Source of the DNA: Powellomyces hirtus
Lineage: Eukaryota; Chytridiomycota; Chytridiomycetes; Spizellomycetales; Powellomycetaceae
Direction of reading: 5' to 3'
DNA length: 64,000 nucleotides
Assembly: GCA_025526995.1 (NCBI GenBank)
Contig: JAHLKG010000001.1
Coordinates: forward strand, 1,116,001 to 1,180,000
Part shown: positions 1 through 64,000 of the stretch, in pieces
Layout: every line of letters begins with the position of its first letter
How positions within the stretch are numbered: position 1 is the first letter of the stretch
Translations under genes and position numbers: made by a program
Notes under the pieces: model-generated
What the model was told of the DNA's origin: nothing
Seen by the model: only the letters and a program-made list of their open reading frames with translations
Database searches by the model: none

Positions 1-90
1 GGGATTCTGTTATTGTCTGAAGCTGATAGAAGATGCACATGAATAAGCATCCAAAAGCTGTGTGCCTGCCCCTGAATCTCCATATCGTAC

Positions 91-1557
91 CTGCTTTATG
101 CAACCATGCAGCTGGAACCTGCCTCGATAGTCTTCCGCGCAGTTCGTTATTGTCTTCACTACGTTCAGCAGCACCAGTTCGTTTCTGTCTTTTAGAAGCG
201 AAGAAAGGACTTGGAGGGAGTTTCCTCGGACGACCAACCGCTTGCCTTCGACGTCAATTGTTATACTAGATTACGACAGAGGTCAGTCAAGCTCTATGCA
301 GTTGTGCAGAGGATCAACGTTATTGTACCTCATGAGGGCGCCGGCCACAGCGGCTCGCACTTCAGATCGGCGATGATGAAGTAAAGTGAGTAACACCACC
401 ACGGTGTCATGTTGAACCGCGAGTCGTTTTCCCTCGTGGTAGTCACTGGGCCGGAGGGTGATTAGTCCATTGCGAGACCCAAAGCCTCCAGTGATAACTC
501 ACCTGAAAGCCATGACGCACCTTCCCACTCCCACCAATACGTCCGAAGCACAGCCCACTCGAAGCATCTTCGTGAAAACTTCCATAGCACCACAGTCTAC
601 GGCCGAAGCTGGTATGAGGGGGCGCTGACCAAGTCGTATGCAGTTGTGACATGTAGCGATCACGTGAATTTGGACATCAAGGGTTTCGTATGGAAGTTTG
701 GCAATCAACGAGGCAAAGAGTCCGCCTGAAAGCACAGCAAGTGCGCCTATGCATGTGCATACGATTTAATGGTTTATGAGGATCCCAATGTGATCGTCGA
801 ATCTCTGATTTTCGCCGATCGGCCTACCGGATGCATCCAATGTGACTAGACCAAGTGTCTCGTGGACGTTTTTACGAACCAATACATCTGGATCTTCAAA
901 CTGATTGAAGAATGAATTCGTGATAAGGTCTCTAACTCCGTGGAGGTTTGCGACGTACCCGCTGTGAAAGGTGAGTAAGAATATGCGCTTGCACAATCCC
1001 CGCTCGCCCCACGGCATGGCCTATTGCAAAAAGAATCAGTAAGAGTTTTCGAAAGGTTTGTTTCTGCCACATGGCTCATTTGGCTTGTATATGCATACCC
1101 GCAATGATTCTTAAACACTCTGACGATTTCTGCCTGATCGTTAAATCCTCATGTCCAACCAAAGCTCCCAATTTCCCCACGATCCCCTCATCCAGCCCCA
1201 ATGAGATATGTTCTGGTCGGTGAAACAGCTCCGCCAGAAAACACAGTGACTGCTGTTGCTTGAAAAGGGTGGATTTTGGAGAGACGAGAGTTTCGATCTG
1301 CGATACGCATCAAATGACAATTCAGTGATAGTACGGAAGGTCCATGTCAACCGAAGTTTGCTCACAAGTTTCGGCACCCCTCTTCTTCCGTATGCGAGCT
1401 GTTGTGTTGTCGGATCGACGCCTTCGGGGACGGTTGGGGCTCGCAAAGCACTCAACTGTCGCGGTGTCAGTTGGTTTCCATCCTCTATGTGTTCCTCTTG
1501 AGGGGTGAAGTGAGAGTTTGGTGCAAAGTCTATCGGCTTGGCGATTACAGCTGCCAT
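91..1557 (-). CDS. RSPH14: RSPH14-like armadillo-repeat radial spoke protein (3' end off window)
   Basis: Armadillo-repeat protein of the axonemal radial spoke (RSPH14/RTDR1 family). Seven exons fit with continuous phase: 1557-1366, 1297-1099, 1020-959, 900-828, 725-503, 445-329, 265-91. The last donor is at 90, so about one more exon lies beyond the left edge. About 347 residues are visible; the human protein, from memory, is about 350. Matching landmarks are VDPTTQQLAYGRRGVPKL near residue 50, then ECLRIIAGHAVGRAGIV, SGGLFASLIAKL, AVAGALM and VEGKRL, in the human order. The start is the first Met of the open frame. All introns are 45-100 bases with GT..AG ends. The gene is the best evidence that the organism makes flagellated zoospores. 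Family assignment is by remembered alignment and is strong because the whole length is colinear. Confidence 0.85.
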
Positions 1558-1798
1558 CTTCTTTTCCCGAAAATGTGGGGAAGTGGAGATTCAAATTGAA
1601 CAAATTACAGAATATTGCATTTCTCGCAGAAACAAAGAAGCGAAGCGGAGAACATTGTGGTGCTTACGTAATGAGAGAAGCTCAAAGTTTCCTCCCAGAA
1701 ACGAAAGCGATATGTGTACGGATAAATGTAGTGTATATATGCCAAATGGACCAGCATTTGCGCAAATGTGGGTAGAGAGCTTCACTGGGTAGAGCCTG

Positions 1799-2290
1799 TC
1801 ACTCGATGTGCTCGCACTCAACATCCCCACAATCTTTCCGCCATTCGACACTCCCTCCGCGGACAACCCTGATGGATCGCCCATCCCCAGAAACGTATGT
1901 ATCCCAGAACCACAGTGCAAAGAGTGCTCCAACCACCGCCAACACAATTCCCATTAGGCCCTTTTCCCTAGATGTTGGTGTCAGAGAAATCCTGCGACGC
2001 TGCAAAGCTGCATGCATGCGACTTGGCGTCAAGACCGATGACATGCGACGGAGTAGCCCTGGTTGGTTTGCGGTTGGTGATTGCAGGTGTTCCTGCGAGG
2101 TATGCCGTTTCCGTAGTACTGATTCGGCAAGCCTACCGCTTGGTGCCTTTTCGAATGGGTTTGCGTCCGAAAGGCTCTCGCTGGAGGATTGTGGGGATAG
2201 ACTGCTGGACGACCCCTGTTGCGACCTTGTCAGACTTTCGGAAGACCCTTGTTGCGACGTTGTCGCAATCGGTGATACTGCGCGCGCCAT
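1799..2290 (-). CDS. Hypothetical protein with one C-terminal membrane segment
   Basis: Open frame of 163 residues from the Met at 2290; the frame stays open to a Met at 2359. A splice acceptor (TTCGCAG) just before 2290 suggests an upstream exon, so the true start is uncertain. The N-terminal two thirds are Ser/Gln-rich with repeated SSESL blocks and basic patches, so probably disordered. A single hydrophobic stretch (GIVLAVVGALFALWFW) near residue 130 is followed by a short lumenal-type tail, like a tail-anchored membrane protein. I recognise no family. The antisense strand is also open here, but the TM and low-complexity pattern favour the minus strand. Confidence 0.45.
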   Translation of the reverse strand: MARAVSPIATTSQQGSSESLTRSQQGSSSSLSPQSSSESLSDANPFEKAPSGRLAESVLRKRHTSQEHLQSPTANQPGLLRRMSSVLTPSRMHAALQRRRISLTPTSREKGLMGIVLAVVGALFALWFWDTYVSGDGRSIRVVRGGSVEWRKDCGDVECEHIE

Positions 2291-2620
2291 AACTGCGAAT
2301 ATAGCTGATATGCTGTAGCGAAATGTCTGAAGCCGTTTTCGCTTTCCTAACTTGGTCAACTGCCCTCGTTTTAGTCTGATGTTGCCTATTCAGTGAAGTC
2401 CCTCGCGCTTGTACTGTATCCACCAGAATTGCCTCGGGAGACGAAGCTATGTTGTGGGCTGGATGAAATGAAGCGCAGTCTGACTCGATTTACAGGAAAA
2501 TAGCTATTCGCGATTTTGACCGTCGGGAATTGGAAGAAGGGTTGCTTACATGAGAACCGCGTCGGGGACACCGAGAAAAGGAGTGACAGAACAATTTGAC
2601 ACGCATGACTTGGAACTCAC

Positions 2621-2896
2621 TTGGCTAGGCAGGCGACACACGCCGCTGGTCCTTCTACTGTTACTCTCTCGTCGTAACGACAAAGACCATTCACAATTGC
2701 GTTGCACTTCTTCCAACATCGTACTAGAAGCAATTGCAGCCAACAAGCTTCTCACATCAACGTCTTTGAGGCTCGAGTCATTTGATTGCAGAACGTTCCC
2801 AGGACTTCTGGCTTGAGCCCCTGTTCCACTCCCTGAAGCCACGGCATGGAAACACCCGAAACCGCCGTTGGGCATTCGGTTGCTCTTGAGCAACAT
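2621..2896 (-). CDS. Possible 5' coding exon of an unresolved minus-strand gene
   Basis: Open frame of 92 codons from Met 2896 (an in-frame Met lies at 2935) ending in phase 0 at a good donor (CAA|GTGAGT). The peptide has a Ser/Gly-rich N-terminus and a helical centre (DVRSLLAAIASSTMLEEVQ). I could not choose the next exon. It may join the minus-strand gene that ends at 1799, through exons between 2291 and 2600. No family recognised; it may not be coding. Confidence 0.25.
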
Positions 2897-2989
2897 GGTC
2901 AGAGAGTCACATCCAGAGAAGATGTATGTTATCACAATAGTCAGCTCTTGTCTCTATCTGAGAACACGGTCTGAACTGTGTACTCCTAG

Positions 2990-4608
2990 GGACGGCTGGT
3001 TATTCAATTTCCGTTTTCCGACACGGAAGAATCCACAGACGATTTAGGTTCTACAACCGCAGCCGTCCCACAAGAGGGAAGAGAAGTAGATTCTCCCCTG
3101 AGACTGCGCCCGGTTGATGATGCGGAAGACTCGGAAGGAGTCCCTGACTCACAGCTGGACGAGGCCGAGAAGGCCATGAAGAACGAGCAAGTCACAATGT
3201 CCGGGTATCTCTATAAGAAAGGCGAGAAGCGACGGGTATTTATCAGGAATGCGTTCAGAGTGATGCGAAGGCACAATCTAAGCCAGTACTCTGGAATCAA
3301 TTTAGAATTGGAAAAACAGATGGTTTGTTCTCCGTCCCACGCGACTGGCCTATTATCAGAGTGACAAGGTAAAAGCGGGGGGCTCAAGATAGAGGCTGTT
3401 TCGGCACTACAGGATACTAATACAGACGATCTATCATAGGAGTACGAGCTACTGAAGATCATCGATATGAATGACATTCATGCCATCGCCGAAGTCGAAC
3501 TCAAGAGGAGGAAAAATGTGTTCGGTCTGGTGACGCGAGAAAGGACATATTACATACAAGCTGAAAACGCGAAAACGGCGGACAGCTGGCTAAGGGCGTT
3601 GCGGGCAGCTCATCATCACATTCACGGTGGAGGAAACGGAAATCGATCGTCTGAAACCGCTTCTGGTACATCTCCGACGCGCAGGCGCTCCTCCCATCCA
3701 CATCGTAGCTCGACAGGAGAGCCCTGTCCGCCAACAGCCCCACCAGTACAGCCTCAGGCCAACGGAAGAGACACATCATCACAAATGTCTAATGCGGAGT
3801 CAGTGGGCACTGCAGATTCTTTCCAGACGAACACGACAACGCCTTCATCCATGTTCACAGATTATGCCCATTCAGCGGATTCATCGCCAAGCACAGTCAT
3901 CCCATACATGCCACCTCCAGCTCCCGTGCCAAATATCAACAATACAATAGCAGCGCCAGTGCGAGATGTACCACCACAACAACGCCGCGACGTTGTTGGC
4001 ATTCGCATAACAACCTTTGCGGACAGGAGAGATGCATCGTCAACATCCCCGGTTGGTGAATACCCAACATCTTCCACAACGTCCACTCCGCAACACGGAC
4101 GCCCAGAGACCTCGAGTAGTGATGAAGAGGGAGAGGACATGGACGCTTGTATGGGTGGCGGAAACATCAATGACAATAAGGTTGTTGTTCAGGGTTACCT
4201 CGAGAAAAGAGTCACCAACAACTACAAAAAGCTTGCAACGGCCAAGGGATGGAAGAAGCGGTGGTTTGTCTTGCGGAACGGGCGCTTGTTTGGATACAAG
4301 AACGATGGGGTACGTCTGAATACCGAATGTTGCTGGCTTCCATCATTGTAGTTGGATCGCTAATAGTTCACATCTTCGACTAGGAATATGTCGTTAAACG
4401 CCTGATCCCACTGCGCTCCGTGCTGGACATCCTCGAAATTGATCCGCAAGGGAAAACCCATCAATTCTGCTTCAAAATAGTTCTGCCGAAAAGGCAATTG
4501 GTCCTGTGTGCGAGGACGGAAGAGGAGATGAAGGGCTGGATCGAAGGCCTCAGGAATGTACATGGCGCTGTGCGCAGGGATTCCACGGCCGGCGTTAGTC
4601 AGGGCTGA
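2990..4608 (+). CDS. Tandem pleckstrin-homology domain protein
   Basis: Exons 2990-3235, 3306-3368, 3440-4309 and 4384-4608 join in phase. The first exon is open from an acceptor at 2989 and its first Met is at 3176, so either that is the start or a 5' exon is missing. PH domain 1 begins SGYLYKKGEKRR, continues with NWKNRWFVLRP in the 63-base exon, and closes with the Trp of TADSWLRALRAA. A Ser/Thr/Pro-rich linker of about 200 residues follows. PH domain 2 runs from GYLEKRVTNNYKKL through GWKKRWFVLRNGRL to EEEMKGWIEGLRNVH. Both keep the KKRW/KNRW strand and the C-terminal helix Trp. PH pairs usually target membrane phosphoinositides; the ligand cannot be read from sequence. The 3' end at 4608 is firm. 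Confidence 0.8.
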
Positions 4609-5155
4609 GCCCGCCGTATGTGATCAGACGACATCTGTTTCATCCATTGCATTGTCATTATCATAGAAATCCACTCAGGCTTCCGAGTTATATATATACA
4701 AAACACTGCTTCTGGCCAAAACATGTGATGGCCACGTCTGATTGAGGAGCTGCAGGTGGCAAACGAGTTGAAATTGACGAACATCTGAGGCTCACGCGCA
4801 GGCTAAGGGCTGCGGCGGGTGAACGTGGGCAACTGCTAGTCACGCAATAGATGAGACTCCAGTCGCCATAAACCTCGCATGCTTCGCACTCTATGGAATC
4901 CGGAAGAGATAGGGACACTATGTGTCAAATTCGCAACAACATTTCCCCGGATCTTGCCAGTGTACTTAGTAGAAATTGAGACGCCTACTAAGTCCATACG
5001 TTATCCTTTATTACATTGGATTTGTTTATGAATCCACAAACAATTCGCTCATAACCTCAACGAATATACAAAATAAATATCAACCGACCATGATGTGAAT
5101 CTTTGGGAAACTCAAGAAAACTAAATGTTTCCGATGTCTTTCCGATTGCCAACAT
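4609..5155. other. Intergenic, convergent 3' ends
   Basis: Lies between the ends of the PH gene (plus) and the DUF579 gene (minus). It is AT-rich with a TATATATATAC tract near 4690 and AATAAA-like runs near 5070. I see no gene, RNA or repeat. Confidence 0.5.
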
Positions 5156-6066
5156 TTAGAGGCTAGCATCAAGACTTCGATCGGTGAAGCGGAAGCCGAC
5201 AAGCTCGCCACGCGGGCCGGGCATCCTCCCCAGGTCGATGCCACCGCCTCCAAGGAGGGTGTGTTCCTTGATTTTGGTTTCGACGGCACGTCCGGCGTCG
5301 TGAAGGAAAATGTGGACCGTGTGCAGTTGGCCCGAGGCGATGCAACGGCGAGCCATGGACACGGACCAATGGGTGGCCTCCATGCGACCAGGCTGGTCAT
5401 CAAGGTAGCCTTGAGGGGCGTCTAAGAGTTCATGGGAAGTTCATTAAATAAGCAGTGGGGCAAATTGTTATCGAAACCCATGCGCAAATTACCAACTAGC
5501 ACGACATCCCAGCAGTGCGTGTCGACCTGGGCAGGCAAGGTCAAAAGCGTAGGGCTCTCAAAGAACTGATCGGCCTGGCTCAATTGCCATGAAAATTTGT
5601 CGAAAAAGTGCACTTCCAATTTTGGGTGCGCGCCCCTCACTTCATCGATCCAGTTTTGCCAGTTCTCAAGGAACGCCGTGCGACCGCTCGATTGACCTCT
5701 GACGTCCAGGACACAGTTGGCGTTCTCCCACAACACCGAGTCATGACCCAAGCCCCAGACTAGAAAACCATGCTCACGCGGGTAAGCAGCGTATGCAGAT
5801 GTCTGAACAATGGTTGAAATCCAAACGAGCTGCTCGAAGGAGAGCTGGGGACCGGTTGGGCTAGCGCTTGCTTCTCGGAGCTGGTCGATGTAGTTGGGAC
5901 TGCAAGCAGTGCGGTCCCGATATTCAGGCGCAGTACCTATCTTGGATCTGATCGAGGAGAGTATTTCGTGGCGCTGGCGCACATTGGGAAGTGCCACTGA
6001 AAGGATCAGAATCATCAACAGCACGATGGACACAATTCGAGTAGTCGAAATCCTGGCAGCAGCCAT
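5156..6066 (-). CDS. DUF579 / glucuronoxylan 4-O-methyltransferase-like protein
   Basis: Two exons (6066-5493 and 5421-5156, 71-base GT..AG intron) give 279 residues. Residues 11-28 form an uncleaved-looking signal anchor, so a Golgi type II protein is likely. The DUF579 (polysaccharide biosynthesis) hallmarks follow in order: FLVWGLGHDSVLW (SAM-binding region), GRTAFLENWQNWI, WDVVLVDAPQGY spanning the splice junction, PGRMEATHWSVSMARR, and VHIFLHDAGRAVE. Plant members (GXMT, IRX15) O-methylate glucuronic acid on xylan or shape xylan. What the fungal substrate would be is unknown. The start is the first Met, right before the anchor. Assignment rests on several colinear motifs. Confidence 0.8.
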
Positions 6067-6734
6067 TTTGTTGTAGCAAAGGGGAATGGGATATGTAGGA
6101 CGTCGGGAAGGAAAACTTAAACGGGCTTTTTATCGCTTCTGGGCTGTAGAAAAGAACACTTCCGGCCAGCTGCGCAAGAAGGAGGGATGCGCAGAAAGGG
6201 GGCTGACGACGCGACACGCGTGGAATAAGGTTGCTGCGCGTTGTCTGAAAGGAGGTGGTGGGAAATGTGGCTTAAGCGCTGACGTTGACGTTCTTTTCTC
6301 TCATGGAGGGAGGGTTAGACACTTAGGGGTTTGTAGACACTTGTGGGTATGGATGGATAGATGTCTGACATGTGGCGCCAGATGCACTCCTAGGATCTTC
6401 TAAAGTGTCAGCACGTAAGCTTTGTAATGTCTCAATGGAACAATAAGAGACTATGGCTTGAACGGGAACGAGGACGTAAGAGTTGATATGATTTCTAGCA
6501 GTCCAGGCTTGAGTCAAGCCTAGCCGAGCGGAACAAACGTATTGATTCCCTGCAACTTCGGACAAACACCAAATCGGCGTCATGGCCGACAGCAAACGAA
6601 GGAATGGAAGGACGCGACCAGCTTACTATTGACAGGTCCTAGATATGTGATTTCAAGTGACAGTGGACCGTCACAAATTTTTTGACGGTCTGTCGTCGAA
6701 TTCCCACATTTGTTTATTATACTCGGCGTTCAAC
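6067..6734. other. Intergenic between two divergent genes
   Basis: Shared upstream region of the DUF579 gene (minus) and WDR6 (plus). It must hold both promoters, but I can point to no firm element. No ORF or repeat is convincing. Confidence 0.4.
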
Positions 6735-9700
6735 ATGGTCGGGACGCTCTCGGTGCCGTTGATCAAAACCGCTTATGCTGGGCAAATAGCAGCCCTATGC
6801 TTTGTTACACCGACCGTTCTTCTCGCTGCGACAGGCCCATTTTTGAAGGTCTTCGATATCTTAGCTGGAAAGATAATAGCTGTGTTCGAAATCTTTGAGC
6901 ACAACAGGGTTCACGGCATACACCCAGGTATAGGGCACTGCCAGCCTTGCTTGGAAGGCAGATATGTTAACCGCGTGTACGTAAATAGATCGTCCACCGT
7001 CGTCTGCGACGGGTACGCTACAAACTATTCGAGTTGCACTTTCTGGAGGGAAAGAGCTGAAAGTTCTTAGGCTCAACTTCGAGTGTGACACAATGTAAGT
7101 ATCTAGAACTGGATGAAAGCCTTGAAAGTGGAAGATGCTCATTGTGACTGTAAACGCTTTTTGTTTGGACTGGTCAGAACTGGGACTCTTGTGAGCTGTG
7201 AACAAGTCATTGAGTGCCCTGTGAAAAGCTTCAAGGATTGGATCAAAGATGTTCATTGGATGTCAGCCAATGTAAGGTTTTTGAATTTTCATTTGGATGG
7301 CTATCTGTGGTGCCTTGTAATTGACCTTGCCTCCTTTCAGGGTGACCATCCTTCCATCACATTGGCGCTGGCTTTGACCCATAACTTTGTGGAAGTGTGG
7401 GACTTGACAGCCGGATCATTGATTGACACAGTGCAATGCGAAGAACATTGCATATTGTATGCCATAGCTACATCGTTGGTTATTGTGGAACCTTATCTGA
7501 TATCCTTACCATAGATACTCGGCCCGATTCTTTGAAACCGGTGACGGGAAGACATATCTGGCCTCTGGCACAGTCTTCAATCACGTTCTGCTGTGGGACA
7601 TCTCAGCTCGTAATCACGACGGCGAGGGTATCATTCACAAGTCTCTCATTGGGCATGAGGTAAAGGATGACTAGCATTCGGAAGAGGTCAAATGGAAATT
7701 GACGAATGTCCCTGCAAAGGGATTCAGGGTGTAATTTTCAACATCCGAGTAAGCCGCGATGGAAAAAGGCTTGCAACTGCATCAGATGACCGGACCATCC
7801 GCGTCTGGGAAACTGATATTGAGCGCAAGTAGGTTTAAGCTTCGCTCCTTATGCGGCACGCTTACTAACTCTCTTTCTCAGATCTCAGCATATATGTCTG
7901 TACGGACACGCGGCACGTATTTGGGACTGTAAGCTCATGGGAAACTATGTTGTCAGCGTGGCGGAAGACTCCACGTGTCGGGTATGGGATCTCGAGACCG
8001 AAGAGTGCATCGCTTGTTGGGAAGGTCACGAAGGAAAGAATGTGTGGGGTGTGGACATTGATCCGCTGGCGAATGTCGTAGCATCCGGGGGCGGTGACTC
8101 CGGGATTCGTCTATGGAGCTTGACATTGCTGGAAAGGAACAAGATTGATTCCGACGCGCAAATGCACCAGGTCCAACTTCCAGCTACCTCCGAGGAGAGC
8201 ACTGCACCCGAAATGGTCAAAACCTTTGGATTACTGGATTTCTCGCAGGCGTTAATATCCACGACCGCCGGGCGTTTTCTTACGTCGCATCGTGATGAGA
8301 CGCTGCCGATGCAAGAAATCTACGCAGACAGGGACCTTGCTCGATACGCAAGCTTAGGTACCTCTGAGTGTGGCCAATTATCTGTGGTCGGTGGCATGGA
8401 AGGTCAGCTGGCTGCCTTCAGCCCTACCGGGGCTTTTGCAGCAACCAGATGGGTCGGACATGTCGGTAAAGTGACGCAAGTGGTGATCCGATCCACTGGT
8501 ACAGCGGGGATATGGTATCTATTCACTGCCGATAAGAATGATGAAGAGATGTACATGTCATGCATCAAGATACCATCAGAATTTGGGCCATGCATGGTTG
8601 ATCGCATTGCGTCGATCACGTTACCCGAGCACTTCTGGACGATGGACATCGCATTTTCGCCGGAGCACCAGTTGCTGATCATGGGCTCTCGAAGCGGAGC
8701 CATAGTCGCTTATGATACCCCTCTGTTTGAAGCAAAGGAAGGCATCGTCACTGAACCCACAATATTACTACCTGCACTAGTACGACGAAGAGTGCACGGG
8801 AAGGATTCAGTGAGCTCAATAGCCATCGACGACCGGCCATCAATCCAGAGTATCGGGGAGCTCATTTTTGGTACGGTGGGACGCGATGGCACGTATTGCA
8901 GATTTGCTATGGCAAAGCAGAACGAAACTTGGACCATGGAACTGCTATATCGAAGCAAGATAACGAAAGGGTGGCTGGAGAAGATATATTACGTAGAAGA
9001 CATGGCAGTTCTATGTGGGTTCTATCAAAAGCGCTTTTTTGCGTACAACGAAACGAAGAAATACGAAATGTTCTCCGTAGCCTGTGGAGGCGGTCACAGA
9101 AAATGGGATTTCAGACTGCAAGATGGACTTCTGAATCGAGCGACATTCGGATTTGTGCGCAAAGAGTATCTACAGCTCATTTTCCGAGAAACAGACAATA
9201 CACAGCAATTCTGCGAACCAAAATTGCAGGACAACCATTCTGGAAATGAGACGCGAGTTGTCCGTTTCATCGATACTTGGGGAGAAAATGGTGACACATC
9301 TTTGCTTGTGACATCTGGAGAAGATGCCGTCCTTCGGTTTGCAGAATACGATTCGAGAAGAAACGATCAGAGCATTACAAATTTGCTGAGCGTTCGAAAA
9401 CATACATCTGTGGTGCGAAGCATTGCATTCTCGAAGGGCCTTAGTGGAACCTTGATGTTTACCGCCGGGGCCCGGGAAGAAATGAGATGCTGGCGGTTAG
9501 AGCGAGACGGTGACTCTGCGATCCGGTGCCTCGACATGGCCGTCGCGCCGAACGCAAGCGATATTACCGAAACAAGGATTATGGATATCGGATCTGCATC
9601 CTTGTCTGCACTTGGCAAGGACTTCCATGGCCGGCATGTAGTCCTTGCGGCCTGCTCGGATGCTTATTTGAGACTGTGGTTATACGACGAGGCATCGAAC

Positions 9701-10550
9701 GAATTCAATCTGGTTGCATATTCCAGGGCCCATCAACGCTGTGTTCTGAAGGCAAGAATATCAGCATTCGCGGAAGGGCTCAGTACGCCGGCGGTCGTTG
9801 GTATCACTGCGGGGACAGATGGACGAGTCATGGCCTGGGACTTTACAGACACGGTCAAGCAACACTTTACTGAATCGGGATCCAGTGTAGTGGATCTCGC
9901 CCAGCCATTGTACACTTCGAAAGTGCACCAGTCTGGAGTCAATGCTTTGGACATCTTACCGTGCCCTGACAGCGACAAAGGATTGACTCTTCTCATCGCT
10001 ACCGGGGGCGATGACAATGGCATCAGCGCAACGAAAATCACATTCTGCGATCATATCTCAACACAGGCAGGACTGACAGTCCAAAAAGTGGTCCAAGGGA
10101 TCATTCTCTCACCACATTCATCGGGAGTAACAGGTAAAAGCATGCATGCTTTGATTTGGCCCCGGATATCCTTCGCCACAAGGTGGAAATTGTAGTCAGG
10201 TTACTAAGCACACATCGCTTTTACAGGAATAACAGTGATATCCGCAAGCCGCTTCCTGACCACATCTTACGATCAGAGAATCAATGCTTTTGATCTTGCA
10301 GAAGATAGCGGCGACACATATTCCTTCATCTGCGTTGCTAGTCAATATGTCGACGTAGCGGATATCTCTGATATGGATGTCAGAGTGGTCAGGTAAGCAC
10401 AATGTGTGGACTATGGCATGAAGGAGCTGTTAAGTAATGGATTCGATACTCATTCTTTCCAGTCATGATCGAGTACATGTGGCCGTTGCCGGCTTTGGAC
10501 TACAAATTTTGGATAGCAAACCGTCTGTACCCCGTGCATACATAGAATAG
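6735..10550 (+). CDS. WDR6: WDR6 / Rtt10-type WD40 protein
   Basis: Large WD-repeat protein, partner of the 2'-O-methyltransferase FTSJ1/Trm7 that modifies the tRNA anticodon loop (known for human WDR6 and yeast Rtt10). Starts at Met 6735 (MVGTLSVPLIKTAYAGQIAALCF) with several small exons up to about 7900, then one long exon 7937-10133 and two short ones, ending at TAG 10548-10550. Diagnostic blocks are SGGKELKVLRL, DWIKDVHWMSA, LATASDDRTIRVWE, GHAARIWDCKL, NYVVSVAEDSTCRVWD and GGGDSGIRLWSL, which match human WDR6 in order. Later WD repeats continue to the C-terminus (INAFDLAED, HDRVHVAVAGFGLQIL). Exon borders in the first 1.2 kb are approximate. Roughly 1,100 residues, as expected for the family. 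Confidence 0.85.
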
Positions 10551-10921
10551 TAGCGAAAGAATTTCACCCAAACCCTCATTATTGATAGTGCTATTGTTGG
10601 TTGAACAGGTATATGACCTTATCAGGTCGACCTTTCCTGGACCGCTACCGAAGGTGGATTTGAGGCCCACCAACCTAATTTACCTTTATCACATTAATTG
10701 TTACCAGTTTGGGCTGTAATTACCTAGCTATTTTTATTATATAACAGCTGTTTACTAAGAACCAATGCGCGCGCCCAAGTAGGGCATGAAGTGTTCCGGA
10801 GCGCCACAACTGCGCCACCGGCAATCTGGTAAGCGCTGGACAAGCCACGTGGTGAGGCTTTGCTGGCTTTCGGCGCTCCGGTCTGAAGAATAGGCAACAC
10901 TGAGAGATTCTTGCAGGCAGA
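10551..10921. other. Intergenic
   Basis: Between two plus-strand genes. AT-rich around 10680-10750, nothing recognisable. Confidence 0.4.
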
Positions 10922-12125
10922 ATGGACTCTCTGATGAAGTTGGGGGGCAGTCCGATCGCCCTTGCGGCCCAGGGTGTGTGTGCTGCCGCTTTGGTAGCAT
11001 ACCTCATCAAAAGGGTCGCGGCAAAGCCACGAAAGTCCCCACCAAATCCTAGCAACATTGTCATTCTCTACCAATTTGTTGCTCCGAAGGATGTGCCGGT
11101 TACCAGCATGGTAAGTCCCTCATCCTTGTGTTATCGGCGTGGTTGGCAATATTTAATCGTATGGTGCCAGTCCCCACCTTGCATCAAACTGGAAGCCTAT
11201 TTGCGCCTCGCCAAAGTCCCATATATTGACCGTCGTGTGGTCACCGCGGCCAAGTCGCCCAAGAAAACTGCCCCATATGCAGAGTACAACGGTGTCACGA
11301 AAGCTGACAGCAACGTTATTATTGACTGGCTGGAGGAGATTGGAGTGTCACCAGGACTGGATGGACATCTTACAGAATGTATGACGCAGCGTCCTTCTTT
11401 GGCGCCGTTTATGTCATGTCTCCTCATACCTTTCGCCCCATTCCCCCAGTGGACCGCGCCCAATCTGAAGCCTTCCGATACTTGATTGAGGAGGGCATGT
11501 ACTGGCATGTACGTTTCTAAAAGTGTGCGCAAGCACTTGGGCTGCTTCAATGGAATGCTGACGGGCACACTCTTTTAGATGGTATACAGTCGCTGGCAAC
11601 ACGAACCCAACTGGGCCCGCACGAGGGCTATCTTCTTCGCAACGGTACCTGCGTGGATGCGAACAGCTTTGGGAGCATATGTCAGAGGTCTATTCGTGAA
11701 GGGCTTGTATAGCCAGCACGTCGGTCGGCACACATTTGAAGAGGTGCTCCAAATGAACCGTAAATGCGTCGAAGGTAGGGAGTTATTGAACGACGACACC
11801 CTGACAACTGATGTCAGTCCTCACCGGGATTTGATTTTCGTTTGGCAGCACTCTCCGATCTTCTTGGTGGCAAGAAGTATTTCCTGAGCGACACTCGTCC
11901 ATCGTTGCTTGATGCCACCGCTTACGCGCATCTCTCCAACATGCTTTATGTGGAATTCCCTGACAAGCGCATCAGTCAACAAATTGTATGTTCAGCGCTC
12001 CTCTGTTCCTGATACTAGACCTGTACCGTTCTGACGCCCGCAATTCCTTACAGGCAACCAAAAAGAACCTAGTGGCCTACTGCCACAGAATGACAGAGGA
12101 GGTCTTCCCCGAACGCTTGAACTAG
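10922..12125 (+). CDS. FAXC/metaxin-like glutathione S-transferase-fold protein
   Basis: Six exons join in phase (10922-11110, 11171-11378, 11450-11508, 11579-11774, 11849-11985, 12054-12125) for 286 residues. Residues 12-30 form a hydrophobic N-terminal anchor. The thioredoxin-like N-domain has SPPCIKLEAYLRLAKVPY, followed by GST N- and C-domain signatures: ADSNVIIDWLEE, YWHMVYSRW, GLYSQHVGRHTFEEV, GKKYFLSDTRPSLLDATAYAHLSNML. This is the layout of failed-axon-connections (FAXC) and metaxin-like proteins. Family members are mostly membrane-anchored GST folds without proven transferase activity. Whether this one is catalytic cannot be told. Confidence 0.8.
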
Positions 12126-12319
12126 AACATATATTTATTTATTATAGAACATCACATTGTAAACATGGCTTTTTATTTCTGTCACACTACTTTTTCCAGC
12201 CTGAATCGTCCCTGCCTGATTCTAGGCGTGACTGTCATCGGATTTTCTGGACTGTCAAAAGTCAATCCCAATTGCGAATACATTTAAAGCTGCAAATACT
12301 TCTGGCAACCTCAGCACCA

Positions 12320-13394
12320 ATGTTGGACTCAGTGAAGGTGGACGAACCGGCTCATGTGAGTCCAATGCAGTCACGAACTACTCCGCTGTATGAGAATTGC
12401 AGGGTTTTCTCCCCCCAAGGAAGACTCATGTTCCGGGCCTCAAGGTGTGAGCACTCATAGGTCCCAAACACTACGCCTTTGAATGATGGTGTAAAGCCTC
12501 GTCTGTTTGGGGTGTATAATGAACTGAACGCAGCGTGCTTTCCTGTGAAGGAAGAAGATCGAATGGTACTTGACACGGAACCTGGCTAGACCGCTGGATG
12601 ACGACCGGACATCGATTCAGCTTACGTTTGAACCAAAAGGGAATGGTCATGTGAAAGAAGACGAGCGTTACTATCTGGAAGATAAGCAAAATATCTGTGG
12701 TGAGACGTACTGATTCTCGTATGCCAACATGAACGCGGACTGAGATTTTTGCTTTTCCCCCAATAGTAGGATGTGGCGGCGACAAGGGATTGACTTCACA
12801 TCATATAGGTGAGTCTGCTGTCTTCTCTCGCTATGCTGTTTCTCTAGCTAATCCCTGTGAACTTTAGTGCCGTATCATTATCGCAAGTACATGCCACCAG
12901 AGATCAAATCACACTCCTCGCATGATATCGTTCTGCTCTGTGTAAAGTGCCACGATCAGTACGAGCACCACGCGACAGCGGTCAAGAAACACCTTGCTGA
13001 AAAGTACGACATCCCGCTTGACGGGCGAGGGCTGGTGACACATCCCGAAACGCGCAAACTCCATTCGGCCATCAAGGCGCTCAAGTTCTCGCAAACAAAT
13101 CACAAAATACCACCGGCTCGCGTCGCAGAGCTGGAAGCGTTCGTAAGAACCGCTTTGGCTGTTCCGGAGGAATGCGCCGAGATTCCACCGGAAATGATGG
13201 AAGAAGCGTTGACGCGACCGCAGTGGACGCGCGGAGATGATTTTGTGGAGCATGGAGAAGTTGTCGTTGGTGCCATGTCCAAAGCGGAACTGGAAGCTTT
13301 TATTTATTTCTGGCGGGCACATTTTTTGGAGCATCTAAAACCAATGTTCTTGAGCGAAACGTGGAGAGTTGATAATCCTATTCGCAATATTTGA
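12320..13394 (+). CDS. EXD2 C-terminal-domain protein lacking the exonuclease domain
   Basis: Exons 12320-12444, 12551-12699, 12767-12808 and 12868-13394 join in phase to 280 residues. The whole protein aligns with the part of EXD2 that follows its 3'-5' exonuclease domain: PLYENCRVFSPQGRLMFRASR, KKIEWYLTRNLA, YYLEDKQNICVGCG, ltshHIVPYHYRKYMPPEIK, SHDIVLLCVKCHDQYEHH, WRAHFLEHLKPMFL. The Cys pairs (CVGCG, CVKCH) and the HIVPYHYR segment suggest an HNH/treble-clef-like, metal-binding module. No DEDDy exonuclease motif lies between 12126 and 12320, so the nuclease half is absent or encoded elsewhere. Function is inferred as nucleic-acid binding only. Confidence 0.75.
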
Positions 13395-13681
13395 GGCTGT
13401 AAAATGCTTTCTTTAATGTGATCTTGGTTGTTGCGAACGCTTCTACAGCTCATTGTACCAGACTTTACTTTTGGGTCTTTGCCATCTGCCTTGTGCATTG
13501 ATACACTTGTTTAGGATGCTCGTATGATCCCTTCCGTGGCTTGCCAGTGAGGACCAGTCTGAGTCAGGCGAAGTAGGGATCGTCGCTGAGGTGCGCTGAA
13601 AGCCTCCCGGTTACTCGAAGCTCCTCTAATTCGCCAATGCAACCGCATACAGACGCTGTTCATTGAGCAGAATCTGACAAA

Positions 13682-14473
13682 ATGGCAAATCTGCTAGAAT
13701 ACAGATCCTTCTACAGAAACTGCAATCGGAAACTAGCCGGAACGTTGATCACAAGGCTTCAACAGCTATCTCCTGGACTCAAGAAGGTGGATGCCGGCCG
13801 TCATGTTGACGAGTACTTCCGATTTCTCTTCCTGAAAGCCAGGCATCAGGACTGGGATGCCAAACTCTTGTCTCCGGGACCTGTAGTGGATGTTGTCTGG
13901 CACCAGCATGTCCTCGACACGAAGCGATACCTCGAGGACACTAAGACCCTCTGCGGAAACGAAGTGCACCATGATCCTGACGGCGGAAACAGCAACATCG
14001 ACCGATCAAGACGCTACAATGCTTGTTTGGCTCTCTACGAAGTGCATTTCAAAATCTCTCCTCCGGAAGAGTTCTGGCCCCGCGAACCCGAGGTAGCCTC
14101 GCCTCCTTCGGTGCATACCGAATCCCCTGAAACAGCTCGAGTAAACCATCCCATGCCGACCAAAAGAGCGATGCCTCCCGAGTTCCACGAACAAGCCGGA
14201 GCACCATGTGGTATATCGATCAAAAAACAGAAAATGACAGAACAGATCTTCGTAAGGGAATTAAAGGGCACAACGGATGCTTTGGAGGTCGATCTCACTA
14301 CCGCTACCGTGAGCGATCTCAGAACAGCGATTGACGCAGCGGGACTTGGTCCTGCTAAGAAACAACGGATTTTTTTCGACGGGGAGCTACTGGAAGATTC
14401 GCGGAAGCTCGCAGATTATGACATTCAGAAGGAATCCACGTTGTATTTGGTGCCAAGATTGGCGGGATGCTGA
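13682..14473 (+). CDS. GRDP-type N-terminal domain fused to a ubiquitin-like domain
   Basis: Intronless, 263 residues. Residues 1-150 resemble the glycine-rich-domain-containing protein family (Pfam GRDP-like): [25 protein letters not shown] carries the conserved WHxHxLDT motif, then [17 protein letters not shown] Pro/Thr-rich linker follows. Residues about 190-260 fold as a ubiquitin-like domain: [69 protein letters not shown]. It ends in GC rather than GG, so conjugation is doubtful. The partner and role are unknown. The fusion is seen directly in one uninterrupted frame. Confidence 0.75.
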
Positions 14474-15098
14474 ATTGGAAAACCCCAATGCGTACACTGC
14501 ATGCCCTGACGGTATATCTGTAGCATCTGTAGGCTCCATTTGGTTGAATCATGCGCACGATGTCTTTGCTTGGCTTTGAAATATTGAACAATACACATGT
14601 ATTCCAACCGAAACCTCGATCTTGTGAGTTGTCCGACAATTCACTATTCCATCCCATTTCAGTGCTGCAAACGTAAACTCGCGATGTCTAACGTTATAAT
14701 TGGGCTGGTCTTCATTCAGTCACCGAGGCAAGCGAAGACAGACTGCCTGCACATATGCCGGTTCGAGCACGTGCCGGTGGTGCATGTAGCAAATCTAAGT
14801 CCAATGTGAGGGAATGTCGGACCTACAACGTGTTCCAGACATGGACTTGTGCAAAGGATTCGGGTGGACCATGCATAAGAACAGAGCACCAGCTGGACAC
14901 TGTCAAACCCTCGACCGTGCACAGCTACTAGGACGAATGAATTCAAGCGTGAGATGTACAAAAGATATATTGAAACATTCTACAAAAGCAAAGGATTTCC
15001 TAAAGTTATTGATCTAGCTTATGTACTATACTGTCCGCGGGCAAAGTAATGCAAAGAACGTTCAGGCAGGGGATGTATCAAATGAGAGCGGGAACAAC
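14474..15098. other. Intergenic, convergent 3' ends
   Basis: Separates two convergent genes. No ORF, repeat or RNA that I can support. Confidence 0.4.
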
Positions 15099-16547
15099 TC
15101 AGAATTGAGCGTTGGGCAGGTACCGTCGCACCCTTCCAACAACCACTTCCTGAGCTCGGTCGATCGCTTTCGTTTCCAGAATTCTATGTCCATCAACAAC
15201 AAGACCACGGGCCTTCTCTTGAAGACCTTCCTGGATACCTCTGATGATGCTCTTGATTTTGTCTGAAAGGTCGCTGACAAGACCACGCTCTCCAGGTTGA
15301 CCAGAAGCAAAGGGGTTTCCGCCAAAGACAAATTCGAGAGGACCGCGGATGTGGTCGGGAAGGTCCGAGAACACGCTCGACTCGATGGCGGTCAGATCAC
15401 GGTGAAGGGACTGGTGCAGGTTGACCTTGATGACGGCAAGACCTTGAGCGAGTTTCTGAGAGAAGAGGTTGGTGATACCACCCATGTTGGGGAGGGCCCG
15501 GTCTTGGTTTTCTTTGTTGTTGTCTCCGCCAAAAAGTCCGGAAAGCATATCAACCGCGTTATCAACACCCGCCGAGCCCAGTTCCCGGGGCGAGATATTC
15601 CCATGCAGGTAAATCTTTAGCTGGTCGATCGCTTGGTTGGTGAAAGATTCCGAAAGACCACGGTGCTTCTCGGTCAGCAGAAGCGATACTTTCTCGCGGA
15701 GAGGCGGAATGAGTTGTTTTGCCTTCTCGCGAGGGTCGAGAGCTGACGAGATGTTTTCAGAGGTTTCACTTGCGAAATTCTTTACAGCGCTCATTGCGTC
15801 ACTGATGATGCCTCGATCAGTGGGCCCCACAACGCGTTCATCGAAGTCCCGGGCGAGATCGCGGGAGGTAATGTCGTCTCCACCGAGCTCACGCGCCTGG
15901 GTCTCGTTAAGCGCGTAGCCACCATTGTTGACGGCCTGCTGATTCGCGTAACCGTAGCCACCAGTAGGAGCTGTTTGCGTCTGCTGCTGCTGCTGTTGAG
16001 GCGCATCGAGTGAGTACCCTCCGTTGCTCACGGGTTGTTGGGCACCATAGCCATATCCACCCGCCTGCGCGTTCTGCTGTGGCGTGGAAGTGGGAACAGT
16101 AGAACTCGTGGTGTGGAACGCCGAAAAGTCACCATGGAAGATCTGATCGAAAACCAGATGCACCTTGGCTTCGAGATCACCCAGCGTTGACTCTTGGAAC
16201 GATCCAATTTCACGAGAAATCATGGGCGCAAGCTCTGGCTTCATCCCTATCATGAAAGAAACATCAGATAAACATCAGAAATAATGGCGTATAATCTTGG
16301 CGGGTGCGCGTGCAGAAAACATCAAGGCTTGGAGGAAGTACCAACCATCAAGATATTGATCAATGGCTGAGACCACAAAGGCCGGCAGCTTGAATGGAAG
16401 AGCGCGGTCGCCCTCAGCGCCCTTAGCGTTGGGCTGGTCATTGAATGCTATTTGGTGGAAGAGAGCGTATTAGCATGGCGCGGAGTTGAATACTTCAACA
16501 ACCCAGACTGACGAGGGACGCAAGAAAGCACCTTGGAGAAAATCCAT
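15099..16547 (-). CDS. Hypothetical Gln-rich protein with apolipoprotein-like helical C-terminus
   Basis: Short first exon from Met 16547 (MDFLQGAF), a second exon around 16450-16350 (DQPNAKGAEGDRALPFKLPAFVVSAIDQYLD), then a long exon 16246-15099 beginning GMKPELAPMISREIGSF, spliced in phase through a Gly codon. The middle has YGY repeats and a poly-Gln tract. The C-terminal half is long amphipathic helix with repeated leucine/acid patterns (EKAKQLIPPLREKVSLLL, SDLSDKIKSIIRGIQEGL). About 420 residues. I do not recognise the family. It could coat lipid or membrane, but that is only a guess from the helix pattern. The exon 1 donor is not certain. Confidence 0.6.
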
Positions 16548-17238
16548 TGTGTGTAGACTAGAGCTGAGAGTGTGAGAGCGGTAAGTTTTGTACAGTACAG
16601 GATTTCAGTACGCTTGAAACTGAAGATTGAAGGGGAGAGAGGGTAATGGTGTTGCTTTCACTGTCACTTTGTGGTGATGTGGCACCTCATCCTACAAATA
16701 GATCTGACGTCAGAGCGATCCCATCCGTCCTTCATCGCACAGTGACGTTGAATGGACACTTTTCATCACAGCAAGCAAGGTGGGAGAACGTACTCAAATC
16801 ACTAGATAGATAGATTGATATTCTATGAAGCCATGCCGGGGACACATAGGTGTAGACACATATCATCCGTGGAGGAATATCATGGTTGGATATCAATTCA
16901 TGCGGGTGCGACTGAGTTGAGAGTACTTGCATGGCCTGCTACAAGGAGCAAGGCCCATTGAAGGTCTCAGGAGGCAGAGGTACTATAGAGGAGATCAGGT
17001 CAAAAGGATTAGAGGAAGGATGACATCCATGGCGCTACCTCCAGCTCGCAAGTTGTTGTGCAGCGCGAGGGGGGCGTGTCACCTGTCAATTTTGGGCTCA
17101 ACGTGTTTGATTGACAGCATCTCGGGAATTGTGACAACTGCCAGCACCCCAGATGCCTGCCCAGGCCCATCAGAGATCTTCTGAACCTAAGTTTACATCA
17201 CACATAAAGCTGCGCCGGTCGCCGCACCACCACGCGGC
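16548..17238. other. Intergenic between two divergent genes
   Basis: Upstream of both the Gln-rich protein gene (minus) and WDR24 (plus). It has a short GATA-type tract (agatagatagattgatat, near 16805). No gene seen. Confidence 0.4.
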
Positions 17239-20200
17239 ATGAAAAAGGCAGCCGTCCTGACGAGCGTTGCAGCAGGCTCCAATGGCTCGACAGCACGGCG
17301 GGACCTGCCTCCGTCAGCCCAGCTTGCTCAACCAGTGCAGCACCATGTGTCTCCGCTTCGCCTTCGGCTAACAGGACAACTGACCTCGGTAGCTGCTAGC
17401 GCGGATATGGATTGGGCAGTAGTCGCAGGGCGGGAAGTGCTCAAGATCATTGCCATCTATAGCGATGATGTCAAGGAAGTGCTCAACCTCCGCGCTGGTG
17501 CCAAAATGAGTACAAACTTTGCCATTCAGGACGTCAAGTGGGGAAACTCGTTTGCCAAGAGTACGGTCGCAACTGCCGCCTCGAACGGTGCTGTTGTTAT
17601 ATGGGATTTGAATCGTCCCAACGTCCACAAGCTCGAGCGCATATTGACTGAACATACACGAGCTGTAAATCGTATTAGCTTCCATCCCACTGAACCAGTA
17701 CTGCTCCTCAGCGCCTCTCAAGATGGCTCTATGCGGCTGTGGGTCAGTATGCAACAATAAAGTATCCGACCATGCGAAAGGTGATGAAGCTTATCGCTTG
17801 CTGCAGGACTTGAGAGCAAAGAGCATTGCACGGAATGCATTCGAAGGACGCGCTGAAAGCGTAAGAGATGTTCAATTCTCCCCCACCAACCCATACGAGT
17901 TTGTGGCCGCGTTTGAGAATGGCAGTATCCAGGTGCGCACGTTTGCTTGCGCAGGTGCATGTGACTGAATTGTGGCACTCATGTGCGTTTCCTGACGTCT
18001 CTGTAGAAATGGGACATCCGATTTCCCACGCAGCACGAGCGCAAGTGGAACGCTCACAATGGACTGGCCCTAACTGTTGACTGGCATCCAGACGGGCGAC
18101 TTGCAGCTAGTGGAGGCCGTGACCGGCTGATCAAGGTCCGTTCGCGCATCTTTGAATAGCTGTATGGTCTTTTATCAAAATTTACGATTCTTGCAGGTCT
18201 GGGACATGAAATCTGAAAGCCGCCTTCCGCTGTATACGATATCAACAATTGCCCCTGTCGCCCGCGTCAGTTGGCGACCGGGAAGCGATACTCAGCTTGC
18301 TAGTTGCGCACTTGCAACGGACTATGCAATCCATCTGTGGGATCTTGCTCGACCCTATATCGCCAACCAGAGTTTGGAAGCGCATGATGGAGTCACGACC
18401 GGTAAACCGCTCCCGGCCAGCCTTTGCGCGAGATTTTTCACTCTAACTCTTCGTTTGAACAGGACTGCTCTGGCGTGACCCAAACATTATCTGGTCCTGT
18501 TCCAAAGACCGTTCTTTTGCACGGCATGACATAAGAGCGCATGCGTACCGTCCTTTGAGTTGTCTCAACACATCTGCCTCTGCGTGGAATGTCGACGGTG
18601 AACTTACATTTGCGATCGACGAACGGCCGATACTCTCTTCCGCCATCACTGCTACAACCTCCACGTCCTTGCCTGGGACTGCTGCACTCGCAAATGGGCC
18701 GAACACCACTGGATCTGATGGAGTTGACACGACTACATCATCTGATGAGTCGAGGTTGGGTCTACCACCACCAATACCGGCCACTGCTTTGACACAAGGT
18801 GTGGCAGCGGCAGCAGTTGCGGCTGCTACGTCGTCCTATTATCCACTTCGACGTGCATTGAGAAAGCCTCCAGAGAAAGTTGTAGGTGACGAGAAGGTAC
18901 GCTAAATAGTGCTCTCTAAATGCAGCATAACATCATGAAACCTCATGGTGTTATACGTTCTTCGGTTGCTTGTCTGAATAGATCGCCCAATACAAACCAC
19001 GTCAGCGCACTGGGATTGCTGACACGGACACGTTTGACGTGGATGCTTTCATCGCGTTTGCTACGGATCTGCAACTCGATCATACGGATATCTGGACATC
19101 CTGTGATATCAACGCCCAGCTAGCTCTGGACCTCGGTCTTCTACGCACTGCACAAACATGGAAGATCATACAGCTGCTATATGGCGGCAGAAATCCGGGA
19201 GCGCCAGAACCCAGCAACCTCTCGGCCTTGTTCCGGGGTGCCCCTGACAAACATCCCAATCACCATCCCTCCAACAGCTCGCTCTCGTCACATCAACAAT
19301 CTCCGGGTCACGTCACACCCTCAGCAGCCAGGGCACTCGAAGCTCTTTTTGCACCCTTGGAAAGTACTCAATCGCAGGCATACGATGGAAATGCGCTTGG
19401 TGAGCTCTAGGAGCATATCCACCTATCCCTTTCATTTGCTCATGTTCTCGTGTTAGACGTACCTGCCACGGGACTTTCGGTCCGCAGTGACACGATCATT
19501 GGAACCAACGGCTTTCTGGAACCTCAGAACAGGCGTCTCACTGTCGGCAGTTCGCATTCCGACTCTGCTCTCCTCAAAGATAATCAGGAATCTGCAGACC
19601 CGGCTCTCAACAAGTCAGACAACTGGGTTGATACTTATGCGACTGTGCATCGCACCGACAAGTTCAATTCAGCACCCCAAACGCCAGCGCATAATAGTCC
19701 TTTTCAAGTAACTGATCGTCCACTAGACTTGGACAACAATAACGACATCGAGAACACGGTACCGGCTAGCGCAAGACCGCTGTCTGGGCATCATCGTCAA
19801 ACTCAAGTACAAAGTCAACGCCCTCACCATGACAATGGTCAGACTTCAGGACGGTATAGCGATGAACACGAGGAGGACGAGGAGGACGGCTATTTAGACA
19901 CGCCAGATGGGTCCTCATCAGATTCTGAGTCGTCATTTACCTACGGTCTTAAAGTCGGCGCGGGACGGCGGACCCTTGCACGATTTGGAATTGGCACGCG
20001 CCCCCCAGTCAGCGACAAAGGCAGTCATGCAAGCAAGCACACGACCAATACCATTGGGCGGTCTTTCCCAAGAAACCGAAGACGATCCCAGTTTAGTGCC
20101 AGTACTCTTCCTACCAACAACAACAGCTCAGATAACATCAATCATGCATCGGTTCCGCCTCGCGATGTTGTGCTGGCGCCTTGGAACCATGAGCCGGTGG

Positions 20201-20984
20201 TGCGAGATGCTCTCAGCTACTACGCCGAACAGGTAGTCTGCACGTTCTGGGGTTGAGTTCCCTGTCATGATTACTCATCAATCGTGTCTTGACTACCACA
20301 GGGTAATGTTCAGATGTGCGTCTCGATTATTCTCGTGCTGGGCGACCTCATCCGGGTAGATGAGAAAATGGAAGAGCTATGGTTCTGGTCGTATATCGGT
20401 ACGCACATGTCCCTTCCACCAGTCGGCTTCTCTCGATCGCTCATTGACTTGCCCGCAAATAGATCTTCTCCACCGGTTCAAGCTCTGGAGTCCTGCCACA
20501 GCCGTGATACGCGCCGCCCGCATCCCATCAGTCAGGGCCCGAAACCAGGAATCGACAACCATCCACACGATCTGCAATCATTGCTCAAAGCCGATGCTCA
20601 CGTCCACCCCCGGTGCGCCAAATTGGGCATGCGAGCATTGCGGGCGATTAGTCAACCCGTGTTCGTTGTGGTGAGTCTCACTGTTAGCGTATTGCGAGCA
20701 TTTTTGTTGCTTCTTGCCAAATGGGAATCCATAACCGTGACCTTTTCTCCTGCAGTCATAAAACCACAAAAGGCTTGTATGTCTGGTGTCAAGGCTGCAC
20801 GCATGGTGGTCACCTGGCGTGTCTAACAGGTGCGTGCATATTCACTCCCATTTCGAGGCCGGGGTTTCCTCATATCTGCTTCACCCTTGTAGACTGGTTC
20901 TCAAACGACCTGGAATGCTGCACGGGATGCGGGCACCAATGTCTTTCCAGGCAGTTTAGCATGGGCGTCGATGTTGTTGGTTGA
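17239..20984 (+). CDS. WDR24: WDR24 / Rtc1-like subunit of the SEA (GATOR2) complex
   Basis: N-terminal WD40 propeller and C-terminal RING-like zinc domain, as in WDR24/Sea2, which works in the SEACAT/GATOR2 complex at the vacuole or lysosome to relay amino-acid signals to TORC1. Met 17239 opens exon 1 to about 17740. WD repeats follow over several exons: SNGAVVIWDLNR, HTRAVNRISFHP, SASQDGSMRLW, WNAHNGLALTVDWHPDGRLAASGGRD, LATDYAIHLWDLARP. A Ser/Thr-rich region (about 18560-20150) and an alpha-solenoid-like stretch lead to the terminal zinc domain: HKTTKGLYVWCQGCTHGGHLACL, then LECCTGCGHQC, close to human WDR24 in Cys/His spacing. Exon borders between 17740 and 20900 are approximate. Confidence 0.85.
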
Positions 20985-21252
20985 GGGAAATTTGCCATTG
21001 ATGCATTGACCCTGCTCCCGGCTTGACTGTAGATTTTTGTGACGTTGTTCATCTTTCGACCGTCACGAGTTGTATATAAATTGTATTTACAGGGAGAAAA
21101 AGCATTTCTGTGAGGTGTGTGATGTAACTATTTCAAGAATACTAGATAGCAGATAGTGTGTGTGCGCGACTATGGAGGTGGTGGTGACGAGAGCATGTGT
21201 CTGATGCGAAGTTGAAGAATAAATAAGAAGGGAAAAGGCATGATGACGTGAC

Positions 21253-22478
<1,226 letters not shown>

Positions 22479-22883
22479 TGTTGTGAACCGTTACAAGATA
22501 CGAGGGGAGAGCCTTCCTTCAAGCAGTGGGGTACGATCGGTCGGGATTTGTTGGGCTAGAGACTGCAGTACCGCTTCGCTTTGGTTTCCAAAGAAATAGC
22601 AAAATGTCAATTGTCAAAATGGGAAGAAATTTCAGGAAGGCTGCTTACGCGCATTCTTTCTTTTTAGATGATGCCACATTCAGGATCTGGTGCACGGCCA
22701 TTTTGAAATGGTCAAATCAAACAAACTATTTAATCGAAAGCCTAGCTCAACTCAGTATGAGAATCTAATCCAACACAATCTAAAATAAAACCACCAAAAA
22801 CATCCTTTTGAAAATGACGATAAACAAACTAACATAGAGATGTTTCCATTCCCAAGTCCGCCATACGATATGGAAAGTACACT
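22479..22883. other. Intergenic
   Basis: Upstream of DIM1 (minus) and downstream of ADE6 (minus). AT-rich from 22690 to 22850. Nothing recognised. Confidence 0.4.
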
Positions 22884-25800
22884 CTAGGCGCTCCTATTCA
22901 AAACCCATCGTCTAGCGTTCCAGAACATTTTAATCCAAGGCGCCCAATCCGCACCATCCTTCTGCGGTACAATGTCGCTATTATCCCACGTGTTTGCAGA
23001 CTTTCGCACAACGCGCTCGGGATGCGGCATGATGGCCAGCACCCGGCCATTGCTCGCAGTCACGCCTGTGATACCCTGTGGGGATCCGTTCGGGTTGGCA
23101 GGGTACTGCGTCGCTACTTCTCCCTTGTTTGTGACGAAGCGAGCTGCAACGATGCTGGTGTCAATGTTCCCCGACGCAAACTCGGCACGGCCTTCACCGT
23201 GGGCTACAGCGATGGGAATGCGAGATCCCTTCATTCCATCGAAGAAAAGAGAATCCGAATTTGTGATTTCAACGACCGCGACACGGGCTTCAAACTGCTC
23301 TGACTTGTTGCGGACAAATCGAGGCCAGTTCTCTGTTCCTGGGATGATGGGCGCCAAAGCAGCAAGCATTTGGCACCCGTTGCAGATACCAATCGTGAAC
23401 GTGTCGTTTCGGTTGAAGTAGTTCTGGAACAAGGTCCGTGCATCGGTGTTCAACAAGATGGATTTCGCCCAGCCAGCGCCGGCGCCGAGCACGTCGCCGT
23501 ATGAGAAGCCGCCCGGGCACGCCAATCCCACAAACTCGTCGAGATTCGGAATGCTCTTGCTGAGAATGTCGGTCATGTGAACGTCGACGGCAGTAAAGCC
23601 CGCAGAGTGGAATGCAAAGGCCATTTCGCCGTAGCTGTTAACTCCTTGTTCGCGGAGAATCGCGACCTTGGGACGCACAGCCGATGGCGACTTGATGAGT
23701 GGCGCAATTTCGGTCTGCTCCCTGTCGAGATCGAACGACAGAGCGGTAGCAAGTCCCGGGTCGCTCCGGTCCAGCAGTGCATCGTATTCTGATTGCGCAG
23801 ATTCCGGGTCATCGCGGAGGCTCTGAATTTTGTAAGAGGTCTCGGCCCAACGCCTGTGGTATGCAGTGCGGGAACCTTGCAGACGGACCGTATTGCCCCA
23901 ACGGAACACAATGTCATCAGAGCCGGGAGCGCCAACCGCGGCGATCGTGTGAAGATGCTTATGCGCTGGGTAGCCGGCCTCCTCAAACACGGCTTGCACA
24001 GCAGCCACGTCGCTTTCGCGGACCTGAATAACAGCTCCAAGTTCTTCATTGAAGATTGCGGCTACTGGGTCTGCGCCGGCAAGGGGAGATAGATCGACAT
24101 CAACGCCGACATGCCCGGCAAAGCACATCTCTGCTACCGTCGCAAATAATCCTCCATCTGAACGGTCATGGTAGGCGAGGACTAGTCCGTTGGTGCGTGC
24201 CTTCTGTATAGCTGTCCAGAATGCGGCGACCGCGCGGACGTCTTCAACATCAGGTGTTTCGGTTCCGACTTGGTTGTACACCTGCGCGAGACAAGATCCG
24301 CCCAGACGCTCTTTGCCGCAACCAAGGTCAATCAGCATGAGCACTGTTGCACCGTGGTCTGTGCGGATCTGTGGCGTCAACGTTCTTCGAATATCATCAA
24401 CAGGTCCATAAGCAGTGATTATAAGACTGAGGGGAGATGTCACTGATTTAGCTTTCCCATCCGCATCTGTCCACTTTTGCTTCATCGACATGGAATCCTT
24501 GCCCACCGGAATAGTAAGGCCTAGTTTCGGGCATAGGTCAAGCCCGACGGCTTGGACAGCAGAGTACAAAGCTGCTCCTTCACCGGGGTGGTCGGCAGCA
24601 GACATCCAGTTGGCGCTCAAACGCACTGTTTCGAGCTTTTCGACGTTGGCGGCCGCAAGGTTCGTCAAAGATTCAGCAACGGCCATGCGCGCAGATGCTG
24701 CAGCGTTGACTAGGGCAGCGGGAGTGCGCTCACCCATAGCCATAGCCTGTCCCGTGAATCCTTCGTAGCTGGAGGCAATCACAGCCACGTCAGCCACGGG
24801 CACCTGCCAAGGTCCAACCATTTGATCGCGCGCCACCAAACCAGTCACAGTTCGGTCTCCGATGGTGATCAGGAACCCCTTGGACGCTACGGTAGGGAGG
24901 GAGAGGATGCGGTCGGCCGCGTCTTCCAAACCAGCGCCAAGTGGCATCTGGAACGCGGGTCGGTCGGGTACAAGCGTTTGCGCAGTGCGATGCATTTTCG
25001 GTGGTTTGCCAAATAAAGTTGACATGGGAAGATCGATGGGGGTGGTGCCCAACAGCGAGTCAACCAATTTAAGCGTCTTCTCCACGGTAGCCACTCCAAC
25101 GACGGCATAAGGACATCTCTCGCGTTTGCAGATATCCTCAAAACGGCTCAAATCTTTGGGGTCCACCGCAAGCACGTATCTTTCCTGAGACTCATTGCAC
25201 CAGATCTCCATGGGACTCATTCGCGGGTCATCGCACGGTACATCACGAAGCTGGAATATCGCACCCAGGTCCGAGTCATGAACGATTTCCGGAAGTGCGT
25301 TGGAGAGACCACCGGCGCCAACGTCATGAATGGCAACCACTGGGGTATCATCTCCGTACGATGTACAGGTGTCGATCACTTGTTGCGCACGTCGCTGCAT
25401 CTCCGGGTTTTCTCGCTGCACGGACGCAAAGTCGAGCTCCGCGGAACTCTGCCCAGAACTCATTGACGAGGCAGCACCACCGCCAAGACCGATCAACATA
25501 GAGGGTCCTCCCAGCACGACCAGTTTTGCTCCGGGTTGAATCTTCTTCTTAAACACGTGCATGGGACGAACGGAACCCATTCCCCCTGCAATCATGATGG
25601 GCTTGTGATATCCACGCAACTCCGTCCCGCCGTCCGCAGTAAACACTCGGTCTTCAAAGGTGCGGAAATAACCTGTCAAGCTTGGTCTTCCAAACTCGTT
25701 GTTGAAGGCAGCTCCACCGAGAGGCGCCTCAATCATGATGTCCAGTGGGGAAGCAATGTGGCCTGGGCGGCCGGGATCTTCAGTAGTCTCCCACGGCTGC

Positions 25801-26948
25801 ACAAATTCGGGGATTCGCAGGTTCGAGACGGTGAAGCCTGTGAGGCCAGCTTTTGGTTTGGAACCTTGTCCGACAGCACCCTCGTCGCGGATCTCGCCTC
25901 CAGATCCTGTTGATGCACCGGGAAATGGTGAGACTGCGGTTGGGTGATTGTGCGTCTCTACTTTAGCAAGGGTGTGCAGCAGCTCCACATTTGTGCCGTA
26001 TGTAAAATTGTTGGTTGGATCTGCGGCAAAACGCATTCCGCGGGGTCCGGCAAGTACAGCAGCATTGTCCGAATATGCCGAGATAACGTGCTCGGGATGA
26101 AGCTTGTACGTGTTTTTGATCATTGCGAAGAGTGACTCATCCTTGTCCTCGCCGTCGATGGTCCAAGACGCGCCAAAAATCTTGTGTCGGCAGTGCTCAG
26201 AGTTGACTTGCGCAAACATCATGAGTTCGACATCCGTTGGGTTTCGCGGAGGAGCACCGTTCTGCGGGTGAAGGAAGGCCTGCACGAGATATTCGATCTC
26301 GTCATCAGCCAGGGCGAGACCCCAAGTTTTGTTGGCTTCTGCCAGCACGGCGCGCGGGTTTCCGCCAGGTGTAGCAGCCGCAGCAAGAAGATCAACAGAT
26401 TTTAGCGGTGCGGGAGAGCCAGTGTTGAAAAGAAGCGTTTCCTTTGGAATCTCGCAGAGAATTGTTTGTGTCATGCGATCATGAATGCAGTTTGCGAAGA
26501 GGATGCTGTCGACAACACTTGACGCCGAGTCCGTGGAGTAAAAGTACGCGGTGCCGCGCTCGATGCGAGTGACGAGCGGCCCGAGGCCACATGTGCGAGC
26601 AATGTCTGTAGCCTTGGATGACCAAGGGGAGATTGTTCCGTGACGCGGGAGGACCAGCGCCATGTTCGGGATGGGGGACTGCGAGGAACTCACGAGAGCC
26701 TCCAGTTTTTCTGCGTCGGCCGGAGAAGGGGTGGGCTGCAACGACCCATACCGCAAGAGCGATTCGAGAGTAGTTTTGGCATCGCGCAAATTGTCGGGAG
26801 AGAGCGAGTCGAAGAGCGGCGTCGTTTGTACAAAATGCACATGGAATGCCGCAAGAGCCGTGATGCGAGGTTCCACCTTTTGCAGTGAGGCCAAGACTTG
26901 TCCTTGCCTCTGCTTCGAGAGCGCGTGTGAGCCGGGAAGGACGAGCAT
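22884..26948 (-). CDS. ADE6: Phosphoribosylformylglycinamidine (FGAM) synthase
   Basis: Catalyses step 4 of de novo purine synthesis: FGAR + glutamine + ATP to FGAM. One uninterrupted frame of 1,354 residues, the usual length for the large eukaryotic single-chain enzyme. N-terminal domain and linker, then two AIRS-type ATP-binding halves ([88 protein letters not shown]). The C-terminal class I glutaminase has the Cys nucleophile in [12 protein letters not shown], the [11 protein letters not shown] block and the His/Glu of [11 protein letters not shown]. The first Met (26948) precedes the domain directly. Unlike most neighbours it has no intron. Confidence 0.95.
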
Positions 26949-27864
26949 CTCTGATATTGGAGTTCAGGGGAAGGTGCCTGCCGACTTTGCCCAAGATGGA
27001 GTGCAAAACCTTGGGGAAAAAAAAAAAGAAAACAGGACACGAGCAGCCGCCATGCGTGTTGATGAAATCAGTCGGGGGCTGTCTGCCCGGATCGAATTCA
27101 TCGCGTGGCCTGGTTTTGGCATGGCTGTTTGGGTTGCAGTCGGAGATAAAAGCCACAATCGCAGACAATCTCTCCCTCATCACGGGACACTCACGCGACC
27201 GTCACGGGGAGAGGGGGATAAATGTGGGATGAATGCGATCGGCCGATCTGCGAAGGCTTGGACAAGCGAGAACCAGGTTGGTGGGTCCGTCCAGCACACG
27301 GGAAGCGCAGATCCGTCAGCTCCAATACTGACGCGTTTGGGCACGTGACGATGAGCGGACAGAACTGGTGGATCGACGCCGGGGGCTTTCTTTTCTGTTT
27401 TGGAGAGAGGGCCCTCCGAGGCGTATCCGTGTGGGTTCCATGCGTTTGGCGCTTGGCCTCTTTGAATCCGCCGCTCTGGTTGCCTGCGCCGATCCAACAC
27501 GCCGTCACTCTCTCTGCCTGATTTCGGGCGTCGATCTCTCGCCTTCCATTCTGCTCTTCCCAAATATCCATTCCATATTACTATCTGGTGTGCTGGCTTC
27601 TTCTTCCTTCCTCCGTTTCTCTTTTATTCTCTCCCTCTCTACAATCTCTTCTCTTCCGGTTTATCTCGCTGTGCTGTACTCTGGTCGTCTTGGGAACTTT
27701 TCTTTCGCCTGAATCCATACCCCGCAAACCTACCCCGTCGGCAACCCACAACACTTCCTCCCGCAGATCCACTCGAACGAACCGTGCTGATTTTTCTTGC
27801 TTGCGGCCACGCTCGTCTTGTTCCTCTCTTCTGAAATTCCAGCCCAACCAATTAATCGCCTCAG
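26949..27864. other. Long divergent intergenic region
   Basis: Separates ADE6 (minus) and the C2H2 gene (plus). It holds a poly-A run at 27017-27029, and a pyrimidine-rich stretch 27590-27850 that looks like the 5' leader of the zinc-finger gene. No further gene is supported. Confidence 0.4.
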
Positions 27865-29697
27865 ATGTCTGTTGTGATCTCGAGTGCTTCGGAAACAATG
27901 TACTCGCATCCAACTCCTCCTCACGCTGCGTCTGAACCTTCCACAATGCACAAGAACGAAGGTCCAGGTCCGCCTGGTCACTCCTCTTCCAATGCTGCTC
28001 TCTTGCTCTTGTCGGTATGTATAATATTGATGTTGGCATAGTAATCTGCCTGTTGATCGAAACTACTCACACTCGACCTTCACATGCATTCATCCTTGTG
28101 ATACTAGGACTTGGCTTTGACCGACGCTGCTCAAACTGCTTCCACGCAAGCTCAGACGTCCGTTTCCCGTCCTATTCCGGTTCATTCCGGTCCGACTGTC
28201 ACAATGTCTTCTAGCGAGGCCCGTGTGCCAGTTCTTCCTCCCGTGCATTGTCCGCCTCTTCAACATGGCGTCCCGCATCCGCAGCTCCTCCATCACATGT
28301 ATTCCGTTCCCGTTAGCAGCGAGACAACTCCATATCAGAGCTCCCACCTGGCGCCGCATCATGTTATGCCCAATGCCTACTGTCATGTTCCACAATTCCC
28401 CATTACACCACATGCCTGGAATAGCGTTGATCACCGCCACACGCAAGAACCATCCATGTAAGTCCCATTGCACACGTCACAACCTTATGCGATAGTGTCT
28501 TTTGAGGCTGCTATTGTGTTGCTCTCTCTCTCGCCTTGACCGTGAGCTCTTACCATTTGCTCTTTCTTTCGTCATAGCCATCCCGGTCCATATCCCTCAC
28601 ATTATCCTGCTCCGTATCCGACTCCTCCTCTCGGTCAATCCCGTCCAGGAACAACGCCTCACCTCGTTCCGGCGCCTGCGCCGCCTCCCTACACTGCCTG
28701 CACCCACCTGCCTGCAACTTCGCAAGGACCTATAGGACCGGTAACACCTTATCAGACCCCCGCGGCAAGGCTCTCATGCCCTTGCGCCCTGCATCACCCA
28801 GCGCCTTACACGCAATCTCCAGCGATTCCATGGCAAGGCGTAAGATTCGTGCCTAGAACATCGGCTCATTGCCCTCCCAACATGGAGAATCAAAAGTCGT
28901 GGGGACATGTTTACGATCTGCCCGGCTATCAGAATCCTCCTCTGCCAATCGCTGAACATTCTTACGCTGCTGCTCCAGCTACGGGCTCCGGCTACTTTGG
29001 CCATGGTGTCCATCAGTCCCAATACCCGCATCATCCACAATATTATGTTCCCGCTGGCCCTCTTCCCCCTCCTCCTCTCCCGCCCCACTATGCAAGTTCT
29101 GGGTACAGCACAGCAAATGCCTATGCCAATGCGGATGCGCACGCTCATCACATGCCGTCAGCTCACCACAAGACAGGCCCAGTAGAAGCTTCTCTTGTTG
29201 CCAACGCGGAACCCATGATGCTGGACAGACAGTCATCTCCACACATGCAATCAACGGGATTCCGCCCCGTCGTTCCCGCTGCGCCCCCTACTTCCGCGTC
29301 ATCTTCGATGCCATCCCCTCTTACTTCTCAGCCACCAACGCTCCCATCCTTTGAACAATCATTCTCTTCCTCGACCCCTAGCGGCTCGGGATCGTCGTCG
29401 ACCAATGGACGCAGTTCTCCTGACGCATCTACTTCTGGGGAAGCTGAAAAAGGGGGATCCGCTGCACCGCAAATCCTCAAACGATACGTGTGTCCCAATT
29501 GCCCAAAGTGCTTTACACGACCATCGTCCTTGAAAACCCATCTCAATTCCCACACGGGAGACAAGCCATACTCATGCACATGTGGACGAAGATTCAGCGT
29601 GCTTAGCAATCTCCGACGCCATGAACGGGGCGGCTGCGCCGCTCGCGGGACGCGCAATATGAGTCACGAGAAAGAAGATGAGACCGACGCCATGTGA
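27865..29697 (+). CDS. C2H2 zinc-finger transcription factor
   Basis: Exons 27865-28014, 28108-28457 and 28578-29697 join in phase to 539 residues. The first 440 residues are Pro/Ser/His/Tyr-rich and look disordered, as in fungal activation regions. Two adjacent C2H2 fingers lie near the C-terminus: YVCPNCPKCFTRPSSLKTHLNSH with the TGDKPY linker, then YSCTCGRRFSVLSNLRRHERGGC, whose last ligand is Cys. This paired arrangement occurs in many fungal regulators. The target genes cannot be inferred. The start is the first Met after a pyrimidine-rich leader. An acidic tail ends the protein. Confidence 0.8.
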
Positions 29698-30586
29698 GCT
29701 CCTTTCCGATAAATCTTCAGGACTGCAGGAGTCTCGCTCTCTCTCTCCGGTTTTTGGACAATGCGATTTCATGCTTTCTTTTGTCTGTAAATTTTCTTTG
29801 GTTCTTGATTTGCCTGTCTGCTCGACTTGCGCACGTCTTCATCATCATGGCTCTTGAGAGCGCATTATATCCCAAAGTCCCCAATTTTGTATCTTGGGGC
29901 CATAGCATTATCAATATTATTCCTCTTTTTGACTGCTTGCAGAGCACCATTGGCTCGTGCTGCACTGAAAACAATCTGAGTGGTTTAAACTACCTGAACG
30001 GCAAGCTTCTTTGCGGCTGATTAGACCCTCAGCCCAGTAAAACCTTGCTCAAAAAGGCCGCTACTCCTCTACCAATGTCCGAGTGCCTTATGAACTATAC
30101 CAGTACATGATCATTGAAGGACTGTGAAGGATGCAACTTGGATAACATCTGATACTTTCATTGGAATATTGAGGACTTCGAGCTCAACGCGTCTTCCGAA
30201 CCTGACCCTTTGGGATTGAGTGCACAGCCACCCATGCACAGCCACTGGCAAGCACACCAAAGAGGACTCTCCCTCAAGATACTGTGAAGGTATCTTTCAC
30301 ATCGCGACTAAGCGCCACATTTTGTGGCCTGGTGTGTGGCCTCGATTAATGTGGCCGAGCACTTAAATACCTGATTTCCAAGCCGATTTTGTCAATTTCA
30401 AGCCAAACAAGCCAATGGAAAACACGTGTTCCTGTACACGTCAGCACTCGAGCTGCCGAATCTCAGCTGGCAGGACCTCACCTGTCAAATCCCATTCTCC
30501 CCCCAACTCATCTTACACCATCTGTCACCTCTCATTTTAATAACACAATCCAGAACGAGCACCGCCAACACCAACACCACAACGAG
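29698..30586. other. Non-coding stretch at the left border of the Crypton-like locus
   Basis: No convincing ORF. A TTAAATACC-like box near 30363 and the splice donor at 30587 suggest that the promoter and 5' leader of the next gene lie here. The element boundary must fall inside, but Cryptons lack terminal repeats, so I cannot place it. Confidence 0.35.
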
Positions 30587-30669
30587 GTATGTATGGGACT
30601 GGTTAAATGGTGTATTTGAAGAGAACAGTACAATTTGCATTGAAAAACGAACTGACATGCGTCCCGCAG
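30587..30669 (+). repeat. Inverted-repeat intron in a 5' leader
   Basis: Intron GTATGT..GCAG of 83 bases. Its inside runs GGGACTGGTTAAATGGTG ... ATGCGTCCC (30595-30665), so the ends can pair, bringing donor and acceptor close. Same unit as in the other introns of this locus. Confidence 0.6.
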
Positions 30670-30700
30670 TTTTTTTGTTTTTTTTTGTAAGTAGGGCATT

Positions 30701-31584
30701 ATGGGAACCGTAGCAAAGTTGTTTAACATAGGCGGAGGAGGTGGTGGTGGAAGTGGTGGTGGTGGAAGGAGAGGATTGTCGCAACCACCCGAAGAGGGAC
30801 ACTATCTCAAAGGTTTTGCAGCCACTCAAGCTCGCATGGCGGAAGAAGAACTGCAAGCAACCGTTGCGCTCCTGCGATACCTTGCCAGAGCCTGCCCCCC
30901 TCAGATCTTACAGCGGAAGGGGGATGCCTGGTACTGGTGGCCCATGACAGACATCAATCACATCAATACCTTGGCACATCAACTCGAGTCTGGTGTGGCG
31001 GCTGGCTGGGCTCTTGTTGGCAATGAAGCAAGGAACTACGCTGGAGGGGAGCGTGTTAGAGGAATATGTGTACGCCAGGAGCTCTTGGGTATGTATGGAC
31101 ACATTAAACATTGTCTTTGTGCATGTAAACAAAATTGGCAATCAAAAACACCATTTACTGCGTCTGTGTTTGCTGGACACAGTAAATGGTTTTTTCGCAT
31201 GCAATCGGAGTAGCTATATGCTTTAATGTTATTTAATATGTCCACTCACTTCTACCTCTATTTATTGTTGTAGGCGGCGACCTCAAGTTTCATCCTGTCG
31301 ATCGCGACCATCATGCAATGTGGCACCTGCCAAAAGTCCTTAGAACTGCTGAGGTGGACTGCAGCCGTGGCTCACGGTGCTCCAATGCGAGAGCCAGAGA
31401 AAACCCTGCCTGGGAGAGAGAGTTCTTTCCTTCAATGGTCCCAACAGCTACTCGTGCAACTCATGCAAGAATGGGCAAGGTTTTGACCAGAGAATCAATG
31501 AATCCCCAAGCTGACAAGATCACGATCGAGAATGTGGGGGATGAGCAGGAGGATCAGGAGGAGGAGGAGGACGAGGACGAGTAG
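30701..31584 (+). CDS. Unknown Crypton-locus protein with acidic tail
   Basis: Two exons (30701-31088, 31274-31584) join in phase to 232 residues. The start Met follows a leader intron. Residues 11-24 are a Gly/Ser tract. A helical region (MAEEELQATVALLRYLARACPPQIL) is followed by DAWYWWPMTDINHINTLAHQL, then a region with CSRGSRCSNARARENPAW. The last 20 residues are almost all Glu/Asp/Gln (DEQEDQEEEEDEDE). No family recognised. It lies about 95 bases upstream of, and on the same strand as, the H3-like gene; both contain the same inverted-repeat introns, so I take them as one locus. Acidic tails are common in histone chaperones, but this link is speculation. Confidence 0.6.
31097..31243 (+). 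repeat. Double inverted-repeat unit inside the intron 31089-31273
   Basis: Outer ends GGACACATTAAA and TTTAATATGTCC. In the middle, ACCATTTACTGCGTC is followed after 10 bases by GGACACAGTAAATGG. So two units of about 70 bases lie head to tail, each bounded by GGAC..GTCC-type ends. Confidence 0.7.
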
Positions 31585-31678
31585 TGGCAGAGGGGAGGGG
31601 AGGGGTTTGATTGTTTTGCAATATATTAGTATCAGTATTCATTCATGTTCCGTTCCATTTCACACACACACACAGGCA

Positions 31679-32760
31679 ATGCCACCAAAGAAGCAACCAC
31701 CAAAGAGGAAAAGGTCTCCCAGTCCCACAGGCTCAGACAAAGACCTTTAGACTGTTATGCAGACGAAAGACTGGACCGTGGGGATTCCCCCCAAGTCTAC
31801 ACTCAGCAAGCTTGGGAGATTTGCAGCACCACCTCCGCCACAGAGAAACGTTAAATACCGAGCAGGGAAACTGGCACAGAAAGAGATCGAGTGAGTTATG
31901 AGTATTGGACACAAGTGATGCTTTCTTCTTGTCCGCGCCCATGCTTTGCGGTCAAAAACATCTTCTAATTTGTCCGAGTACCGCTGGACAAATTAGATGG
32001 TGTTTTTGAATGCGTTTCGCCATTCTAAACCCTTTCTGATGATTTATTGCGTCTTCCATCCAATGCATCTTCCTTCAATGCCAGCTATTACGCCTCCAAA
32101 GTGGGCTCGTTGATCCCTAAGGCTCTATTTCGACAATGCGTCCGCAGGATCACTGTGCCAGTGTGGACGGACGAGTTGAAGGCAAAAGGAAAGCTGCGTT
32201 GGAATGCTAGGGGCATGGATGTACTGCAAGAAGGAGCGGAGCTCTTTCTGGCAAGTTTTTTGGCAGACTCACTCTTGGTGTCTCGCCATAGCATGCGATC
32301 CACCGTCACAAAGTACGACGTAAGTGCATGTCTGATTATTAAGACGCATTAAATCAGTCATTTGAACGATTGGTCCATCCGCTGGACGCAAAAACTCAAT
32401 TTACTGTGTCTTCATTATATTGCAGGTTCAGGTTGCGGCAGCTTTGGCCGGGCGCCTGGATCCTGAATGCGTGAGGGAGTTGCGGCGACTGCAGATCCGT
32501 GATGAGGCCGCCAGGGAGAAGGCGGCTTCTCTAAAAAGGAGGAAGGCAAAGGCAAAGGGGAAGGGGAAGGGAAGGGGAAGGGGAAGGGGAAGACAACGGG
32601 GACGGAGTCGGAGTCAGAGTCAGATTCTTCATCCGAATTTGAGCATGACCTGCAAAAGCGGGACGACGAGGAAGACGACTCCAATCCACACGGCGACTTT
32701 GCGGGTGCTGGGCCTTTGGGTTCCGGTGGTATGCCTGGTGTATCCTATGCAGATGTATAG
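31679..32760 (+). CDS. Divergent histone H3 / CENP-A-like protein in the Crypton-like locus
   Basis: Exons 31679-31890, 32085-32319 and 32426 onward. The histone-fold core aligns with H3 end to end: KYRAGKLAQKEI (H3 RYRPGTVALREI), SLIPKALFRQCVRRI (LLIRKLPFQRLVREI), KLRWNARGMDVLQEGAELFLASFLAD (alpha-2), then SLLVSRHSMRSTVTKYDVQVAAALAGR (alpha-3). The loop after alpha-1 is longer than in canonical H3, as in CENP-A types. The N-tail begins MPPKKQPPKRKR, but TAG at 31748 interrupts it; Met 31757 could start an intact core. After the fold comes a Lys/Gly tract coded by AAGGGG repeats. One 5-base repeat unit (32567-32571) shifts the frame away from an acidic tail ending at TAG 32758; unshifted, the frame ends at 32809. 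Either slight decay or sequence error. The family call is strong; centromere function is inference. Confidence 0.72.
31907..32053 (+). repeat. Double inverted-repeat unit in H3-like intron 1
   Basis: Within intron 31891-32084. CTTCTAATTTGTCC, a 10-base spacer, then GGACAAATTAGATGGTG form a near-perfect inverted pair. Outer ends are GGACACAAGTG and TTTATTGCGTC. Confidence 0.7.
32343..32410 (+). repeat. Inverted-repeat unit in H3-like intron 2
   Basis: Within intron 32320-32425. Ends GACGCATTAAAT and ATTTACTGTGTC pair. A second short GGTCC/GGACG pair sits in the centre. Confidence 0.6.
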
Positions 32761-32824
32761 TTTTGCGCGGGGGGGGGGGGGGGTTAGGGTTTTTGTTCCT
32801 ATTAGTTAGCATAGAGGTCCTATA

Positions 32825-32974
32825 GGACGCATTAAATAGCACATATGAAAGCAGCTTTTCAACACGAGCACAAAAAAAACATTTGACGCGTCCATACAGG
32901 ATGCTGGATGCAATAAATAGTTTATTTGGAGGTCAACTCTATCTGCCAGCGCAAAGAACACGTATAAAGTGTCC
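32825..32974. repeat. Double inverted-repeat unit between the convergent genes
   Basis: GGACGCATTAAAT ... GACGCGTCC, 12 bases, then GGATGCAATAAAT ... ATAAAGTGTCC. It lies between the stop of the H3-like gene and the stop of the recombinase, so the unit is not confined to introns. Confidence 0.6.
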
Positions 32975-33445
32975 AAGTCACTAGCTAATCTGCAGCAGGT
33001 GCTATAGGAGGACAACTAAGTTCTATATGATGACACCTTGTCTTGGGTGGTGGCGATATGTGTGCCCTGTACTTATCCAGAGTCAATTCAAGCCCTTCTC
33101 TCTCCATGTCCATCATCTCGGCAATCTCAGATCCTGTGCATCCCGACGCTCTCATTCGCTTGTCGATTCCATCATATATCACCTTGCGCTTGCTCCAGTA
33201 TTTCCGTTCGGTTGAACTATGCAATCGCTACATTGCTTTGTGTGCCACCTCTAAGCTACGTACGGAAGGATGTCGTCCAACAACCGTCCCCATCTCATCA
33301 AGAATTGGCTGCCCTTCTTCATATTCCAACCAAACTTGAAGCACTGTCTGGTGATGCTGATAAAGCTCATATGGCGGCCATTTGGCAGACTCGGAGCCCT
33401 GTGTCTGTTGTTGTTGTTGTGTCTCTTCTGTGTACAGCTGCTGTT

Positions 33446-33536
33446 CTGTGTGGTTTCTGGACGGGATAAATGATGTATTTCAAATTAGAGCGCAGCTTGG
33501 GAGCGAAAAAGATCAGTTAACCTGTCCAACGCTTAC
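33446..33536 (-). repeat. Recombinase intron 5, inverted-repeat unit
   Basis: 91-base intron. Minus-strand ends GGACAGGTTAACT and ATTTATCCCGTCC lie just inside the splice sites. Confidence 0.65.
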
Positions 33537-33814
33537 CTAGTAGTCGTACGCAACAGGGGTTCGTCGCCCTCTTCTTCTGACATTGTTGACGTTGGAAAGA
33601 GTAATCAAGAGGGGGGGGCATGCTTCAGTTGTGACATAGTAGACTGTAACCGGCGTGCTGCTGGAGATTGACAGATGTCGGATACCGCTGTTACCATCTT
33701 GTGCACCGCAACAGAGGTGGCTTCTTGCCAAATGCCTAGTGGGTTACAATATGTCTGAAAGGTCCCTCGCATCTTCTCCGCTATACGGCTGGCATCCTTC
33801 CGGGTATGTCTGAT

Positions 33815-33896
33815 CTCTGGACAAAGTAAATCGTGTATTTCAACCCTAAATGCGGCTCAGAACTGAAAAAGATGCTTTAACGTGTCCTATACATAC
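33815..33896 (-). repeat. Recombinase intron 4, inverted-repeat unit
   Basis: 82-base intron. Ends GGACACGTTAAAG and GATTTACTTTGTCC on the minus strand. Confidence 0.65.
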
Positions 33897-34324
33897 CTTC
33901 AATGATTTCTTTACCCAGTCTGATAGACATGTCGTTTTGTTTGAGATTCCGCTCAATTCAAAGGAGAGTGCTTGATTACCGGTGGTAATCGTTGATGCAA
34001 TTTGTGGAACAACATATTGAAGAGTCGCCAGGGTTGGATTGACGACGCTGCGCATCCTGTCCAAGAGCTCTGTCTTATAGAGAAGGAATGCTGGCGATCG
34101 GAACAGTTGATGGGTCCATATGGCATGCAATGGAAACTTGTCAATCAAGACTGCAGCATCCTGAATGACAACACGGCACAATTTCTTCAACAGAATTGCA
34201 AAGCCTCGTCCAGCAATGTCCGTAACTTGTGGATTACCCAATGCTTCATCAACAAATGGAAGCACAGCAGCTTCTAGTTCTTCAGGGACATCAATACATG
34301 CGCGGGGTAAGAAGAACCCACCAC

Positions 34325-34407
34325 CTAAAAGATGGACGTGTTAGAAAGTGTTTTTTGCATTCCTTTTATGGATGTGACACAATTAATCAATTTAATGCGT
34401 CCATTAC
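34325..34407 (-). repeat. Recombinase intron 3, inverted-repeat unit
   Basis: 83-base intron. Ends GGACGCATTAAAT and TTCTAACACGTCC on the minus strand. Confidence 0.7.
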
Positions 34408-34704
34408 CTTGTATCGGCCATTGACCTAAAGCGTGCATAGATTGTTTAGGGAGCTTCAAATTGTAAGACATATCCGTCGCTGTTTGTTCCCAGCCTCCCA
34501 TTCTGTTAACGTCACTTCCATCCACCCCTCGAGATGTTGCTGTACGGACTGCAACGCCATGTGGGAGGTGCGTCACTTTTGATACATTGATGTTGCAAGC
34601 CTTGAAAGCCCGCTGATAGATTTGCCGATGAGATTGATATGACATGCCATTGGGATCATCGTCCTCGCACTCGTCTTCTCCCTCTCCCGCACTATCAACA
34701 TCTA

Positions 34705-34859
34705 CTATTGGAGGCATTAGATAGCAGCATTGCATGAAAGAGAATGAGAGGCATTCAAAAACATTGTCCAGTGTAGATGGATGCAGTAAATGGTGTTTTT
34801 GACTGCAAGCTTGGCTTATGTTCACAAAGACGATATCTAACATGTCCCGTTTTACTTAC
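34705..34859 (-). repeat. Recombinase intron 2, double inverted-repeat unit
   Basis: 155-base intron with two units: GGACATGTTAGAT ... CATTTACTGCATCC, 9 bases, then GGACAATGTTTTTG ... TCTAATGCCTCC. Confidence 0.6.
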
Positions 34860-35256
34860 ATGTGTCTGCATGTTTCCGCTTTCTCGACTTCGCTCGCTTT
34901 GTATCTCTCTTCATGAAGTATGTGTTGTACCATGACTCGTTATCAGTGAAGTCTGGCAGTTGTTCATTCGTCTTGTGATATTGGTAGAAAAGGAAGAACG
35001 CGGCATGGCCATTAGAGCATAAGGCAGCCTCTTTATGGCGCATGCAACCCACCATTTCCTTACGGCCTACTTTGTTCATTTTCCCTTTGCGTGAAATGGT
35101 TAACATAGCGAATGCTGGCGTTGGTCCCTCCTCCTTTGGTAGATCAGAGCTGAACATATTTGAGAGCTGAAGCAGTCTGATACTCTGTCCACGCCCCATA
35201 GTCGAATGTTGAAGAAGAAAGCATGCAGCATTCCGCAAGCCCATCTCTGGTTGTGC

Positions 35257-35340
35257 CTACGGATATTGGACACATTAGAATGTCTTTTTGCATAGATATC
35301 ATGGATCATGGTTGAAATACTTGATTTAATATGTCCCTAC
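35257..35340 (-). repeat. Recombinase intron 1, inverted-repeat unit
   Basis: 84-base intron. Ends GGACATATTAAAT and TTCTAATGTGTCC sit 4 bases after the donor and 11 before the exon. Confidence 0.7.
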
Positions 35341-35921
35341 CTGTCCCCACCAATGCGCAACTAGGGCACTCTGTTCTGCTTAGCTGTACATATCAATGAG
35401 TGTTCCGACGCCACGGTCTTCAAATGCTTTTAACTCTCGCTGAAGTACTCCATGGGTGTAGGCTTTGACCATGTCGGAGAGTGTCTTTGTACGTGGGCAG
35501 TTATCTTTTGTATTCATGTTGAGTTGACATTGATAAGACCACAAGTCAACGGTTGCCTTGATAAAATGCTCGATGCTTGCCTTGCTGTATGGTTTGTTCA
35601 TTCCTTTTTCATCTTTGCGGCTTGAACCTCGCGGCATAACAGCTTTATTCAACCATAAAAGAACTTTGTCTGGCGCGACTCGCTTGTCCATGCCTAGGGA
35701 GTGACACCAATCTTTGTACCACTTTGCGCACCATTCGTATGCATTCCGAGTGGCCACAGAGCGTGCATTGTGGTTGGCAACAAGTTGATTCAAATTGTTC
35801 GCATGCAGGGCAATGAGATTTGCAATGTCCTGGTTGAGTGCGGTGTCATGGAGCGCTGCCGCAGCAGCAGGTGGTAGGTTGCTCAAGTTCATTGCACTCC
35901 TTCTTTCTTTCCACGACTGAG

Positions 35922-36150
35922 GGACGCAGTAAAGGTCGATTCCGAGGTGAGCGAGTTGAAAACAGTCCAAAAAAGCAAGAAAGACTGTCCAGTGGTCCAC
36001 AGTGGAAGGAGGCAGACATAGTAAAGATTGATTTGGGGGCAAGCGAGTTGGAAACAGTCCAAAGAAGCAAGAAAGACTGTCCAGTGGCCCCAGTGGTCCA
36101 CAGCGGAAGGAGACGGACGCAGTAAAGGTCGATTCCGAGGCGAGCGAGTT
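35922..36150. repeat. Three-unit array upstream of the recombinase, third unit split by Copia-1
   Basis: Units of 69 bp, GGACGCAGTAAAG ... GACTGTCC, at 35922-35990 and 36014-36082. The third starts at 36115, is cut at 36150 by Copia-1 and resumes at 42339-42371. Spacers contain AGTGGTCCACAG. The array begins 30 bp upstream of the recombinase Met, so it lies in its promoter or leader. Confidence 0.75.
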
Positions 36151-36402
36151 TGTTGGTCTGAGAGTATCTGGGTAGATAGTTGAGGAAGCTTTCAGGGTAG
36201 TTGACTGGGCAAAACAACGAAGTACGCTCTATTGGAGAAAAAGAGAAAAGTCCCCTTGATATATTCAGTATGTAAGGAAAACTACTTATATCGGAGTTGA
36301 TCACGTGGTTTGCACGTGATCGTGTGACTCATTGTAGTGACGTAGCATACGCCCTGCAATGGCGCAGTTGTGACACGATGACAGAGTCTGTACACACTAA
36401 CA
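36151..36402 (-). repeat. Copia-1 3' LTR
   Basis: 252 bp, TG..CA ends. Preceded on the minus strand by the polypurine tract GAGTGGGGG at 36403-36411. Contains CACGTG palindromes near 36302. Confidence 0.9.
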
Positions 36403-36565
36403 CCCCCACTCAGACCTGTCAGTCTGTCAGTGAGAGAGTTGCTCTATCTACTTTTACTACACACACCCACGCGCACACCCCACACACCCCATTTATTACA
36501 TTTATAATATGAGGAATGGCGAGGGTACGTTGATAAGATCCGCGCAAATGAGGCATAAGCTCTAA

Positions 36566-36778
36566 CTATGTGCCGGTGTAGTTGTCAGGTTCGGGCAAGG
36601 CGAAGATGACAGCGAGAAAGACGGCACCGCCGGCAACGGCTCCTGCGGCGACCACGGCTCCGGCTGTGCCGTTGGCAGTGGTGCCCTCTGCGCCAGTGGA
36701 ATCTGCACCCGCTGTGGGGTTGTCCCAAGCGGAGAATTGAACGATGTCGGCAGCGTATGCCCGACAGTTCCACTGCAA
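36566..36778 (-). CDS. Small ORF in the Copia-1 3' module, doubtful
   Basis: 70 residues. Thr/Gly/Ala-rich then a hydrophobic segment (AVVAAGAVAGGAVFLAVIFAL), resembling the C-terminal membrane end of a surface protein. It lies downstream of the pol stop region. It may be a captured fragment or chance. Confidence 0.2.
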   Translation of the reverse strand: MQWNCRAYAADIVQFSAWDNPTAGADSTGAEGTTANGTAGAVVAAGAVAGGAVFLAVIFALPEPDNYTGT

Positions 36779-37205
36779 GGACCGTCAAGAGGTCCTGGAA
36801 TGCCACATCAAACAAGCGAAAGACCAGTTGAAGGACCGGTCGAGGTCTGGTACGCCTCTTGGTCGCGCACGGGCGACCAGGATGTTGGATGGATTGAGAT
36901 CCGTGCTAGAGGACCGGCGGAGCTGGAAGACGGCTGTTGGGAAGGGCAAGGGTAAAGCCCAGGTGAAGAAGAAGACTGCAGACAAGAAGTCGGCAGCGGA
37001 GGTGAAGAGGATGTGGGACATCCTGGAGCGGGAGGCTCCGTATAATGATGAGGAAGAGGAGGAGGAGGAGGGGGAAGCCGAGGAGTTGGAGGGATCACCG
37101 ATCTCTCCAAGCCGACGCTCACCCTCAAGCGATGAGGATGATGGAGGAGGGGCAGGTCCATCCTCCTGGGGGGGCATAGCTTCGGGTTCCGCAATTGCAG
37201 TGTAG
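36744..37205 (+). CDS. Antisense ORF in the 3' region of Copia-1
   Basis: 153-residue frame on the strand opposite to gag-pol, between the RNase H region and the 3' LTR. Composition is protein-like: a charged helix (RQEVLECHIKQAKDQLKDR), a Lys-rich centre (GKGKGKAQVKKKTADKK), EVKRMWDILEREAPYN, then an acidic run and a Ser/Pro tail. A TTTATAATATG box lies near 36505. The facing minus frame is Pro-rich and looks like a shadow. I recognise no family. It could be a captured host gene piece. Confidence 0.4.
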   Translation: MSAAYARQFHCKDRQEVLECHIKQAKDQLKDRSRSGTPLGRARATRMLDGLRSVLEDRRSWKTAVGKGKGKAQVKKKTADKKSAAEVKRMWDILEREAPYNDEEEEEEEGEAEELEGSPISPSRRSPSSDEDDGGGAGPSSWGGIASGSAIAV

Positions 37206-40200
37206 ATGCCAAGGTAAGCCAGCGTTGTGAGTAATTCTCCTGATATTCAGCAAGTAATACTTGGGCTTGGTGTGCTTCCGTAAGCGCGCCCGCATTGCAT
37301 ATTCGTTCATCAAATATATGAGTCCCATTTGTAATCTTCAGGACAGTGTTTCGATGTTTGACAGCTGGGAAAGGCTTCGTAAAGATGTCTGCCAATTGAT
37401 CTTCTGTATTGGTGTCAATGATCTTGATAATTTGCTTTGCAAACGAATCGCGCATAGCATGGTACCGAACGTCAATGTGTTTGGTGCATTGGTTGATAGC
37501 CTTAGACTGAATCAAGGCCCCGGCGCTCTGATTATTGACATGGAGAGGGACCGGTCGAGATTTGAAATCCGGTTGAGGTCCCAAAACTTCCGCCAAGAGT
37601 TGGCGTAGCCATTTGGTTTCGTCGTGGCCGGTACTGGCAGCTATGTACTCTGCTTCGGTCGTACTTTGGGCGGTACACTTCTGCTTGCTGCTTTTCCACA
37701 GAACAGGAAACCCATTGTAAAGGGCCAAGATACCCGTAGTGGACGTACGGTCGGTGAGTTCTCCTGCATAATCCACATCCGTGAAAAAGCGTAGGCCACG
37801 CGGATCATTTCGTTCGGATGTAAACTTGAGGGCGTAATCGCGGGTACCCTTCAAATAGCGGAAAATGCGCTTAACATTGTTCCAGTCGGAGTTGGTAGTT
37901 GCGGCCACGCGGCGCGCAACGTAACCGACTGCAGTGGCGATATCCCATCGCCATGTGATGGAGGCCCAAGTGAGGACCCCCACTGCTTCCTGATACATTT
38001 TGAGATTTGTGAATGGTGTCGAATCCTCTGGGTGTTGGTTACGCGCTGACACAGCGTACGGGGTGGAGACAGGATGGCAGTCGCTCATGCCGAATTGTTC
38101 AAGAGCGTCGTCGATGTACTTGACATTTGAGATTTTGAGGGTACGAACAGGGGAGTCAAAGTCATTTTTGTAGACGAGACCAAGGTGACTGGTTACGCAA
38201 CCTTGTTCCGTAAACTTGAACTGCGAATGTAGCTCCATCTTGTTGTTCGCCAGAATCTCCGGATCCTTCGCTGCAATAAGCAGATCGTCGACGAAGACGA
38301 GAATAAGGACCAAGTTGTTGTTTGACGGAGGTGTACCGTTGTCTGTTGCGTACTTAAAAAAGATACACGGGCATACAGAAACCGCTTCGTAGCTGAGCTT
38401 TAACAGTGAAGTCTTCAAGGTCTCATACCAAAGAAGAGGTGATTGCTTCAGGCCGTAGAGAGCTTTCAGTAGCTTCAGGACCCAATCGCCTTTGGGGTGA
38501 TCCGGATCTTCGAATCCCTCAAACTGCTCGATATTGATATCCTTATCAATATCACTGTTAAGGAAGGCGGTAACAGCGTCCATACTGTGGATGTCCAGCC
38601 CGTGCTGAACACAATACGCCAAGAAAAGGCGTAGCGCTGTGAATGGTAGCGTCGGTGAGTATGTATCATCAAAGTCGCAACCAGGTTGTTGAGAGAAGCC
38701 TTGAGCCACCGCTCTGGCTTTGAACTTGTTAAAGGTGCCATCGGGATTGACCTTTGTTCGAAAGACCCATGTTGTTCCGATCACGCGTTTGTTGCGTGGA
38801 CGCTTGGTGAGCTCCCATGTACCGTTGTCGACTAGGGATTGGTACTCAATGCGTGCAGCCTTGAGAAATTCCTCCTTCTGAGGGGTTTTCATCGCTTGCT
38901 TCCATGTCATGGCGTCTCTGTTGATCATTGCTTGAGTCCGCGTGCAGGCGGCGTATGCAGCGATGGGGTCATTTCGTTGTGTGCCGACATCGTACGCGGC
39001 TACTCGATTCTCCCAGTCATCCAATGCGGTAGTATCAAGTAGTGAAAGTCGGGACTCCCAAGTAGGTTCTTAATATCCCTCCCACTTAACCAAGTACTCT
39101 TTTGTGTGCACCTTACTGCGGCGCTCGTCGATAATCGCCTCCACGGTGTATTCAACGTCATCCTCCTGACTCTCCTCATCTAGAAGGTCAAGATGTGCTG
39201 GATCCTGCTGATATTTGGGTTCGAGTCCCAAGTCTTCTTTGAAGATCACGTCTCGTGACACTTCGACCTTGTCAGTAACAGGATCCCAAACCAGATACCC
39301 CTTGGTACCTGTGGGTTGAGCATAGCCTACCAAGTAAGCCTTCTTTGCTCGATTCCCCATTTTATCTTGTCCTTTGCTTGTTAGAACGGAATACGTTACG
39401 CAACCGATACGCCGAAGATGGGCAACATCAGGACGCCGGCCAAATAGGATTTCATGCGGCGTCTTCTTGTTGATGCGGTTGTACGTGAGGGAATAGATGT
39501 AACCAGCTGCTACCAGTAGAGCAGGCCAGAACCTTTGGGGTAGTTTTGTATCCGTGAAGGTGGCGCGGACCCTGTCCAGCACCGTGCAATGCCATCATTC
39601 GGCAATCCCGTTTTGCTGACTCGAATAGGCCGCGGACTTTTGATGAGTGATACCATTTTTCAATAGGTACTCTAGAACCTCGCCAAAGTATTCAGTGCCT
39701 CGATCCGTTTGTAGAATCTTGATTTGTCGGTCATTCTGTTTCTCAATCCAAGCCTTGTAGATGAGAAACTTTTCGAGTATGACTGCTGAATCCTTTGAAG
39801 GAATAGGGAAAACAGTCACGTATCTGGATGTGTGTTCAATGAACCTCAGCAAATAGCGTGATCCTTCGTAACCAGGGATGCGAAATGGTCCCTGTAGGTC
39901 TGAATGAATCAGCTCACAGATCTCCCTGGTTTCAACGTTACCAAGGGAGAATGGAAGACAAGCAGCTTTTCCTAGCATGCAGGCTTCACAATGTTTGAAG
40001 TCACTTAGATCCCCCACTACGGACCAACTGTCCGTAACCGATGCCATCTTCTCCAGGACGTGTTTGCCAACGTGTCCAAGACAAGCATGAGCGAGTGTAG
40101 GAGAGACTTCAACCGTGCATACTTCTGAATCTGACGACAGACTTTCAGACAGTAGCGTACCTTGCAGGTAATACGCGTTGTTGCGGCGTACGCCATTGGC

Positions 40201-41415
40201 GATGTCTTTGCCGTCTCGCGTGAAAATGACGTCTCCATTCGATTTGAAGAGCACGTCAACGCCTTGATCGTTGCATTTTGCTACCGATACGAGATCTCGT
40301 CTTAATCCTGGCACATGCAGGACTCCGCCCAACTTGAGCAGATTCGGATAGTTGTTAATTTCTACTCGTACCGTACCTCGAACTGTAGAGGGTAGTGATG
40401 TTTTGTCAGCATGCATAACAGCTCTGACATCACTGTACACGGTTGAGTGATCCAAGGTCTCTTTGTGAGGTGTCATGTGGTCCGTAGCGCCAGAGTCGAT
40501 GAGGGCTTCATATGGTTGTTCTTGGCAAACCCAGACATGTAATGCTTCCACAGCATTTGTGCTAACAGCACCATCAGACGACTGCTTCGTCTTGTTCTTC
40601 TCCATCTCGGATTTGAACTTCTTTAACACTTGACACTCCTGTGTCCGGTGTTTAGGGTCTCCACAGGCCCAACAACCCGACTTGTGTGGTTGGCCTTTGT
40701 TTGATGGAGTGGATTCCTGGTCCTTCTTGCCAGTCGTTGACTTCTCCCCGTGGTTCTTGCCACCCTTTGGTTTCTTAGAGGCGTCAGTGTATGCGGCACC
40801 TGGTCGCGTATCCGTTGTGGTCCCACTAGGTTTCTTAGCCATGTTGGCGGCGATCCTGGATGTAGCGGCCTGTAAACTGCTCAAATCAGTTATGTTTTCT
40901 TCATTAGCCTGAACCAAGGCCGCAAGGTCTGGTGTTAGCGCGTTAATGAAGTAATCCTGAAGGACGTAATCCGGTGTCTTCGGCAGAGAAAATGCCAGCA
41001 TGTTGAATTGAGTGATGTACTCATCCATGCGGCCTTTGGGACGCAATTCCCGTAATTTCTGCAGCGAATCTCTTGTGTGGTTTCGTGGCGCAAAACGCGC
41101 CAGAAGGGTGGACCTAAGACCGGTGTTGGTTCTGCCTGAATCAATGTCTTCAAAGTCATGCCAAGTCGTAATTTTGTTCCTTTTACTTGGGGAGAGCGAC
41201 TGCCACCAAGTGTATGCCCATCCTGTGAGTTTCGTAGGCACAAAATCTACAAGAAACTCGGGCGGAACCATTTCGCACTTCACAACTGTCTCAATCTTGT
41301 CGAAGAACCTTCGAAGTTTGACCATATTGGATTCTCCATTGTAGGACCCAATATCTTTCAGCGTTCCATCCACGAAAGCCTTCGCACCTCGACTGTCGAC
41401 GATTTTGGTCGTCAC
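37206..41415 (-). pseudogene. Copia-1 Gag-Pol with internal chromodomain, two in-frame stops
   Basis: One frame from 41415 leftward, broken by TGA at 39595 and TAA at 39070. Order: Retrotrans_gag-type Gag (LTGWAYTWWQSLSP, LLARFAPRNHTRDSLQ), CCHC knuckle CWACGDPKHRTQEC, protease ALIDSGATDHMT, GAG-pre-integrase HHCC ending CEACMLGK, integrase IHSDLQGPF and QTDRGTEYFG. A chromodomain (YTVEAIIDERRS, EYLVKWEGY, stop, EPTWESRLSLLD) covers about 39150-39000. Then RT with FVDDLLIAAKD and RNase H with STTEAEYIAAS. Earlier Gag sequence starts at 42077 inside the primer site and reaches this frame through a shift or an intron (donor near 41580). The first stop is probably Arg CGA to TGA. Confidence 0.85.
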
Positions 41416-42069
41416 GCTGTGTATGCTCGATGTCGGTGACGTAGGGCGTCGTTCGATTGGAGAACGTTGGTGTTCCTGTTGAGTTCCAATCTCCTGATTG
41501 TACTCTGTCCACGGTTAAGCGAACCCGTCGTTGCAAGTGGGTGATGGTGTGCGTACGCACCGTTGCGCCGTACGTACCTGAGAGTTGATCAGAATGTTCA
41601 CATCCTGATCCATGCGCCATTTCATTTGGAGCATTTCCGTTAGTTGGGCTAGAGAATTCTCAAGCCGATCTATCCTATCGGGCGGACATGCACTGTGTTC
41701 GCAGATTCCCCACTTGGGAATGCCGCTGGAGTACTGTAGTTGAGCGTTCTGTGATCATCCATACTGCTTGATAGGGGACGGGTTTTGACCTTGCCATCAC
41801 GTCGGTCGATGTTTCGGATACGCCCTTCCAATGCGTCATCGCCCTCGTTGGCGTCAACACTCAAAGGGGTTGGCTCTGCCAGTGTATTGTTACCGGCAGA
41901 GTTCCCTCCATTGCTTGGTGATGTCCATTCACCAGGCACTCGTGCGCTTTTCTTAGCGGCACGATCTACGGCTTGTTGTAGCGTATTGGACCCTGGGGTC
42001 CGTCGACCCGCTAGGCGTCTTAACATACTACGAGTGTACTGGGGGCTTGTTTTGTTGCCTACCATTTCA

Positions 42070-42081
42070 GGGCTCATAACC
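42070..42081 (-). promoter_or_regulatory. Copia-1 primer-binding site (initiator tRNA-Met anticodon arm)
   Basis: GGTTATGAGCCC on the minus strand directly follows the 5' LTR. It is the complement of GGGCUCAUAACC, the anticodon stem-loop of initiator tRNA-Met, as used by Drosophila copia. Confidence 0.8.
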
Positions 42082-42333
42082 TGTTGGTCTGAGAGTATCT
42101 GGGTAGATAGTTGAGGAAGCTTTCAGGGTAGTTGACTGGGCAAAACAACGAAGTACGCTCTATTGGAGAAAAAGGGAAAAGTCCCCTCAATGTATTCAGT
42201 ATGTAAGGAAAACTACTTATATTGGAGTTGATCTCGTGGTTTGCACGTGATTGCGTGACTCATCGTAGTGGCGTAGCATACGCCCTGCAATGGCGCAGTT
42301 GTGACACAATGACAGAGTCTGTACACGCTAACA
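42082..42333 (-). repeat. Copia-1 5' LTR
   Basis: 252 bp, same ends as the 3' LTR, followed by the second GAGTT target copy. Confidence 0.9.
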
Positions 42334-42371
42334 GAGTTGGAAGCAGTCCAAAGAAGCAAGAAAGACTGTCC

Positions 42372-43519
42372 CAATGGTTGGTTAAAAATGTGGGCAAATG
42401 CAATTGCAAAAATGCAATGGCAATGGCGAAATGTCGTGGGGGTGGGCTCAAGTACGAGATAAATACAGCCTACCTTATGTAAGAGACATTCCAATGGAGT
42501 CCAACCAAGTATCAGTTAATTGAGGCCACAGTGAGTGCTGTAAGCAGTGAAATACCTACGGTATTTGAGCTTTTCGTAGATAAATGTGTGGTTGACTATC
42601 TAGTGCAGATACCTGGGTGGCGGTGAGCCCCACTAGGTATTTGGTTATGTAAGCTTATGTAAGGTCACGTGTATTTGTGGCCTTGGCTAGGCAATGTGGC
42701 TTGCGACGTGGCCAAGGTGACCGAAAGTTTAGGTATTGTTATTTACGCAGTACTCTGTGCACTCATCTGCCCTGTCACATTAGAAAAGTCGTAGCAGTGT
42801 ATTGAGATACAACCTGAGCCTGCATTGTGAAATGGCCATAAAGGCATACATATATACATATCTTTTTCGACTAGTCAAGAACATAAAGGCAGACGCGCCT
42901 ATAAGCGATTACCTTAATTGTTCAAAAGTGACCCTCAAACTACCCCGCAGGTTCACAACTGCCAAGAGATCATCTCCACGTTGCTATAGATAAAAACCAA
43001 TCTCTTATATAAGGAGAGGGAAACAGATCCCCCTTTTGAGATACAGGGACAATCTATCACGTGATTGCCTTTCCCTATAAAAAATCAAAGACTTTGACAC
43101 CTTGTTTCCTTCCCTTTTCTTGTCACATTTCTAAATCGGAACCCTCTATTGTGACTCTTGCTTGAATAGAACTCCTAGTTCAATCCTTCCGCTTGGAAAC
43201 TCTGGCACCTCACATGCATGGCCTTGATCTGTGTCTTGGCTTCACAATATTGGAATACTAAGGATTATCTTTTCAATGATCATCTTCTCAACCTTAACCT
43301 AGATTAAGGATGGCATGTGAAAAATGTCACCATGTGAACAGGACGGTAGATATAGCAGTTTTCATCATCAAACCCAACTCTAAAATTCAAAACTTGAATA
43401 ACCTACAAACGTCTCATCTATGTGCATACTTCATTTAGAGGTTAAACAATCCATTACAGTTCTTTGCAACACTGTAGACAAAATCTTACCGATATAGTTA
43501 TCAACAGACTGGTTGAATT
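42372..43519. other. AT-rich non-coding region
   Basis: No ORF of note. The start continues the Crypton flank. The rest is AT-rich sequence with no repeat I can pair inside the window. Confidence 0.4.
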
Positions 43520-44254
43520 TATTGGAGATATTGGCATTTACCAGTACTTTATTGACAAATGCAGAGGAATGGCTGAAGTTCTGACAGACTGCTTGTTTGG
43601 CCTTTGTGAGGTTACAGAGCTCTTCTATGAATGCAGACAATGATGTAGCTTTGTTAAATGCAAGGTGATGTATGTATGTGAACATATTTCAAGTTCTTAA
43701 GTTCTTAAGGTCTTAAATATGAATGTTTGTCGAAAAACATATCTAGCATTTTTTTTGCTGACTTGATCCATTTCAAATCAGCACATTACCTATTGAAATG
43801 TTGCACTTTGCATACTCAACGTGAATCCTTACATTAAATCCTAACTTGGATTCTCTGACTAGAACGCGTGACCGTGATACTGATAATGCCAAGAGCTGAA
43901 TTGAATCACGTGTGATCACGTGATTGAAGGGAAAAGTAGATTAGAATGCTTGCGAAGCAAAACAGTACCGACAAGACTTAAGACATAATAATACTTTCTC
44001 ATACATCACATCTCCGTGTATCTGACAATGCTACACCGTCATCTGCATCACAGAAGAGCTCTGTAACCCCCTACAAAGGCAATACAAGCAGAGTGTCCTC
44101 GAATTCAGTCAATCCTCTGCATTTCCGATAAAGTACTGGAAACGCCAATATCTCCATTATTACCAGTATGTCAGTCACCATAATGAGCAGAGATTCCACA
44201 TTAGAATCTAATATAAGGACCAACGTTGAGTATAATAGCTTCAATATTCCAATA
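43520..44254 (-). repeat. Degenerate solo LTR of the TATTGGA family, interrupted
   Basis: Minus orientation: start TATTGGAATATTGAAG at 44254 with ACTCAACGTT, and end ATATCTCCAATA at 43520. Its two halves flank the plus-oriented copy at 43791-44159. The right half is only about 90 bp, so internal sequence has been lost. Confidence 0.65.
43791..44159 (+). repeat. Solo LTR of the TATTGGA family, nested
   Basis: 369 bp, starts TATTGAAATGTTG, ends ATATCTCCATTA, with perfect TTACC target duplication (43786-43790, 44160-44164). Clearly homologous along its length to the 366-bp insert in the Copia-3 gags (shared ATCACGTGTGATCACGTGAT and CATCACAGAAGAGCTCTGTAA). Confidence 0.8.
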
Positions 44255-44944
44255 CACCCCTTAGCAGAGCAATCAATCCATGATGAAAAGAATTTACTTA
44301 TTCAGGAGCACTCCTGTTGACATTTGCGTTAGTGACGTATTGATGTTGTCATATTGCTGAACTCACATCTTTTCACAATGGTACTTGAAGGCCGGTGTAC
44401 CAATACTAGGTCCATTGCCAGAGTCTTCTTATTTGGAGCGTCTCTATGTTTAATTCGAACTCTAAAAGAAGATCCTTCTTGAATACACCTTTGAAGGCAC
44501 ATTCCTCTTTTGTTCTTGACTGCAGAGCAGTTCTCATCACGTAACAACCCTCCTGGGCCATTCCTAAGGCATTAATCCTTGCACAATCTGTATGATTGCT
44601 TTAATACCTTGCAGAGCTTTCTCCGCATGTGCCTAGGCTTAGGCTGGTGAGCCATGCCTCACTACATCCTCCTTGGATGCGCTACTGCCTTGTAGGCTCA
44701 AATTTCTTTTGCAAGGTGCTGCGTCCTTAAGCCAGGCAACTGTAGGATATCAAATGCTGACCTGATCATGAGAGTATGGCGACAACAAGACAGTCCTGGA
44801 GTAGGTTGCAGTAGCCTCCGGTGTTTAGCCTTTTCAGTCCACAGCGACTGTGTATTATTTTGTTGACGCGACTTTGTCAGATAGCCTATTTAATTTGTTC
44901 AGTTTCTGTTGAGTAGCCCCCACTGTGGTCCATAGAAAATAAAA

Positions 44945-45310
44945 TATTGGAGATATCAGTGTTTTCAGTACTTGGTTGGCAATGCAGAAAATTGGCCAAG
45001 ATTTGGATCCTCTGTTTGTATTGTCTTTGTAGGTTGTTTTAGAGCTCTTTTGTGATCCAGATGACCATGTAACATTGTCAGAAGCATGGTGATGTATGTG
45101 TGAAATGTATATTCTATGTCTTAAGTCTGAACAAGAAAGTTTCGCTTGTCAAGTGAGACTATCTACTATTTCTTCAATCAGAGGATCACAGATGAGTCAG
45201 TTCAGCTTGTTGCATCACTGGGATGTCAGTCATGCTTCCTGAGCATAGATTCCAAGTGAGGATCTAATGTAAGGATGAACGTTGAGTTTGCAATCCCCAA
45301 TATTCCAATA
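44945..45310 (-). repeat. Solo LTR of the TATTGGA family
   Basis: 366 bp in minus orientation, exactly the length of the gag inserts. Ends TATTGGAATATTGGGG and ATATCTCCAATA. I find no matching target duplication, so it is old or rearranged. Confidence 0.75.
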
Positions 45311-45437
45311 TGAACACTAATACCTGCCTTATAAATGTTCCCAGCCAGGCTGACCTTTCAAAAGGTGTCACCACTTGGAATTTCCCCTCTCTCTTTTTTC
45401 CTTTGCAGCTGATCACAACAGCAACAGTATAACAACA

Positions 45438-45596
45438 ATGGCTGATGCCACCAATGATTCCTCTTCTCCTCCCAAAAACATCCCCACTACCATAGGCACG
45501 TGCCGCAGACCAACAACTCCAGAAAAGCACTACCAAAACAGCTCCAGCCTGCTTGGGTGTGTAGAAACCAATGTTCTTCCTTCAGTTACAACAATC
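45438..45596 (+). CDS. Short 5' gene fragment cut by the Copia-2 LTR
   Basis: After a CTTTGCAG acceptor-like site, Met 45438 opens MADATNDSSSPPKNIP, which runs to the LTR border. It may be the first exon of a lost gene. No family is visible and it is short, so I give it little weight. Confidence 0.2.
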
Positions 45597-45990
45597 TGTT
45601 GAACAGGTATGATCAGGAAGCTCTGCAAGGTGTTGAATGGAAACTGTTTTATTATTTGAAAGGGAGGAGGCAGGGATCACTGGCCTTTTATAGGAGACTA
45701 TTGATACACTGCCAAGGATGCCAAGTCCCTTGCAGACCCTGGCTGAGCAGTGCCAAGCAATGCTGAGTTTTCTATGGGCGCTCTAAGGCTGTTCTGAGCA
45801 TTGCCAAGATTGTTGGCAGAGGTTCAAGTTCAAACAACACAGCCTCAGAATGTAACCTACCACCATTTGGTCAGCTGTGGCTCTATCTAACTCAAAGAAG
45901 GCTTGTTGGCTGCTGCACAATCTGGGCTATTCCAATGATGCCCACAGTCTGAGGATTGTGCGCCTACAGACAAAGATACAGACATCAGCA
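45597..45990 (-). repeat. Copia-2 3' LTR
   Basis: Minus strand: begins TGCTGATGTC right after a GAGTGGAGG polypurine tract and ends GTTCAACA at 45597. A TATAAAAG box lies near 45690. The 5' LTR is missing. Confidence 0.6.
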
Positions 45991-45997
45991 CCTCCAC

Positions 45998-48900
45998 TCA
46001 GACAACAGAGTTGATTCCCAGGCCCAGCTTCTTACACAGCTTTGCAAACTGGGGGCTGTGCAACAGCTTGGTGAGTAGATTGGCTGTCATGTCCTTGGTG
46101 GAGCAGTCCTCTAGATCCACAAGTTGATTGGTAATGGCTTCACAGATGAAGTGGTGTCTGATGTCAATGTGCTTGGTCTTGGCATGGCTTGTGGAGTTCC
46201 TGGCAAGCGCAATGCACCCCTGGTTGTCCTCATAGATTTTGCAAGGCAATCCCTGAGGGTAGCCTAGATCTGCCTGAGCCAAATTGCCTCTTTGCAGGCC
46301 TGAGTGAGCGCCATGTACTCTGCCTCAGTGCTGGACAGAGCCACAGTGGGCTGGTGCCTGCTTTGCCAGGCTACAGGGCCTTCAAATATGAAGACAAAAC
46401 CAGTGGTAGAGCGCCTGGGGTCTGGGCAGCCAGCCCAGTCCAAGGCAGAGTACCTTTCCAGGTCTGGGACCATGCTGAAGGATCCTCCCAGCTCAAGAAC
46501 AGTGCTCCAGGGTGCCTGACACATAGCACAGAATGTGCTTTACAGCTTGCAAGTGTCCACGCCCAGGGTTGGCCATCAACTGGCTCACACTGCCCACAGA
46601 GGCTGCGGGATCGAGCCTAGTGCCAAGCATGCCAAAGATCAGGCTGCCAACAGAACTCCGGGAGGGTATGCTTGCCATCTGGGTGCTCTCCTCATCGCTC
46701 TGGGGCTCCATGGCCTTGGTCAAGCGAGTGGAGGTCTCCATTGGTGTGCTGACTGGTTTGCAGTTGTCCATGCCATAACTGGCAAGCATCTTCTGGAGAT
46801 GATGCTTCTGAGAGAGCCACAGGTGACAGTTGGGTCGGTCCCTGGGAGTCTCAACTTCGAGAAACAGGTCCACAGCGTCCATGTCTGTCATCTTGAACTG
46901 TTTGGAGAGCTCAGTCTTGATGTGGTTGATCTGCACCATGGATTTCGATGCCAGAATCATGTTGTCCACATAAACCAGCAGATACAGGACGCTCCTGGGA
47001 TCTTGAGCATGCAGGGCGTGGATGCAATTGTCAGCATTGCTCTGCACAAAGCCCAGCTGCTTGAGGCAATCATCAAGAAGCTGATTTCAGTTGTGAGATG
47101 ACTGCTTGAGACCGTACAGGCTGCAATGAAATCTGCAAACCAGATCCTCCTGCCCAGCAATGGCAAAGCCCACAGGCTGCTCCATATAGATCTTTTCCTC
47201 AATGTTGGGGTTAAGGAATGCTGTTACAACATTGTATCTGCGCCAGTTCCATGTTCTCAGGGGCTGCAATAGCCAGAGCCGCTCTGACAGAGCTGAACTT
47301 GGCCACAGGGGCAAAGGTCTATAATCAACTCCCTTTGTTGAGAGAAACCTTTGGCAACCAGGCGGGCCTTGTAGCGCTGGAGTGAGCCGTCTGCTGCTCT
47401 CTTGTTCTTGATGACCCACTTGCACTTGATGGGCTGATGGCCTACAGGCAAGGGAACGAGATTCCAGGTGTGGTTGGCATGCAGGCTGCTTACATCATGG
47501 GCTTTGAGAACAGCCTTGAGGGAGGCAGGTTCGTCCTCTCCAGGTGCAATAGCCTCAGCCAGCAGACCAGTCCCTGACATCCAGTACTTTCAATGGGGCT
47601 GTCGGATGAAGGCTGAGCTCTGTTCAGGCACTTTGGAGGCCTTAGGCTTCCTGGGAGCAGAGGGGATTGCTCCCTCAGGGCTGGGCTGGTGCTCCTGAGC
47701 ATCCTCAAAGTACTCCATTTGCTCAGAGCCAGCATCCAGCTTGTCTCCCTGCTCAGAGGCATCCTCCCCTGCCTCCCCTTGCTGAGAAAAGTCATCTTCA
47801 GCCTCTGTCAGCTCATCTGCCATTTCAGGGGAAGCCTGGGCAGCAGGAGCTGGCCAGCCAGGATCTCCAGCAAGAGACTCCTCATCTAACTGGATGTCTC
47901 TGCTCTCAATCAGCTTGCCAGCAGCCTTGTCCCACAGTCAATAGCCCATTGTAGCCTGGCTGTAGCCCAGGAAGGTGCATCTGGTGGTGTTTGGACCAAG
48001 CTTGTGCTGGTTCTTCTTGAGAGTGGAAACATAGGCTGTGCAGCCAAAGATGCAAAGGTGCTAAATGTTTGGACGAGTGCCTGTCCAGATCTGCCAGGGT
48101 GTGGCCTTGTTGTGGAGTGCTTGAGTGGGGCTTCGGTTCCTCAGATATGCAGTTGTCATGAGCGCTTCACCCCAGAACTTGTAGGGAAGTCCAGCTTGGA
48201 GCAGCAGGCATCGAACAATCTCAACAAGGGTCCTGTTCAGGCGCTCTGCAACACCATTCTAGTGAGGTGTGACAACAGAACTGAGCTGGTGTCAGATGCC
48301 CAAGGACTGAGTGAAGTTTGGGAACGCCTTGGACAGGTATTCTCCACCATGGTCAGACTGAAGAACTTTGAGCAAACATCCTGTCTCTGTTGCAGCTGCT
48401 GCAGCCAAGATTTTGAAGGTGGGAAGTGTCTCTGCCTTGGTCTTGAGCAGATAGGGGCAAACTGCCCTGCTCTTGTTGTCAATGAAGAGGACAAAATAGC
48501 AAGCTCCTCCAATTGTGAGCGTCCTCATTGGCCCACAGACATCTGAACGCACCAGTTCCAAGACTCCTGAAGCCTGGGATGAGCGCTCCTTAGGGAAGGG
48601 CAGCTTTGTGGTCTTGCTAAAGCACAGGTTGAGCCAGGCCCTTCCTGGCCATAAGCTGGACACTCTGACGGTTGAGATGCCCCAGGCGTCAATGCCAGGT
48701 CTCCAAAGTTGCTGCAGCTGTGCTGACGGCAACAGCATGGCACTGGGCAGCAGCATTGGGAGGTTGTCCCAGGGCATAAAGGCCCTCCTGACAGTTGCAA
48801 CTGAAAGCAAGCACACCCTTACTGATCCTGATTTCACATCTTCCCCCAACAAACTGGATGTTGGCTCCTGCTCCCTCCAGTTGAGCAACTGACCAAAGGC

Positions 48901-49882
48901 TTCTCTCGAGTTTGGGCGCAAGCCAAACATCCTTGAAGGTGGAGATAGTTGTCCTGCCATTAAGGAGAGCTGTCCGGGTGGTTGCTGTGCCCTTCTCAGG
49001 TGCGCCCACCATACTTTTGTCAGCCAGATGCACCCTAGCATTGTTGAGAGGTTGCAAGTTGCTCATCCAGGCTCTGTTGCTAGTCATGTGCTGTGATGGA
49101 CCCAAGTCAATGATCCAATGGCCACCGCTGCTGCTGGTGGCCAAGAAAGCAAAGACATCATGCCCAAAAGCCTCGTTTGCCTCTGAGATCTGCTGCTCAG
49201 CTGCTCTGCTGCCAGCCTCTTCCTGCACTCCTTCTTGAAGTGCCCTTCCTTTCCACAATAGAAACAAGGCCCTCCTGCCTCCGCCATCCTGTCCTTCAGA
49301 GCAGCATGTCTCCTCATTCAGAAGCCTTGCAGTGAGGAACTCCAGAGTCAGGTCATCCGCCTTGGACTCCAGAGACACAATGAGTGACTCAAAGCTCTCT
49401 GGCAGGCTGTAGAGCAGTGTGGTGATGATGTCCTCATTGTCCACCTTTGCCTCAATGGCCTCCAGCTGTTCAGCCATCATCTTAACCTTGTTGATGTGTT
49501 CCAGCATCCCATCTCCATCCTCCATCACCACTGTTAGGAACTTGCATCTCAGATAGAGCTTGTTTGCAATCCCCTTCCCCTCATGCACCTCATTCAGCTT
49601 CCTCCAGACCTCAGCAGCCGTTGGAGCGTTCTACACATGCATGAGTTGTGTGTCTCCCAACAACAGCACCAAGGCAGCCATAGCCTTCTCCGCCTTCCTG
49701 CAAGCATCCTGGTTGCAGGTGTCCAGAGGGAGTGTTCGTTGGAGGGCACTCCACAAGCTTTTGGCTTTTAGCATGGCCTGCATCTTGAACTTCCAGAGGT
49801 GGAAGTTTTTGCCAGTGGACTTGTCAATGGTGAGGCAGCCAGTGGTAGAGCACCTGGAGTCTGAGCAGCCAGCCCAGTCCAA
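45998..49882 (-). pseudogene. Copia-2, decayed Copia gag-pol
   Basis: Frames are broken many times but the order is clear from right to left. Gag: KNFHLWKFKMQAML, then HINKVKMMAEQLEAIEAKV and LLYSLPESFESLIVSLES. Knuckle CFYCGKEGHFKKECRKR. Protease WIIDLGPSQHMT, where the catalytic DSG Ser is Leu. Integrase RSDVCGPM and QSDHGGEYLS. An acidic Ser/Pro linker. [17 protein letters not shown] and LVYVDNMILAS, where the second catalytic Asp of YVDD is Asn. RNase H LDWAGCPDPRRSTTGF, STEAEYMALTQ, DNQGCIALARN. Cannot be functional. It resembles Copia-3 but is much older. Confidence 0.85.
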
Positions 49883-49894
49883 GTCAGAATACCC
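49826..49894 (-). pseudogene. RNase H scrap fused to Copia-2 gag
   Basis: About 65 bp encode DLDWAGCSDSRCSTTG, the RNase H motif also present at about 46410-46450, here joined directly upstream of gag. It marks a recombination junction at the Copia-2 5' end, now abutting the Copia-3 LTR. Confidence 0.5.
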
Positions 49895-50394
49895 TGTTGG
49901 AATCTACCTGTGGGCGCCTCTGGGAGGACTTAGAGCACACAGGACTTGTGGGAGGACATCCACTTGTGTCCAGAATGGTCTGGAATGATCCAGAATGGTC
50001 TGGAACATTCAAGAATAGCTGGAGAGGGCCTGGGAAGACCTAGAACACGTCTGGAGCGCTGATATAAGTGCCAAGAAAAGGCAAAAAGACACCCTGTGAT
50101 TGGGAACAATACTAGGCCAAGCCAGGGCCGTCTTGGCCAAGCTAGGGCACAGTTAGATTGTCACTACACATGTACTATGATCCAACTTGTTATAAAAGGA
50201 CGTCCTCTGGGCATCCCCAACCAATACAAAAACAGTCCAACACACTCTACTTGTCTAGTACACTCTGCCAAACACCACAGGCGACTTTCACTACCTTGGG
50301 AAGCACCTTCAGACCCTCTGCAAGTCTTGACAACAACCTAGCAACGTATCTGGTATGCTGAGTTCCTGTTTATAGATGTCAAGATGTCTCAACA
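49895..50394 (+). repeat. Copia-3 copy A 5' LTR
   Basis: 500 bp, starts TGTTGGAATCTACCTG, ends GTCTCAACA. TATAAAAGG box at 50191. U3 has many short CCAGAATGGTCTGGAA-type repeats. Confidence 0.9.
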
Positions 50395-50406
50395 GGTTAT
50401 GAGCCC
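50395..50406 (+). promoter_or_regulatory. Copia-3 primer-binding site
   Basis: GGTTATGAGCCC directly after the LTR, the same initiator tRNA-Met anticodon-arm complement as in Copia-1. Repeated after the LTRs ending at 56108 and 61264. Confidence 0.8.
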
Positions 50407-50672
50407 TGACACAGCTGTCTGAACATTACTGACTCCACCCCTATCCCTTGAAGGGACACACATCACTGTGTCTATCACTGGTACTGCTGAGGACTTGGAG
50501 AACTGTTTGAGCACTCGAGAGCCTAGATAGCAGGCATAGGACACCTGCATCTGACCATCGAACGAGCTATTGTCTGGACTGGACTGGACTGGAGTGGATT
50601 TTCTGGAGCAGGTTCTGACCACTTGCGGTTGAACACTGGGACTATCGCATTTTGCCACACTCTTTGCACAAG

Positions 50673-51060
50673 ATGGCTGATGATTCTGACATCCGAGTGT
50701 CCATTGAGAGGTTCACTGGGAAGAACTTTCACCTTTGGAAGTTGAAAATGAAGATGCTGTTGATTGAGAAGGGACTTTGGGATGCCATTGACATCAAGGA
50801 CAGCTCTGGAACTGCCAAGGCCACCAACACAGCATCAGACAACTGGATACATCGCGATGAGAGAGCTCTGACTCTGCTGATCATGTCTTTGAACGATGAG
50901 CAATTGATGCATGTTCATGAGGCCGAATCCGCCCTTGAAGCTTGGGAAAAACTGAGGGAGGTGCATGGGAAGAAGGGGGTTGCCAACAGACACTTCCTAA
51001 GACGTTGATTCCTCACTGTGACAATGGACCCAACTGATTCCATGACCATCCACATCAACA
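50673..51060 (+). pseudogene. Copia-3 copy A gag, N-terminal part
   Basis: MADDSDIRVSIERFTGKNF opens a DUF4219/UBN2-type Gag (FHLWKLKMKMLL, WIHRDERALTLLIMSLNDEQLMHV, ALEAWEKLREV). TGA at 51006 replaces a Trp that copies B and C keep. At 51061 the frame is cut by the 366-bp insert; sequence resumes at 51432 with KIKRMTQEFAAIG. Confidence 0.8.
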
Positions 51061-51426
51061 TATTGGAATGTTGAGCCTTGCGTACTCAACGTTAGTCCTT
51101 ACATTAGATCCTAACTTGGAATCTCCGGCTAGAACGCGTGACCGTCATACCGGTAACGCTAAGAGCTGAATTGGATCACGTGTGATCACTTGATTGGAGA
51201 AAAAGTAGATTAGAACGCTTGACAAGCGAGACATTACCGATAAGACTTAAGACACAAAATACATTCACATACATTACATCTCTGTGCATATGACTACTAT
51301 ACACCGTCATCTGCATCACAGAAGAGCTCTGTAAACTCTTTACAAAGGCAATACAAGCAGGCTGCCTCGAATTCGTTCAATCCTCTGCATTTCCAATAAA
51401 GTTCAGGAAGTGCCTTTTCTCCAATA
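51061..51426 (+). repeat. 366-bp solo LTR inserted in Copia-3 gag (copy A)
   Basis: Starts TATTGGAATGTTGAG, ends TTCTCCAATA, with perfect target duplication CAACA (51056-51060, 51427-51431). Same family as 43791-44159 and 44945-45310. Confidence 0.9.
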
Positions 51427-53119
51427 CAACAAGATTAAAAGGATGACCCAGGAATTTGCTGCCATTGGAGCTCCCGTTTCTGAGGAGGACCATGTGTTCT
51501 CCTTGCTCTCTTCCCTTCCAGAAGCCTTTGACACCCTTGTGATGACTCTGGAGTCGACCAGTGAGAAGCTGGACTTGGCTTTTGTGACATCCAGGCTGTT
51601 GCAGGAGGAAATGAGGCGTGCAGATGGAAAGAAGAACTCTGGAAAGGCAGCAAAAGCCTTCTTCACACAAGCTGACACCAAAGGGAATGCTCAGAAGACC
51701 AACCAGGCTGGGGGAAAGCCAGATTGGAAGAAGGAGGCAGTCTGTCACTACTGCAACAAGAAGGGCCACATCAAGAAGGAATGCCACAAGAGGGCAGCAG
51801 ACGAGAAGAAGGGCCTAAACCAGGCCAACTCGACTCAACAGATGCCTGGAGGTTTTGCTTTCATCACCATTGGGACTCAGATGCCATTCCTGACATCCAA
51901 CACTTGGATTTTGGACTCAGGAGCCTCTCAGCACATGACTGGCCGCAGAGAGCTGTTTGGGGACTATGAGAAGATGTCTCCTGTCGCCATTGAGATGGCA
52001 GACAATCACACATTGGAAGCTGTGGGGCATGGAACGCTTCACACATGGGTGATCAACACAGAGGGGAAGACAGTGCCCCTGCAAATCCAGAACTGCTGGC
52101 ACGTCCCCAAGATGACCAAGAACCTCCTATCACTGGCTCGCCTTGCCAAAGCTGGAGCTTGTTTTGAAGTGGGACCACAGGCGGCTCGGATCATTGCAAA
52201 GGATGGGATGGCTTTCCTTGCCAAAGAGAACCAATTTGTCTACACATTCGAGACAACACATGGGCAGGCAAATGCTGGGATTGCCCACAACGTTGGAAGG
52301 GACACAACAAGTCAGGACTTGTCCCTATGGCATCAGAGACTCGGCCATTTGAACGTTGCAGACATTGAAAGGCTCACCAAGCTTGCCAAGGGCATTCAAA
52401 CCAGTGGGAGCTTGAGCATTTGTGACACTTGTGCACGCAGCAAAGCAAGCAGACCACCATTCCCCAAGGCACAGGCCTCCAGAGCATCAGAGAAGCTGGG
52501 ATTGATCCACACAGATGTCTGGGGACCAGTTGAACCACCCACAATCACTGGATATCGCTATTTCGTAACCTTCATTAATGACAAGACGAGATATTTTCAT
52601 GTTTGCCTTATAAAGACCAAGGGAGAAGTTGCTAGGCACTATCAGAAGCTGGAAGCAGCACTCGTCCCCCTACATGGAAAGCAGATCAAAGCTGTCAGAT
52701 CCGACCCAGGAGGCGAGTACATGAGCAACTTGCTAAGGGACCACTTCAAGGAGAAGGGCACACAGCATCAGAGGAGTTCAGTAAATACTCCACAGCAAAA
52801 TGGTGTTGCTGAACGAGCCAACCGTACCCTTGTGGAGATGGGGAGATGTTTGTTGAAGCAGTCAGGCTTGGACAAGCGTTTCTGGGGAGAAGCAATCATG
52901 ACAGCAGTCTATCTGAGGAACAGATCTCCCACTGTTGCATGCCCCAAGACGCCTTATGAGATGTTCCATGGTATCCCACCATCTCTGGGACATTTGAGGA
53001 CGTTTGGATGCATTGCCTATGCCTACATTCAACCCAACAAGCGCCAGAAGCTGGATGATGCTGCCGTCAAGTGCAACATGCTGGGGTATAGCTCCCACAG
53101 CAAGGAATACCGGCTTATG
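51427..53119 (+). pseudogene. Copia-3 copy A gag-PR-INT, cut by the inversion
   Basis: Continuous frame from the insert to 53119: Gag end SLLSSLPEAFDTLVMTLES, knuckle CHYCNKKGHIKKECHKR, protease WILDSGASQHMT, GAG-pre-integrase ending CDTCARSKASRPPF, integrase HTDVWGPV, RSDPGGEYMS and NGVAERANRTL. At ..EYRLM the sequence meets an inverted LTR; the RT and RNase H halves lie beyond on the other strand. Confidence 0.85.
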
Positions 53120-53619
53120 TGTTGAGACGTCTTGACATCTACAAACAGGAACTCAGCATACCAGATAGGTTGCTAGGTGGTTGTCAAGACTTGCAGAGGG
53201 TCTGAAGGTGCTTCCCAAGGTAGGGAAGGTCGCCTGTAGTGTTTGGCAGAGTGTACTAGACAAGTAGAGTGTGTTGGACAGTTATTATATTGGTTGGGGA
53301 TGCCCAGAGGGCGTCCTTTTATAACAATTTGGATCATAGTACATGTGTAGTGACAATCTAACTGTGCCCTAGCTTGGCCAAGACGGCCCTGGCCTGGCCT
53401 AGTATTGTTCCCAATCACAGGGTGTCTTTTTGCCTTTTCTTGGCGCTTCTATCAGCGCTCCAGACGTGTTCTAGGCCTTCCCAGGCCCTCTCCAGCTATT
53501 CTGGATCGTTCTAGACCATTCTGGACCATTCCAGACCATTCTAGACACAAGTGGATGTCCTCCCACATGTCCCGTGTGCTCTAAGTCCTCCCAGAGGCGC
53601 CCACAGGTAGATTCCAACA
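53120..53619 (-). repeat. Copia-3 LTR in inverted orientation
   Basis: Exact reverse orientation of the 500-bp LTR (TGTTGAGACGTC ... GATTCCAACA read on plus). Directly preceded by TTATG (53115-53119). Confidence 0.9.
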
Positions 53620-53626
53620 CTCCCAC

Positions 53627-55603
53627 TCACGAAACATGTTTTGTGATCCCACTGGCGTCCCTCAGTTTCAAGAACTGATCCCTAGCCAGTGGTTTTGTCA
53701 AGATGTCTGCAACCATGTCCTGAGTCGAGAGATACTCTAATGCAATCTCCAAGCGTCCTAGTGCTTCTCTGATAAAGTGGTACCTCACTTCAATGTGTTT
53801 GGTGCTGGCATGCAATGTCGGGTTCTTAGCAAGAGCAATGGCACCCTGGTTGTCCTCAAAGAGCATTGTGGGTCCATCCTGCTTGAATCCGAGCTCCCCT
53901 GCAAGCAGACAAAGCCAAACAGGTACCTTGGTGCACTGGGCTAGTGCCATGTACTCTGCTTCCGTGCTTGAAAGAGCTACAGTGGTCTGCCGCTTGGATT
54001 GCCAGGTGATAGGCCCGTTGAACATGAAGATGAATCCAGTGGTTGATCTCCTTGTGTCCAAACATCCAGCATAGCCGGAATCCGAGTATCCAACCAGCTT
54101 CCTAGGCTCAGAGACATTCTCTTTGCCTCCTAGAAGGATTCCAAGTTCGCTTGTGCCCTTCAGGTATCTGATGATCCGCTTGGCAGCACTCCAAGGCTCC
54201 TTTCCAGGCTTTGCAAGGTACTTGGACACAATTCCAACTGCAGCAGCAATGTCAGGACGTGTTCCTAGCATGGCATAGATCAAACTGCCCACTGCATTCC
54301 TGTATGGCACAGAGCTCATCTCCAGCTCATCCGTCTCATTCTGAGGTGCCATGTTGTTTCTGAGGTGCAGTCCATGTTCCATAGGTGTGGCATGAACCTT
54401 GGCATCTCCCATGTTGAATTTCGAAACAACCTCTTCAACATACTTCTTCTGAGACAACCAGATGGTGCGGGTGCTTCTGCTCCATCTGATGTGAATCCCA
54501 AGGAAGTAATTCAGCTCTCCAAGGTCTGTCATCTCAAAAGCTCGCCTCAGCTCCTTCTTGACATCCCCCAGCTGTTCCTTGCTTGATGAGGCCACAATGA
54601 GGTCGTCCACATAGATCAGAATGTACTCTGTTGTCTCATTCTGACTCCTGTAGTACATGCAAGGCTCTGCAGTCGACTGCACAAAGCCCATAGACTTCAG
54701 TTTGTGGTCTATCTTGTGGTTGAAGCACCTTGCTGATTGCTTGAGGCCGTAGAGGGGTCTCCCAAGCTTGCAGACCCGTCCTGGATGCTTGGAATTCTCA
54801 AAGCCCTCCGGTTGGCGCATGTAGATCACATAGTCCAGATCCCCTTGCAAGAATGCTGTCTTCACGTCCATTTGATGTGCTTCCAAGTCGTCTGTGGCAA
54901 TAATGGAGAACAGCAGTCTCATGGGACCAAACTTGGCAACAGAAGCAAACGTCTCCTGATAGTCCAATCCCTCTCTCTGAGAGAATCCCTTGGCAACAAG
55001 TCTTGCCTTGTATCTGTCAAGCTCTCCTGTGTCCTTCAGCTTTCGTTTGAAGACCCACTTGCATCCAATAGCTTTTCTGCCCGTTGGCAGATCCACAAGT
55101 TGCCATGTCCCATTCTTGGCAAGAGCATCCATCTCTTCCTGAGCAGCCTGACGCCATTGTGAAGCATCTGGCATGGTCTGGCTTTCCTTGTAGCTTGTGG
55201 GCTCGTTTGAGACAAAGGAGACAGCATAGGCAACTGCAGCAACGTTTGCAGCATTGCTTGAAGCCTTCCACCATTCTCCTGGCAGCTTCCTGAGTCTTTT
55301 GGGGGTTGGAGAAGGCTCTGCAGCACTCTCATAGTCAGAGGACGGCTCAGGGGTCCGTTCCCTCATGTTCTCCTCTCCCTCTGACACGGCTGTGTCCTCA
55401 GAGTTGTCACTGACATCCTGCAGCTCGTCACTGACATCCTGCAGCTCGTCACTGACATCCTGCAGCTTCATTTCAGGCCCAATTCCCACTTCCAGGCTCT
55501 CAGCAGGCACTTGGGGCGTCTGAGCAGACTGGAGGGATGGAATGAAGCTCTTCTCATCGAATTTGACACTTCTGGAGAACAGGATCTTCTTAGTCTGTAT
55601 GTC
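53627..55603 (-). CDS. Copia-3 RT-RNase H half, inverted and open
   Basis: Uninterrupted minus-strand frame of about 658 residues from MDIQTKKILFSRSVKFDEKS. A threefold DELQDVS repeat and an acidic Ser-rich linker come first, then RT (WRQAAQEEMDALAKNGTWQLV, CKWVFKRKL, MDVKTAFLQGDLD, YVDDLIVASS) and RNase H (GYSDSGYAGCLDTRRSTTG, ALSSTEAEYMALAQ, FEDNQGAIALAKN). YVDD and the RNase H acids are kept. It is the most intact pol half in the cluster, but it is separated from gag-PR-INT by the inversion. Its own LTR follows at 53619. Confidence 0.85.
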   Translation of the reverse strand, partial: DIQTKKILFSRSVKFDEKSFIPSLQSAQTPQVPAESLEVGIGPEMKLQDVSDELQDVSDELQDVSDNSEDTAVSEGEENMRERTPEPSSDYESAAEPSPTPKRLRKLPGEWWKASSNAANVAAVAYAVSFVSNEPTSYKESQTMPDASQWRQAAQEEMDALAKNGTWQLVDLPTGRKAIGCKWVFKRKLKDTGELDRYKARLVAKGFSQREGLDYQETFASVAKFGPMRLLFSIIATDDLEAHQMDVKTAFLQGDLDYVIYMRQPEGFENSKHPGRVCKLGRPLYGLKQSARCFNHKIDHKLKSMGFVQSTAEPCMYYRSQNETTEYILIYVDDLIVASSSKEQLGDVKKELRRAFEMTDLGELNYFLGIHIRWSRSTRTIWLSQKKYVEEVVSKFNMGDAKVHATPMEHGLHLRNNMAPQNETDELEMSSVPYRNAVGSLIYAMLGTRPDIAAAVGIVSKYLAKPGKEPWSAAKRIIRYLKGTSELGILLGGKENVSEPRKLVGYSDSGYAGCLDTRRSTTGFIFMFNGPITWQSKRQTTVALSSTEAEYMALAQCTKVPVWLCLLAGELGFKQDGPTMLFEDNQGAIALAKNPTLHASTKHIEVRYHFIREALGRLEIALEYLSTQDMVADILTKPLARDQFLKLRDASGITKHVS

Positions 55604-55608
55604 CATAA

Positions 55609-56108
55609 TGTTGGAATCTACCTGTGGGCGCCTCTGGGAGGACTTAGAGCACACGGGACATGTGGGAGGACATCCACTTGTGTCTAGAATGGTCTGGAAT
55701 GGTCCAGAATGGTCTAGAACGATCCAGAATAGCTGGAGAGGGCCTGGGAAGGCCTAGAACACGTCTGGAGCGCTGATAGAAGCGCCAAGAAAAGGCAAAA
55801 AGACACCCTGTGATTGGGAACAATACTAGGCCAGGCCAGGGGTGTCTCGGCCAAGCTAGGGCACAGTTAGATTGTCACTACACATGTACTATGATCCAAG
55901 ATGTTATAAAAAGACGCCCTCTGCACATCCCCAACCAATACAAAAACAGTCCAACACACTCTACTTGTCTAGTACACTCTGCCAAACACTACAGGCAACC
56001 TTTCCTACCTTGGGAAGCACCTTCAGACCCTCTGCAAGTCTTGACACCAACCTAGCAACCTATCTGGTATGCTGAGTTCCTGTTGATAGATGTCAAGACA
56101 TCTCAACA
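55609..56108 (+). repeat. Copia-3 copy B 5' LTR
   Basis: 500 bp with the family ends. Directly preceded by CATAA (55604-55608), the reverse complement of the TTATG at 53115. Followed by the GGTTATGAGCCC primer site at 56109. Confidence 0.9.
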
Positions 56109-56387
56109 GGTTATGAGCCCTGACACAGCTGTCTGAACATTACTGACTCCACCTCTATCCCTCGAAGGGAAACACGTCACTGTGTCTATCACTGGTACTG
56201 CTGAGGACTTGGAGAACTGTTTGAGCACTCGAGAGCCTAGATAGCAGAGCATAGGACACCTGCGTCTGACCATCAAACGAGCTATTGTCTGGACTGGACT
56301 GGACTGGAGTGGATTTTCTGGAGCAGGTTCTGACCACTTGCGGTTGAACACTGGGACTATCGCATTTTGCCACACTCTTTGCACAAG

Positions 56388-56775
56388 ATGGCTGATGATT
56401 CTGACATCCGAGTGTCCATTGAGAGGTTCACTGAGGAGAATTTTCACCTTTGGAAGTTGAAAATGAAGATGCTGTTGATTGAGAAGGGACTTTGGGATGC
56501 CATTGACATCAAGGACAGCTCTGGAACTGCCAAGGCCACCAACACAGCATCAGACAACTGGATACATCGCGATGAGAGAGCTCTGACTCTGCTGATCATG
56601 TCTTTGAACGATGAGCAATTGATGCATGTTCATGAGGCCGAATCCGCCCTTGAAGCATGGGAAAAACTGAGGGAGGTGCATGGGAAGAAGGGGGTTGCCA
56701 ACAGACACTTTGTAAGACGTTGGTTCCTCACTGTGACAATGGACCCAACTGATTCCATGACCATCCACATCAACA
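56388..56775 (+). pseudogene. Copia-3 copy B gag, N-terminal part
   Basis: MADDSDIRVSIERFTEENF frame, open through RRWFLTVTMDPTDS to the CAACA target copy at 56771-56775, then cut by the insert. Unlike copy A it has no stop before the insert. Confidence 0.8.
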
Positions 56776-57141
56776 TATTGGAATGTTGAGCTTTGCGTAC
56801 TCAACGTTAGTCCTTACATTAGATCCTTACTTGGAATCTCTGGCTAGAATGTGTGACCGTCATATCGGTAATGCTAAGAGCTGAATTGGATCACGTGTGA
56901 TCACGTGATTGGAGAAAAAGTAGATTAGAACGCTTGACAAGCGAGACATTACCGATAAGACTTGAGACACAAAATACATTCACATACATTACATCTCTGT
57001 GCATATGACTACTATACACCGTCATCTGCATCACAGAAGAGCTCTGTAAACTCTTTACAAAGGCAATACAAGCAGGCTGCTTCGAATTCATTCAATCCTC
57101 TGCAATTCCAATAAAGTTCAGGAAGTGCCTTTTCTCCAATA
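56776..57141 (+). repeat. 366-bp solo LTR in gag (copy B)
   Basis: Same ends, same site and same CAACA duplication (56771-56775, 57142-57146) as in copy A. Confidence 0.9.
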
Positions 57142-60100
57142 CAACAAGATTAAAAGGATGACCCAGGAACTTGCTGCCATTGGAGCTCCCGTTTCTGAGG
57201 AGGACCATGTGTTCTCCTTGCTCTCTTCCCTTCCAGAAGCCTTTGACACCCTTGTGATGACTCTGGAGTCGACCAGTGAGAAGCTGGACTTGGCTTTTGT
57301 GACATCCAGGCTGTTGCAGGAGGAAATGAGGCGTGCAGATGGAAAGAAGAACTCTGGAAAGGCAGCAAAAGCCTTCTTCACACAAGCTGACACCAAAGGG
57401 AATGCTCAGAAGACCAACAAGGCTGGGGGAAAGCCAGATTGGAAGAAGGAGGCAGTCTGTCACTACTGCAACAAGAAGGGCCACATCAAGAAGGAATGCC
57501 ACAAGAGGGCAGCAGACGAGAAGAAGGGCCTAAACCAGGCCAACTCGACTCAACAGACGCCTGGAGGCTTTGCTTTCACCACCATTGGAACTCAGATGCC
57601 ATCCCTGACATCCAACACTTGGATTTTGGACTCAGGAGCCTCTCAGCACATGACTGGCCGCAGAGAGCTGTTTGGGGACTATGAGAAGATGTCTCCTGTT
57701 GCCATTGAGATGGCAGACAATCACAGATTGGAAGCTGTGGGGCATGGAACGCTTCACACATGGGTGATCAACACAGAGGGGAAGACAGTGCCCCTGCAAA
57801 TCCAGAACTGCTGGCACGTCCCCAAGATGACCAAGAACCTCCTATCACTGGCTCGCCTTGCCAAAGCTGGAGCTTGTTTTGAAGTGGGACCACAGGCTGC
57901 TCGGATCATTGCAAAGGATGGGACGGCTTTCCTTGCCAAAGAGAACCAATTTGTCTACACATTCGAGACAACACATGGGCAGGCAAATGCTGGGATTGCC
58001 CACAATGTTGGAAGGCACACAACAAGTCAGGACTTGTCCCTATGGCATCAGAGACTCAGCCATTTGAACGTTGCAGACATTGGAAGGCTCACCAAGCTTG
58101 CCAAGGGCGTTCAAACCAGTGGGAGCTTGAGCATTTGTGACACTTGTGCACTCAGCAAAGCAAGCAGAGCGCCATTCCCCAAGGCACAGGCCTCCAGAGC
58201 ATCAGAGAAGCTGGGATTGATCCACACAGATGTCTGGGGACCAGTTGAACCACTCACAATCACTGGATATCGCTATTTCGTCACATTCATTGATGACAAG
58301 ACGAGATATTTCCATGTTTGCCTTATGAAGACCAAGGGAGAAGTTGCTAGGCACTATCAGGAGCTGGAAGCAGCACTCGTCCCCCTACATGGAAAGCAGA
58401 TCAAAGCTGTCAGATCCGACCCAGGAGGCAAGTACATGAGCAACTTGCTAAGGGACCACTTCAAGGAGAAGGGCACACAGCATCAGAGGAGTTCAGTAAA
58501 TACTCCACAGCAAAATGGTGTTGCTGAACGAGCCAACCGTACCCTTGTGGAGATGGGGAGATGTTTGTTGAAGCAGTCAGGCTTGGACAAGCGTTTCTGG
58601 GGAGAAGCAATCATGACAGCAGTCTATCTGAGGAACAGATCTCCCACTGTTGCATGCCCCAAGACACCTTATGAGATGTTCCATGGTATCCCACCATCTC
58701 TGGGACATTTGAGGACGTTTGGATGCATTGCCTATGCCTACATTCAACCCAACAAGCGCCAGAAGCTGGATGATGCTGCCGTCAAGTGCATCATGCTGGG
58801 GTATAGCTCCCACAGCAAGGAATACCGGCTTATGGACATACAGACTAAGAAGATCCTGTTCTCCAGAAGTGTCAAATTCGATGAGAAGAGCTTCATTCCA
58901 TCCCTCCAGTCTGCTCAAACGCCTTAAGTGCCTGCTGAGAGCCTGGAAGTGGGAATTGGGCCTGAAATGAAGCTGCAGGATGTCAGTGACGAGCTGCAGG
59001 ATGTCAGTGACGAGCTGCAGGATGTCAGTGACGACTCTGAGGACACAGCCATGTCAGAGGGAGAGGAGAACATGAGGGAACGGACCCCTGAGCCGTCCTC
59101 TGACTATGAGAGTGCTGCAGAGCCTTCTTCAACCCCCAAAAGACTCAGGAAGCTGCCAGGAGAATGGTGGAAGGCTTCAAGCAATGCTGCAAACGTTGCT
59201 GCAGTTGCCTATGCTGTCTCCTTTGTCTCAAACAAGCCCACAAGCTACAAGGAGAGCCAGACGATGCCAGGTGCTTCACAATGGCGTCAGGCTGCTCAGG
59301 AAGAGATGGATGCTCTTGCCAAGAATGGGACATGGCAACTTGTGGATCTGCCAACCGGCAGAAAAGCTATTGGATGCAAGTGGGTCTTCAAACGAAAGCT
59401 GAAGGACACAGGAGAGCTTGACACAAGGCACGACTTGTTGCCAAAGGATTCTCTCAGAGAGAAGGATTGGACTATCAGGAGACATTTGCTCCCGTTGCCA
59501 AGTTTGGTCCCATGAGACTGCTGTTCTCCATCATTGCCACAGACAACTTGGAGGCACATCAGATGGACGTGAAGACAGCATTCTTGCAAGGGGATCTGGA
59601 CTATGTGATCTACATGCGCCAACCGGAGGGCTTTGAGGATTCCAAGCATCCAGGACGAGTCTGCAAGCTTGGGAGACCCCTCTACGGCCTCAAGCAATCA
59701 GCAAGGCGCTTCAACCACAAGATTGACCACAAACTGAAGTCTGTGGGCTTTGTGCAGTTGACTGCAGAGCCTTGCATGTACTACAGGAGCCAGAATGGGA
59801 CAACAGAGAACATTCTGATCTATGTGGACGACCTCATTGTGGCCTCATCAAGCAAGGAACAGCTGGGGGATGTCAAGAAGGACCTGAGGCAAGCTTTTGA
59901 GATGACAGACCTTGGAGAGCTGAATTACTTCCTTGGGATTCACATCAGATGGAGCAGAAGCACCCGCACCATCTGGTTGTCTCAGAAGAAGTATGTTGAA
60001 GAGGTTGTTTCAAAATTCAACATGGGAGATGCCAAGGTTCATGCCACACCTATGGAACATGGACTGCACCTCAGAAACAACATGGCACCTCAAAACGAGA

Positions 60101-60757
60101 CAGACGAGCTGGAGATGAGCTCTGTGCAATACAGGAATGCAGTTGGCAGTTTGATCTATGCCATGTTAGGAACTGCCTGGAAAGGAGCATTGGAGTGCTG
60201 CCAAGCGGATCATCAAATACCTGAAGGGCACAAGCAAACTTGGAATTCTTCTGGGAGGCAAAGACAATGCCTCTCAGCCTAGGAAGCTGGTTGGATACTT
60301 GGATTCCGACTATGCTGGATGTTTGGACACAAGTAGATCAACCACTGGATTCATCTACATGTTCAATGGGCCTATCACCTGGCAATCCAAGCGGCAGACC
60401 ACTGTAGCTCTTTCAAGCACGGAAGCAGACTACATGGCACTAACCCAGTGCACCAAGGAAGCTGTTTGGCTTCGTCTGCTTGCAGAAGAGCTCAGATTCA
60501 AGCAGGATGGACCCACAATGCTCTTTGAGGACAACCAGGGTGCCATTGCTCTTGCTAAGAACCCGACACTGCATGCCAGCACCAAACACATTGAAGTGAG
60601 GTACCACTTTATCAGAGAAGCACTAGGACGCTTGGAGAATGCATTAGAGTATCTCTCGACTCAGGACATGGTTGCAGACATCTTGACAAAACCACTGGCT
60701 AGGGATCAGTTCTTGAAACTGAGGGATGCCTGTGGGATCACAAAGCATGTTTCGTGA
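57142..60757 (+). pseudogene. Copia-3 copy B gag-pol remainder, multiply broken
   Basis: Gag end, knuckle, protease and integrase are open to TAA at 58925 (CAA Gln in the inverted copy). The frame then shifts near 59422 by a 4-base loss inside RT, loses about 50 bp near 60171, and meets TAG near 60280. YVDDLIVASS, STEADYMALTQ and DNQGAIALAKN are still readable. Ends at TGA 60755-60757, shortly before the polypurine tract GAGTGGGAG. Confidence 0.85.
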
Positions 60758-60764
60758 GTGGGAG

Positions 60765-61264
60765 TGTTGGGATCTACCTGTGGGCGCCTCTGGGAGGACT
60801 TAGAGCACACAGGACTTGTGGGAGGACCTCCACTTGTGTCTAGAATGATCTGGAATGATCCAGAATGGTTTGAGAGGATCTGGAAAGGCCTGGAACACGT
60901 CTGGAGTGCTGATATAAGCACCAAGGAAAGACAGAAGACACTCTGTGATTCAGGAACAATACTAGGCGAGATCAAGCCTGACTCAGAAAGGCCAGGGGTG
61001 TCTCGGGCAAGCTAGGGCACAGTTAGATTGTCACTACACATGTACTATGATCCAAGATGTTATAAAAGGACGCCCTCTGCAAATCCCCAACCCATACAAA
61101 AACAGTCCAACACACTCTACTTGTCTAGTACACTCTGCCAAACACTACAGGCAACCTTTCCTACCTTGGGAAGCACCTTCAGACCCTCTGCAAGTCTTGA
61201 CACCAACCTAGCAACCTATCTGGTATGCTGAGTTCCTGTTGATAGATGTCAAGACATCTCAACA
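60765..61264 (+). repeat. Copia-3 LTR shared by copies B and C
   Basis: 500 bp, starts TGTTGGGATC. It serves as 3' LTR of B and 5' LTR of C. Its first ~240 bp differ clearly from the B 5' LTR, while the rest is nearly identical. Confidence 0.85.
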
Positions 61265-61543
61265 GGTTATGAGCCCTGACACAGCTGTCTGAACATTACT
61301 GACTCCACCTCTATCCCTCGAAGGGAAACACGTCACTGTGTCTATCACTGGTACTGCTGAGGACTTGGAGAACTGTTTGAGCACTCGAGAGCCTAGATAG
61401 CAGAGCATAGGACACCTGCGTCTGACCATCAAACGAGCTATTGTCTGGACTGGACTGGACTGGAGTGGATTTTCTGGAGCAGGTTCTGACCACTTGCGGT
61501 TGAACACTGGGACTATCGCATTTTGCCACACTCTTTGCACAAG

Positions 61544-61931
61544 ATGGCTGATGATTCTGACATCCGAGTGTCCATTGAGAGGTTCACTGAGGAGAATTTT
61601 CACCTTTGGAAGTTGAAAATGAAGATGCTGTTGATTGAGAAGGGACTTTGGGATGCCATTGACATCAAGGACAGCTCTGGAACTGCCAAGGCCACCAACA
61701 CAGCATCAGACAACTGGATACATCGCGATGAGAGAGCTCTGACTCTGCTGATCATGTCTTTGAACGATGAGCAATTGATGCATGTTCATGAGGCCGAATC
61801 CGCCCTTGAAGCATGGGAAAAACTGAGGGAGGTGCGTGGGAAGAAGGGGGTTGCCAACAGACACTTTGTAAGACGTTGGTTCCTCACTGTGACAATGGAC
61901 CCAACTGATTCCATGACCATCCACATCAACA
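61544..61931 (+). pseudogene. Copia-3 copy C gag, N-terminal part
   Basis: Same frame as copy B with one or two substitutions (LREVRGKKGVANRH), cut at the same CAACA site. Confidence 0.8.
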
Positions 61932-62297
61932 TATTGGAATGTTGAGCTTTGCGTACTCAACGTTAGTCCTTACATTAGATCCTTACTTGGAATCTCTGGC
62001 TAGAATGCGTGACCGTCATATCGGTAATGCTAAGAGCTGAATTGGATCACGTGTGATCACGTGATTGGAGAAAAAGTTGATTAGAATGCTTGACAAGCGA
62101 GACAATACCGATAAGACTTAAGACACAAAATACATTCACATACATTACATCTCTGTGCATATGACTACGATACACCGTCATCTGCATCACAGAAGAGCTC
62201 TGTAAACTCTTTACAAAGGCAATACAAGCAGGCTGCCTCGAATTCGTTCAATCCTCTGCAATTCCAATAAAGTTCAGGAAGTGCCTTTTCTCCAATA
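61932..62297 (+). repeat. 366-bp solo LTR in gag (copy C)
   Basis: Third copy of the insert, identical position and duplication (61927-61931, 62298-62302). Confidence 0.9.
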
Positions 62298-64000
62298 CAA
62301 CAAGATTAAAAGGATGACCCAGGAACTTGCTGCCATTGGAGCTTCCGTTTCTGAGGAGGACCATGTGTTCTCCTTGCTCTCTTCCCTTCCAGAAGCCTTT
62401 GACACCCTTGTGATGACTCTGGAGTCGACCAGTGAGAAGCTGGACTTGGCTTTTGTGACATCCAGGCTGTTGCAGGAGGAAATGAGGCGTGCAGATGGAA
62501 AGAAGAACTCTGGAAAGGCAGCAAAAGCCTTCTTCACACAAGCTGACACCAAAGGGAATGCTCAGAAGACCAACAAGGCTGGGGGAAAGCCAGATTGGAA
62601 GAAGGAGGCAGTCTGTCACTACTGCAACAAGAAGGGCCACATCAAGAAGGAATGCCACAAGAGGGCAGCAGACGAGAAGAAGGGCCTAAACCAGGCCAAC
62701 TCGACTCAACAGACGCCTGGAGGCTTTGCTTTCACCACCATTGGAACTCAGATGCCATCCCTGACATCCAACACTTGGATTTTGGACTCAGGAGCCTCTC
62801 AGCACATGACTGGCCGCAGAGAGCTGTTTGGGGACTATGAGAAGATGTCTCCTGTTGCCATTGAGATGGCAGACAATCACACATTGGAAGCTGTGGGGCA
62901 TGGAACGCTTCACACATGGGTGATCAACACAGAGGGGAAGACAGTGCCCCTGCAAATCCAGAACTGCTGGCACGTCCCCAAGATGACCAAGAACCTCCTA
63001 TCACTGGCTCGCCTTGCCAAAGCTGGAGCTTGTTTTGAAGTGGGACCACAGGCTGCTCGGATCATTGCAAAGGATGGGACGGCTTTCCTTGCCAAAGAGA
63101 ACCAATTTGTCTACACATTCGAGACAACACATGGGCAGGCAAATGCTGGGATTGCCCACAACGTTGGAAGGGACACAACAAGTCAGGACTTGTCCCTATG
63201 GCATCAGAGACTCGGCCATTTGAACGTTGCAGACATTGGAAGGCTCACCAAGCTTGCCAAGGGCGTTCAAACCAGTGGGAGCTTGAGCATTTGTGACACT
63301 TGTGCACTCAGCAAAGCAAGCAGAGCGCCATTCCCCAAGGCACAGGCCTCCAGAGCATCAGAGAAGCTGGGATTGATCCACACAGATGTCTGGGGACCAG
63401 TTGAACCACTCACAATCACTGGATATCGCTATTTCGTCACATTCATTGATGACAAGACGAGATATTTCCATGTTTGCCTTATGAAGACCAAGGGAGAAGT
63501 TGCTAGGCACTATCAGGAGCTGGAAGCAGCACTCGTCCCCCTACATGGAAAGCAGATCAAAGCTGTCAGATCCGACCCAGGAGGCGAGTACATGAGCAAC
63601 TTGCTAAGGGACCACTTCAAGGAGAAGGGCACACAGCATCAGAGGAGTTCAGTAAATACTCCACAGCAAAATGGTGTTGCTGAACGAGCCAACCGTACCC
63701 TTGTGGAGATGGGGAGATGTTTGTTGAAGCAGTCAGGCTTGGACAAGCGTTTCTGGGGAGAAGCAATCATGACAGCAGTCTATCTGAGGAACAGATCTCC
63801 CACTGTTGCATGCCCCAAGACACCTTATGAGATGTTCCATGGTATCCCACCATCTCTGGACATTTGAGGACGTTTGGATGCATTGCCTATGCCTACATTC
63901 AACCCAACAAGCGCCAGAAGCTGGATGATGCTGCCGTGAAGTGCATCATGCTGGGGTATAGCTCCCACAGCAAGGAATACCGGCTTATGGACATACTCAC
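62298..64000 (+). pseudogene. Copia-3 copy C gag-PR-INT, runs off the window
   Basis: Open through knuckle, protease and integrase. One G is missing near 63858 (GG against GGG in A and B), which stops the frame at 63867. The last four bases (after GGACATAC) differ from copy B, so another junction may start at the right edge; too short to tell. Confidence 0.8.

What the first reader, a model, noticed from the sequence alone, without database searches (positions are those of the whole stretch)
31679..32760. A mobile-element locus that carries its own H3/CENP-A-like histone
The histone fold aligns with H3 through all helices, with a longer loop after alpha-1, a non-canonical N-tail, a Lys/Gly tract and an acidic C-terminal extension. 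It sits about 200 bp from a Crypton-type recombinase and shares its peculiar intron repeats, so it looks like cargo of the element, not the host H3. I know of no described Crypton with a histone gene.
Basis: partly seen in the sequence, partly recalled or inferred. Interest (0 to 1): 0.93.

Follow-up and report, generated by a model that had tools for sequence, protein, structure and literature searches.

The report
Crypton transposon carrying a centromere-like histone
In a probably flagellate fungus, a family of jumping DNA elements that encodes a Crypton-type recombinase also carries its own gene for an unusual H3-type histone resembling the centromere histone, and selection has kept that histone's core, so these elements may package or mark their own DNA.

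Summary
The histone is real (Pfam Histone, E 1.2e-16) and belongs to a mobile element. In the window the element runs from 30280 to 42738, with an LTR retroelement (36151-42333) nested in it. It carries ORF-A (unknown), an H3-type histone, and a convergent Crypton recombinase with NDC10_II and GCR1_C domains. All 5 close recombinase copies in this 29.3-Mb genome have ORF-A and the histone on the same contig, in the same order and orientation; two more loci are fragments. The histone is not the host H3 (33% identity). It has centromere-H3 marks (Trp at H3 F84, loop 1 longer by 7), but the tree is unresolved. The fold is under purifying selection (omega 0.22-0.66, 15 pairs), at least as strong as on the recombinase (0.44-0.87); ORF-A shows none. 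The window copy is damaged. All nine inferred introns share an inverted-repeat motif nearly confined to the element. Transposon-borne H3 is published for hAT elements of Dothideomycetes; my searches found no Crypton or CenH3-like case. The function, packaging or marking element DNA, is inferred.

The parts
30280..42738 (.). Whole Crypton-type element, interrupted by a nested LTR retroelement at 36151-42333
   Evidence: Similarity to other copies starts at 30277-30281; right end found after the LTR retroelement
30280..30284 (.). Left terminal core TACTG
   Evidence: Same left end at C1, C22, C30 (2 copies); GACTG at C3; different flanks
42734..42738 (.). Right terminal core, TATTG here, TACTG at C22 and C3
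30701..31584 (+). ORF-A, 232 aa, function unknown, Gly-rich start and acidic end; exons 30701-31088 and 31274-31584
   Evidence: Open in the window copy; found at 6 loci; no Pfam family
31679..31890 (+). Histone exon 1: N-tail and most of alpha-N; stop codon in the tail of this copy
32085..32319 (+). Histone exon 2: alpha-1, long loop 1, alpha-2
   Evidence: PF00125; alignment
32426..32760 (+). Histone exon 3: alpha-3, Lys/Gly tract, acidic extension (shifted frame in this copy)
32985..35892 (-). Crypton recombinase, six inferred exons (35341-35892, 34860-35256, 34408-34704, 33897-34324, 33537-33809, 32985-33456); NDC10_II in exons 2-4, GCR1_C in the last; broken in this copy
   Evidence: GCR1_C scored on the C22 copy
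30587..30669 (+). Inferred intron upstream of ORF-A with the inverted-repeat boxes; the other eight are 31089-31273, 31891-32084, 32320-32425 (+) and 33457-33536, 33810-33896, 34325-34407, 34705-34859, 35257-35340 (-)
   Evidence: motif counts
35922..36150 (.). Tandem repeat of roughly 100-bp units upstream of the recombinase start, carrying the GGACGCAGTAAA-type box
36151..42333 (-). Nested Copia-type LTR retroelement, LTRs 36151-36402 and 42082-42333, 5-bp duplication GAGTT; not part of the Crypton

Best explanation
It is a CryptonF-type (tyrosine-recombinase) transposon family of about 6.2-6.3 kb that encodes an H3-type histone variant as one of its own genes. SHOWN: the histone fold, the shared transmission with recombinase and ORF-A, the defined ends, and purifying selection on the fold. 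LIKELY: descent from a centromere-type H3 (Trp84, Pro63, long loop 1). INFERRED MECHANISM (about 0.4 on its own): the protein pairs with host H4 and forms nucleosomes preferentially on element DNA, such as new copies or the excised circle. Its tail lacks the H3 tail sequence around K4, K9 and K27, so such chromatin could not carry those silencing marks and would stay transcribable and open to the recombinase.
For: Histone profile match. Seven histone loci; all 5 close recombinase copies have ORF-A and the histone in the same order and orientation. Exact ends with a TACTG-like core, a head-to-tail junction on C30, a 6242-bp C22 copy. NDC10_II and GCR1_C. Histone fold omega 0.22-0.66 over 15 pairs, 0.26-0.32 for the five C17 pairs with upper bounds 0.49-0.61. 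The point estimate is below that of the recombinase in 9 of 10 shared pairs, with overlapping intervals. H113, R116, R72, R83 and T118 of H3 retained (residue roles recalled).
Against: No expression, protein or chromatin data. Each of the 5 recombinase copies has a lesion, and only the C22 histone of seven loci is uninterrupted, so activity today is unproven. Five of the 15 fold intervals reach 1, and pairs are not independent. H3 R63 and R69 are changed, and D123 in C22. No relative in another species could be sought. The tree is unresolved. No step of the mechanism is shown.
Confidence: 0.6

Rival explanations
1. Passive passenger: the Crypton captured a histone gene by accident and multiplied it, with no benefit to the element, as proposed for hAT elements (transduplication).
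For: H3 capture by hAT transposons is published, in one case with all extra copies inactivated (PMC6710886). Most histone copies here carry lesions.
Against: Fold omega well below 1. The histone is only 33-38% identical to host H3-type proteins, so it has been in the element, or apart from the host gene, for long. It has an added C-terminal extension.
Confidence: 0.2
2. Centromere-like partitioning: the CenH3-like histone, with a recombinase of the family that gave rise to yeast Ndc10, builds centromere-like chromatin on the excised circle or on insertions, so the element segregates well or biases its inheritance.
For: CenH3 marks; weak tree grouping with cenH3 (54/58). Yeast Cbf2/Ndc10 is reported as CryptonF-derived (PMC3212892 passages), and is proposed to contact the Cse4 nucleosome (PMC5771398 passages). 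The host has Scm3 and its own CenH3-like gene.
Against: No circle, no centromere data and no kinetochore link seen. GCR1_C and NDC10_II are general Crypton domains. Insertions lie at varied places on the contigs.
Confidence: 0.12
3. Host interference: the variant enters host nucleosomes and loosens silencing genome-wide, helping the element indirectly.
For: A bracovirus H4 enters host nucleosomes and perturbs host gene activity (PMC9145170 passages). The long basic and acidic extension would be unusual on a nucleosome.
Against: A broadly harmful histone would burden an element inherited with its host. No expression data.
Confidence: 0.06
4. Coincidence: a host histone gene that happens to lie beside a Crypton.
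For: None found beyond adjacency.
Against: Same order and orientation at all 5 close recombinase copies, inside the shared ends.
Confidence: 0.02

Closest known systems
CryptonF transposons (Kojima and Jurka 2011, PMC3212892; passages seen)
   Same: Tyrosine-recombinase protein with GCR1_C, no long terminal repeats, short direct repeats at the ends
   Different: Carries an H3-type histone and ORF-A; extra proteins named in the passages seen are DDE transposase or C48 peptidase
hAT elements with H3L in Pyrenophora tritici-repentis (Manning 2013, PMC3538342; passages seen) and with H3 in Pseudocercospora and relatives (PMC6710886; abstract, part of Results and passages)
   Same: A transposon with an H3-like gene, in P. 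tritici-repentis also with a further ORF of unknown function
   Different: Unrelated transposase (hAT with inverted ends); H3L is described as neither H3 nor CenH3, and the Pseudocercospora copies derive from the host H3; here Crypton, CenH3-like marks, and measured constraint
CenH3 / CENP-A (Cnp1, Cse4)
   Same: Trp at H3 F84, longer loop 1, divergent N-tail
   Different: Borne on a transposon, next to a separate host CenH3-like gene; long Lys/Gly and acidic C-terminal extension; tree unresolved
Ndc10/CBF3 with Cse4 (PMC5771398; passages seen)
   Same: Crypton-derived protein and a centromeric H3 acting side by side
   Different: Host centromere machinery; here both genes lie in one mobile element, and interaction is unknown
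Introners (PMC9860276; passages seen)
   Same: Introns of one gene set share a repeated inverted-repeat sequence
   Different: Nearly confined to one transposon family, not spread over host genes

Membership tests
CryptonF transposon | Recombinase of the Ndc10-like tyrosine-recombinase family | tested here: met
   NDC10_II above cut-off in all 5 copies; 2e-13 for exon 2
CryptonF transposon | GCR1_C domain | tested here: met
   2.6e-13, above cut-off, on the C22 copy
CryptonF transposon | Short 4-6-bp terminal direct repeats, no terminal inverted repeats | tested here: met
   TACTG-like core at both ends, exact length 3-5 bp uncertain; inverted repeats at the ends judged by eye only
CryptonF transposon | Catalytic R-H-R-Y set | tested here: inconclusive
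   H-x-x-R candidate present in the four sister copies and altered in the window; assignment from recall
CryptonF transposon | Circular intermediate | not testable with these tools
   Only a head-to-tail junction on C30 is suggestive
Histone H3 type | Histone fold aligned to H3 including alpha-N | tested here: met
CenH3/CENP-A | Trp at H3 F84 and longer loop 1 | tested here: met
   reference sequences partly recalled
CenH3/CENP-A | Groups with CenH3 rather than H3 in a tree | tested here: inconclusive
   54/58 support with all cenH3; holding it with host cenH3 (p 0.278) or with H3 (p 0.315) not rejected
CenH3/CENP-A | Located at centromeres | not testable with these tools
   No ChIP data
hAT-H3 transduplication element | hAT transposase | not tested
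   No hAT search was run; the transposition protein found is a Crypton recombinase
Introner family | Introns of one repeated family with inverted-repeat ends | tested here: met
   Nine of nine inferred introns, by eye
Introner family | Spread in many host genes | tested here: not met
   Of 19 hits, 18 lie in element copies read and 1 between the two halves of the C3 copy; of 24, 18 in element copies, reversed control 5

The most novel reading that the evidence does not exclude
A mobile element encodes both halves of a point-centromere-like system: a CryptonF protein of the kind from which yeast Ndc10 was domesticated, and a CenH3-like histone. It would build centromere-like chromatin on its own DNA for segregation or drive, and CBF3-type centromeres would echo a selfish element's partitioning module.
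Probability: 0.12. Interest if true: 0.97.

Novelty: new variant of a known kind. Interest (0 to 1): 0.82.

Why it matters
Chromatin is what hosts use against transposons. A transposon family that keeps its own H3-type variant under constraint would make chromatin-building a transposon function. With the published hAT cases, it suggests that unrelated transposons have recruited H3-type histones independently. Because yeast Ndc10 is reported to descend from a CryptonF protein and works beside a CenH3 nucleosome, this gene pair gives a testable lead on the origin of sequence-defined centromeres.

Tried and rejected
Host H3 or host CenH3 as the source of the signal: rejected; host H3 loci (C24, C1:651 kb, C6:934 kb) and a CenH3-like gene (C6:1.245 Mb) exist apart. 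ORF-A as a known histone chaperone: no Pfam family, PDB hits only at E 0.048 or worse and mainly to its Gly-rich start; the host's Scm3 lies on C7. Structure models of ORF-A exon 1 (mean pLDDT 42) and of histone exon 2 alone (51) are too poor to use, so no fold search was run; no model with H4 was made. C8 array sharing the intron box: the unit read is a Copia-type retroelement without further similarity to the element. Scans for close relatives in viral contigs (histone, recombinase exon 2) and in prokaryote contigs (recombinase exon 2 only): none. Bare 33-45-bp left ends at C19 and C3:587 kb remain unexplained.

Full report
WHAT IS THERE. The window is bases 1,116,001-1,180,000 of contig C1 of a 29.26-Mb genome in 60 contigs. 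An IFT57 gene is present (E 7.4e-16, over the cut-off), which fits a flagellate fungus; the species is not known to me. A genome-wide Pfam histone search returns 20 matches, one at window 32086-32328. The spliced window fold scores PF00125 at 1.2e-16, and the sister copy on C22 scores 9.1e-17. Against PDB sequences the best match is Giardia H3 (52.7 bits), then S. pombe Cnp1 (47), a CENP-A/H3 chimera (46.7), an H3.3 mutant (46), then Cse4 and canonical H3 at about 39-42 (60 of 176 matches shown). The alignments reach from alpha-N to alpha-3.

IT IS A MOBILE-ELEMENT GENE. The histone query gives 21 matches in the genome. Sixteen belong to the element family at seven loci (C1, C22, C3, two on C30, C17, and a fragment on C25); five are other histone genes. 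The recombinase query gives five close copies (C1, C3, C22, two on C30) and a distant one on C27 at 34% identity. ORF-A is found at C1, C3, C22, two on C30, and C25. All five close recombinase copies have ORF-A and the histone on the same contig in the same order and orientation. At C1 and C22 they lie together. At the second C30 locus they are a few kb further apart. At C3 and the first C30 locus about 27-32 kb separate histone and recombinase; I did not read that whole stretch. C17 (within the 10 kb read) shows only part of the histone, and C25 only ORF-A and histone exon 1. No histone match fell on C27, but the C27 copy runs into a retroelement and is incomplete in the locus read.

ENDS. 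Blastn of the window against the copies stops at 30277-30281 on the left, except at the C25 fragment. The C22 copy runs 6242 bp from TACTGTGAAGG to GTTTAGGTACTG. In the window the right end is at 42734-42738, because an LTR retroelement with 252-bp LTRs (95% identical) and a 5-bp duplication GAGTT sits at 36151-42333. Its frames match RVT_2 and an integrase core. Flanks differ between copies, and both ends share a core of about TACTG. The second C30 copy starts directly after the right end of another copy, as a circle-forming recombinase could leave it. The right end of the first C30 copy is broken by other sequence. CryptonF elements are described with short terminal direct repeats, a YR domain and GCR1_C (PMC3212892, passages). 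Here NDC10_II and GCR1_C (2.6e-13 on the C22 copy) are present.

STATE OF THE COPIES. The window histone has a stop codon in the N-tail and a shift in the Lys/Gly tract. Of the seven loci only C22 gives an uninterrupted frame, 262 aa. C3 has a stop in exon 2, both C30 copies have insertions, and C17 and C25 are partial. Each of the five recombinase copies carries a lesion in the exons compared: stops at C1, C22, C3 and the second C30 copy, and an insertion in both C30 copies.

SELECTION. Nei-Gojobori estimates between copies (codons with stops or gaps left out; pairs not independent). Histone fold: 15 pairs, omega 0.22-0.66, 11 of them 0.26-0.37. The five pairs with the distant C17 copy give 0.26-0.32 with upper bounds 0.49-0.61. 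Five of the 15 intervals reach 1 (C1-C22, C22-C3, C22-C30a, C22-C30b, C30a-C30b). Recombinase: 10 pairs, 0.44-0.87, four intervals wholly below 1. In 9 of the 10 shared pairs the histone estimate is lower, but intervals overlap. ORF-A: 14 pairs with a value, 0.66-1.72, all intervals include 1. Histone exon 1 alone: of 14 pairs with a value, 4 have intervals wholly below 1. So the fold is at least as constrained as the recombinase, which speaks against a mere passenger. ORF-A is unconstrained by this test, or changes under pressure.

WHICH H3. Over shared columns the element fold is 33% identical to host H3, 38% to the host's centromere-type H3 (C6, locus L007), and 29-33% to the reference H3 and CenH3 folds. 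It has Trp where H3 has F84, Pro where H3 has R63 (as in the host cenH3 and Arabidopsis rows), and 24 residues in place of 17 around loop 1. The best tree of 11 rows sets it with all cenH3 rows at weak support (54/58); holding it with the host cenH3 (p 0.278) or with H3 (p 0.315) is not rejected, and its branch is long. I call it CenH3-like, not CenH3. The tail has no ARTKQTARKS-like stretch (sequence). H3 residues H113, R116, R72, R83 and T118 are retained; R63, R69 and, in C22, D123 are changed (residue roles recalled). The only structure models I could make, single exons, are of poor confidence.

INTRONS. The nine inferred introns show a form of GGAC..TTAAA near the 5' end and a form of its complement near the 3' end, by eye; the boxes are weaker in the histone introns. 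Six overlapping motif classes give 3, 4, 5, 1, 6 and 6 hits in the window, all inside the element. Genome-wide, a 24-base form gives 19 hits: 18 in element copies and 1 on C3 between the two halves of the copy there, in a stretch I did not read. A second form gives 24 hits: 18 in element copies, 4 on C8 (2 of them read; a retroelement array) and 2 singles; the reversed pattern gave 5. This looks like an introner-like family nearly private to one transposon. One explanation is that the element came from another species; that is inference.

PRIOR ART. Transposon-borne H3-like genes are published for hAT elements: P. [quoted passage not shown] Yeast Cbf2/Ndc10 is reported as CryptonF-derived (PMC3212892, passages). 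The searches closest to the question showed no Crypton with a histone gene. Most listed papers were seen as listings only, one search listed 20 of 80, and subscription papers and most preprints are not held. No protein database of other eukaryotes could be searched.

MECHANISM. The most likely reading is chromatin that the element makes for itself: variant nucleosomes with host H4 that cannot carry the usual H3-tail marks. Partitioning by centromere-like chromatin is the boldest reading, suggested by the Ndc10 link, the CenH3 marks and a host Scm3 gene. None of these steps is shown here.

Noticed in passing
window introns 30587-30669, 31089-31273, 31891-32084, 32320-32425, 33457-33536, 33810-33896, 34325-34407, 34705-34859, 35257-35340: All nine inferred introns share one inverted-repeat motif nearly confined to this transposon family: introner-like introns private to a mobile element.
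   Followed up: partly
window 32818-32925: The same type of box also lies between the convergent histone and recombinase 3' ends, outside any coding gene.
   Followed up: no
window 35922-36150 and 42334-42738: Tandem repeat of roughly 100-bp units upstream of the recombinase carries the intron-type box; perhaps a binding or regulatory site.
   Followed up: no
window 36151-42333: Copia-type LTR retroelement nested in the Crypton, 5-bp duplication GAGTT; related LTR sequence also interrupts the C3 and C30 copies.
   Followed up: partly
G000 C27:10500-12362 (L045): A distant Crypton (recombinase 34% identical) shares the right terminal 148 bp at 92% identity, so two families may use the same ends.
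   Followed up: partly
G000 C19:479278-479322 (L071) and C3:587621-587653 (L072): Bare left ends of 33-45 bp without the rest of the element; possible footprints.
   Followed up: partly
G000 C8:342853-375831 (L070 holds one unit): Array of a Copia-type retroelement with a 5377-bp period between hits.
   Followed up: partly
window 42739-64000: The right third holds repeated long open frames that look retroelement-like, while the left half holds host genes such as an FGAR amidotransferase at 22887-26963 (the right-third frames were not scanned).
   Followed up: no
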